The notes under the pieces: generated by a model
Seen by the model: the letters and a program-made list of their open reading frames with translations, nothing else
Databases searched by the model: none
What the model was told of the DNA's origin: nothing
In this document: one piece after another, positions 1 to 64,000 of the stretch
How the letters are laid out: the number at the start of each line of letters is the position of its first letter
Numbering within the stretch: position 1 is the first letter of the stretch
Translations under genes and position numbers: made by a program
Assembly: GCA_022844045.1 (NCBI GenBank)
Contig: JALHMM010000014.1
Location: 1-64,000, forward strand
Direction of reading: 5' to 3'
DNA length: 64,000 bases
From: Reyranellaceae bacterium
Lineage (GTDB): Bacteria; Pseudomonadota; Alphaproteobacteria; Reyranellales; Reyranellaceae

Positions 1-1383
1 CGGTGGCGGCGTGTCAAGCGGCGGTGGTGGCGGGGGCGGCGCGCCGTACTGGCCGCGCCGGCGCGGCCCGCTGGACTCGGCCGGCGCGGGCTGAGCCTGG
101 GCGCGGCCCATCAGCACCTCAAAGGCGGAGTCGCGATCGACCATCTGGTCGTACTTGCCGGCGACCGGGCTGGCGCCGGCGATGGCGTTGCGCTCGGTGT
201 CGCTCAGCGGTCCGAGCCGCGATTGCGGCGGCGCCACGAAGACGCGCTCGACCGGGCACGGCACGCCCTTGACGTCGAGGAACGAGACCAGAGCCTCGCC
301 GACGCCCAACTCGAGGATCGCCTTGGTGGCGTCGAAGGCGTCGTTGGCGCGGAAGGTCTGCGCCGCGGTCTTCACCGCCTTCTGGTCCTTGGGCGTGAAG
401 GCGCGCAGCGCGTGCTGCACGCGGTTGCTGAGCTGGCCCAGCACCGTCTCCGGCACGTCGAGCGGATTCTGGGTGATGAAATAGACGCCGACGCCCTTGG
501 AGCGGATCAGGCGCACGACCTGCTCGATCTTCTCGATCAGCGCCTTGGGCGCGTCGTCGAACAGCAGGTGCGCCTCGTCGAAGAAGAACACGAACTTCGG
601 CCGGTCGAGGTCGCCGACCTCCGGCATGGTCTCGAACAGCTCCGACAGCAGCCACAGCAGGAAGGTGCCGTAGAGCCGGGGGTTCTGCATCAGCCGGTCT
701 GCAGCCAGCACGTTGATGTAGCCGACATTGTTGGAATCGCGGCGCAGCATGTCGCGCAGGTCGAGCGCCGGCTCGCCGAAGAAATGCTCGCCGCCCTGCT
801 GCTCCAGCACCAGGAGCGCGCGCTGGATCGCGCCGACGCTGGCCTTGCTGACATTGCCGTACTGCGTGGTGAGCTGGCCGCCGTTTTCGCCGCACCACTG
901 CAGCAGCGCAGTGAGGTCCTTGAAGTCGAGCAGCAGCAGACCCTGCTCGTCGGCGATCTTGAAGACGATGTTGAGCACGCCTTCCTGGGTGGCGTTGAGA
1001 TCGAGCAGGCGCGACATCAGCAGCGGACCGATCTCCGACACCGTCGTGCGCACCGGATGGCCCTTCTCGCCGAACAGATCCCAGAACACGACAGGGAAGG
1101 CACGGCCCGAGTACGCCTCGATCTTCAGCTGCTTAGCGCGTTCGACGACGCGCGGATTGTCGCCGCCCTTCTGCGAGATGCCGGCGAGGTCGCCTTTGAC
1201 GTCGGCCATGAACACCGGCACGCCATAGCTTGCGAAACCCTCCGCGATCGTTTGCAGGGTGACCGTCTTGCCGGTGCCGGTAGCGCCGGCGATCAGGCCA
1301 TGGCGATTGCCGTACTTCAGCAGCAGGAACTGGTCGTTGTCGTTCTTGCCCGTACCGACGAAGATCGAGAGGTCGTCGCTCAT
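1..1383 (-). CDS. HerA-like ATPase, DUF853/YjgR family (3' end outside window)
   Basis: The first 461 codons are visible and the frame stays open to the left edge, so the gene is truncated only by the window. Walker A GATGTGKT lies at residues 33-40, a Walker B-like [12 protein letters not shown] at 264-275, and [11 protein letters not shown] at about 302-312, the usual order in DUF853 proteins of the HerA/FtsK ATPase superfamily. From about residue 430 the chain becomes Ala/Pro-rich and ends at the edge in a proline run, probably a flexible linker. The family is presumed to act as a DNA-associated hexameric translocase; its cellular role is not established. Start ATG at 1383 gives the family N-terminus [10 protein letters not shown]. 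It is divergent from the VOC gene at 1489. Confidence 0.9.
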
Positions 1384-1444
1384 GGAGTCTCCGGTTCCCT
1401 GTCCTGCACGGCGGCAGTAAACCAGATTGATCCTGCGTTCACTA

Positions 1445-1465
1445 CCTTCCCCCACCGGGGGAAGG
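1445..1465. repeat. single palindrome related to repeat family A
   Basis: A 21-base near-palindrome beginning CCTTCCCCC and ending GGGGGAAGG. It matches the terminal palindromes of the longer family A elements at 11847, 15022, 19123 and 46447. It lies just upstream of the VOC gene in the divergent promoter space, so it may be a solo end left by an element. Confidence 0.6.
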
Positions 1466-1488
1466 CAACTCTTACGCAAGGGCTCGCC

Positions 1489-1860
1489 ATGCTTGGTCAT
1501 GTGTCGTTCGGCGTCGAGGACCTCGCGCGCGCCGCCGCGTTCTACGATGCCGTGATGGCGCCGATCGGCTGGGTCAGGGTCTGGGACAGCGTCAAGGGCG
1601 TGGGCTATGGCCCGCCTGGCAAGGGCGACAAGCTGACTTTGTTCCCGCGGCCCGGCCAGGTCGTGGCGCCGGGCGCCGGGTTCCACCTGGCGTTCGACGC
1701 CCCCGATCGCGCGGCGGTCGACGTCTTCCACGCCGCCGCGATGGCGCAGGGTGGCCGCGACCTCGGCGCGCCCGGCTTGCGTGATCACTACGGTCCGACG
1801 TACTACGCGGCCTTCGTGATGGATCCTGACGGCTACAAGATCGAGGCGGTGCATCAATGA
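1489..1860 (+). CDS. VOC (glyoxalase/bleomycin-resistance fold) family protein
   Basis: A 123-residue protein of the vicinal oxygen chelate superfamily. The N-terminal [19 protein letters not shown] and C-terminal [13 protein letters not shown] segments are the two ends of the usual beta-alpha-beta-beta-beta module. Family members are metal-dependent lyases, dioxygenases or resistance proteins; the substrate cannot be told here. A much longer open frame extends upstream, but it is the shadow of the opposite-strand ATPase, and ATG 1489 gives the canonical length. The stop overlaps the next start by four bases (ATGA at 1857), implying translational coupling to the sugar-phosphate isomerase-like gene. 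Confidence 0.85.
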
Positions 1861-2726
1861 CCGGAACGCCGCTGGAAATGCCCCGCCTGCAGCTGGCGGT
1901 GATCGGCGACGAGATCAGCCCGTCGCTCGACGACATGATCGATTTCTGCGCCGAGAACGGGGTGAGCCGGCTGGAGATGCGCACCGTCGGCGGCCGCAAT
2001 CTCCTGGGCATGGAGCTCGACGAGATCGCCGAGATCGCCGCGCGCATCCATCAGGCGCGGCTCACGGTGCCGACCTTCGTCTCGCCGGTTCTGAAGTGGC
2101 GCGCGCCAGGTCAGACCGACAAGGGCGGCAAGGTCGACTTCGCCTTCGATCCTGATACATGCCCGACCGGCGATCCGTTCCAGCATGCCTTCGACATCTG
2201 CATCATGCTGGGCGCCACGCGCCTGCGCATCTTCAGCTGGCTGAAATACGACGACTACCAGCCCGGCGATCTGGCCGGCCCGCTGGGCCAGCTCTGCGAC
2301 CTCGCCGACGAATACGGCGTCGACCTGCAGATCGAGAATGAGCCGGTGTGCAATGTCGCGTCGATCACCGATCTCAAGGCGGTGATGGAGACGTTCTCGC
2401 ATCGCCGCATCCGGCCACTGCTCGACATCTGCAACGCCTACAGCATGGGCCAGCCGCCGACGATGGACGAGCTGAAGGCGCTGGCGCCACGCACCGACCA
2501 CCTCTCGTTCAAGGACCGCAAGTTGGTCGACCGCAAGACCGTGCCGGTCGGGCAGGGCGACGTGCCTTACGCGGAGTTGCTGCCGGTGATCTTCGCCGGC
2601 ACCAAGTCACGCGAGGTGCTGGCCTCGATCGAGACGCATGTTCCCGGCGATCCGCGCAACGCCACACGCCAGAACGTCCACGCGTTGCGCCATCTCGCCG
2701 AGCATCTCGGCGTCGAGATCGCTTGA
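1857..2726 (+). CDS. sugar phosphate isomerase/epimerase family (TIM barrel)
   Basis: A 289-residue protein of the xylose-isomerase-like / AP-endonuclease-2 TIM-barrel family. [17 protein letters not shown] at the start, [10 protein letters not shown] near residue 160 and a C-terminal DHLSFKD segment supply the acidic and His residues that bind the divalent metal in this fold. Family members isomerise or epimerise keto sugars, inosose or similar polyols; the exact substrate is unknown. It is translationally coupled to the VOC gene (4-base overlap), so the two probably form a small catabolic operon. Confidence 0.82.
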
Positions 2727-2750
2727 TCAGGAGCGCCGGCGGTCCCGGTA

Positions 2751-3416
2751 TCAGCGCCGCTTCGACTTCGTGGGCTCTCGTCCGCAGATGAGATCAATGC
2801 CCGCGTCGGCAACGGCGCGCAGCACCTTCTCAGGATCGCCGGCGCGCGAACGCAGCGCCAGCGTATGCATCACCGCCGAGGCCACGCTGGCGAGCGCCGC
2901 GGGATCGGCGTCGGCGGCGATCTCGCCATCGTCGCGTGCCTGCGCGAAACGCGCTTCGAACAGGCTATCGTAGAGCCTGAGCCCGTCGCGCAGCTTCTTG
3001 CGCACGTCAGGGTTCTCGACCGACTCCGTTGTCGCGGTACCAATCAAGAAGCAGCCGCGCGCTGTCTGGTCGACCGGCAGATAGAACCGCAGCGCCGTGT
3101 CGTAGACTCGCTGCAAGCCCTCGCGCAGCGGCAGGTCAGGGCGCAGCGCTTCGACCATCGCGACACGGCCGGCTTCGGTGTAGCGCTCCAGGGCCGCGAG
3201 ATAGAGCGCGTGCTTGTCGCCGAAGGCGCTGTAAAGGCTGGGCTTGTTCATGCCCGTCGCCGTCGTCAGGTCGTCGAGCGAGGTCGCCGAGTAGCCGGCG
3301 CGCCAGAAGGCCGCCGTGGCGCGATCCATCGCGCGGTCGGGGTCATAGGCGCGCGGACGGCCGCGCGGGCGTCTCTCTTCTTTTTTTACCATATGGGACA
3401 AAAATCGTTGACTCAT
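2751..3416 (-). CDS. TetR family transcriptional regulator
   Basis: A 221-residue regulator with a basic arm (RRPRGRPRAYD) followed by the TetR HTH, including TSLDDLTTATGMNKPSLYSAFGDKHALY at about residues 45-72. The C-terminal ligand domain resembles the TetR_C subgroup that carries RGCFLIGTATTE. Start 3416 has GAGG 11-12 bases upstream; an alternative ATG at 3392 (MVKKEERRPR) has no visible Shine-Dalgarno. It is divergent from the GST gene at 3466 across an AT-rich promoter, so it probably represses that gene and itself. The ligand is unknown, likely an electrophile or aromatic given the GST target. Confidence 0.9.
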   Translation of the reverse strand: MSQRFLSHMVKKEERRPRGRPRAYDPDRAMDRATAAFWRAGYSATSLDDLTTATGMNKPSLYSAFGDKHALYLAALERYTEAGRVAMVEALRPDLPLREGLQRVYDTALRFYLPVDQTARGCFLIGTATTESVENPDVRKKLRDGLRLYDSLFEARFAQARDDGEIAADADPAALASVASAVMHTLALRSRAGDPEKVLRAVADAGIDLICGREPTKSKRR

Positions 3417-3446
3417 TCTATTTATATCCTCAATAGTACAAAAATC
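3398..3446. promoter_or_regulatory. AT-rich divergent promoter/operator between tetR-like gene and GST
   Basis: A strikingly AT-rich stretch in GC-rich surroundings. For the GST gene, TTGACT at 3408-3413 and AATAGT at 3432-3437 are spaced 18 bases apart. An inverted repeat CTATT-N9-AATAG (3418-3436) overlaps the -10 region, and ACAAAAATC occurs twice as a direct repeat (3398-3406 and 3438-3446, period 40). These are natural TetR operator candidates; binding is inferred, not shown. Confidence 0.55.
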
Positions 3447-3465
3447 AATATCGGAGGGTCCGACG

Positions 3466-4095
3466 ATGAATCTCTATTTCGCACCCATGGCCTGCTCGCT
3501 CGCCAGCCGCATCGCCGTCTACGAAGCCGGCGGCGCGGTCGACTTCACGCAGGTCGACACGCGGCGCAAGAAGGTCGCCGACGGCTCGGATTTCTTTGCC
3601 GTCAATGCGATGGGACAGGTGCCGGCACTGCGCCTCGACGACGGCTCGATCTTGACTGAGAACACAGCGGTGCTGCCCTACATCGCTGATCGCTTCCCGA
3701 CGTCCGGGTTGCTGGCCGCGTCAGGCGACGAGCGCGCGCGGGCACAGCAATGGCTCGGTTTCATCGGCACCGAGCTGCACAAGGCGCTTTTTGTGCCGCT
3801 GCTCGATCGCCAGGCGCCCGAGGCGATGAAGGCCTATGTGCGTGAGAGGGCCGACCTGCGGCTGGGTCTGCTGCGGAAGCACCTCGATGGCCGTGCGTTC
3901 GTGCTCGATCGCTTCACCGTCGTAGACGCCTATCTCACGACGGTGTTGAACTGGGCGCCTTACGCCGGCGTCGATCTCGCCACCTGGCCGGCAGTGCAGG
4001 CCTATCACCAGCGCATGCTCAAACGCCCCGCCGTGGCGCGCGCGGTGGCCGAGGAGTTCGCGCTCTACAAGGCCGAGTTGGCGAAGGCGGCGTAG
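3466..4095 (+). CDS. glutathione S-transferase family protein
   Basis: A 209-residue cytosolic GST. The thioredoxin-like N-domain begins MNLYFAPMACSLASRI, with Cys10/Ser11 at the position that contacts the GSH thiol in beta-class-like enzymes. VPALRLDDGSILTENTAVL supplies the cis-Pro and the Glu-Asn/Thr pair that holds the gamma-glutamyl group, and the helical C-domain ends near residue 200. A strong Shine-Dalgarno GGAGGG precedes ATG 3466. It is divergent from the TetR gene and probably controlled by it. Likely role: conjugation or isomerisation of an electrophile or aromatic intermediate. Confidence 0.88.
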   Translation: MNLYFAPMACSLASRIAVYEAGGAVDFTQVDTRRKKVADGSDFFAVNAMGQVPALRLDDGSILTENTAVLPYIADRFPTSGLLAASGDERARAQQWLGFIGTELHKALFVPLLDRQAPEAMKAYVRERADLRLGLLRKHLDGRAFVLDRFTVVDAYLTTVLNWAPYAGVDLATWPAVQAYHQRMLKRPAVARAVAEEFALYKAELAKAA

Positions 4096-4125
4096 TTTGG
4101 GAGCACCGGCGGACCCAGGAGGACT

Positions 4126-5046
4126 TCAGGCCGCCGTGACGATGTAGCCGGCGCGTGGGAAGTGCACGACCAGCTCGCCGGCCTTCTCGTCGATGCGGCG
4201 CACGGCGATCTCATGGGCTGTCAGCGTCACGAGCTCGCCGCTCACCGGGATCTTGCCGGTGTCGTCGGGCGTGACCGCGACCTTGGCGCCGGCCTTCAGG
4301 CCGCTGGGATCGCCACCGTCGACACCCGCCGGCTTGTCGGGGCTCGCGGCGCGGGCGATCTCGAGCGCGTCCGGCCCGCTCAGCTCGCTGTTCACGCCGT
4401 GGCCGAAACGCGCCATGCGCGCCGCCCATTCGCCGAGCAGCGGCAGGCGATCGAGCGGCGGCGCGGTCGGCGACAGGCGCTGGCGCACGAACCACACCGG
4501 ATTGTAGACCGCGACGTCGGCCAAAGTGGGCTGGTCGCCGAGCAGGTAGGGGCGCTTGTCGGCGAGCATCGCCTCGGCATGGCTGAGGCTGGCATAGAGC
4601 TGGTCGCGCGCGGCGGGCGCCGTAGCCTTGAGCAGCGCGGAGTCGAAATTGCGACCGGAAAACTCGCTGCGGTCCTTCTTGAAGGCATCCGGCAGCTGAT
4701 CGGCGATCTGGCCCATGACCACGCCGACGGCCGCCCAGAACAGCGTGCGGTCGGTCCAGAAGGACAGAGCCTCGGCGACGCCCGCCAGCCCCGCCGGCTT
4801 CAACGGCATCGGCGGGAAACGGCGATCGAGCTCGCGCATGATGATCTGCGTGTCGCAGAAGATGTCGGCGCCGATCTGCATCACCGGCGTCTTGCGATAG
4901 CCGCCGGTCAACGGCATCAGGTCGGGCTTGGGCATGACGTTCGGGATGATCACCGACTTCCAGGTCAGGCCCTTGATGCCGAGGGACAGCCGCACCTTCT
5001 CGGCATAGGGCGAGGTCGGGTAGTGGTGCAAGATGATGTCGGCCAT
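4126..5046 (-). CDS. glutathione S-transferase N-domain protein with long C-terminal extension
   Basis: A 306-residue protein. Residues 1-80 form a GST thioredoxin-like domain (HHYPTSPYAEKVRLSLG, then KTPVMQIGADIFCDTQ) and 95-220 a GST C-like helical domain (YLLGDQPTLADVAVYNPVWF). The last ~85 residues form a Gly/Pro/Val-rich, predicted beta-rich tail (GDPSGLKAGAKVAVTPDD...) absent from ordinary 200-230-residue GSTs. ATG 5046 is preferred over the longer frame from 5106, since it starts right before the first beta strand and has GGAA upstream. Substrate unknown. It is convergent with the previous GST. Confidence 0.83.
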   Translation of the reverse strand: MADIILHHYPTSPYAEKVRLSLGIKGLTWKSVIIPNVMPKPDLMPLTGGYRKTPVMQIGADIFCDTQIIMRELDRRFPPMPLKPAGLAGVAEALSFWTDRTLFWAAVGVVMGQIADQLPDAFKKDRSEFSGRNFDSALLKATAPAARDQLYASLSHAEAMLADKRPYLLGDQPTLADVAVYNPVWFVRQRLSPTAPPLDRLPLLGEWAARMARFGHGVNSELSGPDALEIARAASPDKPAGVDGGDPSGLKAGAKVAVTPDDTGKIPVSGELVTLTAHEIAVRRIDEKAGELVVHFPRAGYIVTAA

Positions 5047-5187
5047 GGCTCGCGTTCCGTTGTCATGTCGGGGCGGATACGACTTTAACGGGCGCCGGGG
5101 ATGCAAACGAGCGCCGATTGGGCGGGTGGCGATTGACTCGGCCGGGCCGTGGCCTCACATGATAGGGGACCGACCCGGAGATCGCGC

Positions 5188-5952
5188 ATGGCCGCCGCGC
5201 CCCAGGCTTCGCCCACCGCCAATACCAAGACCCTGGTTCTGACCGGTGCCAGCCGCGGCATCGGTCATGCCACGGTGAAGCGCTTCGGCGCCGCCGGCTG
5301 GCGCATCGTCACGATCTCGCGCCAGCCCTTCAGCGCGCTCTGCCCGTGGCCGGGTGGCGGCGAGAACCATGTGCAGCTCGACCTCGCCGATCCGGTCGAT
5401 ATCGGGCGGGGTGTCGAGATGATCCGCGCCAAGCTGCGCGACGGCCGGCTCGACGCGCTGGTCAACAACGCGGCGATCTCGCCCAAGGGGCCGGGCGGCC
5501 GGCGTCTCGGTACCGTCGACACGCCCTTCGACCTCTGGCAGCAGGTCTTCAACGTCAATTTCTTCGCGCCGGTCATGCTGGCGCGTGGCCTGATCGAGGA
5601 ACTCTCGGCGGCCAAAGGCTGCGTCGTCAACGTCACCTCGATCGCCGGCTCGCGCGTGCATCCCTTCGCCGGCACGGCCTATGCCACCTCCAAGGCGGCG
5701 ATGGCCTCGCTGACCCGCGAGATGGCGCATGATTTCGGCCCGCGCGGCATTCGCGTCAACGCCATCGCGCCCGGCGAGATCGACACCACCATCTTGTCGC
5801 CTGGCACCGAGAAGATCGTCGCCGAGCAGATTCCGATGCGCCGCCTGGGCACGACCGACGAGGTCGCCGACGTGATCCACTTCCTCTGCGAGTCGGGCTC
5901 GTCCTATGTCACTGGCGCCGAGATCCAGATCAACGGCGGCCAGCACGTCTGA
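5188..5952 (+). CDS. SDR family NAD(P)-dependent oxidoreductase
   Basis: A 254-residue classical short-chain dehydrogenase. The cofactor motif TGASRGIG is at 19-26, NNAA at 93-96, the catalytic triad is Ser151, Tyr165 and Lys169 (YATSK), and a typical INGGQ C-terminus is present. GGAG lies about 7 bases before ATG 5188; the upstream in-frame ATG at 5149 lacks one. It oxidises or reduces an alcohol/ketone substrate that cannot be specified. It stands alone, divergent from the GST at 5046. Confidence 0.9.
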   Translation: MAAAPQASPTANTKTLVLTGASRGIGHATVKRFGAAGWRIVTISRQPFSALCPWPGGGENHVQLDLADPVDIGRGVEMIRAKLRDGRLDALVNNAAISPKGPGGRRLGTVDTPFDLWQQVFNVNFFAPVMLARGLIEELSAAKGCVVNVTSIAGSRVHPFAGTAYATSKAAMASLTREMAHDFGPRGIRVNAIAPGEIDTTILSPGTEKIVAEQIPMRRLGTTDEVADVIHFLCESGSSYVTGAEIQINGGQHV

Positions 5953-6030
5953 CGCGCGTACCGCGCATTTGTCCGGCGCCGCTTACGACTGCTAGAAGCA
6001 CGCCGCTCTGCCATTTCAGGAGTTCAGTCG

Positions 6031-7017
6031 ATGACCGGGATCACCCGCCGACATGCTATCGCGAGCGGCGCCGGCGCTGCCACCACGCTGGCCACGGGTG
6101 CCGGCTTCGCCCAGGCCTGGCCGAACAAGCCGCTGCGCTGGGTCGTGCCCTACACCGCCGCAGGCATCACCGACACCACGACGCGGCTTGTTGCGGAACG
6201 TCTGTCGACCATCCTCGGTCAGCAGATCGTCATCGACAACAAGCCCGGCGCCAACTCGATGATCGGCGCCGACATCGTCGCCAAGGCGCCGCCCGACGGC
6301 TACACGCTGCTGACCGTGATCGCCGGCCACTCGGCCAACGCCACGCTTTACGCCGGGCGCATGACCTTCGACGCGGTGAAGAGCTTCGAGCCGGTGTCGC
6401 TGATGGGCATCGCGCCGGTGATCCTCGTCGCCAACAACGACTTCCCGGCCAAGGACGTGAAGGAGTTCATCGCCTACGCCAAGGCCAATCCCGGCAAAGT
6501 CTCTTATGGCTCCTCGGGCGTCGGTGCCGCCGCGCACCTCACCAGCGAGCTGATCAAGCAGGTCACCGGTATCCAGATGGAGCACGTGCCCTATCGCGGC
6601 ACGGCGCCGGCGCTGCAGGATCTGATGGGCGGCAACATCCAGGTGCTGATCGACGTGCCGTCCACGATGATGCCGCATGTCAACGCCGGCAAGATCAAGG
6701 CGCTGGGCATGTTGTCCAAGGTGCGCCTGCCGTCGGCGCCCAACGTGCCGACCATCGTCGAGGCGGGCGGCCCCGACATCGAAGCGTCGACATGGATGAT
6801 GGCGCTGGCCCCTGCCGGCACCCCCAAGGCCATCGTCGATCGACTGTCGCAGGAGATCGCGAAGCTGGTGACCGGCCCCGATTTAAAGCCCAGGTTCGAG
6901 GCGCTCGGCATCATTCCCGGAGGTTACACACCGGAGAACACCGGCAAGTTCCTGCTGGACGAGATCGCGCGCTGGAAGAAGGTCATCGAGACCGCCGGCG
7001 TGAAGCCCGAGGGTTGA
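6031..7017 (+). CDS. Bug/TctC family tripartite tricarboxylate transporter substrate receptor
   Basis: A 328-residue exported solute-binding protein. The N-terminus has a twin-arginine motif (TRRHAIASGAG) and a probable cleavage after GFAQA. WPNKPLRWVVPYTAAGITDTTTR and IDNKPGANSMIGADIVAKAPPDGYTLL are signatures of the Bug family, and VPYRGTAPALQDLMGG follows as expected. Such periplasmic receptors bind carboxylates and feed TctAB permeases. No TctA/B genes are nearby, so it is an orphan receptor, as is common in genomes that expand this family. AGGAG precedes the start. Confidence 0.92.
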   Translation: MTGITRRHAIASGAGAATTLATGAGFAQAWPNKPLRWVVPYTAAGITDTTTRLVAERLSTILGQQIVIDNKPGANSMIGADIVAKAPPDGYTLLTVIAGHSANATLYAGRMTFDAVKSFEPVSLMGIAPVILVANNDFPAKDVKEFIAYAKANPGKVSYGSSGVGAAAHLTSELIKQVTGIQMEHVPYRGTAPALQDLMGGNIQVLIDVPSTMMPHVNAGKIKALGMLSKVRLPSAPNVPTIVEAGGPDIEASTWMMALAPAGTPKAIVDRLSQEIAKLVTGPDLKPRFEALGIIPGGYTPENTGKFLLDEIARWKKVIETAGVKPEG

Positions 7018-7028
7018 CGATCCCACTG

Positions 7029-7127
7029 TCGTCCTGAGCGCAGCGAAGGACCTCGCGCTATCGCGGTCACATACGAGCGCTGCGTCCGTTCGCGCTACCG
7101 CGAGGTCCTTCGCTGCGCTCAGGACGA
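7029..7127. repeat. long inverted repeat (family D), possible bidirectional terminator
   Basis: Two perfectly complementary 29-base arms, 7029-7057 and 7099-7127, flank a 41-base loop. The arms contain CCTGAGCGCAGCGAAGGACC. The element fills almost the whole space between the convergent Bug receptor and DUF255 genes, so transcripts from either side would fold into a very stable hairpin. Arms of this kind (GTCCTGAGCGCAGCGAAGGA) are dispersed repeats in many proteobacterial genomes. Confidence 0.85.
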
Positions 7128-7135
7128 CTGCGTGG

Positions 7136-8935
7136 TCAACGATCCTCGATCCGGCGCACGATCGTTGCGATCTCGCCCGGCGTAAAGACAGGTAGCGAGC
7201 AGGCGCCGTTGGCGCAGGCGAAGGCCGCCGCCTGTGGCATATCAGGATACTCGACGTCAGGGTTGGGCATCGGCCCTTCGCGCTTGTCGATCCACTCGAT
7301 GCGCAGGTAGCGCGTCGGGTAGCGGCGTGCCGCCGCGTAGAGCGCGCGCGCTTCGGGGTCGTCCTTGCGGCCCATGATGGTGACATGCATCGGCTCGCGC
7401 GACAGCTCGGCGTCCGCCAGCGCCGCGCCCGGCGCCACGATGTCGTTGGCCGCCAGCGCCACCAGCCAGGCCATGCCGTGGCGCGCTGCGGCGTCGAACG
7501 CCTTGTCGCCGCTGTAGTGGTGCACGAGGTTGAGGAAGCGCACGACCGCGACGTTCTCGTCGATCTGCTTCACCGGCTTGCGCAGCACGCCGATCGCCCC
7601 GGGATCGGGCTGGCGCACGACAAAGCCGCCGTCGGCATCGCGGAACTGCGCGTCGATGGCACGCGCGACCTCGATGGCCAGGGTCAGCCAGCGCCGCTCG
7701 CCGGTCGAGCGCCACAACGCCAGCGCCGCCTCGCCGACCGCCAGCGTGTCGCCGAGATGCGTGTCGCCGTCGGCCGCGCGGGCGTGGCCGAAAGCGCCGT
7801 TGGGCGCGCGACGGTTCTTCACCGCCCAATCGACGGCGCGGGTCGCTGCGTCGAGATAGGCGGCCTCGCCGGTGATGTCGTAGAGCGTCGCCAGCGCCGC
7901 GGCGGCCCAGCCGGTCTCGCGGGCGTAGAGGTTGCGATCGATGGTCGGTTCGCGGCCGAGCTTGCGGCGGCCGGGGTCGTCGAGGGCGTAGAACACCTTG
8001 CCTGTCACGGCGCGGTCGAGATCGGCGTCCTGGCTGACGTAGAACGCGCCCTCGGGCGAGCGCATGCGCTCCATCAGCCAGCGCGCGATGTCGCGCGCGG
8101 CGGCGAGGTCGACGGCGTTGCCGTCGATCTGGTAGGCGAGCACATAGGCGCGTATCGCGTCGCGCTGGATGTTCAGCAGCTTCTCGTAGTGCGGCGAGGA
8201 CCAGTCGAGCGTGTCGGAATACTGGTACATGCCACCCCACGCCGGATCGATCAGCCGGCGCGCGCCCTCGAGCGTCTTGCGGGTGAAGGCGGCGTAGTAA
8301 TCGCGATCGACGTTACGCTTGAGCGCGCGACCGCGATCGAGTGTGAACTCCAGCGTGTCGGCGTGGATGAAGCGATGCACGCGGCCGAAGCCGCCGTTCT
8401 CGACATCGAGCTGTCCTCGGAAGTTCGTCTCGAGCTTGCGCCGCGTTTCCTCGTCGAGCGCGTGGCGGTCGGCATCGGCCTTGGCGTCGAGTCCCGACGC
8501 GGGCAGGGCCGAGGGATCCTCGATCACCGCGAGCAGCAGCTTGGCGAAGAGATCGGGCGGCAGGTAGCCTTGGCGCTTGAAGATCTCGTTGCCGTCCTTG
8601 TCGAACATGATGGTCGCGGGCCAGCCCCAGTTCTCGTAGCGGTAGGACAGCTCGGGGTGGGAGTCCTGGTCGACACGCACCGGGATGTATTTGTCGCCGA
8701 TCAGCTTCAGCACGGCTGGATCGCGATAGGTCGTGCCTTCCATGACATGGCACCAGTGGCACCAGACGGCCGCCATGTGCAGCACGATGTAGCGGTTCTC
8801 GCGCGCGGCGCGCTCGAAGATCGCCGGGCTCCAGTCCTGCCAGCCGATGGGATGGGTCTTGGGATCCTCGCCTGCTTGCGCCGGAGCGGCGAGCAGCATG
8901 GCCGCCAGCGCCAGGAAGAGTCGAAACGCGCGCAT
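7136..8935 (-). CDS. exported DUF255 thioredoxin-domain protein (YyaL-like)
   Basis: A 599-residue protein with a Sec signal peptide (cleavage near AQA-GE, residue 21). A DUF255 thioredoxin-like domain carries CHWCHVME (Cys59, Cys62), and a long alpha/alpha-barrel-like region follows. YyaL/SSP411-type proteins share this architecture but usually have close to 700 residues and no signal peptide, so this is a shorter, periplasmic version. A disulfide or metal role in the envelope is plausible but not established for the family. It is convergent with the Bug receptor across the inverted repeat. Confidence 0.87.
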   Translation of the reverse strand: MRAFRLFLALAAMLLAAPAQAGEDPKTHPIGWQDWSPAIFERAARENRYIVLHMAAVWCHWCHVMEGTTYRDPAVLKLIGDKYIPVRVDQDSHPELSYRYENWGWPATIMFDKDGNEIFKRQGYLPPDLFAKLLLAVIEDPSALPASGLDAKADADRHALDEETRRKLETNFRGQLDVENGGFGRVHRFIHADTLEFTLDRGRALKRNVDRDYYAAFTRKTLEGARRLIDPAWGGMYQYSDTLDWSSPHYEKLLNIQRDAIRAYVLAYQIDGNAVDLAAARDIARWLMERMRSPEGAFYVSQDADLDRAVTGKVFYALDDPGRRKLGREPTIDRNLYARETGWAAAALATLYDITGEAAYLDAATRAVDWAVKNRRAPNGAFGHARAADGDTHLGDTLAVGEAALALWRSTGERRWLTLAIEVARAIDAQFRDADGGFVVRQPDPGAIGVLRKPVKQIDENVAVVRFLNLVHHYSGDKAFDAAARHGMAWLVALAANDIVAPGAALADAELSREPMHVTIMGRKDDPEARALYAAARRYPTRYLRIEWIDKREGPMPNPDVEYPDMPQAAAFACANGACSLPVFTPGEIATIVRRIEDR

Positions 8936-9009
8936 GCCGTCCCCCGCGATCGTGACAGGGAGGATACGCGCGGCGGGTTCAACCCGACGCCGCGGTCACG
9001 CGCTGTTGA

Positions 9010-9420
9010 TCAGCCCATGGGCGGCAGCTCGGGAAACACCGGCAAGCCGTCGGCGAACTTCATCCATGGCAAGCGGCGGCTGTCCCAGTAGTGCAGGCTG
9101 GGCTGGATCGCCGCCGGATCGTCGAGGCTGCCGATGGTGATGTCGATCAGGCCCGGGATGAACGTCGCGGTGAAGCTGATCGGCGTGCCGCAATGCGGGC
9201 AGAATCCCCGCTGTGCCGGCGGCGACGAGGCGTAGGTCTTGGGCTTCTCCTTGGGAAACTCGACCTGATCCTCGGCGAACATCGCCCAGGCGATAGCCGG
9301 CGCACCGCCGGCGCGGCGGCACATCGAGCAGTGGCAGATCGCGGCGAATACCGGCTCGCCGCTGATGCGGTAACGTACGGCGCCGCACTGGCAGCCGCCT
9401 TCAAGCTCGCCTTGACTCAC
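9010..9420 (-). CDS. GFA family (Mss4-like zinc) protein
   Basis: A 136-residue protein with the GFA/CENP-V zinc-binding layout: Cys10/Cys12 (GGCQCGAVRY), Cys29/Cys31/Cys34 (CHCSMCRR) and Cys74/Cys77 (FCPHCGTP). The prototype binds glutathione near a structural zinc and was linked to formaldehyde activation; for most homologues the substrate is unknown. Its start overlaps the end of the transglutaminase-like gene by 20 bases, placing it third in a minus-strand operon. Confidence 0.9.
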   Translation of the reverse strand: MSQGELEGGCQCGAVRYRISGEPVFAAICHCSMCRRAGGAPAIAWAMFAEDQVEFPKEKPKTYASSPPAQRGFCPHCGTPISFTATFIPGLIDITIGSLDDPAAIQPSLHYWDSRRLPWMKFADGLPVFPELPPMG

Positions 9421-10369
9421 CTGCGCCTCCCGATTCCGGTGCCCCGACCGGTCGGGACTGATCGGCGTCAGATTGCCGTAGGCTTACGGTGACCTCAACC
9501 TCCATGCCTTGGAAGTCGTTGGCCGCGCCCTCCCACGAGCCGGCGACGGGCGAGGCCTGCTCGGGCTCGCGCACGATCGCCACCGGGATCAACTCGCCGT
9601 CCGATTCCAGCGCATTGGTCGGATCGAAGTGCGTCCAGCCGGCGCCCGGGATATAGACCTGCACCCAGGCGTGCGTGGCACCGCCGCCGATCGTCGCCGT
9701 GCCGTCGCCACCATTGGGATCGCGCGCGCCATCGTAGATGTAGCCGCTGACGAAACGCGCGGCGAGACCGAGGCTGCGCGCGCCCTCCATCATCAGATAG
9801 GCGAAGTCGCGGCATGTGCCGCTCTTGCTCGCCAGCGTTTGCAGCGGGCTCTGCGTGCCATAGGCGTCCCGCGCCTGGTACTCGAAGCCCCCCTTGATCG
9901 CCACGGTCATGGCGTTGAGGATCTGCAGGGTCTCGGGCAGCGGGCCGGCGCCCTCGGGTGCGACCAGGAATCCCTTGGCCCACAGATCGACCAGGTGCTC
10001 GGGGTCCGGGACGTGACGCTCCTGCAGGCCGGCGAGATCGCGGATCTCGGCGGCGGAGTAGGCGAGCGGCAGGGTGCGCGCGTGCTCGGCGACGAGATAC
10101 TCGGCGTCGGCGAACGGAAAGCGCTCGACGTCGAGCGTGCTGTCGATTCGCAACTCGGTCGCCGGTCCATCGAACTCGACGATCGCCACGCTGTTGCCGA
10201 AGACATCGTAGTGCCAGACGGTCTGGGTCGACTGTGGCGAGATGCCCAGGGTCGCGCTGTGCAGCTTCATCTCGTGGCTGTCGCGCGGCCGTAACATCAG
10301 GCGATGACGCCCCAGCGTGACGGGCTTGGCGTAACGGTAGGTCGTGGTGTGCCGCAGCAGGAAGCGCAT
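9401..10369 (-). CDS. transglutaminase-like family protein
   Basis: A 322-residue protein. An N-terminal bacterial transglutaminase-like domain (MRFLLRHTTTYRYAKPV) is followed by a papain-like transglutaminase core with the triad Cys186 (SGTCRDFA), His233 (THAWVQVY) and Asp249 (WTHFDPTN). Such enzymes are thought to act as proteases or amidases and often accompany an alpha-E protein and an ATP-grasp partner, which are absent here. The ATG at 10369 is two bases after the stop of the Mpo1-like gene, and the tail overlaps the GFA gene. A longer frame from 10567 is only read-through of the upstream gene. Confidence 0.9.
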   Translation of the reverse strand: MRFLLRHTTTYRYAKPVTLGRHRLMLRPRDSHEMKLHSATLGISPQSTQTVWHYDVFGNSVAIVEFDGPATELRIDSTLDVERFPFADAEYLVAEHARTLPLAYSAAEIRDLAGLQERHVPDPEHLVDLWAKGFLVAPEGAGPLPETLQILNAMTVAIKGGFEYQARDAYGTQSPLQTLASKSGTCRDFAYLMMEGARSLGLAARFVSGYIYDGARDPNGGDGTATIGGGATHAWVQVYIPGAGWTHFDPTNALESDGELIPVAIVREPEQASPVAGSWEGAANDFQGMEVEVTVSLRQSDADQSRPVGAPESGGAGESRRA

Positions 10370-10371
10370 GG

Positions 10372-10707
10372 TCAGGGCGAACGAATCTGATGCTTCATCA
10401 GTTCCTTGCCCAGCTGGCCGGTCGCGAACAGGCCGAACATCTTGTAGTCGGAGATCAGCGACCAGACGGGATAGGTGAAGGTCGCGGGACGGTTCTTCTC
10501 GACGAAGAAATGCGCGATCCAGGCCGGCGCGTAGCCGAACACCGGCACCGCCAGCAGCCACCACCATTGCTGGGTGGCGATCGCCCAGACCAGGACCAAC
10601 GGTGCCAGCACCGTGCCGATGTAATGGATGGCGCGCGTTTCGGGCTTGGCGTGCTCGCGCAAATAGAACGGCCAGAACTCGGCGTAGGTCTGCAGCTTGC
10701 CGGCCAT
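10372..10707 (-). CDS. DUF962/Mpo1-like small membrane protein
   Basis: A 111-residue protein with the DUF962 pattern: EFWPFYLREHAKPETRAIHYIGT, then two hydrophobic segments and a conserved HFFVEKNRPATF. Yeast Mpo1 of this family is an Fe(II)-dependent dioxygenase acting on 2-hydroxy fatty acids, and the conserved His residues are present; function here is inferred from the family. GGGAG sits 9 bases before ATG 10707. It is the first gene of the operon with the transglutaminase-like and GFA genes. Confidence 0.85.
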   Translation of the reverse strand: MAGKLQTYAEFWPFYLREHAKPETRAIHYIGTVLAPLVLVWAIATQQWWWLLAVPVFGYAPAWIAHFFVEKNRPATFTYPVWSLISDYKMFGLFATGQLGKELMKHQIRSP

Positions 10708-10813
10708 CGCGGGTCTCCCGGGTGTCTCGCCGGCAATGTCGTGCCTGGAGGGCGGCTTGCCAACCCCCGCCCCCGGGGCTAAACCGCCGGCTCCAATCAG
10801 GAGCTTAGAGGTC

Positions 10814-11842
10814 ATGGGTTACAAGGTCGCCATCGTCGGCGCCACCGGCAATGTCGGTCGTGCGTTCCTGGACATCCTCGCCGAGCGCAAGTTCCCGGTC
10901 GACGAGCTCGTGCCGCTGGCCTCCTCGCGCTCGGTCGGCAAGGAGGTCTCGTTCGGCCAGTCCGACACGCTGAAAGTCCGCGACCTCGCGACCTTCGACT
11001 TCAAGGGCATCGACATCGTGCTGTCCTCGCCGGGCGCCAAGGTCTCGGCCGAGAGCAGCCCGCGCGCCGCCAAGGCCGGCGCCGTGGTGATCGACAACAC
11101 CTCGTATTTCCGCATGGACCCCGACGTGCCGCTGGTCGTGCCCGAGGTCAACCCGCACGCCATCGCCGGCTGGACCCGCAAGGGCATCATCGCCAATCCC
11201 AACTGCTCGACCATCCAGATGGTCGTGGCGCTCAAGCCGCTGCACGACGCCGCGACGATAACCCGCGTGGTGGTGTCGACCTACCAGTCGGTCTCCGGCG
11301 CGGGCAAGGAAGGCCTCGACGAGCTCTTCAACCAGACCAAGGGCGTTTTTGTCGCCAACCCGATGGAGCCCCGCAAGTTCACCAAGGCCATCGCCTTCAA
11401 CGTCATCCCGCATATCGACGTGTTCATGGATGACGGCTCGACCAAGGAAGAGTGGAAGATGGTGGTCGAGACCAAGAAGATCCTCGACCCCAAGATCAAG
11501 GTGACCGCGACCTGCGTGCGCGTGCCGGTCTTCGTCGGCCACTCCGAGGCGGTGAACATGGAGTTCGAGCGGCCGATCGACGAGAACGAGGCGCGCACCA
11601 TTCTCTCACGCGCCAAGGGCGTGCGTGTGCTCGATCGCCGCGAGGACGGCGGCTATGTCACGCCGATCGAGATCCAGGGCGAGGACGGCGTCTTCGTCAG
11701 CCGCATCCGCAGCGATCCGACGGTCGAGAACGGCCTGAACATGTGGGTGGTCAGCGACAACGTCCGCAAGGGCGCCGCGCTCAACGCCATCGAGATCGCC
11801 GAGCACATGATCAAGGGCGAAATGGTGCGCAAGGCGGCCTGA
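10814..11842 (+). CDS. asd: aspartate-semialdehyde dehydrogenase
   Basis: A 342-residue enzyme that reduces aspartyl-4-phosphate to aspartate semialdehyde with NADPH, feeding lysine, diaminopimelate, threonine and methionine synthesis. GATGNVG at 9-15 is the Rossmann loop, and NPNCSTIQ carries the acyl-enzyme Cys131. VVVSTYQSVSGAGKEG and HIDVFMDDGSTKEEWKM are also diagnostic. ATG 10814 follows AGGAG; the upstream in-frame ATG at 10697 adds an unrelated leader. It is cytosolic, monocistronic by position, and ends just before a family A repeat. Confidence 0.97.
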   Translation: MGYKVAIVGATGNVGRAFLDILAERKFPVDELVPLASSRSVGKEVSFGQSDTLKVRDLATFDFKGIDIVLSSPGAKVSAESSPRAAKAGAVVIDNTSYFRMDPDVPLVVPEVNPHAIAGWTRKGIIANPNCSTIQMVVALKPLHDAATITRVVVSTYQSVSGAGKEGLDELFNQTKGVFVANPMEPRKFTKAIAFNVIPHIDVFMDDGSTKEEWKMVVETKKILDPKIKVTATCVRVPVFVGHSEAVNMEFERPIDENEARTILSRAKGVRVLDRREDGGYVTPIEIQGEDGVFVSRIRSDPTVENGLNMWVVSDNVRKGAALNAIEIAEHMIKGEMVRKAA

Positions 11843-11846
11843 TTTG

Positions 11847-11968
11847 CCTTCCCCCGGAGGGGGAAGGTGGCGCGCAGCGACGGAAGGGGGATGTCGAAGA
11901 CGAACGCAGGAGTCCGTCTTCGACATCCCCCTTCCGCCCTTCGGGCACCTTCCCCCTCCGGGGGAAGG
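11847..11968. repeat. family A palindromic element, copy 1
   Basis: A 122-bp element bounded at both ends by CCTTCCCCC/GGGGGAAGG palindromes. The interior is itself an inverted repeat (GGATGTCGAAGACG ... CGTCTTCGACATCC). The same plan recurs at 15022, 19123 and 46447. It occupies nearly all of the asd-TPR gene spacer and ends 17 bases before the next start codon. Confidence 0.88.
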
Positions 11969-11985
11969 TAGAATATCGTGGCGAC

Positions 11986-13467
11986 ATGTCGTCCTCTCCG
12001 ACCGCGTTCTTGCCGCGCGGTATCGCTCCCATCGCCACAATTCCCTCCCTGCCGGCGGCACCGAAAGCGGCGGAGCCGCCGCGTGGTCCGACGACCGCCC
12101 CCGACGTGAAACGCTGGCTGCGCGAGGCGTTCGAGAAGCAGAAGAAGGACGACCTCCAGGGTGCGATGGCCGATTACCGCCAGGTGCTGGCGGCGCAGCC
12201 GACCAACCGGGTCGCCTGGGGCAATCTCGGCGTCGTTTACCGCAAGGCCAAGAAGCCCGACATGGCGGTGGCCTGCTACATGCGCGCGCTGGAGGGCGAC
12301 GAGAACAATGCTGGCGTGCTGGGCAATCTCGGCAACGCCTACAAGGATCTGGAGCGCTTCGACGAATCGTTGGCGGCACACCAGCGCGCCATCGCGCTCG
12401 ATCCGATGTCGGTCGGCCTGCTGCACAACTACGGCGTGGCGCTGTCGGAGGGCGGCATGCCGGTCGAGGCGCGGCGCGTCTTCGACCGCGTGCTGGAGAT
12501 GGATCCCGATCACATCGATACGCATTGGGATCGCGCCATCTGCTCGCTGCGCCTGGGCGATTTCAGCCGCGAGGCCTGGGACGACTACGAGTGGCGCTGG
12601 AAGCTCCAGGAACTCGGCAACTACGTCGCGCCGACCAAGGCGCCGATCTGGCGCGGCGAGAAGCTCGAGGGCCGCACGCTGCTGGTCTATTCCGAGCAGG
12701 GCTTCGGCGACACGCTTTTTGCCCTGCGTTACCTACCCAGGCTCAAAGGCCTCGACGGCAAGGTGATCCTGCGCTGCCAGCCCGACCTGATGCGGCTGGT
12801 GAAGGACGTCGAGGGCTATCACGAGTTGGCCTCGGCCAAGGAGCCGGCGCCGACGCACGACCTCGCCCTGCCGATCATGAGCCTGCTGGGCCGCTACACG
12901 CGCTCGATCGACGACATCCCGCCGCCGGCGAAGCTCTCCATCCCCGCCGGCGCTGGCGCCAAGGCGCTGCCGCGCGTCGCCGCGGCGGGCTCGAAGTTCA
13001 AGATCGGCATCGTCTGGTCGGGCAGCGTCACCTTCCGCGGCAATATCCGGCGCGCCGTCACCCTGGACCGCTTCATGCGCTTCGCCGAGGTGCCCGGCGT
13101 GCAGCTCTTCAGCCTGCAGAAGGGGCCGCCCTTCGAGGAGTACCGTGCGCTGGCGCCGCATCCGCTGGTCGTCGACCTCGGCTCGACCTTCGACGATTTC
13201 GCCGACACCGCCGCGGCCTTGCGCCAGCTCGATCTGGTGCTGATGACCGATTCCTCGGTGGCCCACCTCGCCGGCAGCCTCGGCGTGCCGATCTGGGACC
13301 TGGTGAACTTCAACACCTACTGGATCTACTTCATGGATCGCGACGACTCGCCCTGGTACCCCTCGATGCGCCTGTTCCGGCAGAAGAAACCAGGTGACTG
13401 GGACGAGGTCTTCGAGCGCGCGGCGCGGGATCTGGCGCGTCATGTCGCCGAGGTACGCCGCGGTTGA
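11986..13467 (+). CDS. TPR protein with glycosyltransferase 41-like C-terminal domain
   Basis: A 493-residue protein. After a Pro-rich leader, four or so TPR units run from about residue 40 to 190 (e.g. AWGNLGVVYRKAKKPDMAVACYMRAL). A C-terminal Rossmann-like domain follows, with KIGIVWSGS and LDLVLMTDSSVAHLAGSLG, the pattern of SPINDLY/GT41-related glycosyltransferases; DSPWYPSMRLFRQ near the end is also typical. Possible role: protein or surface-glycan glycosylation, inferred. ATG 11986 is the first in frame after the repeat element; no good Shine-Dalgarno is visible. A paralogue follows at 13561. Confidence 0.82.
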   Translation: MSSSPTAFLPRGIAPIATIPSLPAAPKAAEPPRGPTTAPDVKRWLREAFEKQKKDDLQGAMADYRQVLAAQPTNRVAWGNLGVVYRKAKKPDMAVACYMRALEGDENNAGVLGNLGNAYKDLERFDESLAAHQRAIALDPMSVGLLHNYGVALSEGGMPVEARRVFDRVLEMDPDHIDTHWDRAICSLRLGDFSREAWDDYEWRWKLQELGNYVAPTKAPIWRGEKLEGRTLLVYSEQGFGDTLFALRYLPRLKGLDGKVILRCQPDLMRLVKDVEGYHELASAKEPAPTHDLALPIMSLLGRYTRSIDDIPPPAKLSIPAGAGAKALPRVAAAGSKFKIGIVWSGSVTFRGNIRRAVTLDRFMRFAEVPGVQLFSLQKGPPFEEYRALAPHPLVVDLGSTFDDFADTAAALRQLDLVLMTDSSVAHLAGSLGVPIWDLVNFNTYWIYFMDRDDSPWYPSMRLFRQKKPGDWDEVFERAARDLARHVAEVRRG

Positions 13468-13560
13468 GGCGCCACGCCACGGAATTTGCTCGCGGAAACC
13501 ATCGGAATAGGGTGTAACCTTTATGTGTCGCTTCGGCTTTGCCGGAAAGAATACCGCACC

Positions 13561-14997
13561 GTGAAGGACAACTCGGCCCTGGACGACGGTGACGCCGATA
13601 CGTCGTCGGCCGGACAGCCGCACATGCTGTTCCGAAACGAGGACGACAGCTTCCAACAGCAGATGCGGCTGGCGGCGGCGGCGCATCGTGCCGGCCGGCT
13701 CGACGAGGCGATCGGCGCCTATCTGCGCCTCCTGGCGGCCAAGCCGTACAATGCCGAGCTGCACAACAATCTTGGCGTGGCGCTGCGCCTGATCGGCAAG
13801 CTCGACGCCGCCGTCGCCCATCACCGCCAGTCGCTCGAGCTCGATCCGGACAACCCGTCGCTGCACACCAATCTCGGCAACGCGCTGCGCGTCGCCAACC
13901 GCACGCGCGAGGCGGTGCGCCATCACCTGCAGGCGGTGTCGCTGAAGCCCGACTACGCCGAGGGCTTCTTCAATCTCGGCCTCTGCCTGCGTGACCTCGG
14001 CCGCGCCGACGAGGCGCTGGCCTGCCTGTCCAAGGCGTTGACGCTCAGCCCGGACAACAAGCGCGCGCGCGTCGAGATCGCCATCACGCGGTTGATACGG
14101 GGCGATCTGGTCCGCGGCTTCCAGGAATACGAGGAGCGCAAGCAGCTCGCCGAGGTGCCGGCGCCGGAGTTCCGCCAGCCCGCCTGGACCGGCGACGACC
14201 CGAAGGGCAAGCGCATCCTGCTCTATCCCGAGCAGGGCCTGGCCGACGTGCTGATGTTCGTGCGCTACGCGCGCGAGCTTAAGCGCCGCGGCGCCGCGGT
14301 CATCGTGCTCTGCCAGGCGCTGCTCAAGGAGCTGCTGACGCGGCTCGACTATCTCGATGGCGTGGTCGCCGAAGGCGAGCAGCTGCCGGAGTTCGACCTG
14401 CATGTCTCGCTGCTGTCGCTGCCGCATCTGTGCGGCGGCGCCGTGCCGGCGGCCACCGCGGGCGCGCCCTACCTGCTGCCGCCCGAGCGCGGGCGCATCA
14501 AGCTCGGCCGCCTGCCGCGCGCCAAGCTGCGCATCGGCATCTATTGGGCGGCGATGCCCGGCCAGGCGCTCGACCGCCAGCGCTCCGTGCCCTTCCCGCA
14601 CTTCATGGCGCTGGCCGGCGATCCCGAGATCCTGTTTTTCAGCCTGCAGGGCGGCACGCATCAGAAGGACATCCAGACGCACGGCGCCAGCGGGCTGGTG
14701 CACGATGTCGGCCGCGGCATCTTCGATTTCGCCGAGGCGGCGAGCGCGCTGGAGCAGCTCGACCTGCTGGTGACGATCGACGCGCCGATCGCCCATCTCG
14801 GCGCCGGCATGGGCATGCCGACCTGGCTGCTGCTGCCGACCGTGCCGGACTGGCGCTGGCAGCAGGCCCGCGACGACAGCCCGTGGTATCCCGGCCTGCG
14901 CATCTTCCGCCAGACCACGCCCGGCGACTGGGCCCCGGTCTTCGCACAGGTCGCGGCGGAGCTGGAGAGTCTCAAGAAAGCCGCTCCGCAGTCGTAG
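13561..14997 (+). CDS. TPR protein with glycosyltransferase 41-like domain (paralogue)
   Basis: A 478-residue paralogue of the preceding gene with the same plan: TPR units at about 30-185 (NAELHNNLGVALRLIGKLDAAVAHHRQSL and two more), then a C-terminal domain with ILLYPEQGLADVLMFVRYA, IGIYWAAMPGQ and LDLLVTIDAPIAHLGAGMG, ending DSPWYPGLRIFRQTTPGDW. No ATG gives a good start; GTG 13561 has GGAAAGA 10 bases upstream, TTG 13486 and ATG 13624 are alternatives. The donor sugar and acceptor are unknown. The gap to the first copy is under 100 bases, so co-transcription is likely. Confidence 0.78.
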   Translation: MKDNSALDDGDADTSSAGQPHMLFRNEDDSFQQQMRLAAAAHRAGRLDEAIGAYLRLLAAKPYNAELHNNLGVALRLIGKLDAAVAHHRQSLELDPDNPSLHTNLGNALRVANRTREAVRHHLQAVSLKPDYAEGFFNLGLCLRDLGRADEALACLSKALTLSPDNKRARVEIAITRLIRGDLVRGFQEYEERKQLAEVPAPEFRQPAWTGDDPKGKRILLYPEQGLADVLMFVRYARELKRRGAAVIVLCQALLKELLTRLDYLDGVVAEGEQLPEFDLHVSLLSLPHLCGGAVPAATAGAPYLLPPERGRIKLGRLPRAKLRIGIYWAAMPGQALDRQRSVPFPHFMALAGDPEILFFSLQGGTHQKDIQTHGASGLVHDVGRGIFDFAEAASALEQLDLLVTIDAPIAHLGAGMGMPTWLLLPTVPDWRWQQARDDSPWYPGLRIFRQTTPGDWAPVFAQVAAELESLKKAAPQS

Positions 14998-15021
14998 CCC
15001 TTCGCCCCGGACTTGGTTTTA

Positions 15022-15145
15022 CCTTCCCCCGGAGGGGGAAGGTGCCCGAAGGGCGGATGGGGGATGTCGAAGACGGACACCGCGTTTGTTGAAACATCCC
15101 CCATCCGTCGCGCTTCGCGCGCCACCTTCCACCTCCGGGGGAAGG
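15022..15145. repeat. family A palindromic element, copy 2
   Basis: A 124-bp element with the same terminal CCTTCCCCC/GGGGGAAGG palindromes; the right end has one mismatch (CCTTCCACC). Inside, ATGTCGAAGACGGACAC faces a shortened CATCCCCCATCC arm. It lies between the convergent TPR and thioredoxin-fold genes and is followed directly by a family B repeat. Confidence 0.85.
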
Positions 15146-15162
15146 TATGTGCAATTCCTTAA

Positions 15163-15194
15163 GCGATTGCCCTGCCCCTCCGGGGAGAAGGAAG
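15163..15194. repeat. family B REP-like repeat
   Basis: Contains GCGATTGCCCTGCCCC followed by CGGGGAGAAGGAAG. The same combination of an AGGGC(A/G)ATCGC box with a GCGGGGAGA(A/G)GG palindrome recurs at 16415, 19073 and, without the outer box, 26197. It lies at the 3' end of the thioredoxin-fold gene and could form its terminator hairpin. Confidence 0.55.
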
Positions 15195-15196
15195 AC

Positions 15197-16264
15197 CTAC
15201 GCCGCCGTGAAATCCGGCGGCGGGTAGTAGGGCTTGTCGCCCAGCGCCTGGACGCGTTGCCAGAAGCCTGGGCCGCTGGCCTTGCCGACTTCCTCGAGAT
15301 CGGCCGCCTGGCGCCACATGTTCCACGACTCCGGATGCAGCCGGCTGGCCTCGCTCAGATGCCGGTCGGCCTCCGCCGTGCGGCCCTGCGCGCGCAGCCA
15401 CACGCCCAGGCGGAAATGCGCGTGCGCCTGCGCGATCTCGGGCGAGTTGGCCGGCAGGCGCCGGCGCGCGGCGTCGGCGGGCAGCGCGTGCGCGCCGGTC
15501 TTCGCCCAGGCCTTGACGGCGTCGAGATAGGCGACGCGCGCGGCGTTGCGCGCTGCCTGGTCCTCGGGCGCCATGGTGCGCGTCTTCAGGTCCATGCGGC
15601 GGAAGTGATCGGTCGAGCCCGTCGTCTCCGGCGGCCGCACCATGCGGCCGGTCTCATCGATCCACACCGATTGCGGCACGTTGACCATGCCGTAGAGATC
15701 GGCGACGCGATGATCGGTGTCGATCAGGCACCAGTACTCGGCCTTGGCCGCCTCGATCCATTGCCGCGCGTGCTCCGCACCACGGCTCTCCTCGGCGATG
15801 GCGACGATCATCGCGCCGGTGTCCTTGATCTCGCTGTAGAGTTGCTGCCACACGGGCAAGTCGAACCGGCAGCCTCACCAACTGGCCCAGGTGGCGAGGA
15901 ACACCTTCCTGCCGCGCAGCGACGAGAGCGTGTGCGGCGTGCCCGCGAGGTCGGGCAGGGTGAAGTCGGGCGCGTCGAGCCCCTCCAGCGCGGCGCGACG
16001 CGCTTCCACGCCGGTGCCCAGCATCCAGACATCGCCGGCCTCGCTCGACAGCACCGGGTTGCCGAGATGGCGCCAGAAGGCCGCGAGATCGACGCGACCG
16101 TCGCGCGCCATGCCATCAGGCAACGGCACGCAGATCTCGTCGCGGCACATGCCCTCGGGCTTGAGCGTCCAACCGACGGCGCGCTCGGCGTCGGCGGCGC
16201 TGACGCCAAGACCGTCGCTTGCATCCACCTGCGCGTCGCCACGCTCGGTGAGGATTGTCGTCAT
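15197..16264 (-). CDS. thioredoxin-fold redoxin with in-frame UGA at the redox motif (candidate selenoprotein)
   Basis: Read through one UGA (15875-15877), the frame encodes 355 residues: an N-terminal domain with Cys40/Cys45 (GMCRDEICVPLP), a redoxin/TlpA-like domain from about 98 (APDFTLPDLAGTPHTL), the active-site segment FLATWASW-UGA-GCRFDLPVWQQL with position 130 as the UGA and Cys132 next, VNVPQSVWIDETGRMVRP, and a TPR-like C-terminus. Both halves share one frame and neither is a full domain alone, so this is one gene. The UGA falls where thioredoxin-fold proteins keep their first redox Cys, which favours selenocysteine. Alternatives are a Cys-to-stop nonsense mutation or a sequencing error. 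No selA/B/C/D gene is in the window. Confidence 0.72.
15844..15874 (-). promoter_or_regulatory. SECIS-like hairpin immediately 3' of the in-frame UGA
   Basis: In the mRNA the 31 bases after UGA can fold in two exclusive ways. GCUGCC (+2 to +7) pairs perfectly with GGCAGC (+26 to +31). Or UUGCC (+16 to +20) pairs with GGCAG (+26 to +30) around loop CGUGU, whose G lies 22 bases after the UGA. The second matches the usual bacterial SECIS description of a short stem with a G among the first loop bases about 16-37 bases downstream. A fold in GC-rich coding DNA can arise by chance. Confidence 0.45.
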
Positions 16265-16414
16265 GCCGGAGACCTCCTGCTTGTTCCGGCGGACGCTAGC
16301 GCGACGACCCCGACATGAAAAGGCATCCGCCTCACTTCGCCGTGAGTCGCATCGCCGCGCGCTGCTGCGTTTGCGCAGCCGGGCGACGGAGCGGCTGACC
16401 GCGTAGCGCCCAAA

Positions 16415-16464
16415 TCCCCCTCACCCCGCCTGCGGGGAGAGGGAGTCATGTGAGATCGCCCTGC
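16415..16464. repeat. family B REP-like repeat
   Basis: A near-perfect palindrome CCCTCACCCCGC-CT-GCGGGGAGAGGG (about 16418-16443) is followed by GAGATCGCCCTGC, the family B box. It lies in the 246-bp space between the LysE gene end and the redoxin start; nothing else recognisable is there. Confidence 0.6.
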
Positions 16465-16510
16465 ACCCGATCGCCCGGCGGGCTGTCGCGGGGCGGGGCG
16501 CCGCGCGCGC

Positions 16511-17203
16511 TCAATCCAATCCCAGCAGCTTGCCGAACCAGCTCCAGTTGATCGGCAGCAGCGACAAGATCGCGGCGGCGCCGAAGCCGGCCAGCGCGAT
16601 GCCGGAGACGCGGTTGAGCCAGATCAGGCCGCCGCCGGTGAACCAGGCGCGCGCCACCCAGGCGATGCCGCAGAGCGTGGTCCACCAGGCGAAGGCGCCG
16701 ACGAAAACCGCGGCGATCAGGACCAGCGCCGCCGTCAGGTCGCTGCCGACGTTGCTCAAGCCACGGCTGGCGAAGACCGCGCCGAAGGCCATCACGGTGA
16801 GCGGATTGAACACGGTGATGAAGAAGCTCGAGCTCATGAAGCGCAAGGTGGTGAGGTAGGGGTGCGCGCGGTCGGCGGCGACCGGATCGCCGACGCTGGG
16901 CGGGCGGTGGGTGATGTAGGACCAGCCCATGATGCACAGCACCACGCCGCCGATGCCGCGGATCCACGCTTCGTTGCGCACGATGAAGTCGTTGACGAAG
17001 GTCAGGCCGAAGGCGGCCGCCGCGCCGAACAGCGTGTCGGCCAGCGAGGCGCCGATGCCGGTGACCACGCCGGCGATGAGGCCGTTGGAGATCGTGCGGC
17101 GTATGCAGAGGATGGCGGCGGGACCGACCGGCACGGCGATGAGAAAACCGATGATGGCGCCCTCGATGAAGAGCAGCAGGGGGTCGACTCCCGATCCCGA
17201 CAC
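16511..17203 (-). CDS. LysE family translocator
   Basis: A 230-residue inner-membrane protein with about six hydrophobic segments. IGFLIAVPVGPAAILCIRRTISNGLIAGVVTGIGASLAD carries the LysE/RhtB signature and FFITVFNPLTVMAFGAVFA the second conserved segment. The family exports amino acids or related metabolites; the substrate is unknown. The start is GTG 17203 with GAGG just upstream, inside the last codons of the pyridoxal kinase gene (10-base gap), so the two are probably co-transcribed. Confidence 0.9.
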   Translation of the reverse strand: MSGSGVDPLLLFIEGAIIGFLIAVPVGPAAILCIRRTISNGLIAGVVTGIGASLADTLFGAAAAFGLTFVNDFIVRNEAWIRGIGGVVLCIMGWSYITHRPPSVGDPVAADRAHPYLTTLRFMSSSFFITVFNPLTVMAFGAVFASRGLSNVGSDLTAALVLIAAVFVGAFAWWTTLCGIAWVARAWFTGGGLIWLNRVSGIALAGFGAAAILSLLPINWSWFGKLLGLD

Positions 17204-17213
17204 GCGCCGCGCC

Positions 17214-18080
17214 TCAGGCGTCCAGCCGCATGGCGCCGAAGCGCCGCGGCGGCGAGACCAGCATATCCTGCGCCGTCACCAGCCGGAGCTCGCGCTCGCC
17301 CGAGGCCAGCGTCGCCTCGAGCACGGCGTAGATCGAGGCCGCGACCGCCTCCAGCGCGCGGCCGACATCGCGATGCGCGTGCCACTGCGCCAGGAACAAC
17401 GCCGCCACCGCGTCACCCGTGCCGTTGGGCGCGATGGGGAAGGCGAGCTCGGGCGTCGACACCAGCCACGCGGCCTCGCGCGTCAGCGCCAGCATCTCGA
17501 TGGTGCCGGCGGGCGCGTCGCGGCGGCGCAGGCTGGTGACCAGCACGATCGAGGGATTCTGTCCGTCGCCCATCAGCGCGCGCGCCGCCGACAGCGTGTC
17601 CTTGAGTGTCGCGACCTTGCGGCCGCTCAGCCATTCGAGCTCGAAGTGGTTGGGCGTCAGGATGTCGCTATGCGCCACGATGCGGTCGCGGAAGAATTCG
17701 GGGATGCCGGGCCGCACATAGACCTGACGGTCGATATCGCCGATCACCGGATCGCAGCACCACACGGCGTTGGGATTGGCCTTGCGCACCATCGCCACGG
17801 CTTCGAGCACGACCTCGCCCAGCGCGGCGTCGCCGAGATAGCCGGTCAGCACCGCGTCGCAGCTCGCGAGCGCGCCGCGCTCGGCGATACCCGCGACCAC
17901 ATCGCGCACCTGATCAGGTGCGGCGACGCGGCCCTTCCACGCGCCATAGCCGGTGTGGTTGGAGAACTCGACCGTGTTCACGGCCCAGACCTCATGGCCC
18001 AGCCGTTGCAGCGGGAAAGTCGCGGCGCGGTTGCCGACATAGCCGTACGCGACGTGGGACTGGATCGATAGAACGCGCAT
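17214..18080 (-). CDS. pdxY: pyridoxal kinase
   Basis: A 288-residue ribokinase-fold enzyme that phosphorylates pyridoxal to PLP in vitamin B6 salvage. MRVLSIQSHVAYGYVGNRAA and VEFSNHTGYGAWKG are PdxY/PdxK N-terminal signatures. WCCDPVIGDIDRQVYV and ILTPNHFELEWLSG follow, and PNGTGDAVAALFLA holds the catalytic Asp in the GTGD anion hole. ATG 18080 begins directly at the first beta strand. It is cytosolic and divergent from the aldolase-family gene across a short AT-rich promoter; LysE follows. Confidence 0.94.
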   Translation of the reverse strand: MRVLSIQSHVAYGYVGNRAATFPLQRLGHEVWAVNTVEFSNHTGYGAWKGRVAAPDQVRDVVAGIAERGALASCDAVLTGYLGDAALGEVVLEAVAMVRKANPNAVWCCDPVIGDIDRQVYVRPGIPEFFRDRIVAHSDILTPNHFELEWLSGRKVATLKDTLSAARALMGDGQNPSIVLVTSLRRRDAPAGTIEMLALTREAAWLVSTPELAFPIAPNGTGDAVAALFLAQWHAHRDVGRALEAVAASIYAVLEATLASGERELRLVTAQDMLVSPPRRFGAMRLDA

Positions 18081-18115
18081 CACCGTCGGCCGGCGATGGC
18101 TTGGCCCGGCCCCAT

Positions 18116-18125
18116 CTATATATAG
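18116..18125. promoter_or_regulatory. palindromic AT-rich core of the pdxY / lyase divergent promoter
   Basis: CTATATATAG is a perfect 10-base palindrome and the only AT-rich patch in the 82-base space between the divergent starts at 18080 and 18163. It could supply -10 elements in both directions. No clear -35 boxes were found. Confidence 0.35.
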
Positions 18126-18162
18126 TCCTCCAAGCCTGGACCGGGGAGAAGATTTAGCAGCG

Positions 18163-19038
18163 ATGACCACGACCGTCCGACCACGCCGAAGCGTGCTGTA
18201 TATGCCCGGTGCCAATGTCAGGGCGCTGGAGAAGGCGCGCAGCCTGCCGGCCGACGCGCTGATCTTCGATCTCGAGGACGCCGTCGCGCCCGATGCCAAG
18301 GAAGCCGCGCGCGCCAATGTCGTGGCCGCCGCGCGGAGCAAGGCCTACGGCAAGCGCGAGATCGTCATCCGCTGCAACGGGCTCGGCACCGCGTGGGGCC
18401 GCGCCGATGTCGCGGCGATCGCCGCCTCGGGTGCGGATGCCATCCTGGTGCCCAAGCTGGAAAGCGCCGCCGACGTCACCAACGTCGTCGCCCTGCTCGA
18501 TGCTGCCGGTGCACCGTCCGGGATGGCGGTGTGGGGCATGATAGAGACACCACGCGGCATCCTCCGGGCCGAGGAGATCGCCTCGTCGTCGCCACGGCTG
18601 GCCTGCCTGATCATGGGCACCAACGATCTGGTGAAAGACCTGCGCGCGCAGCACACGCCTCTGAGGTTGCCGATGGTGGTGCCGCTGGGCTTCACCCTGC
18701 TGGCCGCGCGCGCCAACGGGCTGGCGATCCTCGATGGCGTTTACAACGACATCCAGGACATCGAAGGCTTCAAGGCCTCGTGCCGGCAGGGGCTGGAGTT
18801 CGGCTTCGACGGCAAGACGCTGATCCACCCGACCCAGGTCGAGCCCTGCAACGAGATCTTCGCGCCCAGTGCAGCCGAGCTGGCGATGGCCGAGAAGATC
18901 GTCGCCGGCTTCGAGAAGGCGCGCGCCGAGGGCAAGGGCGTGGTCACCGTCGACGGCCGCATGATCGAGAACCTGCATGTCGAGCAGGCACAGCGGCAGC
19001 TCGCTTTGGCCGCGGCGATCCGCGAACTGGCCGCATAG
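18163..19038 (+). CDS. HpcH/HpaI-CitE family lyase (malyl-/citramalyl-CoA lyase type)
   Basis: A 291-residue TIM-barrel lyase. RRSVLYMPGANVRALEKARSLPADALIFDLEDAVAP is the CitE/Mcl N-terminus with the metal-binding acidic cluster. VWGMIETPRGILRA supplies the second metal Glu, LIMGTNDLVKDL follows, and GKTLIHPTQVEPCN is the conserved C-terminal segment. Such enzymes cleave (3S)-malyl-, beta-methylmalyl- or citramalyl-CoA. A mesaconyl-CoA-hydratase-like gene follows on the same strand, which suggests malyl/beta-methylmalyl-CoA chemistry. GGGGAGAAG lies upstream of the start. Confidence 0.85.
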   Translation: MTTTVRPRRSVLYMPGANVRALEKARSLPADALIFDLEDAVAPDAKEAARANVVAAARSKAYGKREIVIRCNGLGTAWGRADVAAIAASGADAILVPKLESAADVTNVVALLDAAGAPSGMAVWGMIETPRGILRAEEIASSSPRLACLIMGTNDLVKDLRAQHTPLRLPMVVPLGFTLLAARANGLAILDGVYNDIQDIEGFKASCRQGLEFGFDGKTLIHPTQVEPCNEIFAPSAAELAMAEKIVAGFEKARAEGKGVVTVDGRMIENLHVEQAQRQLALAAAIRELAA

Positions 19039-19072
19039 CGCACCTTCGCAGGGCTATCCCATCTGGCGTTTT

Positions 19073-19110
19073 CTTCCCTCTCCCCGCAAGCGGCAGGGCG
19101 ATCGCATATG
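19073..19110. repeat. family B REP-like repeat (degenerate)
   Basis: CCCTCTCCCCGCAAGCGGCAGGGCGATCGC followed by ATATGG: half of the GC palindrome plus the AGGGCGATCGC box seen in the other family B copies. It directly precedes a family A element. Confidence 0.5.
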
Positions 19111-19122
19111 GAACTGCATCTA

Positions 19123-19244
19123 CCTTCCCCCAGAGGGGGAAGGTGGCGCGGAGCGCCGGATGGTGGATGTTGAAGACGGACTCCTCTGTTCGTCTTCGAC
19201 ATCCCCCATCCGCCCTTCGGGCACCTTCCCCCTTCGGGGGAAGG
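19123..19244. repeat. family A palindromic element, copy 3
   Basis: A 122-bp element ending in CCTTCCCCC and GGGGGAAGG palindromes. The interior pairs GGATGTTGAAGACG with CGTCTTCGACATCC. It separates the lyase gene from the downstream hydratase gene, so it would be transcribed if the two form one operon. Confidence 0.87.
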
Positions 19245-19439
19245 TAAGACCGAGCCAAGCTGGCCATATGTGATCGCTCTGCGCTCCTCCGGGAGCGGCA
19301 AAAACGTCACGGTGACTCCTGTCGCCGACGCGGCTATAGGCCGAACCCAACGCCGCGTTTCGACGGCGGGACAGGGAAGCATCGCCTGAGCACCACCCGT
19401 GCCGCTCGAGAGAGCGAGCGCTGATTTGTGCAGGCGATC
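19245..19439. other. gene-free spacer upstream of the MaoC hydratase gene
   Basis: With the two repeats before it, this makes a 401-bp gap. It contains CTCCTCCGGGAG (a short hairpin near 19282-19293) and GAGAGAGCGAG close to the next start. No ORF with coding character and no convincing promoter was seen. Confidence 0.4.
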
Positions 19440-20504
19440 ATGTCCCGCAACGCCCCGGCCAAGACCAACCCCGGCAATTATTTCGAGGACTTCGCGCTCG
19501 GCCAGGAGCTGGCGCACGCCACGCCGCGCACCGTGACCGAGGGCGATGTCTCGCTCTATACCGCGCTCTACGGCACGCGGTTTGCCGTGCAAAGCGCCGA
19601 CGCGTTCGCGCGATCGGTCGGCCTGCCCAGCGCGCCGGTCGACGACCTGCTGGTCTTCCACATCGTCTTCGGCAAGACCGTGCCCGACATCTCGCTCAAT
19701 GCCGTGGCCAATCTCGGCTACGCCGAGTGCCGCTTCGGCGTGCCGGTCTATCCCGGCGACACGCTGACGGCGCGCTCCACCGTGATCGGCCTGCGCGAGA
19801 ACTCCAACCGCGAGAGCGGCGTGGTCTATGTGCGCTCCGAGGGCATCAACCAGGCCGGCGAGACGGTGCTCGACTATGTGCGCTGGGTGATGGTGCGCAA
19901 GCGCGACAAGGACTCGCCGGTCGTCGCCAACAACGTGCCCAAGCTCGCCGCGACGGTCGCCGCCAACGACCTCGTCGTGCCCGAGGAACTCGCGCTCGAG
20001 GACTACGACGCGACCTTGGCGGGCTCGCCGCATCGCTGGTGCGACTACGAGATCGGAGAGCGCATCGATCATGTCGACGGCATGACCATCGAGGAGGCTG
20101 AGCACATGACCGCGACGCGCCTCTACCAGAACACGGCGAAGGTGCATTTCGACCAACGCCTCGCGGCGGGTACGCGCTTCGGTCGCCGGCTGATCTATGG
20201 TGGCCACGTGATCTCGATGGCGCGCGCGCTGTCGTTCAATGGCCTCGCCAACGCCTTCAAGATCGCCGCGATCAACGCCGGCAGCCACACCAACCCGACG
20301 CTCGCCGGCGACACGATCTACGCCTGGTCGGAGGTGATGGAGAAGGCGACGATCGATGGCCGCGACGACATCGGCGCGCTGCGCCTGCGCACCCGCGCGG
20401 TCAAGAACGCCGATGCCGCGTCGTTCCCCGACAAAGGCCCCGACGGCAAGGCCGATCCGTCCGTCGTGCTCGATCTCGACTACTGGGCGCTGATGCCGCG
20501 TTGA
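19440..20504 (+). CDS. MaoC double-hotdog dehydratase, probable mesaconyl-CoA hydratase
   Basis: A 354-residue protein with two MaoC-like hotdog halves. The first starts NYFEDFALGQELAHATPRTVTEGDVSLYTALYG; the second has RLYQNTAKVHFDQR and GRRLIYGGHVISMARALSFNGL, with the hydratase Asp/His region. Length and arrangement fit mesaconyl-CoA (C1/C4) hydratases, which act beside beta-methylmalyl-CoA lyase in the ethylmalonyl-CoA pathway or in glyoxylate/propionate use. The neighbouring CitE/Mcl-type lyase supports this. ATG 19440 is preferred over GTG 19428. Other hydratase substrates remain possible. Confidence 0.8.
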   Translation: MSRNAPAKTNPGNYFEDFALGQELAHATPRTVTEGDVSLYTALYGTRFAVQSADAFARSVGLPSAPVDDLLVFHIVFGKTVPDISLNAVANLGYAECRFGVPVYPGDTLTARSTVIGLRENSNRESGVVYVRSEGINQAGETVLDYVRWVMVRKRDKDSPVVANNVPKLAATVAANDLVVPEELALEDYDATLAGSPHRWCDYEIGERIDHVDGMTIEEAEHMTATRLYQNTAKVHFDQRLAAGTRFGRRLIYGGHVISMARALSFNGLANAFKIAAINAGSHTNPTLAGDTIYAWSEVMEKATIDGRDDIGALRLRTRAVKNADAASFPDKGPDGKADPSVVLDLDYWALMPR

Positions 20505-20519
20505 TCCAAGAAGAAGACG

Positions 20520-20632
20520 AACCACAGAGACACAGAGACACAGAGACACAGAGAACGGCAAGACACGCGCGGAGCGCGCAGGATTGGTTTTCTCTTCTTT
20601 GTCTTCCTCTGTGTCTCTGTGCCTCTGTGGTT
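20520..20632. repeat. CACAGAG-rich inverted repeat (family E)
   Basis: Left arm 20520-20555 is an array of the 7-mer ACAGAGAC/CACAGAG units; right arm about 20588-20632 carries the complementary CTCTGTG units. Folded, they form a long imperfect hairpin between the convergent hydratase and LysR genes. The composition is unlike the GC-rich surroundings. The tandem unit is far too short for a CRISPR repeat. Confidence 0.75.
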
Positions 20633-20668
20633 GGCCTCATGATGCCGGCGCGACGCCGGCGCTCCCAG

Positions 20669-21568
20669 TCAAGTGGCCTGAACCTTCAGCCACTCCACGA
20701 AGTCGCGCACGGCAGGGCGGCGCATGTGGCTTTGCGGCGCGACCGCCCAGTAGCTCCACTCGGCGGGCCATTCCCGCTCCAGCACGCGCACCAGGCGGCC
20801 GCGCGCCAGATGCTCGTGCACCATCGGACCGCGGCCCAGGGCAACGCCCTGGCCGTCGATCGCCGCCGACAGGATCACCATCGAGTCGTTGAAGAACAGG
20901 CCGGACGACGCGGCCGCCGGCGGCAGGCCCTCGCGTTCGAACCATGCCGGCCAGCTCATCCAGGGCTGGCGGGGATGGGCATCGGTGTCGTGCAGCAGGG
21001 TGTGGCGTCTGAGGTCGTCGAAGCTTTGTAGCGGCCGCCGCCCGTAGGCCAGGGTCGGGCTGCACACCGGGAAGATCGTCTCGCCCATCAGGCGCTCAGC
21101 CACCAGATCGCGGAACGGGCCTGGTGCGAAGCGGATCGCGAGATCGACGTCCTCGCGGGTGAAATCGACCAGCAGGCGCTCGGCGCGCACATGCAGCTCG
21201 ATGCCCGGCAGGTCGACGCGCAGCGCCGGCAGGCGCGGCACCAGCCAAGCCGCCGCGATCGAGGGCAGCAGGCTGACGGCTACGCGCGTGCGCTTGCGTC
21301 TCTCGCCCAGCGACTCGCTGACGGCGGCGAGGCGATCGAATGCATCGGTGAGGCCGGGCAGCAGGGCGGCGCCCTCGCTGGTCAAGGTCACGCCCTGGGC
21401 GCGGCGGTGGAACAGCTTCACATCGAGCCGCGCCTCGAGCAGGCGCACCTGCTCGCTCACCGCCGAGGGCGTGACCGACAGCTCCTCGGCCGCCTTGGCG
21501 ATGGCGCCGTGGCGGGCGGCGGCCTCGAAGGCGCGCAGGGCGTTGAGCGGCGGCAGACGGCGCGGCAT
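20669..21568 (-). CDS. LysR family transcriptional regulator (GcvA-like)
   Basis: A 299-residue LTTR. The N-terminal winged HTH spans about residues 7-65 (PPLNALRAFEAAARHGAIAKAAEELSVTPSAVSEQVRLLEARL), followed by a periplasmic-binding-like effector domain; PPLNALRAFEAAAR is typical of the GcvA branch. ATG 21568 fits the family length; the frame continues upstream only as shadow of the GST gene. It is divergent from that GST, with a textbook T-N11-A box just upstream of its own start, so it probably regulates the GST and itself. Confidence 0.92.
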   Translation of the reverse strand: MPRRLPPLNALRAFEAAARHGAIAKAAEELSVTPSAVSEQVRLLEARLDVKLFHRRAQGVTLTSEGAALLPGLTDAFDRLAAVSESLGERRKRTRVAVSLLPSIAAAWLVPRLPALRVDLPGIELHVRAERLLVDFTREDVDLAIRFAPGPFRDLVAERLMGETIFPVCSPTLAYGRRPLQSFDDLRRHTLLHDTDAHPRQPWMSWPAWFEREGLPPAAASSGLFFNDSMVILSAAIDGQGVALGRGPMVHEHLARGRLVRVLEREWPAEWSYWAVAPQSHMRRPAVRDFVEWLKVQAT

Positions 21569-21577
21569 GGCGGTAGC

Positions 21578-21592
21578 ATAGGAAATTCCTAT
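21578..21592. promoter_or_regulatory. LTTR operator (T-N11-A palindrome)
   Basis: ATAGGAAATTCCTAT is a perfect 15-base palindrome around a central A and contains T-N11-A (T 21579, A 21591). It lies 10 bases upstream of the LysR start and 73 bases upstream of the GST start, the expected place for an autoregulatory LysR site. Confidence 0.75.
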
Positions 21593-21664
21593 TCTCGGCG
21601 ACAGGGCTTCCCGTTTGCGGCTTTGTGTTGCAGGCGCGAGAGTGCGCAGCGACAGGAGATTCCG

Positions 21665-22264
21665 ATGCTGACGCTCTACGACTATCTCGACTCCGGCAAC
21701 GGCTACAAGGTGCGCCTGCTGCTGGCCCAGCTCGGCACGCCCTATAGGCTGGTCGAGCTCGACATCATGCAAGGCGCCACGCGCACACCAGAATTCCTGG
21801 CCAAGAACCCCAACGGGCGCGTCCCGACCCTGGAGCTCGAGGACGGCACGGTCCTCGCCGAGTCGAACGCCATCGTCTGGTATCTCGCCGAGGGCACGAA
21901 GTTCGCGCCCGCGGCTCGCCTCGGCCGGGCCAAGGCGCTGCACTGGATGTTCTTCGAGCAGTACAGCCACGAGCCCTATGTGGCGACGCCGCGCTTCATC
22001 CTGCGCCATCTGCCCGCCGACCATCCCCGCCGGGCCGAGCTGCCGGCGCGCCAGGCGCAGGGCCGGGCGGCGCTGGGCGTGATGGAGGGCCATCTGGCCG
22101 GGCACGACTTCCTCGCCGGCGCCTACTCGATCGCCGACATCGCGCTCTATGCCTACACGCACCGCGCCGACGAGGCCGGCATCGACCTTGCGCCGTTTCC
22201 GGCCGTGCGGGCCTGGCTGGCTCGGGTCGCCAGCCAGCCCGGCCATGTGCCCATGCTGCCCTGA
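21665..22264 (+). CDS. glutathione S-transferase family protein
   Basis: A 199-residue GST. The N-domain begins MLTLYDYLDSGNGYKVRLLLAQLG; NPNGRVPTLELEDGTVLAESNAIVWYLAEGT gives the cis-Pro and Glu-Ser glutathione-binding pair. The C-terminal helical domain has LAGAYSIADIALYAYTHRADEAG. AGGAG precedes ATG 21665. The enzyme is cytosolic with unknown electrophile. The divergent LysR regulator and its operator suggest inducible expression. Confidence 0.9.
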   Translation: MLTLYDYLDSGNGYKVRLLLAQLGTPYRLVELDIMQGATRTPEFLAKNPNGRVPTLELEDGTVLAESNAIVWYLAEGTKFAPAARLGRAKALHWMFFEQYSHEPYVATPRFILRHLPADHPRRAELPARQAQGRAALGVMEGHLAGHDFLAGAYSIADIALYAYTHRADEAGIDLAPFPAVRAWLARVASQPGHVPMLP

Positions 22265-22283
22265 CACGCGCAGCGCCTCTCAG

Positions 22284-22325
22284 GGTCTTCGGGCCGCGTC
22301 GCTGGAGCGGCGCGGCCCCAAGACC
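22284..22325 (+). terminator. terminator-like stem-loop after the GST gene
   Basis: GGTCTT...GGGCCGCG pairs with CGCGGCCC...AAGACC around a 12-base loop. The stem is strong and has no T tract. It lies about 20 bases after the GST stop. Confidence 0.5.
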
Positions 22326-22497
22326 GCCAGCTGTCCACATGCGATAGCCCTGGCCGGAACCGGGGCCAAAAACCCTGCATCCAAAGGCCCTTACGGCGCT
22401 GTACGCCCCGCGTAGCGGCGGAAATTGAACATCGACCGGGTTGGTGCATGATGTGTGTCGGGCATGGCTGACGCGCCTGACCGCAGCGGTTTGAGCA

Positions 22498-22518
22498 ATG
22501 GAAAACCATAGCATTCGG
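22498..22518 (+). repeat. 21-base direct repeat, copy 1 (sdh upstream region)
   Basis: GGAAAACCATAGCATTCGG preceded by AT; identical to the copy at 22614-22634, 116 bases downstream. It contains the imperfect dyad GGAAAACC/CCATAGC and is less GC-rich than its surroundings. It may be a regulator site pair for the sdh operon or part of a dispersed repeat. Confidence 0.6.
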
Positions 22519-22613
22519 CATCCACAAGATTCCGACGTGACAGGCGTCGGGGGCGGCGTTGGAGCAACCGGCCGGCGTCGTGGATGCTGGGGGCCCGGCG
22601 TGTCTGGAAAACG

Positions 22614-22634
22614 ATGGAAAACCATAGCATTCGG
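22614..22634 (+). repeat. 21-base direct repeat, copy 2 (sdh upstream region)
   Basis: Identical to 22498-22518. It is preceded by a further partial copy (GGAAAACGATGG), giving locally repeated GGAAAA blocks. It lies 55 bases upstream of the -35 box of the proposed sdh promoter, an activator-like position. Confidence 0.6.
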
Positions 22635-22688
22635 TCCGCTAGAGGATCGCAGAGCGACCCGGGTCCTTCTGAGCAACGGACCCTTGCG

Positions 22689-22716
22689 TTGACTTGCGAA
22701 AGCCAAAGCGTACATT
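22689..22716 (+). promoter_or_regulatory. probable sigma-70 promoter of sdhCDAB
   Basis: TTGACT at 22689-22694 and TACATT at 22711-22716 with a 16-base spacer, about 75 bases before the sdhC start. It is the best promoter match in the region. Confidence 0.5.
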
Positions 22717-22789
22717 GCGCCGCGTCGGCCGGACCCCACGCTGAATCAAACGACCCGCGTGGTCCGGCGCTTACGTTCTCGGGGACGGC

Positions 22790-23185
22790 ATGAGTTCAGC
22801 CAACCGGTCGGCGAGACCACTGTCGCCGCATCTGCAGGTCTACAAGCCGCAGCTGACATCCGTCCTGTCGATCACCCACCGCGCCACCGGCATCGCGCTC
22901 AGCGTGGGCATCCTCTACCTGATCGCCTGGCTGTGCGCCGCGTCCTCGTCGAGCGAGACCTACGCGATCTTCGCCTGGTTCAACGGCTCGGTGGTCGGCC
23001 GCATCTTCCTGTTCGGCTGGACGCTGTGCCTGTTCTTTCATCTCTTCAACGGCATCCGGCACCTGTTCTGGGACGCCGGCTACGGCTTCGAGCTGAAGAC
23101 CGCCTACACTTCTGGCTGGGCCGTGGTCGCCGCGACGTTGGCGGCGACCGTTGTCGCCTGGTTCCTCGCTTACGCGATCAGGTGA
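22790..23185 (+). CDS. sdhC: succinate dehydrogenase cytochrome b556 subunit
   Basis: A 131-residue membrane anchor of complex II. RPLSPHLQVYKPQLTSVLSITHRATGIALS is the SdhC signature with residues near the quinone pocket. Three transmembrane helices follow, and FHLFNGIRHLFWD supplies the axial heme b ligand His. It anchors SdhAB to the inner membrane and passes electrons to ubiquinone. First gene of sdhCDAB; sdhD starts 4 bases after its stop. Confidence 0.97.
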   Translation: MSSANRSARPLSPHLQVYKPQLTSVLSITHRATGIALSVGILYLIAWLCAASSSSETYAIFAWFNGSVVGRIFLFGWTLCLFFHLFNGIRHLFWDAGYGFELKTAYTSGWAVVAATLAATVVAWFLAYAIR

Positions 23186-23189
23186 TCCG

Positions 23190-23573
23190 ATGGCCGATCT
23201 CCGCTCCCCCGTCGCGCGCGTGCGCGGCCTCGGTTCCGCCAAGTCGGGCACCCAGCATTGGTGGCATCAGCGCGTTTCCGCCGTCGCGCTGATCCTCTTG
23301 GTCTCCTGGTTCGTAGTATCGCTGATCCTCAACGCGCCCGCCGGTCAGGCGCAGGTCCGCGCCTGGGTGTCCTCGCCGGTCACCATGGTCATGCTGATCA
23401 TGACCATCCTGTTCGGCCTGTGGCACGCGGCGCTCGGCATGCAGGTGGTGATCGAGGACTATGTCCATAGCGAGGGCATGAAGATCGGCCTGATCCTGCT
23501 CATCAAGGTGCTGGCGGTGCTGGCCACGGTGGCGGCGGTCGTCGCGATGTTCCGCATGGCGTTCGGAGGTTAG
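23190..23573 (+). CDS. sdhD: succinate dehydrogenase membrane anchor subunit
   Basis: A 127-residue hydrophobic subunit with three membrane helices. [16 protein letters not shown] is the conserved entry to helix 1, and [17 protein letters not shown] in helix 2 carries the second heme ligand region and the Asp-Tyr quinone-site residues. ATG 23190 is used; an earlier in-frame ATG (23151) would overlap sdhC and add an unrelated leader. It sits between sdhC and sdhA with very short gaps. Confidence 0.96.
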
Positions 23574-23577
23574 TACG

Positions 23578-25419
23578 ATGCCCCTCGACGAAGCCAAGAA
23601 GTCCGCCGGCACGCCCGGCACCGTCACCATCGGCGGCCGCGCCTACAAGGTCGTCGACCATGTCTACGACGTCGTCGTCGTCGGCGCCGGCGGCGCCGGC
23701 CTGCGCGCCACGTTCGGCATGGCCCAGAAAGGTTTCAAGACCGCCTGCATCACCAAGGTGTTCCCGACCCGCAGCCACACGGTGGCGGCGCAAGGCGGCA
23801 TCTCGGCGGCACTGGGCAACATGGGCCCGGACGACTGGCGCTGGCACATGTACGACACGGTGAAGGGCTCCGACTGGCTCGGCGACCAGGACGCGATCGA
23901 ATACATGTGCCGCGATGGCATCCCGGCGATCATCGAGCTCGAGCATTTCGGCGTGCCGTTCTCCCGCACGCCCGACGGCAAGATCTACCAGCGGCCGTTC
24001 GGCGGCATGACGACGGAATTCGGCAAGGGTATCGCCCAGCGCACTTGCGCCGCCGCCGATCGCACCGGACACGCCATCCTGCACACGCTCTACCAGCAGT
24101 CGCTGCGCTATCACGCCGAGTTCTTCATCGAGTATTTCGCGCTTGATCTGATCATGGATGACGGCGTGTGCCGCGGCGTCATGGCGTGGAACCTGGACGA
24201 CGGCACCATCCATCGCTTCCGCGCCCACAAGGTGGTGCTGGCGACCGGCGGCTATGGCCGCGTCTACCAGACCGCGACCTCGGCCCATACCTGCACCGGC
24301 GACGGTGGCGCGATGGTGTTGCGCGCCGGCCTGCCGCTGCAGGACCTCGAGTTCATCCAGTTCCATCCCACCGGCGTCTATGGCGCGGGCTGCCTGATCA
24401 CCGAGGGCGTGCGCGGCGAAGGCGGCTACGTGACCAACGCCAACGGCGAGCGCTTCATGGAGCGCTATGCGCCGTCGGCCAAGGATCTGGCGTCGCGCGA
24501 CGTCGTCTCGCGCTCGATGACGATCGAGATCCGCGAGGGCCGCGGCTGCGGTCCGAAGGGCGAGTACATCGAGCTGCACGTCGAGCATCTCGATCCGAAA
24601 GTCATCCACGAGCGCCTGCCGGGCATCGCCGAGACCGCGCGCATCTTCGCCGGCGTCGACGTCACCAAGCAGCCGATCCCGATCCTGCCGACCTGCCACT
24701 ACAACATGGGCGGTATCCCGGCGAACTATCACTGCGAAGTCATGACCGTGAAGAACGGCGACCCCAACACGCCGGTGCATGGCCTGATGGCGCTGGGCGA
24801 GGCGGCCTCGATCGGTGTGCACGGCGCCAATCGCCTGGGCTCGAACTCGCTGCTCGAGCTGGTCGTGTTCGGCCGTTCCGCCGCCGACCGCGTCGCCTCG
24901 CAGCTGACGCCCGGCCAGGCGCACAAGGAGCTGCCGCACGCCGGCGAGGAGGCGATCGCCCGCCTCGACCGGGCGCGTCACGCCAATGGCGGCTCGCCGA
25001 CGGCGGAACTGCGCGCCAGGATGCAGCACACCATGCAGAACGATTGCGCGGTGTTCCGCACCTCCAAGACGCTGGCCGAGGGCTGCGCCAGCATGGACAA
25101 GGTGTTCGCCGGCAGGGGCGACATCCGGGTCAAGGACCGCTCGATGATCTGGAACTCCGACCTGATGGAGACCCTGGAGTTCGAGAACCTGATCATCCAG
25201 GCGCAAGCCACGATCTACTCGGCCGAGAACCGCAAGGAGAGCCGCGGCGCCCACGCGCACGAGGACTTCCCCGAGCGCGACGACAAGAACTGGCTGAAGC
25301 ACACGGTCGTCTGGGTCGACAACGAGACGGGCAAGACCAGGATCGACTACCGGCCGGTCAATCTCCAGCCGATGAGCAACGACGTGCAATCCTTCCCGCC
25401 CAAGGCGCGAGTTTACTGA
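23578..25419 (+). CDS. sdhA: succinate dehydrogenase flavoprotein subunit
   Basis: A 613-residue catalytic subunit that oxidises succinate to fumarate. The FAD dinucleotide motif GAGGAG is at 36-41, and [14 protein letters not shown] carries His67, the covalent flavin attachment site. [21 protein letters not shown] and the [12 protein letters not shown] Arg cover the dicarboxylate site. The C-terminus (RIDYRPVN...FPPKARVY) is complete and normal in length. Its stop overlaps the sdhB start by one base (TGATG). Confidence 0.98.
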
Positions 25420-26195
25420 TGGCCGAGTTCACGCTGCCCGCCAATTCCAAGATCGGCGTTGGCGACACCTACGCGGCTACCGGCGCCACCAACATCAAGA
25501 CCTTCAAGGTCTATCGCTGGACGCCTGAGGACGGCAAGAATCCGCGCATCGACACCTATGAGGTCGATATGGATTCGTGCGGGCCGATGGTTCTGGACGC
25601 GCTGATCAAGATCAAGAACGAGACCGACAGCTCGCTCACCTTCCGCCGCTCCTGCCGCGAGGGCGTGTGCGGCTCGTGCGCGATGAATATCGACGGCACC
25701 AACACGCTGGCCTGCACCAAGTACATCGCGGACGTGCCGGGCGACATCAAGATCTACCCGCTGCCGCACATGCCGGTGGTCAAGGATCTGGTGCCCGATC
25801 TCAACGTCGCCTACGCCCAGCTCGCCTCGATCGAGCCGTGGCTCAAGAACGATTCGCCGGCGCCGGAGCGCGAGCGGCTGCAGTCACCGGAGGAGCGCGC
25901 CAAGCTCGACGGGCTCTGGGAGTGCATCCTGTGCTTCTCCTGCACCACGAGCTGCCCGAGCTACTGGTGGAACGGCGAGCGCTATCTCGGTCCGGCGGTG
26001 CTGCTGCAGGCCTATCGCTGGATCGTCGACTCACGCGACGAGGCGACGGGAGAGCGGCTCGACCAGCTCGAGGATCCGTTCCGCCTCTATCGCTGCCACA
26101 CGATCATGAACTGCACCAAGACCTGCCCGAAAGGCCTGAACCCGGCCAAGGCGATCGCCGAGATCAAGAAGATGATGGTCGAACGGGCGGTGTAG
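25419..26195 (+). CDS. sdhB: succinate dehydrogenase iron-sulfur subunit
   Basis: A 258-residue electron-transfer subunit. The [2Fe-2S] ligands are Cys79, Cys84, Cys87 and Cys99 ([10 protein letters not shown]...LAC). The [4Fe-4S] and [3Fe-4S] ligands lie in [12 protein letters not shown] and [17 protein letters not shown]. Last gene of the operon, joined to sdhA by a one-base overlap and followed by a perfect hairpin. The N-terminus is about 20 residues longer than the shortest homologues, without effect on the domains. Confidence 0.98.
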
Positions 26196-26196
26196 T

Positions 26197-26228
26197 TTCC
26201 TTCTCCCCGCAGGTGCGGGGAGAAGGAA
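26197..26228 (+). terminator. sdh operon terminator hairpin (family B palindrome)
   Basis: TTCCTTCTCCCCGC-aggt-GCGGGGAGAAGGAA is a perfect 14-bp stem with a 4-base loop, one base after the sdhB stop. There is no T run. The same GCGGGGAGA core appears in the other family B repeats, so it may be a REP copy recruited as terminator between convergent genes. Confidence 0.7.
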
Positions 26229-26236
26229 CAATGGCG

Positions 26237-27010
26237 TCAGCGCGTCGGCGCGGTCTTGCCGACTTCCTTGGCCTTCTCGTAGCTCTCGATGACGGCGCCG
26301 TAGTTGGGCGCGGCGATGGCATAGAGCTTTGCGAGCTCGGCGGCCTCGGGTCGGTTCCAGGTGCGATGCGCCTCCGACAGCACGGCGTTGGTCGAGATCG
26401 GGATCACGCCGCCCTGGACAAAACGTGCGAGGGTGATGCGCGAGGCCATCTCGCTGGGATCACCCGAGGCGTCCATCACGGCGTAGACGCTGAAGCCGGC
26501 GACCTTGGCGTCGAGCGCCGGGAACATCACGCAGACGCTGGTCCAGACGCCGGCCATGAGCAGCGTCCGCTTGCCGGTGGCTCGCACCGCCTTGACGAAG
26601 TCCTCGTTGTCCCAGGCGTTCACCTCGCCCTTGCGCGCCACGTAGACGGCGTGCGGCGCGAACTGATGGATCTCCGGCATCAGCGGACCGTTCGGGCCGC
26701 CGGGCTCCGACGCCGTGGTGATCACCGGGATCTTCAGCAGCGTCGCCAGCTTGGCCAGCATGATCGTGTTGGCCCGCAGGTCGGTGATGCTGATGTCCTT
26801 CACCGTCTGGAACAGGCCGGCCTGGTGATCGAGCAGCAGGATCGCCACGTCGGACGTGTCGAACAGCGCCGCGCCGCCGCCCGAGGGCAGCACGTTGCGC
26901 TTCACCGCCGGCGTGGTCTGCGCGCTGGCCGTGGCGGCGCCGAGGCTCAGCATGCCGATGGTCAGCAGGGCTGTAGCGGCGCGAGCCAACCGATTCGCAA
27001 GTCTGGTCAT
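26237..27010 (-). CDS. exported isochorismatase-like cysteine hydrolase
   Basis: A 257-residue protein with a signal peptide (RLARAATALLTIGMLSLGAATASAQ) ahead of an isochorismatase-like fold. The Asp-Lys-Cys triad is seen in AILLLDHQAG, YVARKGEVNAW and GVWTSVCVMFPAL. Most members (YcaC type) are cytosolic, so the export signal is unusual. It probably hydrolyses an amide or similar bond; the substrate is unknown. AGGAG precedes ATG 27010. It is the last gene of the minus-strand hydrolase series, 31 bases after the haloperoxidase-like gene. Confidence 0.87.
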   Translation of the reverse strand: MTRLANRLARAATALLTIGMLSLGAATASAQTTPAVKRNVLPSGGGAALFDTSDVAILLLDHQAGLFQTVKDISITDLRANTIMLAKLATLLKIPVITTASEPGGPNGPLMPEIHQFAPHAVYVARKGEVNAWDNEDFVKAVRATGKRTLLMAGVWTSVCVMFPALDAKVAGFSVYAVMDASGDPSEMASRITLARFVQGGVIPISTNAVLSEAHRTWNRPEAAELAKLYAIAAPNYGAVIESYEKAKEVGKTAPTR

Positions 27011-27041
27011 GATCGTTCTCCTGATAGTGATGTTGAACCGA

Positions 27042-27866
27042 CTACTCACCCCTGATGAACGCCAGCAGGTCGGTGTTGAAGGCGTCCTGGTGCGTGACGG
27101 ACAGTCCGTGATCCGCGCCCGGGTAGATCTTGAGGGTGGCGTTCTTCAGAAGCTTCGCCGACAGCATCGCCGAGGCGCCGATCGGCACGATCTGGTCGTC
27201 GTCGCCATGAGCGACCAGCACCGGCACCGCGATCCTCTTGAGGTCCTCGGTGAAGTCGACCTCGGAGAACTGCTTGATGCAGTCGTACTGGCCCCTGAGC
27301 CCGCCCATCATGCCCTGCAGCCAGAACGACTTGCGCGCGCCCTCGGAGATCTTCGCGCCCGGCCGGTTGTAGCCATAGAAGGGCATGGTGAGGTCCATGA
27401 AGAACTGCGAGCGGTCGTCGAAGGTGCCCTTGCGGATGCCGTCGAACACCTCCATGGGAAGACCACCGGGATTGGCCGTGGTCTTCAGCATCAGCGGCGG
27501 CACGGCGCCCAGCAGCACGGCCCGGGCGACGCGGCCGGTACCGTGGCGGCCCATGTAGCGGGTTATCTCGCCGCCGCCGGTGGAATGGCCGACGATGATC
27601 ATGTCCTTCAGATCGAGCGCGTCGATCAGTTCGGCGAGGTCGTCGGCGTACTGATCCATGTGGTTGCCGTCCCAGGTCTGGCTGGAGCGGCCATGGCTGC
27701 GCCGGTCGTGGGCGATGACGCGATAGCCATGCTGGCCGAAGAACACCATCTGCGCGTCCCAGGCGTCGGCACTGAGCGGCCAGCCATGCGAGAACAGCAC
27801 CGGCTGTCCCTTGCCCCAGTCCTTGTAGAAGACCTGGGTGCCGTCCTTCGTGGTGATCATGCTCAT
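27042..27866 (-). CDS. alpha/beta hydrolase, cofactor-free haloperoxidase type
   Basis: A 274-residue enzyme of the non-heme chloroperoxidase/arylesterase group. [34 protein letters not shown] and [21 protein letters not shown] are diagnostic. The nucleophile is Ser95 (GHSTGG), the acid lies in [10 protein letters not shown], and His in GADHGLS. The physiological role is probably ester or peracid hydrolysis; halogenation is a side activity in this family. It is fourth of five co-directional hydrolase genes. Confidence 0.9.
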
Positions 27867-27897
27867 CGTCGTCTCCGAAGGTTGGGTGCCGCGTCGT

Positions 27898-28704
27898 TCA
27901 GGCTGCCTTCAGCGTCCGCACCTTGCCCGGGCGCGCATGGTTCACGGCCCACGCCAACGCATCGTCCGCCACCCGCTCCCAGCCCGGCTCGATGCACGTC
28001 CAGTGCGAGCGGCCCGGATAGATCTTGAGCTCGGTGATGGACGGCGCCTGCTTCTGCTTCTTGAACATGGCGCGGGTCATCGAGGCCGTGGCGATGCGGT
28101 CGATGCCGCCGCCGATCAGCAGCAGCGGCGCGCGATCGGGGTTGTCCCAGCGGATCTTGCCGGCGGCCGCGACCAGGCCGTCCCAGTAGACCTTGCCGGG
28201 CGTCGGCACGATGTAGCGGTCGTAGAGCGTGTCGCGATCCTGGGGCGACACGGTCTGCGCGAAGCGGGTGCCGAAGAACTCGCGCGTCATGGTCATGGCG
28301 CGCCGCCAGCTGGCCCATGAGAGGAACACGGGGAAGGTCGACTTGATCGTGTCCCAGCCGACCAGCACGCCCGAGGTCGGCGCCGGATCGATGGCGACGC
28401 CGGCGACGCCCAGGCCCATGTCGAGGAGGTGCTGGGTGATTGTGCCGCCAAAGGAGTGGCCGATGATGATCGGCTGTTCGGGCAGGGCGCGGATGATGTC
28501 GGCGTAGTGCTTGACGATGCGCACCATGCCGACGTTCTTCAGCTCGGGATGCGGCGCGGCGCGCAGCTCGGCCGGTGAACGATCGTCGAGCGGCCACGCT
28601 GGCGCGACGACGGTGTAGCCCTTGGCCTCATAGCGGGCCTTGAAGCCTTCCCAGCTCTGCGCATTGAGCCAGGCGCCGTGAATCAGGATGATGGTCTTGG
28701 TCAT
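27898..28704 (-). CDS. alpha/beta hydrolase
   Basis: A 268-residue protein. The oxyanion region is [16 protein letters not shown], the nucleophile Ser84 (GHSFGGT), and the catalytic His lies in [13 protein letters not shown] near residue 245. [14 protein letters not shown] and [22 protein letters not shown] resemble a common small-esterase subgroup of unknown substrate. AAGGAG precedes ATG 28704; the very long frame running to 29679 is a shadow. It belongs to the five-gene minus-strand hydrolase series. Confidence 0.88.
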
Positions 28705-28736
28705 GACGAAGTCTCCTTGTGGACGGCTGTGGTGGA

Positions 28737-29597
28737 TCAGGTGTTGCGGACGAAGCTGGCGATGGCGTCCGCGCTCAGCCTCGGGTGCTGGTGCTGCGGG
28801 CCGTGGCCGGATCGTGGAAAGGTCAGCAGGCTGAGCGTCGGCAGGACCTGGTTCAGCGCGTACCAGTTCTCGACCGGAAAAATGATGTCGTGGTCGCCGC
28901 CGACATGGAGGATCGGGATCGACGTGCGCTTCATCGCCTCTAGGATCGGCTCGGCGGGAAACAGCGGGCTTGTCGGCCCTGTGCCCAGCCGCGCGCGGGC
29001 GAAGTCGACCGGCACCGGCACGCTGAGATCCGACGTGCGCTGCGCGATGCGGGTCACCGAACGCCGGGCGGCCTGGCGACTGGCCTGCGAGCGCGGCTCG
29101 AAGAACAAGATGGTCTCCTCCTCGATGCCGTATGTCGCGATACTGGCGGTGTCGTAGAAGAGCTGCTCGGCTGGCTTGACGTTGGGGCCCGGTGGCACCG
29201 TGCCGATCAGCACCGCATGCGAGAGGCGCGTGGGGTGCAGCGCCAGCATCACCTGGGCGACCATGCCGCCCAGCGACCAGCCGCTGATGACCACGTCGCG
29301 TAGATCGAGCGCCTCGATCAGGTCGCGCGGGTCCCGCGCCATCTCGATCGGGTTGTAGGTCGGCGCGCCGGTCGAGAGGCCGAGCCCGGTGTAGTCGAAG
29401 GTGATGACGCGCAGCCCGTTGGCGACCAGCGCATCGAGGAACGCCGGGTCCCACACATCCATGTTGCCGCGGAAGCGCGTGCACAGGATGACCGGCTTGC
29501 CGGTGCCGATCGAGCGGTAGGCCAGCGTGCGGCCGTTGATCTCGGTGAACTGGTTGGGCGCGTCGATAGCGCTGTACACGCGGGCGGCGATGTTCAT
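28737..29597 (-). CDS. alpha/beta hydrolase
   Basis: A 286-residue alpha/beta-fold enzyme. FTEINGRTLAYRSIGTGKPVILCTRFRGNMDVWDPAFLDAL is the N-terminal core, with Ser108 in GWSLGGM as nucleophile, Asp in HVGGDHDIIFP and His in RSGHGPQHQ. RFRGNMDVWD replaces the more usual HGFPG oxyanion loop, a feature of one subgroup often found beside isochorismatase genes. Substrate unknown. GGAG precedes ATG 29597, 32 bases downstream of the isochorismatase-like gene. Confidence 0.88.
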   Translation of the reverse strand: MNIAARVYSAIDAPNQFTEINGRTLAYRSIGTGKPVILCTRFRGNMDVWDPAFLDALVANGLRVITFDYTGLGLSTGAPTYNPIEMARDPRDLIEALDLRDVVISGWSLGGMVAQVMLALHPTRLSHAVLIGTVPPGPNVKPAEQLFYDTASIATYGIEEETILFFEPRSQASRQAARRSVTRIAQRTSDLSVPVPVDFARARLGTGPTSPLFPAEPILEAMKRTSIPILHVGGDHDIIFPVENWYALNQVLPTLSLLTFPRSGHGPQHQHPRLSADAIASFVRNT

Positions 29598-29629
29598 GAC
29601 GGTCTCCGTTGGGTTTGAGTTGGTGCGCG

Positions 29630-30271
29630 CTACTTGCCGGGTAACGCGGCCAGCAGCTCGACGGTCGTGACGACCGCATGGGCGAAGCTCGGCGCGTCGA
29701 TGTTGTGGGCGGCGTGCATCGCCTCGTGCGAGAAGGCGGCGGTCGCGTCGCGCACCAGCGTGACGTGGTAGCCGAGCTCGACCGCGAAGCGCGCCGTCGA
29801 CTCGATGCAGGTGTTGGCGATCAGACCGATCAGGATGACGTGGCTGACGCGCTTCTGCTTGAGCAGCATGTCGAGGTCGGTGTTGGCGAAGCCGCTGCTT
29901 CCCCAATGCTCCTTCACGACGATGTCGCCATCCCGCGGCGCGAAATCCGGATGCCACTCGCCGCCCCAGCTGCCCTTGGCGAAGACCTGCGCCTGCGCGG
30001 TGCCCCGTTGATAGGGCGTCGGATGATCCCAGCCATCGAAGTCGCCAGGCTCCGCGCGATGGTGCGGCACGATGAAGACCGGCATCCGCGCGATGCGCAC
30101 CGCCGCGACGATGGCCCTCAAGTTACCGTGCAGGCCGACGCTGTTGGCGACCTCGGCGACGCTCGGCCACAGTTTGCCGCCGTCGGACAGGAAGTCGTTG
30201 TAGGGATCGACGAAGAGCAGCGCCGTGCGGTCGCTGTCGTAGGCTTCGGTCGTTGGGCGCTGCGTCGACAT
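29630..30271 (-). CDS. isochorismatase-like cysteine hydrolase
   Basis: A 213-residue cytosolic hydrolase. The triad is Asp22 (LLFVDPYNDF), Lys in DIVVKEHWGSSGF and Cys in LIANTCIESTARFAVELGYHVTLVRDATAAF. The family covers isochorismatases, nicotinamidases and carbamoylases; the substrate is unknown. ATG 30271 is preferred (GGAGAG upstream) over the ATG four codons earlier. First gene of the hydrolase series, 101 bases after the histidine kinase stop, a gap that contains a promoter-like TACAAT and a TCATACC box. Confidence 0.9.
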   Translation of the reverse strand: MSTQRPTTEAYDSDRTALLFVDPYNDFLSDGGKLWPSVAEVANSVGLHGNLRAIVAAVRIARMPVFIVPHHRAEPGDFDGWDHPTPYQRGTAQAQVFAKGSWGGEWHPDFAPRDGDIVVKEHWGSSGFANTDLDMLLKQKRVSHVILIGLIANTCIESTARFAVELGYHVTLVRDATAAFSHEAMHAAHNIDAPSFAHAVVTTVELLAALPGK

Positions 30272-30332
30272 CCGTCTCTCCATCGCTTCGATGGTTGGAA
30301 GGATGCCGACAGGACGCAGCCGCTTCTATTGT

Positions 30333-30365
30333 ACCTGGGGTTGCGCGGGTCACACGTTGGTATGA
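30333..30365 (-). promoter_or_regulatory. putative promoter and TCATACC box upstream of the hydrolase genes
   Basis: On the minus strand TCATACC (30365-30359) is followed by CCCCAGGTACAATAG, where TACAAT resembles a -10 element. TCATACC also occurs upstream of the FixJ-type gene (34117-34111). It could be the binding site of that regulator. The -35 region is not evident, which would fit an activator-dependent promoter. Confidence 0.35.
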
Positions 30366-30372
30366 GACGCGA

Positions 30373-32874
30373 TCAGCCCGCGACGGGCAGCGAGAAGGTG
30401 AGGCGCGCGCCGCCAGCGACGGCGTTGGCGGCGCTGATGCGCCCGCCATGCGCCTCGACGATCGAGCGGCAGATGGGCAGGCCCATGCCCATGCCGCCGT
30501 CCTTGGTGGTGAAGAAGCTCTCGAACAATCGGCCGAGATGGTCGGCTGGGATGCCTGGGCCGCTGTCCTCGATGGCGCAGACGACCGAGCCACCCTCCAG
30601 CGTCGTGTGGAAGACGAGGCGCCGCTCGGGGCTCTGCGTCATCGCCTGCATGGCGTTGACCGCGAGGTTGACGACGACCTGCTGCAGCTGCGTGCGGTCG
30701 GCCAGCACCTTTGGCGCGCCCTCGAGTGGATGGTGCGCCAGCGTCACGCTCCGCGACCTTGCCTCGTGGCGCAGGAACGCCAACGCCTCGCGCACCACGT
30801 CGTCGATCGACAGCGCCGCATGTTCTGGCGCGCGCCGTTCCACCATCGCGCGGATGCGGGCGATGATGTCGGCCGCGCGTCGCGCGTCGGCCACCACGCG
30901 CTTGGTCAGCTCGCGCACCTCCGCGACGTCGGGCTCCGGCCGCGCCAGCCAGCGCAAGCCAGCCTCGCCGTTGGTGGCGATGGCGGCGAGCGGCTGGTTG
31001 ACCTCGTGCGCGATGGAGGCGGTGAGCTCGCCTAGCATCGAGACGCGCGCGGCATGGGCGAAGTCCGCCTGCACCTGGCTCAGCATCGCCTGCGCCCGCA
31101 CGCGCTCGCTGATGTCGATCACGCCGGCCAATCCCTGCGATCGATCCTCGGCGGAGTACCAGACAGTGAAGTGCGCATCGAACGTCGAGCCGTCGAGACG
31201 TACCAGCGGGGTGTCGACAGAGAAGCTCGGCTTGCCCTCCAGCGCCGAGAGGATCGCCTCGGCGTAGGCCGGCCAGCTCTGCTCCGGCCACAGCGGCTCG
31301 GTCGTGCCCAGCAGCGCTTCCTTGCTGCCGCCAGCGAACAGCGCCACCGTCTGTTCATTGACATCAACGATGCGCGTGGCGCGCATGACGTCGCGGATGC
31401 TGGCGGGATTGTCCCGGAAATGCCGCCGGAAGTCCGTGACGCCCGTCTCGCCCCACCTCCCCAGCAGCGCGCGGACGCCGGTGAAGTCGACCTCCCAGAA
31501 GGCCACGGCCATGGCGCGGAACAGGTTCTGGTAACGCTGCTCGCTGGCCAGCAAGGCGCGCTCGGACTGCTTGCGAGCGGAGATGTCGATGACACCCACC
31601 ATGGTGGTACCGCCGCGCCGGTCGTGCGGTGGATAGGCGACCGTGAACAGGCCCTCGAACAGGCTGCCGTCGTTGCGGCGCAGCCTGCACTCGGTCGAGT
31701 AGTTCGCCCGTCGCTCGACCGCGCCGAGATAGGCCTCGATATAGGCGTCGGTGCTTTCCTCGGGCCAGAACGGCTCTACATCGCCGAGCAGCGACCGCTT
31801 GTCGCCGCTGGCGAACAGCGCGATGGTCTGATCGTTGACGTCGACGACGCGCGTACCGCGCATCATCGCCCGCACGAAAGGTCGGTTCGCGTAGAGGTAC
31901 GCACGCAGGTCGGTGACGCCCGATTTCATCAGAGCGCGCACCATGTCGTTGGCGCCGGAGAAATCGAGCTCCCAGAACGAAGCGGCCATCGCCTGGAACA
32001 TGTTGCGGTAGCGGTACTCGCTGGCGCGTAACGCCTCCTCGGATCTTTTCCGCTCGGAGATGTCGATCACACCGATGACCAGCGAGCCCTTGCCCATGGT
32101 CTCGGGCGGGTAGGCCGCGGTGAACAGTGCGTCGAAAGTGGTGCCGTCGATACGCCGCAGCTTGCATTCGGCCGAGTAGTGCGTCTTTCGCGCGACGGCT
32201 GCCAGGATGCCGGCGGCGAAGATCGATGTGCTATCCTCCGGCCAGAACGGCTCGACGTTGCCGAGAAGTTCTTCGCGATCGCCGCGGCCGAACAGCGCCA
32301 CGGTGTGGTCGTTGACGTCGATCACGCGCGTGGCGCGCATCATCTCGCGAACGACCTCCGGTTTCTCCGCGAGGTGTCGGGCGAAATCATCGACGCCCGA
32401 TCGATGCAGCGCGCGCAGGATGGCGTCGACGCCCGAGAAGTCGAGCTCCCAGAACGATGCCGCCATCGCGCTGAACAGGTTGCGATAGCGATGCTCGCTA
32501 TAGCGTAGCGCTTCCTGGGCGCTCTTGCGCTCGGTGATGTCGCGGCCGGTCTCGACGATCGCGGCCGGCGCGCCCGATGCGTCGCGGCGCAGCACCCAGC
32601 GCGCAAGCACGATGATCTCCGCGCCGCTGGCGTCGTGTCGCCTCACTTCACCCTGCCAGCGGCCGGCCTCGATCGTGGCGGCCTCGATGTCCCGGAGTGG
32701 TGAGGGATACGCGCTCTTCAGAACGTCGTCGATGAACTGGCCGACCGCCTGCGCTCGCGACCGCCCGTAGAGCGCTTCGCAGGTCCGGTTCCAGGCGTGG
32801 ATTCGTCCGTCGAGGCCGCGCACGAGGACGCTCTCGTCGACGAGATCCAGCAGATCAGACTCGTCCGGCTCCAT
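30373..32874 (-). CDS. PAS-domain sensor histidine kinase with triplicated PAS unit
   Basis: An 833-residue soluble kinase with no membrane segment. A first PAS/PAC domain (about 8-116, ending DITERK) is followed by three tandem units starting RYRN/RYRN/RYQN at 129, 288 and 447, an exact 159-residue period. Each contains FWE(L/V)DF(S/T)G, a VND/VNE motif (DVNDHTVALF in the first) and ends DIS(E/A)RK or DISERV. A HisKA domain (His623 in IAHEVNQPLA) and HATPase (Asn740, DSGPGIP, GMGMGL) follow. The kinase core is of the DctB/FixL type. GGAGG precedes ATG 32874. A lone receiver and a FixJ-like regulator lie just upstream on the same strand. Confidence 0.93.
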   Translation of the reverse strand: MEPDESDLLDLVDESVLVRGLDGRIHAWNRTCEALYGRSRAQAVGQFIDDVLKSAYPSPLRDIEAATIEAGRWQGEVRRHDASGAEIIVLARWVLRRDASGAPAAIVETGRDITERKSAQEALRYSEHRYRNLFSAMAASFWELDFSGVDAILRALHRSGVDDFARHLAEKPEVVREMMRATRVIDVNDHTVALFGRGDREELLGNVEPFWPEDSTSIFAAGILAAVARKTHYSAECKLRRIDGTTFDALFTAAYPPETMGKGSLVIGVIDISERKRSEEALRASEYRYRNMFQAMAASFWELDFSGANDMVRALMKSGVTDLRAYLYANRPFVRAMMRGTRVVDVNDQTIALFASGDKRSLLGDVEPFWPEESTDAYIEAYLGAVERRANYSTECRLRRNDGSLFEGLFTVAYPPHDRRGGTTMVGVIDISARKQSERALLASEQRYQNLFRAMAVAFWEVDFTGVRALLGRWGETGVTDFRRHFRDNPASIRDVMRATRIVDVNEQTVALFAGGSKEALLGTTEPLWPEQSWPAYAEAILSALEGKPSFSVDTPLVRLDGSTFDAHFTVWYSAEDRSQGLAGVIDISERVRAQAMLSQVQADFAHAARVSMLGELTASIAHEVNQPLAAIATNGEAGLRWLARPEPDVAEVRELTKRVVADARRAADIIARIRAMVERRAPEHAALSIDDVVREALAFLRHEARSRSVTLAHHPLEGAPKVLADRTQLQQVVVNLAVNAMQAMTQSPERRLVFHTTLEGGSVVCAIEDSGPGIPADHLGRLFESFFTTKDGGMGMGLPICRSIVEAHGGRISAANAVAGGARLTFSLPVAG

Positions 32875-32934
32875 CGCTCTGCCTCCGAACCACGCCACGC
32901 TTACTGGCCGGCTTAGCGCATCCGCCGCCGCCTG

Positions 32935-33342
32935 TCAGAGCCGCCGACCGAGCGCCTCGCCCAGCCGGCTGATCAGGACGCTGGCTTCGAAGGGCTTGCG
33001 CAGGAACGCGCTGGCGCCGGCGGCCAGCGCTTTCTCCTCGAGGCTTGGATCGGGACGAGCCGTGATCATGATCACCGGCAAGGCGCAGCGACGCTCGGCG
33101 AGATGGCGCTTGAGCTCGATGCCGCTCATGCCGGGCATCTGGATGTCGGTGACGATAGCGGCGAAGCGCCTGGCGTCTCCCGACTCGAGAAAGCCCTCGG
33201 CCGAGGCATAGCCGCGCCCCTCCAGGCCCAACGAACGCACGAGTCCGACCAGCGCCAAGCGAAGGGATTCGTCGTCGTCGATGATCGCGACCTGGTCTGC
33301 AGCCGGCACGGATACCTCGTGGCTGGAGGCGGGACGCACCAT
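32935..33342 (-). CDS. single-domain response regulator (receiver only)
   Basis: A 135-residue CheY-like receiver with no output domain. The acidic pocket is in AIIDDDES, phospho-acceptor Asp66 in VTDIQMPGMSG, Thr in MITARPD and the conserved Lys in FLRKPFEA. The sequence is closest to FixJ-type receivers. Between the FixJ-like gene and the kinase, it probably serves as a phosphate sink, a connector or an adaptor for the kinase. Confidence 0.9.
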   Translation of the reverse strand: MVRPASSHEVSVPAADQVAIIDDDESLRLALVGLVRSLGLEGRGYASAEGFLESGDARRFAAIVTDIQMPGMSGIELKRHLAERRCALPVIMITARPDPSLEEKALAAGASAFLRKPFEASVLISRLGEALGRRL

Positions 33343-33416
33343 GTGCCGGCCTCACAACGTCCGGTGTCTCACGCCGGGACCTGCCTGAACATCATACGCA
33401 AGTGTTACGCGGATGG

Positions 33417-34043
33417 TCAGGTTGCCGTGGGTTTCAGCACGTCGGCCATGCGCACAAGATCCGCCAAGGTGCGCGCCTCCATCTTTCGCATCGCCGCGCC
33501 ACGATGAATCTTCACGGTGATCTCGCTCAGGCCCAGGTCGCCAGCGACCTGCTTGTTCATCTTCCCGGTGGTCACGAGCATCATCACCTGCTGCTCGCGG
33601 GGCGACAGGGTGGCGAATTTGCTGTGCAGCTGGGCGGCGTCGCCCGCGGCGGCGCGGCGCTGGCGGTCGCGCTCGATCGCCGCCGCGACGGCGTCGAGCA
33701 GGCTCTGGTCGTGGAAGGGCTTGGGCAGGAAATCGATCGCCCCGGCCTTCATCGCCCGCACCGACATCGGGATGTCGCCATGGCCGGTGATCAGGATCAC
33801 CGGGAGGTGGATGCCGTGGCCGGCGAGTTGCTCCTGGAAGTCGAGCCCGCTGATGCCGGGTAGGCGCACGTCGAGCACCAGGCAGCCGGGCTCGTCGCCC
33901 GGCTTGGAGTCGAGCACTTCGCGAGCACTGCCGTAGGTTCTGGTCCTCAGTCCGACCGAGCGCAGCAGGCTGTCGATCGCGCCACGCAGCGAGGCGTCGT
34001 CGTCGACGATATGAACGATGGGGTCGCTTGCTTGGGGCGGCAT
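33417..34043 (-). CDS. FixJ/NarL-type response regulator with LuxR HTH
   Basis: A 208-residue two-domain regulator: receiver with Asp58 (LVLDVRLPGISG), ITGHGDIPMSVRAMKAGAIDFLPKPF, and a C-terminal LuxR-type HTH from about 140 (LSPREQQVMMLVTTGKMNKQVAGDLGLSEITVKIHR). This is the FixJ/TodT arrangement. ATG 34043 gives the family N-terminus; a TTG at 34085 is less likely. Expected to be phosphorylated by the PAS kinase two genes downstream and to activate nearby promoters. Confidence 0.93.
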   Translation of the reverse strand: MPPQASDPIVHIVDDDASLRGAIDSLLRSVGLRTRTYGSAREVLDSKPGDEPGCLVLDVRLPGISGLDFQEQLAGHGIHLPVILITGHGDIPMSVRAMKAGAIDFLPKPFHDQSLLDAVAAAIERDRQRRAAAGDAAQLHSKFATLSPREQQVMMLVTTGKMNKQVAGDLGLSEITVKIHRGAAMRKMEARTLADLVRMADVLKPTAT

Positions 34044-34106
34044 GACAGGGCCGAGTTGCGACGGGCAGCTCGGTCTAGCACGCAAGTGGCCTGGCGGTGG
34101 ATCAGA

Positions 34107-34122
34107 CCTAGGTATGATATAG
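34107..34122. promoter_or_regulatory. palindromic box with TCATACC upstream of the FixJ-type gene
   Basis: ACCTAGGT is a perfect palindrome; on the minus strand the run reads TATATCATACCTAGGT. It shares TCATACC with the hydrolase promoter region and could be an autoregulatory site of the LuxR-HTH protein. It lies about 65 bases upstream of the FixJ start and just past the 3' end of the lipoprotein gene. Confidence 0.35.
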
Positions 34123-34130
34123 ACGTCGTG

Positions 34131-34460
34131 TCAGCCGCCGCACTTGGCACGGCACTGATTGACCAACCTCTGGATGCGGACGCGCTGCGATTCGGGATAG
34201 TAATCCCACTCGTCCTTGACGCAGTCCTTCACCCGGTAGGTGACCTCGCCGATCACGGAGACAAAACGCTGCGGCTCGGGCGCGCAGGAGTTGTCGGTCG
34301 CGGGCACCAGGTAGGTCTGCTGGCCTTGCGGGGAGTCGTACTGGATCGAGCGCGGCATGCTGGGCGTTGCTGTCGATGCCGTGGCCGGGTCGCCGCCGCC
34401 GCGCGGCTCGCAGGCGCCGACCGCGAGCGCGACGGCTAGGCAGGTGAGGAATTTGTTCAT
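34131..34460 (-). CDS. small putative lipoprotein
   Basis: A 109-residue protein with a lipoprotein signal (MNKFLTCLAVALAVGAC, lipid Cys at residue 17) and a Gly/Ala/Thr-rich linker. A compact C-terminal domain holds four Cys residues (SCAPEPQ, DCVKDEW, QCRAKCGG), probably disulfide-bonded in the periplasm. No family is recognised. ATG 34460 gives the standard lipobox position. It ends just before the box upstream of the FixJ-type gene and is divergent from lemA across an AT-rich spacer. Confidence 0.7.
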   Translation of the reverse strand: MNKFLTCLAVALAVGACEPRGGGDPATASTATPSMPRSIQYDSPQGQQTYLVPATDNSCAPEPQRFVSVIGEVTYRVKDCVKDEWDYYPESQRVRIQRLVNQCRAKCGG

Positions 34461-34649
34461 GTGTCGAGGCCCCAACTATAATCGGAAGGAGCCCCATACG
34501 CCGGCCCTCCATCTACAATATATTACATTATTCCTGCCAATTGAACCCCTTGCCGGACAACGGGTTCCCTGACCGGCCCGCTTAATTCGGCTGCATTCGC
34601 CGCGAAATGGGCGCATGCTCACATTGACCAAGATAGCGGGGGAGACCTG

Positions 34650-35207
34650 ATGGGTACCGGTGGCTGGATTATCCTGGGCCTGATCGCGGCGATCGTGATC
34701 TGGGCGATCATGGCCTACAACCGCATGATCGGGGCCAAGAACCAGGTCGACAACGCCTGGTCGCAGATCGACGTGCAGCTCAAGCGCCGGCACGACTTGA
34801 TCCCCAACCTGGTGCAGGTGGTGAAGGACGCGATGGGCTACGAGCAGGAGACGCTCAAGGCCGTGATCGAGGCGCGCAACAAGGCGGTGTCGGCCACCGG
34901 CCCGGCGGCGATCTCCGAGGCCGAGAACGCGCTCACCGTGGCCACCGGCAAGCTGTTCGCGCTCGCCGAGGCCTATCCCGACCTCAAGGCCAACACCAAC
35001 ATCAGCCAGCTGCAGGAAGAGCTGACCGCGACCGAGAACAAGATCTCCTTCGCGCGCCAGTTCTACAACGACAGCGTCATGGCGTTTAACAACGCGCTGC
35101 AGATGTTCCCCAACAACCTGATCGCGCGCCAGTTCGCCTTCACACCACGCGAGCACTTCGCGGTGCCGGAGACCGAGAAGTCGGTGCCGCAGGTCAAGCT
35201 GCGTTAG
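34650..35207 (+). CDS. LemA family protein
   Basis: A 185-residue protein with one N-terminal transmembrane helix (GWIILGLIAAIVIWAIMAY). The LemA coiled-coil core follows: YNRMIGAKNQVDNAWSQIDVQLKRRHDLIPNLVQVVK, LQEELTATENKISFARQFYND and a C-terminal FPNNLIARQFAFTPREHFAVPE. The molecular function is not established; it is a membrane-attached scaffold often paired with an M48 protease, as here. GGGGGAG precedes the start, and the next gene is 7 bases downstream. Confidence 0.94.
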   Translation: MGTGGWIILGLIAAIVIWAIMAYNRMIGAKNQVDNAWSQIDVQLKRRHDLIPNLVQVVKDAMGYEQETLKAVIEARNKAVSATGPAAISEAENALTVATGKLFALAEAYPDLKANTNISQLQEELTATENKISFARQFYNDSVMAFNNALQMFPNNLIARQFAFTPREHFAVPETEKSVPQVKLR

Positions 35208-35214
35208 GCCCGAG

Positions 35215-36216
35215 ATGGTCGAGCTCGCGCCCGTCGCGATCGGCACCACCGATTTCTTCACCGCGCAGCGGGCCAATCAACGCGCGACCAATATCCTGCT
35301 GGCGGCGCTGACTGCGATGGCGGGCGGGCTGGGCTATCTCGCCGGCTGGGCGCTCGAGGCCAACCACGCCGCGCCGACGTCGTACTCGGCGCCGCGCACC
35401 ATCTGGTTCTTCAGTTCCTGGGGCTTGTGGTCGGCCATCGCCGTGGCGGCGGTGAGCCTGGGCTGGAGCTGGATCTCGCTGCGCTTCGGCGATCGCATGG
35501 TGCTGGCGATGACCGGCGGCAACGAGGTCACCAAGGAGCAGGAACCGCAGCTGCACAACATCGTCGAGGAGCTGTCGATCGCCGCCGGCCGCCGGCCGCC
35601 GCGCGTCTTTGTCATCGAGACCGACGCGCTCAACGCCTTCGCCACCGGCACGACGGAGCAGAACGCGGCGATCGGCGTGACACGCGGGTTGCTGAACGCG
35701 CTGAACCGCGAGGAGCTCCAGGGCGTGATCGGCCACGAGATGGGCCACATCGCCAATCTCGACACGCGCTACATGACCATCGTCGGTGTCACCGTCGGGC
35801 TGATCGCGCTGATCGCCGATATGATCCTGCGCGGCACGCGCTGGGGCACTGGCGGCCGGCGCAGTGGCGACAGCAAGGGCGGCGGCGCCGCCGCGATCCT
35901 GATGATCCTCCTGTTCGTCATCGCGATGCTCGCACCGCTGGCGGCCAACCTGGTGCGCATGGCGGTGTCGCGTCAGCGCGAGTACCTCGCCGACGCCACG
36001 TCGGTGCGCTTCACCCGCAACCCCGCCGGCCTGATCTCGGCGCTGCAGAAGATCGACGCCGGGGCCAATAACTTCCCCGGCGTCAGCAAGGCCACCGAGC
36101 ACCTCTTCATCATCAACCCGGTCCGCAAGATGACCGAGGCGACCTCGGCCCTGATGGCCACCCATCCCGACACCGGCGCCCGCATCGATAGGCTGCGGCA
36201 TCTGGGGATCAGGTAG
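35215..36216 (+). CDS. M48 family zinc metalloprotease (HtpX-like)
   Basis: A 333-residue membrane protease with two N-terminal helices, the zinc motif HEMGH in GVIGHEMGHIANLDTRY, a hydrophobic segment pair after it and the third-ligand region SRQREYLADATSVRF. HtpX-like enzymes degrade damaged membrane proteins. Pairing with LemA in one operon (7-base gap) is common and suggests joint action in envelope quality control. Confidence 0.93.
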   Translation: MVELAPVAIGTTDFFTAQRANQRATNILLAALTAMAGGLGYLAGWALEANHAAPTSYSAPRTIWFFSSWGLWSAIAVAAVSLGWSWISLRFGDRMVLAMTGGNEVTKEQEPQLHNIVEELSIAAGRRPPRVFVIETDALNAFATGTTEQNAAIGVTRGLLNALNREELQGVIGHEMGHIANLDTRYMTIVGVTVGLIALIADMILRGTRWGTGGRRSGDSKGGGAAAILMILLFVIAMLAPLAANLVRMAVSRQREYLADATSVRFTRNPAGLISALQKIDAGANNFPGVSKATEHLFIINPVRKMTEATSALMATHPDTGARIDRLRHLGIR

Positions 36217-36234
36217 AGGCTTGCGCTTTCTGAG

Positions 36235-36248
36235 TTCTGTATACAGAA
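36235..36248. promoter_or_regulatory. GntR operator palindrome
   Basis: TTCTGTATACAGAA is a perfect 14-base palindrome ending 7 bases before the GntR start codon. Its TGTATACA core is the classic half-site pair of FCD-type GntR repressors, so it probably gives autoregulation of the GntR-dioxygenase unit. Confidence 0.75.
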
Positions 36249-36255
36249 TACGGGA

Positions 36256-36930
36256 ATGCCCCTGGATCGCCTCGCCGCGCCCCTGGATCTCGCCCAGCGT
36301 GTCTACGACGCGTTGTCCGACGCCATCGGCTCGGGCGCCCTGGCGCCGGGCGAGCGGGTGACGCAGGAGGGGCTGGCGGAACGCTTCGGCGTGTCGCGCC
36401 AGCCGGTGCTGCAGGCGCTGCTGCTGCTGAAGCGCCAGGGGCTGATCGTCGATGCCGGGCGCAAGGGCGTCATGGTGGCGCCGCTCGATCCGGTTCTGGT
36501 CCGTCGGCTCTATGAGGTGCGGGCGGCGCTCGACGGCGCGGCCTGCCGGCTGGCGGCGGTTCGCATGGACGATGCCCAGCGCGCGCGCGGCCAGGCTCTG
36601 CTGGCCGCCGGCGACAGCGCGATGCGTTCGGGCGACGCCACCGCGCTGGTCGCGGCCGATGTCGATTTCCACCTGTTCCTCTACGAGGCCTCCGGCAATC
36701 CGCTGTTCGCCGAGACGGCGGCGCCGCTTTGGCGGCACATGCGCCGCGTCATGGGCGCGATGCTGCGCAGCCGCGAGGCCTACGAGGCGGTCTGGCATGA
36801 ACACGCCGCGATCCTCACCGCGCTGATCGCCGGCGACGGCGAACGTGCCGCCGCGATCGCCACCGCCCACACCAACGATGCGGCCGACCGCTTGGCCGCG
36901 CCGCTCGAATCCCAGGGAGCGCAACGATGA
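36256..36930 (+). CDS. GntR family transcriptional regulator (FCD type)
   Basis: A 224-residue repressor. The winged HTH at about 10-75 includes LAQRVYDALSDAIGSGALAPGERVTQEGLAERFGVSRQPVLQALLLLKRQGLI. The FCD effector domain has Asp/His metal-site residues (DVDFHLFLYEASGNPLF, WHEHAAILTALIAGD). It overlaps the dioxygenase gene by 4 bases (ATGA at 36927), so regulator and enzyme are coupled. The ligand is probably the dioxygenase substrate or a related carboxylate; inferred. Confidence 0.92.
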   Translation: MPLDRLAAPLDLAQRVYDALSDAIGSGALAPGERVTQEGLAERFGVSRQPVLQALLLLKRQGLIVDAGRKGVMVAPLDPVLVRRLYEVRAALDGAACRLAAVRMDDAQRARGQALLAAGDSAMRSGDATALVAADVDFHLFLYEASGNPLFAETAAPLWRHMRRVMGAMLRSREAYEAVWHEHAAILTALIAGDGERAAAIATAHTNDAADRLAAPLESQGAQR

Positions 36931-37724
36931 AACTCACGCCCGAGCAGCTCAAGCAATTCGACGAAGACGGCTACCTCTTCTTCCCCGACTATTTCCCGGC
37001 TGAGGAAATGGCGATCCTCAAGGGCGAGGTGCCTGGCGTCCTCTCGCAGCGCCGCGAGGAGAACATCAGGGAGAAGACCGGGGATGTGGTGCGTACCGCC
37101 TTCGCCGTGCACACCTACAACCGCGTCTTCGAGGCGCTGATCCATCACCCGCGTTTCGTCGAGCCGGCGCAGCAGCTGCTGCGCGATCGCACCTACATCC
37201 ATCAGTTCAAGCTCAACGGAAAAGCCGCCTTCGACGGCGATGTCTGGCAGTGGCACCAGGACTACGGAACCTGGAAAGCCGACGACGACATGCCCGAGGC
37301 GCGCGCCATGAACCTCGCGGTGTTCCTCGACGACGTGAACGAGTTCAACGGCCCGCTATGGTTCATCCCCAAATCGCACAAGAAGGGCGCGATCCAGGCC
37401 AAGCACGACCTGACGACGACGTCCTATCCGCTATGGGTGATCGACAACGACACCATCGCCCGGCTGGTGAAGCAGGGCGGCATCGTGGCGCCCAAGGGCG
37501 GGCCGGGCTCGGCGATCTTCTTCCACGGCACATTGGTCCACGGCAGCCCGCCCAATATGTCGCCGTGGGATCGCCAGATCGTCTACGTCACCTACAACGC
37601 GGTCTCCAACGCCATCCGCCGCTTCAAGCGCCCCGAGTACATCGCCCATCGCGACTTCACGCCGATCGACGCCTGGAGCGAGGACTGCGTCATCCAGGCC
37701 GCCACGCGCCGCGCGGCGGAGTAG
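36927..37724 (+). CDS. phytanoyl-CoA dioxygenase family Fe(II)/2-oxoglutarate oxygenase
   Basis: A 265-residue oxygenase of the PhyH/EctD-like family. The iron ligands are His110 and Asp112 (WQWHQDYGTW) and a distal His in GTLVHGSPPNMSPWDRQIVYVTYN, whose Arg would bind 2-oxoglutarate. AMNLAVFLDDVNEFNGPLWFIPKSHKKG is diagnostic. The substrate (a small hydroxylated metabolite or CoA ester) is unknown. It is translationally coupled to the GntR regulator. Confidence 0.9.
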   Translation: MKLTPEQLKQFDEDGYLFFPDYFPAEEMAILKGEVPGVLSQRREENIREKTGDVVRTAFAVHTYNRVFEALIHHPRFVEPAQQLLRDRTYIHQFKLNGKAAFDGDVWQWHQDYGTWKADDDMPEARAMNLAVFLDDVNEFNGPLWFIPKSHKKGAIQAKHDLTTTSYPLWVIDNDTIARLVKQGGIVAPKGGPGSAIFFHGTLVHGSPPNMSPWDRQIVYVTYNAVSNAIRRFKRPEYIAHRDFTPIDAWSEDCVIQAATRRAAE

Positions 37725-37760
37725 GTGGACCGGACGCCAAGGGGCGCCTAATCTGAGCCG

Positions 37761-38048
37761 ATGCCGTCACGCCGCTTCACTTGGGACCCGGCCCAAGCGC
37801 GGTCGAACCTGGCGAAGCATGGCGTGACGTTTGAAACCGCGGCGACGATCTTCGACGGCAGGATCGTCGAGTTGCCCGATGAGCGATTCGACTACGGCGA
37901 AGTGCGTTGGGTCGCGATCGGATTGGCCGATAATCGCGAACTGACAGTTGTCTACACGGTGACCGAGAATGACCGATTCCGCCTCATATCAGCGCGTGGC
38001 GCCACGACCAAGGAGCGCCGTCTCTACTGGCAAAACGTCGGCCGCTAG
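37761..38048 (+). CDS. brnT: BrnT family toxin
   Basis: A 95-residue ribonuclease toxin of the BrnT/RelE fold. FTWDPAQARSNLAKHGVTFETAATIFDG is the diagnostic start and RLISARGATTKERRLY the C-terminal catalytic region. It inhibits translation by RNA cleavage when free of BrnA. It overlaps the downstream BrnA frame by 80 bases. Base composition in its second half is less GC-rich than neighbours, in keeping with acquisition. It sits inside a metabolic gene row. Confidence 0.9.
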   Translation: MPSRRFTWDPAQARSNLAKHGVTFETAATIFDGRIVELPDERFDYGEVRWVAIGLADNRELTVVYTVTENDRFRLISARGATTKERRLYWQNVGR

Positions 38049-38340
38049 CAAGCGCCGCCGTGGTACCGATTGGGAGCGCCTCGCCAAGCAGTCCGACAAG
38101 GACATCGCGGCGGCGGTAGCCCGCGACCCCGACGCCGCGCCTGTCGACGACGCGTTTTGGTCACGGACACCGGTGGTCCGAGGACCGGGCGAGCGATCCT
38201 TTATTTTCCATGTGGACGCCGATGTTGCCCAGTGGTTTCGCAAGCAGAAGAACGGCAGCGCCCAGGTGAACGCGTTCCTGCGGTCTCAGATGGAGGCGGA
38301 GCGGCGTCCGCCGCTGAAGAAACGAAAGGTCGGACGATGA
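37969..38340 (+). CDS. brnA: BrnA-like antitoxin
   Basis: A 123-residue protein whose second half matches BrnA antitoxins: DWERLAKQSDKDIAAAVARDPDAAPVDDAFW, then a ribbon-helix-helix C-terminus (FIFHVDADVAQWFRKQKNGSAQVNAFLRSQME). BrnA neutralises BrnT and represses the operon. The start is uncertain: ATG 37969 or GTG 37999 both lie inside brnT. Its stop overlaps the next gene by 4 bases (ATGA at 38337), so the oxidoreductase may be translationally coupled. Confidence 0.82.
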   Translation: MTDSASYQRVAPRPRSAVSTGKTSAASKRRRGTDWERLAKQSDKDIAAAVARDPDAAPVDDAFWSRTPVVRGPGERSFIFHVDADVAQWFRKQKNGSAQVNAFLRSQMEAERRPPLKKRKVGR

Positions 38341-39698
38341 ATCTCCACAGCATGCTTCAGCGCCGCGCGGCCGAGGGTAGGCCGCTGCGCATCGGTGTGA
38401 TCGGCGCCGGTAAGTTCGGCTCGATGTACCTGTCGCAGATCCCGACCACGCCGGGCATCCATCTGGTGGGCATCGCCGATCTCTCACCGACTCGCGCAAA
38501 AGAGAATCTTGCGCGGCTGGGCTGGAAGTCCGACGTCACGGGCGCGATCTCGCTGGCCGAGGCGCGCAAGCATGGCAACACGCATCTCGGCGATGACTGG
38601 CGCGCGCTGGTGTCAAATCCCGAGATCGACATCATCGTCGAGGCCACCGGCGATCCGATCGCCGCGGTCGAGCATGCGCTCGAGGCCTTCCGCAACGGCA
38701 AGCACGTGGTGATGGTGACGGTCGAGGCCGACGCCTTCTGCGGCCCGCTGCTCGCCAAACGTGCTGCGGACGCGGGCGTGGTTTACAGCCTCGCCTATGG
38801 CGATCAGCCGGCGCTGATCTGCGAGCTGGTCGATTGGGCGCGCGCCTCGGGTTTCACGGTGACGGCGGCGGGGCGCGGCCACAAATGGCTACCGCACTAC
38901 GCGCAGTCGACGCCGGAGACGGTGTGGCAGCATTGGGGGCTCAACGAGGAGCAGGCCAAGCGCGGCGGGTTGAACCCCAAGATGTTCAATTCGTTCCTCG
39001 ACGGCTCGAAGCCGGCGATCGAGAGCACGGCGGTGTGCAACGCCACCGGCCTGACGCCGGCGCCCGATGGGCTCGCCTTCCCGCCCTGCGCGGTCGACGA
39101 GCTGCCGACGGTGATGCGGCCGCGCGCCGAAGGCGGCCTGCTGAACCACAAGGGCCAGGTCGAATGCGCCAGCTCGATGCGGCTGGACGGCACGCCGATC
39201 GAGTACGAGATCCGCAAGGGCGTCTGGGTCGTCTTCGAGGCCTCGACCGAGTACCAGAAGAACTGCTTCGAGGAGTACATGCTGTGCACCGACCCCAGCG
39301 GTCGGCACTCCGTCATGTACAAGCGCTGGCACTTGATCGGGCTGGAGGTCGGCATCTCCGTCGCCTCGGTCGGCCTGCGCCGTGAGCCCACGGGCTGCGC
39401 CATCGGCTTCCATGCCGACGTGATCGCCACCGCCAAGCGCGACCTCGCCGCCGGCGAGATGCTCGACGGCGAGGGCGGCTACACCGTCTACGGCAAGCTG
39501 TTCCCGGCGCCCAAGTCGCTCGCCGTCGGCGCGCTGCCGCTGGGCCTTGCGCATAACGTGAAGCTGCTGCGCCCGATCAAGGCGGGTCAATCATTGACCT
39601 ATGCCGACGTGGCGATCGATGAATCGCTCTTGGCGGTGCGGATCCGCCGCGAGCTGGAGAGCGGCTTCGGCCCGGCGGCGCGCATCGCCGCCCAGTAA
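38337..39698 (+). CDS. NAD(P)-dependent oxidoreductase with SAF domain
   Basis: A 453-residue protein. The N-terminal Rossmann fold has IGVIGAGKFGSMYL at about 19-32, and GRGHKWLPHYAQSTPETVWQHWGL is mid-protein. A homoserine-dehydrogenase-like catalytic region lies in the second third, and a C-terminal SAF-like domain covers KRDLAAGEMLDGEGGYTVYGKL and IKAGQSLTYADVAID. Homologues are common in alphaproteobacteria beside oxygenases; the substrate is undefined. It is coupled to brnA by ATGA and followed 12 bases later by an IPNS-like oxygenase, with which it probably forms a catabolic pair. Confidence 0.85.
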   Translation: MNLHSMLQRRAAEGRPLRIGVIGAGKFGSMYLSQIPTTPGIHLVGIADLSPTRAKENLARLGWKSDVTGAISLAEARKHGNTHLGDDWRALVSNPEIDIIVEATGDPIAAVEHALEAFRNGKHVVMVTVEADAFCGPLLAKRAADAGVVYSLAYGDQPALICELVDWARASGFTVTAAGRGHKWLPHYAQSTPETVWQHWGLNEEQAKRGGLNPKMFNSFLDGSKPAIESTAVCNATGLTPAPDGLAFPPCAVDELPTVMRPRAEGGLLNHKGQVECASSMRLDGTPIEYEIRKGVWVVFEASTEYQKNCFEEYMLCTDPSGRHSVMYKRWHLIGLEVGISVASVGLRREPTGCAIGFHADVIATAKRDLAAGEMLDGEGGYTVYGKLFPAPKSLAVGALPLGLAHNVKLLRPIKAGQSLTYADVAIDESLLAVRIRRELESGFGPAARIAAQ

Positions 39699-39709
39699 GG
39701 GAGGCGGCC

Positions 39710-40738
39710 ATGGACGGCGTGATGTCCTCGATGAGCTCGGTGCCGGCGCGCGACGGCGAGATCCCGTTGCTCGACCTCGGGCCGTATCTCGCCGGCAAGC
39801 CTGGCGCGCTCGAACAACTCGCCGCCGAACTGTGCTTCGCGCTGGAGAATGTCGGCTTCTACTTCATCGCCAATCACGGCGTGCCGCAGGCCCAGATCGA
39901 CGCGGCGTTCTGGGCGGCGCGCGCCTTTCACGCCCAGCCGCTCGAGGACAAGCTGGCGCTGAAGATCGACCAGCACAACGCCGGCTACATGCCGATGCGC
40001 GGCAACACGCTGCGCACCTCGACGGTGCAGTCCGATACCAAGCCGAACTTGAACGAGGCGTTCTTCGTCAAGCGCGAGCTGCCGGCCGATCATCCCGACG
40101 TGCTGGCGGCGCGGCGTTTCCGCGGCCTCAATCGCTGGCCGCGCCACGTGCCTGCTTTCCGCGACACGGTGCTCGCCTATTGCCAGCGGATGGAGCGGCT
40201 GGCGGTGGCGCTCACCCCGATCTACGCCCGCGCGCTCGACCTGCCGGCGGACTACTTCACCCAGGCCTTCCGCGAGCCGCAGTACACGCTGCGCATGACG
40301 CACTATCCCAAGCACGAGGTGCTGGTCGACGGCGAGTTCGGCCTGGCGCCGCACACCGACACCAGCTTCATGACCTTGCTGCCGCAGAACGACGTGCCCG
40401 GCCTGGCGATCAAGACCCAGGACGGCCGCTGGATCGACGCGCCGGCGATCCCCGGAACGTTCATCGTCAATGGCGGGCAGTTCCTGCAGCGCTGGACCAA
40501 CGACCGCTTCCTCGCCACGCCACATCGCGTGATCAACCGCTCCGGCGGCGAACGCTACGCCCTGCCGTTCTTCGTCGACGCCCATATCGACGTGCCGATC
40601 GAGCCGGTGCCGAGCTGCGTCTCGGCCGACAGGCCAGCGAAGTACCCGACGACGATCTATACCGACTACATGATCTGGTATCAGAGCAGGAACTACGACG
40701 TGCTGCGGCCGGCCGCGGCCGCGCCGGCCGACGCCTGA
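39710..40738 (+). CDS. isopenicillin N synthase family Fe(II)/2-oxoglutarate oxygenase
   Basis: A 342-residue oxygenase. The N-terminal DIOX_N part runs EIPLLDLGPYLAG...FALENVGFYFIANHGVP. The double-stranded beta helix has His-x-Asp in LAPHTDTSFMTLL, the distal His in ATPHRVINRSGGERYALPFF and the Arg-Ser 2-oxoglutarate clamp. It probably hydroxylates or desaturates a small molecule; nothing suggests beta-lactam synthesis. It follows the SAF oxidoreductase by 12 bases on the same strand. Confidence 0.9.
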   Translation: MDGVMSSMSSVPARDGEIPLLDLGPYLAGKPGALEQLAAELCFALENVGFYFIANHGVPQAQIDAAFWAARAFHAQPLEDKLALKIDQHNAGYMPMRGNTLRTSTVQSDTKPNLNEAFFVKRELPADHPDVLAARRFRGLNRWPRHVPAFRDTVLAYCQRMERLAVALTPIYARALDLPADYFTQAFREPQYTLRMTHYPKHEVLVDGEFGLAPHTDTSFMTLLPQNDVPGLAIKTQDGRWIDAPAIPGTFIVNGGQFLQRWTNDRFLATPHRVINRSGGERYALPFFVDAHIDVPIEPVPSCVSADRPAKYPTTIYTDYMIWYQSRNYDVLRPAAAAPADA

Positions 40739-40798
40739 TCTTTGTCGCCACTGAGCGCTTGCCCCGCCGCCGTGATCCGCTAGGTATGGCGACGCATC

Positions 40799-42010
40799 AT
40801 GAGTGTCGCTGAAGCGTCCCCGTCCACCCCGCCGCCTCTCGTCACGGGCAAAGGCCCGTTGGCGGCGCTCGAGGCGCGTCTGGCCGCCGGCATCTTCAAG
40901 CCCGACCCGCGCCAGCGCGAGGCGGCCGAGCGGCTGCAGGGGCTGTGGGAGCGGCTGAAGGGCATCCAGCCGGAGAAGACGAGCGGCGGCGGTGGCCTGC
41001 TGTCCCGCCTCTTCGCGCGTAAGCCAGCGCCGGTGGCCGGGCCGCCGGGCCTTTACATCTGGGGCCCCGTCGGCACCGGCAAGTCGATGCTGATGGATCT
41101 GTTCTTCAACGAGGCGCCGGTCGAGAAGAAGCGCCGCGCGCATTTCCACGAGTTCATGCTCGAGGTCCATCGCCGGCTGTTCGAGCGCCGCCAGGCGCTG
41201 GCCGCCAAGGGCGCGCCGCCCGAGGCCGACGTCATCGTGCCCGTGGCGCGCGAGATCGCCGTCGACGCGCGCCTGCTGTGCTTCGACGAGATGCAGGTCA
41301 CCAACATCGCCGACGCGATGATCCTGTGGCGCCTGTTCGCGACGTTGTTCGAGGAAGGTGTGACCGTGGTCACGACCTCCAACCGCGTCCCTGACGATCT
41401 CTACAAGAACGGCCTGCAGCGCGATCGCTTCCAGCCCTTCATCGATCTGCTGAAGGCCAAGCTCGATATCCACGCGCTTGACACCGGCCGCGACTACCGC
41501 ATGGCGCGCCTGCGCGAGATGGACAAGTACCTGGTGCCATCAGGGCCGTGGGCCGACCGCAAGCTCGACGACGCCTTCGCCGCGCTGACCAACGACGCGC
41601 AGGGCGCCAGGCGCGTGCTGCGCACCCAGGGTCGCGACGTGATCGTGCCGCACGCCGCGCCCGGCGTGGCGATGGCGCGCTTCGAGGATTGGTGCGGCAA
41701 GCCGATGGGCGCGGCCGACTATCTGTGCATCGCCGAGCACTTCCACACCGTGCTGCTGCGCGACATCCCCCGGCTCACGGCCAAGAACCGCGACCGCGCC
41801 TGGCGTTTCATCACGCTCATCGACGCGTTCTACGAGAAGAAGGTGAAGCTGATCTGCTCGGCCGAGGCGGCGCCCGACAAGCTCTACACCGAGGGCGACG
41901 GCACCTTCGAGTTCGAGCGCACGGTCTCGCGCCTGATGGAGATGCAGTCGCCGGAGTACCTGGCGCTCGATCACATCGCCGAGAGCGACGAGGAGCCGGT
42001 GAAGCCCTGA
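40799..42010 (+). CDS. zapE: cell division ATPase ZapE (AFG1 family)
   Basis: A 403-residue AFG1-type P-loop ATPase. Walker A is in LYIWGPVGTGKSMLMDLFF, Walker B in RLLCFDEMQVTNIADAMIL, and sensor-like VTVVTTSNRVPDDLYKNGLQR is diagnostic. IPRLTAKNRDRAWRFITLIDAFYEKKVKLICSAE closes the core. In E. coli ZapE helps constrict the Z ring under stress. Alphaproteobacteria commonly keep zapE next to mdh and the suc genes, as here within about 3.5 kb. Confidence 0.95.
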   Translation: MSVAEASPSTPPPLVTGKGPLAALEARLAAGIFKPDPRQREAAERLQGLWERLKGIQPEKTSGGGGLLSRLFARKPAPVAGPPGLYIWGPVGTGKSMLMDLFFNEAPVEKKRRAHFHEFMLEVHRRLFERRQALAAKGAPPEADVIVPVAREIAVDARLLCFDEMQVTNIADAMILWRLFATLFEEGVTVVTTSNRVPDDLYKNGLQRDRFQPFIDLLKAKLDIHALDTGRDYRMARLREMDKYLVPSGPWADRKLDDAFAALTNDAQGARRVLRTQGRDVIVPHAAPGVAMARFEDWCGKPMGAADYLCIAEHFHTVLLRDIPRLTAKNRDRAWRFITLIDAFYEKKVKLICSAEAAPDKLYTEGDGTFEFERTVSRLMEMQSPEYLALDHIAESDEEPVKP

Positions 42011-42141
42011 ACCACAGGTGTATCGGCTCGTTACGACTCCGTAAGTCACTCCGGAAAGTGATGGACGCTCATCCAGCGGGCGAAATAGGCTCGCGGCGCG
42101 CGTGTTCATCTATCCGGGTGTCACGATGTAGGAGGCAAGCC

Positions 42142-43029
42142 ATGGACGGAGATCGGTTTATCGCGGCGGCGGACAGCACTGTCTCGCGGCGCGACTTGTT
42201 TGCCACCGCGGGTGGCGCGCTGGGCGTGGGCATCGCCTTGGCGGCGCATCCGGTGCAGGCGCAGACGATGATCGTCACGCCGGCCGACGGGCTGACCGCC
42301 GGCGAGGTCAAGGTCAAGACCAAGGACGGCAAGGAGATGGCGGCTTATCGCGCCATGCCGGCCACCGGCCAGGGCTTCGGCGTCGTGCTGGTGATCCAGG
42401 AGATCTTCGGCGTGCATGCGCATATCGCCGACACCGCGCGCCGCTTCGCTAAGGCCGGCTGGTACGCCATCGCGCCCGAGCTCTACTTCCGCCAGGGCGA
42501 TCCCAAGACCTACACCGAGATCCCCAAGCTGATCAGCGAGCTGGTGAGCAAGGTGCCGGACTCGCAGGTCATGAGCGACCTCGATGCCTGCGTCGACTTC
42601 GCCAAGAGTGAGGGCAAGGCCGACACCGCGAAGCTCGGCGTCACCGGCTTCTGCTGGGGCGGGCGTATCACCTGGCTCTACGCCGCGCACAATCCCGGCG
42701 TGAAGGCCGGCGTGGCGTGGTACGGCCGCGTGCTCGGGCCGACCAACGAGATGAACCCCAAGCACCCGATCGATGTCGCCAAGGACCTCAAGGGTCCGGT
42801 GCTCGGCCTCTATGGCGGCGCCGATACCGGCATCCCCAACGACACCGTCGACAAGATGCGCGAGGCGCTCAAGGCGGCCGGCACGCCGGCGGCCAGCAAG
42901 TCGATGATCCATACCTATCCCGACACGCCGCACGCCTTCCACGCCGACTACCGGCCGAGCTTCCGCAAGGAGCAGGCCGAGGATGGCTGGAAGCGCGCCG
43001 TGGAATGGTTCAAGGCCAACGGCGTCTGA
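42142..43029 (+). CDS. dienelactone hydrolase family protein, Tat-exported
   Basis: A 295-residue hydrolase with an N-terminal twin-arginine signal (SRRDLFATAGGALGVGIALAAHPVQAQ). The DLH fold follows: VLVIQEIFGVHAHIADTARRFAKAGWYAIAPELYFRQGD, nucleophile Cys in GVTGFCWGGRI, Asp in YGGADTGIP and His in YPDTPHAFHADYRPSF. It cleaves lactone or ester bonds, here outside the cytoplasm. ATG 42142 follows GGAGG by 6 bases; the longer upstream frame is read-through of a shadow. Confidence 0.92.
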   Translation: MDGDRFIAAADSTVSRRDLFATAGGALGVGIALAAHPVQAQTMIVTPADGLTAGEVKVKTKDGKEMAAYRAMPATGQGFGVVLVIQEIFGVHAHIADTARRFAKAGWYAIAPELYFRQGDPKTYTEIPKLISELVSKVPDSQVMSDLDACVDFAKSEGKADTAKLGVTGFCWGGRITWLYAAHNPGVKAGVAWYGRVLGPTNEMNPKHPIDVAKDLKGPVLGLYGGADTGIPNDTVDKMREALKAAGTPAASKSMIHTYPDTPHAFHADYRPSFRKEQAEDGWKRAVEWFKANGV

Positions 43030-43063
43030 TCGCGCGCCACGCGCTGGTTCGTTTTCCCGGGGC

Positions 43064-43089
43064 GGGGGCGTCGAGGCATCGACGCCCCC
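43064..43089 (+). terminator. terminator-like hairpin after the dienelactone hydrolase gene
   Basis: GGGGGCGTCGA-ggca-TCGACGCCCCC is a perfect 11-bp stem with a 4-base loop, 35 bases after the stop. There is no T run. It separates this gene from the next alpha/beta hydrolase. Confidence 0.6.
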
Positions 43090-43112
43090 GTTCGCGTATG
43101 CGAGGCTACCGC

Positions 43113-43970
43113 ATGCTCGAGCTGCGCAAGATCACCACGAAGGACGGCCTGACCTTCGATGCCTGGATCGAAGGGCCGGAAGCCGGCGAGATCGTGCTGC
43201 TGCTGCACGGCTTCCCGCAGTCGCGCCATACCTGGCGCGAGCAGGTGCCGGCGCTGGCCGCCGCCGGCTATCGCGCGATCGCGCCGGACCAGCGAGGCTA
43301 CTCGCCCGGAGCGCGGCCCGACCCTTCGACGGTCGCCAACTACGCTTACGACAAGCTGATCGGCGACGCGATCGACATCGTCGCGGCCTGCGGCGGCGCG
43401 GGGAAGCGCTTCCATCTCATCGGCCACGACTGGGGCGGGCAGGTGTCGTGGGGCGTCGCTTCGCGCCACGCCGACCGGCTGGCGTCGCTCACCATCCTGT
43501 CGCGGCCGCATCCGTCGGCGTTCCTGCGTGCGCTGGAGGCGCCCGACGGCGAGCAGAAGCATCGCTCGCGCCATCACCGCGCGTTCTTCGACCCCAATAC
43601 GGCACGCATGTTGACCGAGGACGGCGCACGCCGGCTGCGGCGTAACCTCAGCGAGGCCAAAGTGCCCCCCGATGCGGTCGAGCTCTATGCCTCGGTGCTG
43701 GGCACGCAAGAGGCCATGGAAGCGGCGCTCACCTGGTACCGCACCGAGGGTTTGCGTACCGACCTCGGCCGCGTCGCCGTGCCGACGCTATACGTCTGGG
43801 GCGACGACGACCACTCGGTGACCCGCATGGCCGCGGAGGGGACGGCTGAGTTCGTCAGCGGTCCCTATCGCTTCGTCAGCCTTCCAGGCGTCGGTCACTT
43901 CTCGACCGACGAGATGCCGGCGCGCGTCAACGAGCTGCTGCTCGAGCACATCGGCGCGCACAGGGCATGA
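43113..43970 (+). CDS. alpha/beta hydrolase (epoxide hydrolase-like)
   Basis: A 285-residue enzyme. LLLHGFPQSRHTWREQVPALAAAGYRAIAPDQRGYSPGARP is the epoxide/dehalogenase-type N-terminus. The nucleophile is Asp in LIGHDWGGQVSW, which favours epoxide hydrolase or dehalogenase chemistry over esterase. WGDDDHSVTRMA and GVGHFSTDEMPARVNELL give the acid and His. Start 43113 has GAGG 7 bases upstream; 43098 is a weaker option. It overlaps the following small membrane protein gene by 4 bases. Confidence 0.9.
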   Translation: MLELRKITTKDGLTFDAWIEGPEAGEIVLLLHGFPQSRHTWREQVPALAAAGYRAIAPDQRGYSPGARPDPSTVANYAYDKLIGDAIDIVAACGGAGKRFHLIGHDWGGQVSWGVASRHADRLASLTILSRPHPSAFLRALEAPDGEQKHRSRHHRAFFDPNTARMLTEDGARRLRRNLSEAKVPPDAVELYASVLGTQEAMEAALTWYRTEGLRTDLGRVAVPTLYVWGDDDHSVTRMAAEGTAEFVSGPYRFVSLPGVGHFSTDEMPARVNELLLEHIGAHRA

Positions 43971-44233
43971 CGTACCTCCTTTACGTCTTTGCCGGCGGCG
44001 CCTTCGCCTCCTGGCTCGTGGCGCTGATCAGCGGCATCCGCATGATGGGCATGCTGAACGGGCGGCTGTCGGTGGGCGCCATGATGTTCCGCGGCGTCGA
44101 GTGGTTCAACGCGGCGAACTTCAGGCCCGAGGCGGCGCCGATCCGCCGGATGTTCGTCCGCGCCTTCATCGCCTTCTTCGCCTGCGTGCTGGCCATCGCG
44201 GCTCTGGCGATCCTGTTGGCCAAGCCGGCGTAG
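43967..44233 (+). CDS. small membrane protein, unknown function
   Basis: An 88-residue protein with two hydrophobic helices (LYVFAGGAFASWLVALISGI and AFIAFFACVLAIAALAILLA) joined by a positively charged cytoplasmic-type loop. No family is recognised. It is coupled to the preceding hydrolase by an ATGA overlap. The C-terminus is too short for any additional domain. Confidence 0.72.
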   Translation: MTYLLYVFAGGAFASWLVALISGIRMMGMLNGRLSVGAMMFRGVEWFNAANFRPEAAPIRRMFVRAFIAFFACVLAIAALAILLAKPA

Positions 44234-44283
44234 ATTTTTGGGAAGTACGGCTCTGCTCGACTGTTGTCCCTGAGGAGGTGGAC

Positions 44284-45225
44284 ATGCGGCGTTCGATTCT
44301 CGCGATTGCTTTGAGCGTAGTGGCCGGTACCGCGCTGGCCCATGGCGAGCACGATACCGGTTCGCACAAGCACACCCATTCATCGCGCGGCGGCTTGATT
44401 CCCTCCGCCGCCGCCGCGGCGCGAATCGACATCGACGAGCGCGGCGGCTATCGCACCATCCGGGCCGACGGGCGGGCCGACCACGCCACCGGACAGTTCC
44501 CCAATCGCGGCAATCCGCACGCCATCGCCACGCAGTCCTATACCTTCCGCATGCCGCTCAAGCCGGTGCGTGCCGCGCAGCGCACGCCCTATGTGCCACG
44601 CATGATCTTCGGCGTGGCGATCAACGGCGTTGTGTTCGATCCGGGCACGGCCGAGTTCTGGAACAACGATCGCGCCTCGGGCTGGATGATCGAGGCGCTC
44701 TCCGGTGCGGTGCCGCTGGGCATTGATCGCAACAACGCCCATGTGCAGCCCGACGGCGCCTACCACTATCACGGCCTACCGCTGGGCCTTGTCGATCGGC
44801 TGCCCTATCGTGAACGGCCGGTGCTGATCGGCTGGGCCGCCGACGGCTTTCCGATCTACGCCCATTGGGGCTACCGCAGCGCGACCAACGCCGCCAGCGG
44901 CATGGTCGAGCTCAAGTCGAGCTGGCGCCTGAGACAGGGCACGCGCGAGGGCGGGCCGGGCGGTCGTCCCGACGGCACCTACACGCGCGACTACGAATAT
45001 GTCGCCGGCTCGGGCGATCTCGATGAGTGCAACGGCCGCGAGGGCCCGACGCCGGAGTTTCCCAACGGGACGTACCACTATGTGGTGACGACGACGTTCC
45101 CCTTCGTACCGCGCTGCTATGTCGGCACGCCCGATCCCGGCTTCATGAAGGCGCCACCGGCGGGTGGTCGTCCACCCGGTGGCGGCCCGCCAGGCAAGCC
45201 GCCCGGCCCGCCGCCGTTCCGCTGA
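44284..45225 (+). CDS. exported YHYH domain protein with His-rich N-terminus
   Basis: A 313-residue secreted protein. A signal peptide (MRRSILAIALSVVAGTALA) is followed by the His-rich GEHDTGSHKHTH, probably metal-binding. The YHYH domain includes GVAINGVVFDPGTAEFW and DGAYHYHGLPLGL, and GWAADGFPIYAHWGY. The C-terminus is a Gly/Pro-rich tail from about residue 285. The family is periplasmic or extracellular with no defined activity. GAGGAGG precedes ATG 44284. Followed by a family C repeat. Confidence 0.88.
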   Translation: MRRSILAIALSVVAGTALAHGEHDTGSHKHTHSSRGGLIPSAAAAARIDIDERGGYRTIRADGRADHATGQFPNRGNPHAIATQSYTFRMPLKPVRAAQRTPYVPRMIFGVAINGVVFDPGTAEFWNNDRASGWMIEALSGAVPLGIDRNNAHVQPDGAYHYHGLPLGLVDRLPYRERPVLIGWAADGFPIYAHWGYRSATNAASGMVELKSSWRLRQGTREGGPGGRPDGTYTRDYEYVAGSGDLDECNGREGPTPEFPNGTYHYVVTTTFPFVPRCYVGTPDPGFMKAPPAGGRPPGGGPPGKPPGPPPFR

Positions 45226-45235
45226 CGAGGGCCGC

Positions 45236-46436
<1,201 letters not shown>

Positions 46437-46446
46437 TGAAGTCTCA

Positions 46447-46569
46447 CCTTCCCCCGAAGGGGGAAGGTGCCCGAAGGGCGGAAGGGGATGTCGAAGACGG
46501 ACACTTGCGTTCGTCTTCGACATCCCCCTTCTGTCGCTCCGCGATCTACCTTCCCCTTGCGGGGGAAGG
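46447..46569. repeat. family A palindromic element, copy 4
   Basis: A 123-bp element with CCTTCCCCC/GGGGGAAGG ends (right end CCTTCCCCTTGC variant) and interior arms GGATGTCGAAGACG / CGTCTTCGACATCC. It starts 10 bases after the mdh stop, so it may serve as mdh terminator. The rest of the 325-bp mdh-sucC gap holds the sucC promoter. Confidence 0.87.
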
Positions 46570-46626
46570 TAGATCGCGTTCGCGTTTCGGGCTCCCGACC
46601 ATCGTCGAATTGTCACCATTCCGGCA

Positions 46627-46654
46627 TTGCGAATAGGACGCAAAGTGCTAGATT
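46627..46654 (+). promoter_or_regulatory. probable promoter of the sucCDAB-lpd genes
   Basis: TTGCGA at 46627-46632 and TAGATT at 46649-46654, spacer 16 bases, about 110 bases before the sucC start. It lies just after the family A repeat. It is a moderate consensus match and the best in the gap. Confidence 0.4.
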
Positions 46655-46761
46655 GACGCGGCTTGAGGGTCCGTTGCTTTCAAGGACCGACATTCGCCCC
46701 ATTGGTTTGACGGGCGCCTGTCTCCCTCCCGCCCGTAGCCGCTTTTGCCGACCGGGGTTCC

Positions 46762-47958
46762 ATGAACATCCATGAATACCAGGCCAAGGCCCTGCTCGCC
46801 CGCTTCGGCGTCGCGGTGCCCAAGGGCTTTGTCGCCTATACCAAGGACGAGGCCGTCGACGCCGCGCGCAAGCTGCCGGGGCCGATCTACGTCGTGAAGT
46901 CCCAGATCCATGCCGGCGGCCGGGGTGCCGGGCGCTTCAAGAGCGACCCCAACGGCAAGGGTGGCGTCCGCGTGGTCAAGTCGGTCGACGACGTCGGCGC
47001 CAATGCCGGCGCCATGCTCGGCCAGGTCCTGGTCACCAAGCAGACCGGCGAGGCGGGCAAGGAGGTCAAGCGCGTCTATATCGAGGAAGGCGTCGACATC
47101 AAGCGCGAGCTCTATCTCTCGCTGCTGATGGACCGCGCCACCTCGAGGGTGACGATCATCGCCTCGACCGAGGGCGGCATGGCGATCGAGGAGGTCGCCC
47201 ATGACCACCCAGAGCGGATCATCAAGGTCGTGATCGACCCGGTGGCCGGCTACCAGCAATACCATGGTCGCAAGATCGCCTTCGGCCTGGGCCTCGAGGG
47301 CAAGCAGATCAACGCCGCGGTGAAGTTCATCGGCAACCTCTACAAGGCCTTCGGCGCGCTCGACTGCTCGCTGGTCGAGATCAATCCGCTGCTGATCACC
47401 GGCGCGGGCGACGTGCTGGCGCTCGACGCCAAGATGAACCTCGATGACAACGCGCTCTACCGCCACAAGGAGCTGGAGGAGCTGCGCGACGAGAGCGAGG
47501 AGGACCCTTCCGAGCTCGAGGCCGGCAAGCACGGCCTGAACTACATCAAGCTCGACGGCACGATCGGCTGCATGGTCAACGGCGCGGGCCTGGCCATGGC
47601 GACCATGGACATCATCAAGCTCTATGGCGGCTCGCCGGCCAACTTCCTCGACGTCGGCGGCGGCGCCACCAAGGAGCGCGTCACCACGGCGTTCAAGATC
47701 ATCCTCAGCGATCCCAACGTCGAGGGCATCCTGGTCAACATCTTCGGCGGCATCATGCGCTGCGACGTGATCGCCGAGGGCGTCGTCGCCGCGGCGCGCG
47801 AGGTCAGCCTGCATGTCCCGCTGGTCGTGCGGCTGGAGGGCACCAACGTCGATCTCGGCAAGAAGATCATGAAGGATTCGGGCCTGCCGATCGTCTCCGC
47901 CGACAACCTCGCCGACGCGGCCGAGAAGGTCGTCAAGGCCGTGAAGGAGGCCAAGTAA
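46762..47958 (+). CDS. sucC: succinate-CoA ligase, beta subunit
   Basis: A 398-residue ATP-grasp subunit. [22 protein letters not shown] is the family start, and [17 protein letters not shown] opens the nucleotide site. [16 protein letters not shown] and [15 protein letters not shown] follow, with [21 protein letters not shown] and [16 protein letters not shown] in the CoA/succinate domain. With SucD it converts succinyl-CoA to succinate, forming ATP or GTP. Its stop overlaps the sucD start by one base (TAATG). Confidence 0.98.
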
Positions 47959-48839
47959 TGGCCGTTCTCGTCGACAAGAACACCACGGTCATCTGCCAGG
48001 GCTTCACCGGCTCGCAGGGTACCTTCCACTCCGAGCAGGCGATCGCCTACGGCACCAAGATGGTCGGCGGCGTGACGCCGGGCAAAGGCGGTAGCAAGCA
48101 CCTCGACCTGCCGGTGTTCGACACCGTCCGGCAGGCGCGCGAGAAGACCGGCTGCACCGCCTCGGTGATCTACGTGCCGCCGGCCTTCGCCGCCGACGCC
48201 ATCCTCGAGGCGATCGACGCCGAGATCCCGCTGATCGTCACCATCACCGAGGGCATCCCGGTGCTCGACATGGTGATGGTCAAGCGCGCGCTGGCCGGCT
48301 CCAAGTCGCGGCTGATCGGGCCGAACTGCCCGGGCGTGATCACGCCCGGCGAGTGCAAGATCGGCATCATGCCGGGCCATATCCACAAGCGCGGCAAGAT
48401 CGGGATCGTATCGCGCTCGGGCACGCTGACCTACGAGGCGGTGGCGCAGACCACGGCGGCCGGGCTGGGCCAGAGCTCTTGCATCGGTATCGGCGGCGAT
48501 CCGGTCAACGGCACCAACTTCGTCGAGTGCCTGGAGATGTTCGTCCGCGATCCCGAGACCGAGGGCATCATCATGATCGGCGAGATCGGCGGCGACGCCG
48601 AGGTCAAGGGCGCCGAGTTCCTCAAGGCCTCGGGCTCGAACAAGCCGGTCGTCGGCTTCATCGCCGGCCGCACCGCGCCGCCCGGCCGCCGCATGGGCCA
48701 TGCCGGCGCCGTGATCTCCGGCGGCCAGGATACCGCCGAATTCAAGGTCGCCGCCCTGCGTGAAGCGGGCGTGCATGTCGTCGATTCGCCGGCCGCCCTG
48801 GGCACCGGCATGGTCGAGGCGATGGGCAAGAAACGTTGA
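47958..48839 (+). CDS. sucD: succinate-CoA ligase, alpha subunit
   Basis: A 293-residue subunit that binds CoA and carries the phospho-histidine. [35 protein letters not shown] is the CoA-binding start, [23 protein letters not shown] the middle signature, and [11 protein letters not shown] contains the phosphorylated His. One-base overlap with sucC ensures equal synthesis. A strong hairpin lies 9 bases after the stop, possibly trimming transcription before sucA. Confidence 0.98.
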
Positions 48840-48847
48840 GGACGGTC

Positions 48848-48866
48848 GGCGACGTCCGACGTCGCC
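48848..48866 (+). terminator. hairpin after sucD (possible attenuator)
   Basis: GGCGACGT-ccg-ACGTCGCC is a perfect 8-bp stem with a 3-base loop, 9 bases after the sucD stop. There is no long T run. It may partly separate sucCD from sucAB expression. Confidence 0.45.
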
Positions 48867-48932
48867 ATCTTGTGCGCACTTTCTTCGGGTCGATAGCGGC
48901 CGGCGGGGCCGATTCTTGCAAGGCCCGATTCC

Positions 48933-48968
48933 AGGAGGCGGCGCCGATAAAGCGCCGGCTACGCTGTC
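48933..48968 (+). promoter_or_regulatory. sucA leader: Shine-Dalgarno separated from the start by a hairpin
   Basis: AGGAGG (48933-48938) is about 30 bases before ATG 48969, too far to act directly. Between them CGGCGC-cgataaa-GCGCCG (48939-48957) forms a 6-bp hairpin that would bring it to about 12 bases. A TAA at 48948-48950 excludes a longer in-frame start. If the hairpin forms, translation of sucA would depend on its folding. Confidence 0.45.
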
Positions 48969-51872
48969 ATGCAGAACGCTGAACGCAGTTCCTTCCTCTA
49001 TGGCGCCAACTCGGCGTTCATCGAAGGTCTTTTCGAACGGTTCGCGCAGGATCCCCAGTCGGTCGACGAGAGCTGGCGGACCTTCTTCTCCGAGCTCTCG
49101 GCCGAGCAGCGCGAGGTGCTGCGCGAGGTCACCGGCGCGAGCTGGGCGCCCAAGCGCACCCGCGTCGTCGGTGTCGCCGACCCCGATGCGCCACCGGCCG
49201 CGGCCAACCGAAACGTCAAGGCCAATGGCGCGGCGGCCAAGGCCGAAGCGCCCGTCGGCTTCACCGCCGAGCAACTGCGCGCCGCGGCGCTCGACGCGGT
49301 ACGCGCGCGCATCCTGATCCGATCCTACCGCGTGCGCGGCCATCTCCAGGCCGATCTCGATCCGCTCGGGCTATTGCCCAAGCCTTATCACCCCGAGCTC
49401 GACCCCAAGACCTACGGCTTCGGCGACGGCGACTGGGACCGGCCGATCTTCGTCGATCACGTGCTTGGCCTGGGCGAGACCGCGACCTTGCGCCAGCTCA
49501 TGGAGCGGCTGCGCCAGACCTATTGCGGCGCCATCGGCGTCGAGTACATGCATATCGGCGATCCCGACGTGAAGGCGTGGATCGAGGCGCGCATCGAGAA
49601 CGACGGCAACCGCACCGACTTCACCGTGACGGGCCGCCGCACCATCCTCGAGCGCGTCGTCGAGGCCGAGAACCTCGAGAAGTACCTGCACGTGAAGTTC
49701 GTCGGCACCAAGCGCTTCGGCCTCGATGGCGGCGAGTCGCTGATCCCGGCGCTGGAGCAGGTGCTCAAGCGTGGCGGGCAGCTTGGCATCAAGGACGTGG
49801 TGCTGGGCATGCCGCATCGCGGCCGCTTGAACACGCTGGTGCATGTGCTGCACAAGGGCTACCAGGCGCTGTTCTCGGAGTTCCAGGGCAAGCCCTCGCA
49901 CCCCGAGGAAATGCGCGGCTCCGGCGATGTGAAGTATCACCTCGGTGCCTCGGCCGACCGCGAGTTCGACGGCACCGTCGTGCACCTGTCGCTGACGGCC
50001 AACCCCTCGCATCTCGAGGCGGTCAATCCCGTCGTGCTCGGCAAGGTGCGCGCCAAGCAGGATCAGCGCGGCGACACCGAGCGTAGTCAGGCGATGGCCA
50101 TCCTGATGCACGGTGACGCCGCCTTCGCCGGCCAGGGCCTGGTCGCCGAGAGCCTCGATCTCAGCGACCTCGCCGGCTACCGCATCGGCGGCACGATCCA
50201 TTTCGTGGTCAACAACCAGATCGGCTTCACCACCTCGCCGACCTATTCGCGCTCCGGCCCGTACTGCACCGATGTCGCCAAGATCGTGCAGTGCCCGATC
50301 CTGCACGTGAACGGCGACGATCCCGAGGCCGTCGTGCATTGCGCGCGCATCGCCGTGGAGTTCCGCCAGCAATTCAAGCGCGACATCGTCATCGATATGT
50401 TCTGCTACCGCCGGCATGGGCACAACGAAGGCGACGAGCCGATGTTCACCCAGCCGCTGATGTACAAGAAGATCGGCGCCCATCCGACCGTGCAGGACGT
50501 CTACGCCAAGCGCCTGATCGAGGCCGGCGTGATCGCCCAGGCCGATCTCGATCGCATGGTGGTCGACTACCGCCAGAAGCTCGACGACGCCTTCTCCGCC
50601 GCCGCCTCGTTCCGTCCCAACAAGGCCGACTGGCTGGAAGGCAAGTGGACCGGCTTCACCACCGCGCCGGGCGAGGAAGATCGCAAGGGCAACACCGCCG
50701 TGCCGGCCGCCATTTTGCGCGAGATCGGTCTGGCGCTCGCGCGCAAGCCCGAGAACCACGACACCAATCGCAAGATCCTCCGCCAGCTCGAGGACAAGCG
50801 GAAGATGATCGAAAGCGGCGAGGGCTTGGACTGGTCGATGGGCGAGGCGCTGGCCTTCGGCTCGCTGCTCGTCGAAGGCACGCCGGTGCGCCTGTCCGGC
50901 CAGGATTCCGGTCGCGGCACCTTCTCGCATCGCCACTCGGTGCTGGTCGACCAGACCAACGATTCCCGCTTCGTGCCGCTCAACGCCATCCGCGAGGGCC
51001 AGGCGCGCTACGAGGTGATCGACTCGCCGCTGTCGGAGGCCGGCGTGCTGGGCTTCGAGTACGGCTACTCGCTGGCCGAGCCCAACGCGCTGGTGCTGTG
51101 GGAGGCGCAGTTCGGCGACTTCGCCAACGGCGCGCAGGTCATCATCGACCAGTTCATCTGCTCGGGCGAGAGCAAGTGGTTCCGCATGTGCGGCCTGGTG
51201 ATGCTGCTGCCGCACGGCTACGAGGGCCAAGGTCCGGAGCATTCATCGGCGCGCCTCGAGCGCTATCTGCAACTCTCGGCCGAGGACAACTGGCAGGTCG
51301 TGAACCTCACCACGCCAGCCAACTACTTCCATGCGTTGCGCCGCCAGATGCGCCGGCCGTTCCGCAAGCCGCTGATCGTCATGACGCCGAAGTCGCTGCT
51401 GCGTCATAAGGAGGCGGTGTCGAACCTCGCCGACATGGCCGAGGGCACTTCGTTCCGCCGTATCTTGAGTGACCCCGATCCGATCGCCGCGGACGACAAG
51501 ATCCGGCGCGTCGTGCTGTGCTCGGGCAAGGTGTTCTACGACCTGCTGGCCGAACGGCGCGTGCGCAAGATCGACGACATCACAATCCTGCGCGTCGAGC
51601 AGCTCTATCCCTTCCCGCTGCATCGCCTGGCCAGGCGGCTCGCGGCTTTCCCGAACGCCGACGTGGTGTGGTGCCAGGAGGAGCCGGAGAACGCCGGCGC
51701 CTGGCACTTCGTCGACCGGCGCATCGAGAGGTCGCTGGCCGAAGCCGACATCAAGGCGAAGCGTCCGATCTATATCGGCCGCAAGGAATCGGCATCGCCC
51801 GCCGTCGGCCTGCTGAAGGCGCATCTCGCCGAGCAGGCCGATCTGGTCGACCGCGCGCTCACCGTCGCCTGA
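48969..51872 (+). CDS. sucA: 2-oxoglutarate dehydrogenase E1 component
   Basis: A 967-residue thiamine-diphosphate enzyme that decarboxylates 2-oxoglutarate. The N-terminus ([34 protein letters not shown]) is the conserved E2-docking segment. [17 protein letters not shown] and the [15 protein letters not shown]...INNQ-like [12 protein letters not shown] region form the ThDP/Mg site. [10 protein letters not shown] and [24 protein letters not shown] follow in the pyrimidine domain. Length is normal. sucB starts 10 bases downstream. Confidence 0.98.
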
Positions 51873-51882
51873 GGACACCATC

Positions 51883-53106
51883 ATGGCCGCTGTCGAAATC
51901 AAGGTCCCGACGCTGGGTGAATCGGTCACCGAGGCGACGGTCGCGAAATGGTTCAAGCACGAGGGCGACGCCGTCGCCATCGACGAGGCGCTGTGCGAGC
52001 TGGAGACCGACAAGGTCACGGTCGAGGTCAACGCCACGGCGGCTGGCGCGATCGCCAAGCTCGTCGCCGCGGAAGGCGAGACCGTGCAGGTCGGCGCTGT
52101 GTTGTGCGTGATCGAGGCCGGCGCCGCGGCTTCGGCAAAGCCAGCGGCCGCGCCTGCCGCCAAGCCGGCGGCGCCCGCGCCGAGTCCAGCCGCACCTGCA
52201 ACGTCGGCGCCAGCCAATCTCGCCGCCTCCGGTCCCGCCGCACGCAAGCTGGTGGCCGAGAGCGGCGTCGATCCGTCGAGCATCGCGGCGACCGGCAAGG
52301 ATGGCCGCATCACCAAGGCCGACGTGCTGAACGTGCTGGCCGCGCCGCCGGCCGCCCAGCCCGTCGCCGCCAAACCAGCCGCGCCCTCGGGTCCGCGCGC
52401 CAAGGCCGATCGCGAGGAGCGCGTGCGCATGACGCGCCTGCGCAAGACCATCGCCACGCGCCTGAAGGAGGCGCAGAACACCGCCGCCATGCTCACCACC
52501 TTCAACGAGGTGGACATGACCGGCGTGATGGCGCTGCGCGAGCGGCTGAAGGAGGACTTCGAGAAGAAACACGGCGTGAAGCTGGGCTTCATGTCGTTCT
52601 TCGTGAAGGCCTGCATCGCCGGGCTGAAGGAACTACCGACAGTTAATGCCGAGATCGACGGCGACGATGTCGTCTACAAGAACTACTACGACATCGGCGT
52701 CGCCGTCGGCACGCCGCAGGGCCTCGTGGTCCCGGTGGTGCGTGACGCCGACACGCTGGGCTTCGCCGGGGTCGAGAAGACCATCGCCGATCTCGGCCGC
52801 CGCGCGCGCGACGGCAAGCTCGGCATCGCCGACCTGACTGGCGGCACATTCACGATCTCCAACGGCGGCGTCTACGGCTCGCTGATGTCGACACCGATCC
52901 TCAACCCGCCGCAATCGGCCATCCTGGGCATGCACAAGATCCAGCAGCGGCCGATGGTCATCGGCGGCGAGATCAAGGTGCGCCCGATGATGTACCTGGC
53001 GTTGTCCTACGACCACCGCATCATCGACGGCCGCGAAGCCGTGACGTTCCTGGTGCGCGTGAAGGAGTGCATCGAGGATCCGGAGCGGTTGTTGCTGGAG
53101 GTCTGA
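51883..53106 (+). CDS. sucB: dihydrolipoyllysine-residue succinyltransferase (E2)
   Basis: A 407-residue E2 core. The N-terminal lipoyl domain has Lys44 in [13 protein letters not shown]; an Ala/Pro linker spans about 85-115. The peripheral-subunit-binding domain ([30 protein letters not shown]) follows, then the catalytic domain with the active His in [13 protein letters not shown]. It transfers the succinyl group to CoA. A 49-residue ORF starts 3 bases after the stop. Confidence 0.98.
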
Positions 53107-53109
53107 CCG

Positions 53110-53259
53110 GTGGGCGAGGACGAAGACAGGGAACAAGCGATAGGCGACCTGATCGAACTCGCGCGCGAGATGAGCGCGCACGCCAAGCGTCAAGGCCTGA
53201 CCTCGAAGATTCTCGAAGAGATACTTCGTGAGAAGCCCGACACCCCAACCTCATGCTGA
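53110..53259 (+). CDS. small ORF between sucB and lpd, antitoxin-like helical protein
   Basis: GTG 53110 opens a 49-codon frame three bases after the sucB stop. The product is strongly acidic at the start (GEDEDREQ), then amphipathic: IGDLIELAREMSAHAKRQGLTSKILEEILRE. This resembles the C-terminal helices of small RHH/AbrB-type antitoxins, but no toxin frame is adjacent. Its last codons (TSC) run into a family C repeat, so the original end may have been replaced. Could be a real coupled gene or chance; moderate support from codon use and spacing. Confidence 0.5.
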   Translation: MGEDEDREQAIGDLIELAREMSAHAKRQGLTSKILEEILREKPDTPTSC

Positions 53260-53357
53260 GGAGGCCGCGCAGCGGGCGTCTCGAAGCATGGGCCATAGAC
53301 ACCGCGTACGTTGCCGACCCTTCGAGACGCCCGCTGCGCGGGCTCCTCAGGGTGAGG
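53249..53357. repeat. family C inverted repeat, copy 2
   Basis: Starts CCTCATGCTGAGGAGGCCGC, continues GGGCGTCTCGAAGCATGGGC, a short centre, then the complementary CCCTTCGAGACGCCCGC and GGCTCCTCAGGGTGAGG. It lies inside the suc-lpd operon and overlaps the end of the small ORF. Related to 45236-45362. Confidence 0.82.
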
Positions 53358-53439
53358 TGAGATTCATGTACGCAATCATGACGCCGCGGCGTTTCCTGAA
53401 CGAGATCGGCGGGTCGTAGCCCGATCGAGGAGGATGACT

Positions 53440-54849
53440 ATGGCCCATACCTACGACCTCGTCGTCATTGGCACCGGACCGGGCGGCTACGTGGCGGCCA
53501 TCCGCGCCGCGCAGCTCGGCATGAAGGTGGCGTGCGTCGAGAAGCGCCGGACCCTGGGCGGCACCTGCCTCAATGTCGGCTGTATTCCCTCTAAGGCGCT
53601 GCTGCAGTCCTCGCATCTCTACGAGGAGACGACGCACGACTTGAAGGCGCATGGCATCGTCGTCGGTGAGGTGAAGCTCGATCTCGCGGCGATGATGAAG
53701 CGCAAGGGCGAGGTCGTCGGCGCCACGACCAAGGGCATCGAGTTCCTGTTCAAGAAGAACAAGGTGACCTCGGTGACCGGCACCGGCCGCATCGCCGCCG
53801 CCGGCATGGTCGAGGTCGTGGGCGACGATGGTGCGGTCAAGGACACGCTGGCGGCCAAGAGCATCCTGATCGCCTCGGGCTCGGAGGTCATGCCGCTGCC
53901 CGGCGTGACGATCGACGAGAAGACCATCGTGTCCTCGACCGGCGCGCTGGAGATCGAGTCGGTGCCCAAGCGCATGGCGGTGATCGGCGCCGGCATCATC
54001 GGGCTGGAGCTCGGCTCGGTGTGGCGCCGGCTGGGCAGCGAGGTGACGGTGATCGAGTTCCTCGACCGGATCGCGCCTGGTATCGACAACGAAGTGGTCA
54101 AGCAGTTCGAGCGCTCGCTGACGCGCCAGGGGCTGAAGTTCAAGCTCGGCCGCAAGGTCACCGGCGCGGCGAAGACCGACCAGGGCGTGACCTTGACGCA
54201 CGAGCCGGCCAAGGGCGGCGCGGCCGAGACTCTGGAGGTCGACGTCGTGCTCGTCTGCATCGGCCGGCGGCCGTTTGTCGAGGGCCTGGGTCTCGACAAG
54301 GCCGGCGTGAAACTGACAGAGCGCGGGCGCATCGCCGTCGACGCGCATTTCCAGACGAGCGTGCCGGGCATTTACGCCATCGGCGACGTGATCGACGGGC
54401 CGATGCTGGCGCACAAGGCGAGCGAGGACGGCGTCGCCTGCGTCGAGACGCTGGCCGGCCAGAAGGGCCACGTGAACTGGGATCTCGTGCCCTCGATCGT
54501 CTACACCCAGCCCGAGGTGGCCTGGGTCGGCAAGACGGAGGAGCAGCTCAAGGCCGCTGGCGTCGCCTACAAGTCAGGCAAGTATCCTTTCCTCGCCGAT
54601 CCGCGCAGCCGCGCCAACGGCCGCACGGAGGGCTTCGTGAAGGTGCTGACCGACGCCAAGACCGACACCGTGCTGGGCGTGCACATCATCGGCGCCGAGG
54701 CCGGCACGATGATCGCCGAAGCCGCGCTGGCGATGGAGTACGGCGCCTCGGCCGAGGATATCGGCCGCGTCTGCCACGCTCATCCCACGGTCAACGAAGC
54801 GCTCAAGGAAGCCGCGCTGGCGGCCTGGGACAAGCCGATCCACTTGTAG
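53440..54849 (+). CDS. lpdA: dihydrolipoyl dehydrogenase (E3)
   Basis: A 469-residue flavoprotein disulfide reductase. FAD loop GTGPGGYVAAIRAAQLG (11-27), redox disulfide Cys43-Cys48 in GGTCLNVGCIPSKAL, NAD loop GAGIIGLELGSVWRRLG, and the C-terminal His-Glu base in HAHPTVNEALKEAALAA. It reoxidises the lipoyl groups of SucB. GAGGAGG ends directly before ATG 53434, too close, so ATG 53440 is the start. It is the last gene of the suc cluster. Confidence 0.97.
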   Translation: MAHTYDLVVIGTGPGGYVAAIRAAQLGMKVACVEKRRTLGGTCLNVGCIPSKALLQSSHLYEETTHDLKAHGIVVGEVKLDLAAMMKRKGEVVGATTKGIEFLFKKNKVTSVTGTGRIAAAGMVEVVGDDGAVKDTLAAKSILIASGSEVMPLPGVTIDEKTIVSSTGALEIESVPKRMAVIGAGIIGLELGSVWRRLGSEVTVIEFLDRIAPGIDNEVVKQFERSLTRQGLKFKLGRKVTGAAKTDQGVTLTHEPAKGGAAETLEVDVVLVCIGRRPFVEGLGLDKAGVKLTERGRIAVDAHFQTSVPGIYAIGDVIDGPMLAHKASEDGVACVETLAGQKGHVNWDLVPSIVYTQPEVAWVGKTEEQLKAAGVAYKSGKYPFLADPRSRANGRTEGFVKVLTDAKTDTVLGVHIIGAEAGTMIAEAALAMEYGASAEDIGRVCHAHPTVNEALKEAALAAWDKPIHL

Positions 54850-54879
54850 GGACGAGTCACGCCCCTGTACCGTCGCCGC

Positions 54880-56097
54880 ATGCGGGGACGGGCCTTGGTC
54901 GTGGCGATGTGTCTGGGGCAGGTGGGCAACCTCTTGCCGCACGTCGTGGTGCCGGCGGTGATGGTCGGCCATCTGATCGGGCCTTGGGGGTTGAGCAACG
55001 CCGAAGCCGGCCTGATGGCCAGCGCCTATGCCGCCGGCTACATGGTCGCGGTCCCGGTACTGAGCACGCTGACCGATCGCATGGATGCTCGCCGCATCCT
55101 GCTCGTGGGCTCGCTGATGAGCGGGCTGGCCACCATCGCGTTCGGCCTGCTCGCCGATGGTCTTGTCTCCGCGATGGTGATCTGGTGCATCGCCGGCATC
55201 GGTTTCGCCGGCGCCTACATGCCGGGGCTCAAGGCGCTGACCGACCGGCTCGAGCCCGGCGATTCCTCGCGCAGCATCACGCTCTACACCTCGAGCTTTT
55301 CGCTCGGCGTCGGGCTGTCCTTTCTCGCGTCCCAGCTGATCGCCGACGCCTGGGGCTGGCGTCTGGCGTTCATCCTGACCGGGCTGGGTCCGGCGGCGAT
55401 GGCGATCATCGCGCTCCTGATGAAGCCGGTCGCGCCACCGCCGCCGAGCGGACGGCTGCTCGACTTCCGCCCCGTCCTGCGCAACCGCACGGCAATGGGC
55501 TACATCCTGGGCTATGGCGCGCACTGTTTCGAGCTCTATGGCATGCGCACGTGGATCGTGGCGTTCTGGACCTTCGTGGTGGCGCGCCATGGCGCCGCAA
55601 CGCCGCTCGATCCGATCGCCATCAGCGTCGCGATCGCCGTGCTGGCGATGCCCGCCAGCATCCTCGGCAACGAGGTCGCCATCCGCATCGGCCGCCATCG
55701 CGCTATCAGCGCCATCCAGCTCGCCTCGGCGGCCGTCGCGCTCGCTATCGGCCTCGCCGCTGGGGCATCGCCCTGGCTATTGCTCGGCCTCGTGACGCTC
55801 TACGCCATCACCGTGCCGGCGGATTCGGGGTCGCTGACGTCGGGCATGTCCGCATCCGCCGATCCGCACCATCGCGGCGCGACCATGGCGTTGCACTCCA
55901 CCGTCGGCTTCGGCGTGTCGGCGCTGGGCGGCTGGCTTGTCGGCGCGGCGCTGGACGCCGCCGGCGGCACTGGCGACGCGACGGCGTGGCTCGCCGCCTT
56001 CGCGGTGATGGCCGGCGGCATCCTGTGCGGTCCTCTGGTATTGTGGTGGTCGCGATCCGGCACCACTGGACCACACGATGCGCGCGGCGACGATTAG
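54880..56097 (+). CDS. MFS transporter
   Basis: A 405-residue inner-membrane carrier with about 12 transmembrane helices. The MFS motif between helices 2 and 3 appears as LTDRMDARRILLVGSL. GFAGAYMPGLKALTDRLEPGDSSRSITLYTSSFSLGVGLSF marks the helix 4-5 region of a subgroup often called CynX/YfcJ-like. Substrate unknown. It overlaps the next hydrolase gene by 20 bases, which suggests that the transporter and the two exported hydrolases serve one substrate class. Confidence 0.9.
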   Translation: MRGRALVVAMCLGQVGNLLPHVVVPAVMVGHLIGPWGLSNAEAGLMASAYAAGYMVAVPVLSTLTDRMDARRILLVGSLMSGLATIAFGLLADGLVSAMVIWCIAGIGFAGAYMPGLKALTDRLEPGDSSRSITLYTSSFSLGVGLSFLASQLIADAWGWRLAFILTGLGPAAMAIIALLMKPVAPPPPSGRLLDFRPVLRNRTAMGYILGYGAHCFELYGMRTWIVAFWTFVVARHGAATPLDPIAISVAIAVLAMPASILGNEVAIRIGRHRAISAIQLASAAVALAIGLAAGASPWLLLGLVTLYAITVPADSGSLTSGMSASADPHHRGATMALHSTVGFGVSALGGWLVGAALDAAGGTGDATAWLAAFAVMAGGILCGPLVLWWSRSGTTGPHDARGDD

Positions 56098-56932
56098 GCT
56101 CCTGCTCATCCTGGCGACCGCCGCGTCGCTTGGCGGTGAGGTGCTGGCCGCGCCTGAGGCCGTGAAATTCCCGGTCACCGTCAGGCGCGATCAGCTGACG
56201 CTCGACGGCAAGCTCTATCGTCCCGCGACCGCGGCGCCGCGTCCGGCGGTGATCGTCGTGCACGGCTGCAGCGGGCAGGGCTCGGCGGCGCGGACCTGGG
56301 GCGAGGTGCTCAGCAAATGGGGCTATGTCGCGCTGGTGATCGACAGCTTCACCGGTCGCCGGGTGAAGGAGGTTTGCACCCGCGCCGGCGGCCGCGTCGA
56401 TGCGCGCGACCGCGCCTGGGACATCGACGGCGCGGCGTCCTGGCTCAAGGCACAGCCCTTCGTGCGCGCCGACCGCATCGGCCTGATGGGCCAGTCGCAT
56501 GGCGGCGCGGCGACATTGTTCGCCACCTTGCGCGACGGTGCCGACAAGTCGCCGCCGCCGTCGCCGGCCTTCACGGGCGCCATCGCCTTCTATCCCGACT
56601 GCACGCTGCGCGGCCGCACCTCGCAGCGCTTCGAGGTGCAACGGCCGTTGCTGATCCTGATCGGCGAGAAGGACGACTGGACGCCGGCCGACAAGTGCCG
56701 CGAGCTGCTGCCGCGGCTCTCCGGCAAATCGTTCGAGCTGCACACCTACGCCGATGCGGTGCACGCCTACGACAACCCGGGCAGCAAGCTGCGCTTCCGA
56801 GCGGAGGTCGCCAACCGCAACAAGCCCGGCGGCTGCTGTGGCGCCTGGGTTGGCCATGACGAGCCGGCCTATCGCGACACGCTCAAGCGCGTCGAGGCGT
56901 TCTGGCAGCTGCATCTCGGGCCACCGAGTTGA
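56078..56932 (+). CDS. exported dienelactone hydrolase-like protein
   Basis: A 284-residue secreted alpha/beta hydrolase. Signal peptide near the start (LLLILATAASLGGEVLA), VIVVHGCSGQG as the oxyanion region, nucleophile Ser in GLMGQSHGGAAT, Asp in GEKDDWTPADKC and His in YADAVHAYDNPG. Near the end NKPGGCCGAWVGHDEPA is shared with the next gene. Tandem duplication is likely. The substrate is probably an extracellular ester or lactone. It overlaps the MFS gene by 20 bases. Confidence 0.87.
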   Translation: MRAATIRLLLILATAASLGGEVLAAPEAVKFPVTVRRDQLTLDGKLYRPATAAPRPAVIVVHGCSGQGSAARTWGEVLSKWGYVALVIDSFTGRRVKEVCTRAGGRVDARDRAWDIDGAASWLKAQPFVRADRIGLMGQSHGGAATLFATLRDGADKSPPPSPAFTGAIAFYPDCTLRGRTSQRFEVQRPLLILIGEKDDWTPADKCRELLPRLSGKSFELHTYADAVHAYDNPGSKLRFRAEVANRNKPGGCCGAWVGHDEPAYRDTLKRVEAFWQLHLGPPS

Positions 56933-56934
56933 CC

Positions 56935-57750
56935 ATGTGGCGCGCGTTCGTTGCCCTTGCGCTGCTGGCCTGGACCACGTCGATGGCGCAGGCTCAGCAG
57001 GCGGTGCGCGTGCCGGTCGACGTCGGCGCCCGCACCCTGCAGCTTTCTGCCACCCTCTATCGGCCCGCCACCACGGCGAAGGCGCCGGCCGTCGCGATTT
57101 TTCACGGCTGCGGCGGTGTCGGTCAGAACGTCAACCGCATGGCGCAGATCCTGGCGGGCCGCGGATATGCCGCGCTGGTCGTCGATAGCTTCGGTGCGCG
57201 CGCCATCCGCGATGCCTGCACGAGTCGCTGGCCGACGGTGGAGCAGGCGGTCGAGCGCGTCGCCGATATCCGCGCCTCGGTGCAATGGTTGGCGGCGCGC
57301 GCCGACATCGACGCCGGACGCATCGCCGTCATGGGCTATTCCTACGGCGGCGGCGTCGCGCTGCTGTATGCGCTCGATGGCGAGCCGGCGGCGCGCGCCA
57401 CCATCGCGGTCTATCCGGATTGCGCCTTGCAGGATCGGCTCGGCCCGACGCTTGCCAGTCGCCGGCCGCTGCTGATGACCATGGCCGAGCTCGACGACTG
57501 GACACCGGTGCGCCAGTGCGAGGCGCTGCTGTCGCGGGTGAAGAATGGACGCGAGCTGATCGAGACCCGCGTCTATCCCGGCGCGCATCACAGCTTCGAC
57601 GCCGTGGGACTATCGGTCCGCTATCTCGCTTCGGCCGGCAACCGCAGCAAGCCGAACAATTGCTGCGGCGCGCATTACGGCCACAACCCCGAAGCCTGGG
57701 CCGCCTTCCAGCGCGACGTCGAGACGTTCCTGGCCCGCGCTATGCGCTAG
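56935..57750 (+). CDS. exported dienelactone hydrolase-like protein (paralogue)
   Basis: A 271-residue paralogue of the previous gene. Signal peptide MWRAFVALALLAWTTSMAQA, VAIFHGCGGVGQNVNRMA, Ser in AVMGYSYGGGVAL, Asp in ELDDWTPVRQC, His in YPGAHHSFDAVG, and the C-terminal SKPNNCCGAHYGHNPEA. ATG 56935 is used; a TTG 6 bases earlier is possible. Its TAG stop shares a CTAG with the convergent xerC stop, so the two coding regions overlap by 4 bases. Confidence 0.87.
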   Translation: MWRAFVALALLAWTTSMAQAQQAVRVPVDVGARTLQLSATLYRPATTAKAPAVAIFHGCGGVGQNVNRMAQILAGRGYAALVVDSFGARAIRDACTSRWPTVEQAVERVADIRASVQWLAARADIDAGRIAVMGYSYGGGVALLYALDGEPAARATIAVYPDCALQDRLGPTLASRRPLLMTMAELDDWTPVRQCEALLSRVKNGRELIETRVYPGAHHSFDAVGLSVRYLASAGNRSKPNNCCGAHYGHNPEAWAAFQRDVETFLARAMR

Positions 57751-58757
57751 GTCTTCGCGCGCGGATGGGCGCGGTCGTAGACCTCGAGCAGGCGTTCGGC
57801 GTCGATGTCGGTGTAGCGTTGCGTCGTCGACAGCGAGGCGTGGCCGAGCAATTCCTGGATGGTGCGCAGATCGCCGCCGGCGGCCAGCAGATGCGTGGCG
57901 AAGGAATGGCGCAGCGCGTGCGGCGTGGCGCTCTGCGGCAGGCCGAGCTGGTCGCGCAAGCGGCGCACGGCGCGCTGCACGATACCCGGATCGAGCGCAC
58001 CGCCACGCACGCCGATGAAGAAGCGATCGCCCGGCGCGGCCTTGGCGAGGAACGGGCAGGCGGCGCGATAGACCGAGAGCTTGGCGACCACCGCCGGCAA
58101 GAGCGGCACCAGCCGCTCCTTGTTGCCCTTGCCGCGGATCCACAGCACGTCGGCGCGGCTGCGCAGCAGCTCCTCGACCTGCCGCTTGGTCAGCGACAGC
58201 GCCTCGGCGATGCGCAGGCCAGCACCGTAGAGCAGGGTTAGGATCGCCGCGTCGCGGCGCGCCACCCACTCGATGCCGGCATCGGCTTCGGACTCCGACA
58301 GCAGATCGGCGGCCTCGGCGACGCTGAGCGCCCGGGGCAGCGACTTCGGCAGCTTGGGCGTGCGCACCAGGCCGATGGCGGCGTTGGCGGCGACGCCGCG
58401 CCGCTCCATGTGGCGGAACAGGCCGCGTACCGAGGACAGCGCGCGCGCCGTGGACGTGCGCGCCAGTCCGGCGCGCGCGCGTCGCGCCAGCCATGCCCGG
58501 AAATCGCCGGCGCGCAGCCCGGCCAGCGCCCGCACGGTGGGCGGCTCACCGAGATGGGTGGCGATGAAGGCGAGGAAATCGGCGATGTCGCGACGGTAGG
58601 CGATCAGCGTCTTGTCGGCGGCGCGGCGCTCCGACGCCAGCCATTCGCACCAGCTGGCGATGACGGCGGTGGTGTCGTCGGGCAGCGAGTGCTCGGGCGC
58701 CGGCGCAGGCGGCGTCGGTTCGATGCTCTTCAGGGCGCGGCGGGCCAGCGCCGTCAC
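57747..58757 (-). CDS. xerC: tyrosine recombinase XerC
   Basis: A 336-residue site-specific recombinase. SAM-like N-domain (about 30-120), then the catalytic domain with Arg in YGAGLRIAEALSL, Lys in IRGKGNKERLVP, His-x-x-Arg in HALRHSFATHLLAAGGDLR, His in LLGHASLSTTQRYTDI and the nucleophile Tyr. With XerD it resolves chromosome dimers at dif. It is coupled to the DUF484 gene (4-base overlap), the order found in many proteobacteria. The 25-residue N-terminal extension is Pro-rich. Confidence 0.95.
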   Translation of the reverse strand: MTALARRALKSIEPTPPAPAPEHSLPDDTTAVIASWCEWLASERRAADKTLIAYRRDIADFLAFIATHLGEPPTVRALAGLRAGDFRAWLARRARAGLARTSTARALSSVRGLFRHMERRGVAANAAIGLVRTPKLPKSLPRALSVAEAADLLSESEADAGIEWVARRDAAILTLLYGAGLRIAEALSLTKRQVEELLRSRADVLWIRGKGNKERLVPLLPAVVAKLSVYRAACPFLAKAAPGDRFFIGVRGGALDPGIVQRAVRRLRDQLGLPQSATPHALRHSFATHLLAAGGDLRTIQELLGHASLSTTQRYTDIDAERLLEVYDRAHPRAKT

Positions 58758-59458
58758 TCCGGCAGGTCGAGCCAGGCGCGGATCGTGTTCTCAAGCACGC
58801 GCACGAGGAAGAACAGCAGCTCGGTCGACTGGTTGGGCCCGAAGGTCTGCGCGTCCTTGGAGCCGAAGGCGATGACGCCGTCGGGCGAGCCGCTCGACAC
58901 CTTGAGCCGCACCAGCACGTCGGACCGCACATGGCGCGCCACCGCGCCGAAGAAGGCCTCCTCGCCCAGGATGTCGGCGCGCAGGCGGCTGTTGGCGCCC
59001 GGCCCGAGCGCGGCGTCGATGGCGCCGGGCGCCAGTACATAGACGCCGCGTACCGGCACGCGGCGCGGCGCGTCCTCGCTGCCCTCGATGGCGAGCGCGA
59101 TGAAATCGACGTCGAGCAGCCCCGGCAGCTCGTGCGTCACCACATGGATCAGCCGCTCGAAGCTGTTGGCCTGGATCACGCTCAGCACCGCGACATGGAT
59201 GCGGTTCTGCGTGATCTGGTTGGCACGCCCGGTGGTGATCAGCTCTTCCTGGCGGGCGCGCAGCTTGTCGATGTCGCCGCGCAGGCGCTTGACCATCGCC
59301 GCCTGCATGTCGACCACGCCGCCGCCGCTATGGCGTGGCGCGGGCTGCAGGCCTTCGAGCTGCCGGGCGTTGTCGACCAGGAAATCGGGGTGCGCGCGCA
59401 GATAGGCCAGAACGTCGTCCCGCGTGGTCACCTTGGTCGCTCCCGGCGCGTCGCTCAT
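58754..59458 (-). CDS. DUF484 family protein
   Basis: A 234-residue protein. The N-terminal DVLAYLRAHPDFLVDNARQLEGLQPAPRHSGGGVVDMQAAMVKRLR is the DUF484 signature, followed by a short coiled coil and a GAF-like domain. No enzymatic residues are known. The family is nearly always upstream of xerC, as here with a 4-base overlap, which suggests a role connected with chromosome dimer resolution or division. It is preceded by tal with a 16-base gap. Confidence 0.92.
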   Translation of the reverse strand: MSDAPGATKVTTRDDVLAYLRAHPDFLVDNARQLEGLQPAPRHSGGGVVDMQAAMVKRLRGDIDKLRARQEELITTGRANQITQNRIHVAVLSVIQANSFERLIHVVTHELPGLLDVDFIALAIEGSEDAPRRVPVRGVYVLAPGAIDAALGPGANSRLRADILGEEAFFGAVARHVRSDVLVRLKVSSGSPDGVIAFGSKDAQTFGPNQSTELLFFLVRVLENTIRAWLDLPE

Positions 59459-59474
59459 GATCAGAGGATCGCCA

Positions 59475-60143
59475 TCACAGGATCGATTGCCCGGTCTTCT
59501 TCCAGTCCGCCAGGAAGGCGTCGAGGCCCTTGTCGGTCAGCGGATGGTTGAAGAGCATGCGCAGGATGTTGGGCGGCACCGTCACGACATGGGCGCCGAT
59601 CTTGGCGGCGTCGACGACATGCATGGGATGGCGGATCGAGGCGGCCAGCACCTCGGTCTTGAAAGCCGGGTAGTTCCGGTAGATCTGCACGATATCGGCG
59701 ATCAGGGTCATGCCGTTCTCGCCGATATCGTCGAGCCGGCCGATGAAGGGCGAGATGAACGAGGCGCCGGCCTTGGCGGCGAGGATCGCCTGCGCCGCCG
59801 AGAAGCACAGCGTGACGTTGACCATGACGCCTTCGCCGGCCAGCGTCTTGCAGGTGCGCAGGCCGTCGGGCGTCAGCGGCACCTTGATGGTGATGTTGTC
59901 GTTGCGGCCGCGGCCGATGGCGTGGAGCTTGTGCGCCTCCTTCATCATCGTCGCATGGTCGGTGGCGGTGACCTCGGCGCTCACCGGACCGGGCACGACA
60001 TCGGCGATCTCGCGGATCACGTCGAGCATCGGCCGGCCCGACTTGGCGATCAGCGATGGATTGGTGGTGACGCCATCGAGCAGGCCGCTGGCCGCCAGCG
60101 ACTTGATCTCGGCGACATCGGCGGTATCGACGAAGAATTTCAT
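59475..60143 (-). CDS. tal: transaldolase (fructose-6-phosphate aldolase-like)
   Basis: A 222-residue TIM-barrel enzyme of the short transaldolase/FSA class. [36 protein letters not shown] is diagnostic, the Schiff-base Lys is Lys87 ([13 protein letters not shown]), and [14 protein letters not shown] and [20 protein letters not shown] complete the fold. It moves dihydroxyacetone units in the non-oxidative pentose phosphate route, or cleaves fructose 6-phosphate. It is the first gene of tal-DUF484-xerC and divergent from priA. Confidence 0.93.
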
Positions 60144-60218
60144 GGTGCGATCGCCAGTCCGGTCGGGGGCGCGAAAGGGCGGTCTGTGACAGCCGGGTCG
60201 CGCCGATTACATTGGGGT

Positions 60219-62462
60219 ATGACGTCACGACGACGCGATCTCGTTTCTAACGAAAGCCCGGAGTCCCGGCAAGGCCCGCAGGCCGCCGCGGACAGGGGTG
60301 AAGTTGTGTCCGTGCTGCTGCCGTTACCGCTGGGCGAGGCCTATGACTACGCGGTTCCCGAAGGGCTTCTCGTGTCGCCTGGCGACTTCGTCGTCGTGCC
60401 GCTGGGCAAGCGCGAGACCATCGGCGTGGTGTGGGGGCCAGGCGGCGGCGAGGTCGATCCGGAGAAGCTGCGCGACATCATGGGTGTGATGCCGGCGCCG
60501 CCGATGCGCGAAACGATGCGCCGCTTCGTCGAGTGGGTGGCGAGCTATACGGTCTCGCCGCCGGGCTCGGTGCTGCGCATGGCGATGAGCGCGCCGTCGG
60601 CGCTGGAGGCGCCGCGTACCGAGACGCTTTATCGCTTTGCCACGACGCACGACGATGCGCCGAAATCGACGCCCGCGCGACGACGCGTGCTCGACCTGCT
60701 GCGCGACGGACCGGCCATGTCGCTCGCCGATCTCGCGCGTGAGGCCGGCGTCGGCACGTCGGTGATCAAGGGGCTCGTCGCCACCGGCGCGCTGGAAACC
60801 GTCGAGCGCCCCCGCATCGGTCGACGCGCCAAGCCTGACTGGCGCATGGCGGGGCCGTCGCTATCGGAGGCGCAACGCGCGGCGGGCGACGACCTCGCCG
60901 CCAAGGTGCGTGCGCGCAAGTTCAGCGTCACGCTGATCGATGGCGTACCGGGTGCCGGCAAGACCGAGGTGTATTTCGAAGCGGTGGCGGCGGCGCTGGC
61001 GGAAGGCCGTCAGGCGCTGGTCATGCTGCCGGAGATCGCGCTGTCGACGCAGTGGCTGGAACGATTCGCGCGCCGCTTCGGTGCGCGGCCGGCGGAATGG
61101 CACTCCGACATGACCTCGGCCGAGCGGCGGCAGACCTGGCGCGACATCGCCGAACGACGCGCCGACGTGGTCGTGGGCGCGCGGTCGGCGCTGTTCCTGC
61201 CCTTCGTCGATCTCGGTGTCATCGTCGTCGACGAGGAACACGACCAGGCCTTCAAGCAGGAAGACGGCGTGATCTACAACGCGCGCGACATGGCGGTCGT
61301 GCGGGCGCGGCTGGAAGGGGTGCCGGTCGCCCTGGCCTCGGCGACGCCGTCGCTGGAGAGCGTCGTCAACGCGCAGGGCGCACGCTACGACATGCTGCAC
61401 CTGCCGGAGCGTCACGGCCCGATGGATGTGCCGCACATCGAGATCGTCGATATCCGGCGCACACCGCCGGCGCGCAATCGCTGGCTGGCGCCACCGGTCG
61501 TGCAGGCGATCCGCGACACGCTGGAGCGTGGTGAGCAGACTCTGCTGTTCCTCAACAGGCGCGGCTACGCGCCCTTGACCCTCTGCCGTACCTGCGGCCA
61601 TCGCCTGCAATGCCCGCATTGCAGCGCCTGGCTGGTCGAGCATCGCTTCCGCCGCAAACTGATCTGCCATCATTGCGGCCACGGCGCGCCCTTGCCGGAG
61701 AAATGCCCGGCCTGCGAGGCGGAAGAGTCGTTTGTCGCTTGCGGCCCCGGCGTCGAGCGGCTGGCCGAGGAGGTGATGGCGCTGTTCCCGGACAAGCGCC
61801 TGGAGATCTTCGCCAGCGACACGGTACCGACACGGCGCGAGGCGCAGGCGCTGGTCGAGCGCATCGCCAACAACGAGGTCGACCTGGTGATCGGCACGCA
61901 GATGGCGGCCAAGGGCTACCACTTCCCGCACCTGACGCTGGTGGTGGTAGTCGACGCGGATCTCGGCCTGAACGGCGGCGATCTGCGCGCGGCCGAGCGT
62001 ACCTTCCAACTGCTCTACCAGGCGGCGGGCCGCGCCGGGCGTGCCGAGCACCCCGGCCGCGTGCTGTTGCAAACGGCGCAGCCGCACCATCCCGTCATGC
62101 GGGCGCTGGCCAGCGGCGACCGGGAGCGGTTCCTCGAGACCGAGGCGTCGGAGCGCCGGCACGCCGGGTGGCCGCCCTTTGGCCGGCTGGCAGCGCTGAT
62201 CGTGTCAGGGGCCGATGAACAGTCGGTCGATGCCGTCGCCGCCCGGCTGGGCAGGCTGGCGCCCTCGGGCGAGGGGCTGCGCGTACTGGGACCGGCGCCG
62301 GCGCCGCTATCGCTGCTGCGCGGTCGATTCCGCCGCCGCCTGCTGCTCTGCGCCGACCGCTCGGTCAATGTGCAATCGGTGATCCTGGAGTGGCTGGCGG
62401 TGGCCGACGTGCCGGGCACGGTGCGGGTACAGGTGGATATCGATCCGTACTCGTTCATGTGA
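60219..62462 (+). CDS. priA: primosomal protein N' (replication restart helicase)
   Basis: A 747-residue DNA helicase. N-terminal 3'BD domain (VSVLLPLPLGEAYDYAVPEG), Walker A in DGVPGAGKTEVYFEAV, DEEH box in VIVVDEEHDQAFKQEDG, and a zinc region with paired Cys motifs CRTCGHRLQCPHC and CHHCGHG...CPAC. GTQMAAKGYHFPHLTLV and the RAGRAEHPGRVLLQT motif follow. It reloads the replisome at collapsed forks. ATG 60219 is chosen by the domain start; the longer upstream frame is the shadow of tal/DUF484. Confidence 0.96.
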   Translation: MTSRRRDLVSNESPESRQGPQAAADRGEVVSVLLPLPLGEAYDYAVPEGLLVSPGDFVVVPLGKRETIGVVWGPGGGEVDPEKLRDIMGVMPAPPMRETMRRFVEWVASYTVSPPGSVLRMAMSAPSALEAPRTETLYRFATTHDDAPKSTPARRRVLDLLRDGPAMSLADLAREAGVGTSVIKGLVATGALETVERPRIGRRAKPDWRMAGPSLSEAQRAAGDDLAAKVRARKFSVTLIDGVPGAGKTEVYFEAVAAALAEGRQALVMLPEIALSTQWLERFARRFGARPAEWHSDMTSAERRQTWRDIAERRADVVVGARSALFLPFVDLGVIVVDEEHDQAFKQEDGVIYNARDMAVVRARLEGVPVALASATPSLESVVNAQGARYDMLHLPERHGPMDVPHIEIVDIRRTPPARNRWLAPPVVQAIRDTLERGEQTLLFLNRRGYAPLTLCRTCGHRLQCPHCSAWLVEHRFRRKLICHHCGHGAPLPEKCPACEAEESFVACGPGVERLAEEVMALFPDKRLEIFASDTVPTRREAQALVERIANNEVDLVIGTQMAAKGYHFPHLTLVVVVDADLGLNGGDLRAAERTFQLLYQAAGRAGRAEHPGRVLLQTAQPHHPVMRALASGDRERFLETEASERRHAGWPPFGRLAALIVSGADEQSVDAVAARLGRLAPSGEGLRVLGPAPAPLSLLRGRFRRRLLLCADRSVNVQSVILEWLAVADVPGTVRVQVDIDPYSFM

Positions 62463-62536
62463 GGGTTTCGCCGCGCCAACGAGTCCCGGCCCGTTTGCTT
62501 GCAAGCCCCTATCCCCTGTGCTAGCAACGCCTCGCG

Positions 62537-62595
62537 TTTTTCCGGGGGTGTCAGTTCTTCGGAAAAACTCTTTTATTTTAAGGGCTCAGGCCCTT
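62537..62595 (+). promoter_or_regulatory. atp operon leader with two hairpins
   Basis: TTTTTCCG (62537-62544) can pair with CGGAAAAA (62560-62567), and AAGGGC (62580-62585) with GCCCTT (62590-62595) around TCAG. Between them lies the AT-rich TTTTATTTTA, the most AT-rich spot in the 162-base gap upstream of atpH. This may be a promoter, a leader control element, or both; no start site can be assigned. Confidence 0.4.
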
Positions 62596-62624
62596 TCTCC
62601 AGAGGCGTTGGGGACGAAATCACC

Positions 62625-64000
<1,376 letters not shown>

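What the first reader, a model, noticed from the sequence alone, without database searches (positions are those of the whole stretch)
15197..16264. Thioredoxin-fold gene with a single UGA exactly at the redox Cys: candidate selenoprotein
Two same-frame open segments (15875-16264 and 15197-15859, minus strand) make one redoxin when UGA 15875-15877 is read as an amino acid. The UGA lies in WASW-UGA-GCRFDLP, where thioredoxin/TlpA-type proteins have the first redox Cys. The frame, codon style and domain order are intact on both sides: Cys40/Cys45 N-domain, redoxin core, TPR-like C-terminus. A random nonsense mutation would rarely hit the one codon (TGC to TGA) that Sec insertion would use. If real, this is a Sec130-Gly-Cys132 active site in a family I cannot match to a named selenoprotein.
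Basis: partly seen in the sequence, partly recalled or inferred. Interest (0 to 1): 0.9.

Follow-up and report, generated by a model that had tools for sequence, protein, structure and literature searches.

The report
Selenium-containing redox protein, known family
This gene, split by an apparent stop codon, almost certainly makes one thioredoxin-like protein with the rare amino acid selenocysteine in its active site; the family is already catalogued, so it is a solid but not surprising find.

Summary
One 355-residue frame (15197-16264, minus) is broken only by TGA 15875-15877, at the first redox position of WASW-U-G-C. Selenocysteine is strongly supported. The TGA sits at this site in 31 of 31 loci examined (29 from relatives, plus this gene and a second, 52% identical copy in the same genome), in 79 of 79 readable GTDB loci and in 15 of 15 more loci from a class search. 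Right after it lies a conserved SECIS-like hairpin (15845-15859). The genome has selB and tRNA-Sec. selA and selD are absent from the draft, but the selB contig ends 160 bp upstream of selB, where all three same-genus relatives carry selA. In 385 class genomes, all 22 with a long homologue have selB, against 55 overall. The claim of an unnamed family is wrong: NCBIfam NF041054.1 (ResA-like WAxxUGC motif-containing protein) matches nearly end to end (295 bits, cut-off 300), and a 2008 paper and two reviews list 'UGC-containing' selenoproteins of this type. The window's copy lies in a WASWUGCR clade that scores around that cut-off, so annotation may miss it. No full-length Cys version turned up in these searches. 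It is a new member of a known kind.

The parts
15197..16264 (-). selenoprotein gene, 355 codons read through TGA, ATG to TAG
   Evidence: translation; NF041054.1 295 bits over residues 20-350
15875..15877 (-). TGA codon read as selenocysteine (residue 130)
   Evidence: TGA in 31 of 31 aligned loci, 79 of 79 readable GTDB loci, 15 of 15 class-search loci examined
15869..15871 (-). Cys132, partner of Sec130 in the U-G-C motif
   Evidence: invariant in 31 sequences; profile alignment puts U-G-gap-C against C-x-x-C of solved relatives
15845..15859 (-). SECIS-like hairpin UUGCC-CGUGU-GGCAG, nt 19-33 counted from the U of UGA
   Evidence: RNAalifold consensus; 155 of 155 and 150 of 150 cells pair; covariation weak
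15845..15886 (-). codons 127-140, covered by the two best windows of synonymous conservation in the gene
   Evidence: 31 loci, 134 conserved columns
16273..16278 (-). likely ribosome-binding site AGGAGG, 8 nt before the ATG
   Evidence: read directly
15980..16264 (-). N-terminal domain, residues 1-95, with invariant Cys40 (16145-16147) and Cys45 (16130-16132)
   Evidence: no Pfam match listed in this part
15620..15979 (-). redoxin core, residues 96-215 (AhpC-TSA/ResA-like)
   Evidence: PF00578 62.3 bits; Foldseek best hit ResA 1st9, E 7.7e-11
15245..15568 (-). C-terminal helices, residues 233-340, TPR-like in part
   Evidence: helices in the model; TPR_2 and TPR_14 below their cut-offs, TPR_2 in 10 of 31 members at E 0.01

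Best explanation
The gene encodes a ResA/TlpA-fold thiol-disulphide oxidoreductase, probably cytosolic, in which UGA is decoded as selenocysteine. SelB with Sec-tRNA(Sec), recruited by the hairpin just after the UGA, inserts Sec (inferred from conserved parts, not shown biochemically). The Sec selenolate would attack a disulphide or peroxide substrate and form a Se-S bond with Cys132 (inference). The motif is U-x-C, one residue shorter than the usual C-x-x-C (shown by alignment). The invariant Cys40/Cys45 pair may relay electrons and the TPR-like tail may bind a partner (both inference).
For: In-frame TGA at the same codon in 31 of 31, 79 of 79 readable and 15 of 15 loci examined. 66 of 66 matches of 179 bits or more, and 26 of 26 of 230 bits or more, contain one TGA (one match in each call also has a TAG). 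Second in-genome copy with TGA. selB 466 bits, tRNA-Sec 72.3 bits and ARAGORN SeC(tca). SelB is 92% identical to that of same-genus G002 and G003, so its contig belongs here. 22 of 22 genomes with a long homologue have selB, against 55 of 385 in the same class sample (hypergeometric 3.6e-21, ignoring shared descent). Hairpin pairs in every sequence of both sets. Peak synonymous conservation at the UGA; Leu136 is TTG in 29 of 31, against 120 of 1007 Leu codons in these genes, and TTG or CTG only in 79 GTDB loci and in the broader set of 30. Confident fold, pLDDT 92.9.
Against: selA and selD not found over the NCBIfam cut-offs in the window's draft genome; one weak SelA hit passes Pfam's cut-off (26.3 against 22.8 bits) but its gene matches DgaE-type ammonia lyases better. 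Covariation for the hairpin is weak: none in the first set; in the broader set one pair changes on both sides, with 67 of 500 shuffles reaching the covariation score and 252 of 500 the pair count, and the version slid by +3 has two such pairs. In the broader set Leu136 is TTG in only 15 of 30. Folded alone, 1 of 6 sequences beats its shuffles by two standard deviations; the window does not (z 0.08) and uses another 5' arm. No SECIS family matched in Rfam. Of 60 same-family genomes with the gene, 2 lack a selB and 4 a selA match; many are drafts. No expression or mass-spectrometry data.
Confidence: 0.94

Rival explanations
1. A nonsense mutation has made a pseudogene, or two pieces of a former Cys redoxin gene.
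For: Ordinary gene calling gives two ORFs; selA is not in the assembly.
Against: Same TGA in every locus inspected and in the second copy; purifying pattern on both sides of the TGA; no full-length match without a TGA listed in 101, 398 or 385 genomes, samples that overlap.
Confidence: 0.02
2. The TGA is a sequencing or assembly error for TGC or TGG.
For: Raw reads could not be inspected.
Against: Many separately assembled genomes have the same codon.
Confidence: 0.005
3. UGA is read through but as another residue (near-cognate Trp or Cys), or the gene uses regulated termination giving a short and a long product.
For: Read-through was not measured here.
Against: Co-occurrence with selB, presence of tRNA-Sec, redox position and hairpin after the codon.
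Confidence: 0.03

Closest known systems
NCBIfam NF041054.1 WAxxUGC_long, 'ResA-like WAxxUGC motif-containing protein'
   Same: Nearly end-to-end match (residues 20-350 to profile 7-352 of 354), WAxxUGC motif, length; the second copy in the same genome scores 304.1, over the 300 cut-off.
   Different: Window copy scores 295, just below 300. It lies among the WASWUGCR (one WSSWUGCR) rows, separated by long, fully supported branches from the four WAPYUGCS rows, which score about 486 to 507 bits.
UGC-containing Prx-like selenoprotein / UGC-containing TlpA disulfide reductase family protein (literature lists)
   Same: UGC motif, pfam00578 or cd02966 (passages of PMC2398784, PMC9312934, PMC13188914).
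   Different: PMC2398784 lists 46 selenoproteins and 855 Cys homologues in its samples; no full-length Cys homologue was seen here. Their sequences were not compared, so identity with this family is likely, not shown.
ResA / TlpA / CcmG thiol-disulphide oxidoreductases
   Same: Core fold and sequence (Foldseek 1st9 E 7.7e-11, core only, query TM 0.32; profile search 3kcm 5.5e-20).
   Different: Those have C-x-x-C (recalled, and seen in the two alignments); here U-x-C, plus an extra N-terminal domain and a helical tail, and no signal peptide or anchor seen by eye.

Membership tests
Bacterial selenoproteins (SelB-decoded UGA) | in-frame UGA at a redox Cys position, conserved in homologues | tested here: met
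Bacterial selenoproteins (SelB-decoded UGA) | selB and tRNA-Sec in the genome | tested here: met
Bacterial selenoproteins (SelB-decoded UGA) | selA and selD in the genome | tested here: inconclusive
   Not found over NCBIfam cut-offs (assembly 91.87% complete). The selB contig ends 160 bp upstream of selB; same-genus G001, G002 and G003 have selA there. G003 has an oxidoreductase-SelD fusion near selA; the selD place in G001 and G002 was not established
Bacterial selenoproteins (SelB-decoded UGA) | SECIS hairpin right after the UGA | tested here: inconclusive
   5-bp hairpin pairing in all 31 and all 30 sequences, with peak synonymous conservation, but weak covariation, no gain over shuffles for the window alone, and SelB binding untested
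Bacterial selenoproteins (SelB-decoded UGA) | selenium in the purified protein | not testable with these tools
   needs mass spectrometry
NCBIfam NF041054.1 WAxxUGC_long | score over the curated cut-off of 300 bits | tested here: not met
   window copy 295 bits, 288.4 in the genome search; second copy 304.1 and relative L028 323.7 pass
NCBIfam NF041054.1 WAxxUGC_long | WAxxUGC motif and near full-length alignment | tested here: met
ResA/TlpA-like redoxin domain | AhpC-TSA / ResA fold | tested here: met
   PF00578 62.3 bits against cut-off 26
ResA/TlpA-like redoxin domain | C-x-x-C active site | tested here: not met
   U-G-C, one residue shorter

The most novel reading that the evidence does not exclude
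A redoxin family that depends on selenocysteine: the active site has lost one residue (U-x-C instead of C-x-x-C) and no Cys orthologue exists, so the chemistry may be out of reach for a Cys enzyme. It would be a cytosolic redox device with its own Cys40/Cys45 electron relay and a TPR-like partner-binding tail, fixed in a whole bacterial family, and easily missed by annotation because that clade scores at or below the NCBIfam cut-off.
Probability: 0.3. Interest if true: 0.5.

Novelty: new member of a known kind. Interest (0 to 1): 0.33.

Why it matters
It shows that an in-frame TGA spotted by eye can be a true selenoprotein, and it flags a clade likely to be cut in two by annotation: all 60 same-family relatives carry a homologue, yet only 5 of 101 genomes exceed the NCBIfam cut-off. 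(That search scores a few bits lower than a read-through protein: 288.4 against 295 and 297.5 against 304.1 for the two own copies, so some more would pass.) A family with Sec in every copy examined and no full-length Cys form found is a useful test of why some redox enzymes keep selenium.

Tried and rejected
The weak selA hit on contig C30 covers only about 45 profile positions. It is over Pfam's cut-off (26.3 against 22.8 bits) but far below TIGR00474's (31 against 267.9), and its 554-aa frame matches DgaE-type ammonia lyases best (148 bits, itself below that model's cut-off), so I do not count it as SelA. The two weak selD hits (57 and 31 bits) are ThiL (300.7 bits, cut-off 184) and PurL (1026 bits, cut-off 648). 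The alternative hairpin pairing columns 6-10 with 29-33 was set aside: 96.1% and 94.7% of cells paired against 100%, although the window alone folds that way. Rfam search of 15600-16100 gave two matches, both far below their gathering scores. Gene neighbourhoods in five relatives looked different between genera; those neighbours were judged by eye and not annotated, and gave no functional lead. The window's own neighbours were scanned. Paper searches: WAxxUGC, 0 papers; NF041054/NF041055/ResA-like, 27 papers of which 20 were listed and none of those holds either accession; Reyranella with selenoprotein, 3 papers, off topic by title; Enhydrobacter aerosaccus with selenocysteine, 0. The nearest are the UGC-containing entries (PMC2398784, PMC9312934 and PMC13188914, passages only; NF041054 does not occur in the main text of PMC13188914). 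PMC5029168 and PMC8124441 were seen as passages only. My first ORF scoring chose wrong strands and was replaced.

Full report
Observation. The window's minus strand carries one reading frame from ATG 16264 to TAG 15197-15199, interrupted only by TGA 15875-15877. Reading the TGA as U gives 355 residues with U130 in WASWUGCRFDLP. Codon-position G+C is alike on both sides, and third-position changes dominate on both sides against same-genus copies L033 and L034; with distant copies (L020, L026) the excess is small.

What the protein is. NCBIfam NF041054.1, 'ResA-like WAxxUGC motif-containing protein', matches residues 20-350 with 295 bits (cut-off 300) and E 8.5e-88; the next family has 69.7 bits. 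Pfam gives AhpC-TSA over residues 97-207 and TPR matches below their cut-offs at about 280-323; AhpC-TSA is found in 31 of 31 members and TPR_2 in 10 of 31 at E 0.01. AlphaFold2 on 31 aligned sequences gave pLDDT 92.9 and pTM 0.90, and Foldseek's best solved match is ResA, for the core only (1st9, E 7.7e-11, query TM 0.32). A profile search aligns U-G-gap-C against C-x-x-C in the two matches shown, so the motif is U-x-C, one residue short. Cys40, Cys45, Gly131 and Cys132 are invariant in 31 sequences; residue 130 was entered as C by construction. I saw no signal peptide by eye; no predictor was run. The distance of Cys40/Cys45 from residue 130 in the model was not measured.

Homologues. In 101 genomes (own plus 100 relatives), all 60 same-family relatives and one other (G088) have a strong match, G017 and some others as pieces on contig ends. 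All 66 matches of 179 bits or more contain one TGA; one of them (G035) also has a TAG. I checked the exact codon in 31 loci, counting the window gene and its second copy: 31 of 31 have it; the other 35 of the 66 were not checked codon by codon. Of these 79 could be read and 79 have TGA. Being the best 80, they lean towards close relatives, and more distant Cys forms among the rest cannot be excluded. In 385 class genomes, 24 match at 1e-18; 22 have long or full-length matches (26 matches of 230 bits or more, all with a TGA, one, in G736, also with a TAG), and two (G532, G637) match only the redoxin core without a stop. I examined 15 of the new loci and all show WxxxUGC. In 398 phylum genomes only G000 and G005 match at 1e-30. 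These samples overlap. The window genome has a second copy on contig C16 with TGA, 52% identical.

Selenium machinery. selB is on C85 (466.3 bits; 467.4) and tRNA-Sec is on the same contig (72.3 bits; ARAGORN SeC tca). SelB is 92% identical to the copies of same-genus G002 and G003 and 52-53% to two others compared, so C85 is not foreign. No selA or selD is over its NCBIfam cut-off in this assembly of 144 contigs, 91.87% complete with 5.79% contamination; the weak hits are a DgaE-like enzyme, ThiL and PurL. C85 is 28,723 bases long and selB begins at 28,563 on the minus strand. In same-genus G001, G002 and G003 selA directly precedes selB by about 190 to 240 bases. In G003 a pyridine-nucleotide oxidoreductase-SelD fusion lies on the other side of selA; it passes the selD cut-off (267.1 against 125) and scores 451.8, below the cut-off of 700, with a model named 'fusion_not_SelD'. 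Loss at the contig end therefore explains selA well and selD plausibly. Among the 60 same-family relatives, 56 have a selA match at 1e-40 (G058's is partial and below cut-off) and 58 a selB match at 1e-60. In the 385-genome class sample, 22 of 22 genomes with a long homologue have selB, against 55 of 385 overall.

Hairpin. Nucleotides 19-33, counted from the U of UGA, pair as UUGCC-CGUGU-GGCAG. All cells pair in 31 sequences and in a broader set of 30. The evidence is conservation more than covariation: no pair changes on both sides in the first set; one does in the second, 67 of 500 shuffles reach its covariation score, and the version slid by +3 has two such pairs. The 18 bases GACTTGCCCGTGTGGCAG are identical in 73 of 79 GTDB loci. 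Among 31 loci, the windows of strongest synonymous conservation begin at codons 127 and 128, at the UGA. Leu136 is TTG in 29 of 31 there, but 15 TTG and 15 CTG in the broader set. Folded alone, the window strand uses another 5' arm and does no better than shuffles; of six sequences only L020 does clearly better.

Phylogeny. A tree of 41 rows separates a WAPYUGCS clade (4 rows) from the 37 WASW/WSSW rows with full support; the window copy groups with same-genus copies and the C16 copy with proteins of other families. Long branches (L020, L038) make some places unsure, and the root is at the midpoint only.

Organism. Many of the closest GTDB loci are labelled Reyranella or Enhydrobacter aerosaccus, so I take it for a member of that alphaproteobacterial group (inference).

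Judgement. The selenoprotein reading is very likely right and the family is already known, so novelty is limited to a divergent clade at the edge of the model's cut-off and the lack of any full-length Cys form in what I searched.

Noticed in passing
15009-15158: Inverted-repeat element just downstream of the gene (arms of 36 nt, 83% complementary); its core CCTTCCCCCGGAGG occurs 9 times in the window at up to 2 mismatches against 0.7 expected, 8 of the 9 as facing pairs about 110 bases apart: a REP- or MITE-like repeat.
   Followed up: partly
L155:5413-7635 minus (G003): Same-genus relative carries a pyridine-nucleotide oxidoreductase-SelD fusion protein (741 aa) near selA.
   Followed up: partly
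L020 (G000 C16:72301-73233): Second WAxxUGC selenoprotein gene of the same genome, 52% identical, over the NCBIfam cut-off when read through (304.1 bits).
   Followed up: yes
G035:C18:36956-37960 and G736:C22:17876-18886: Two copies have a TAG besides the TGA; possibly decayed or misassembled.
   Followed up: no
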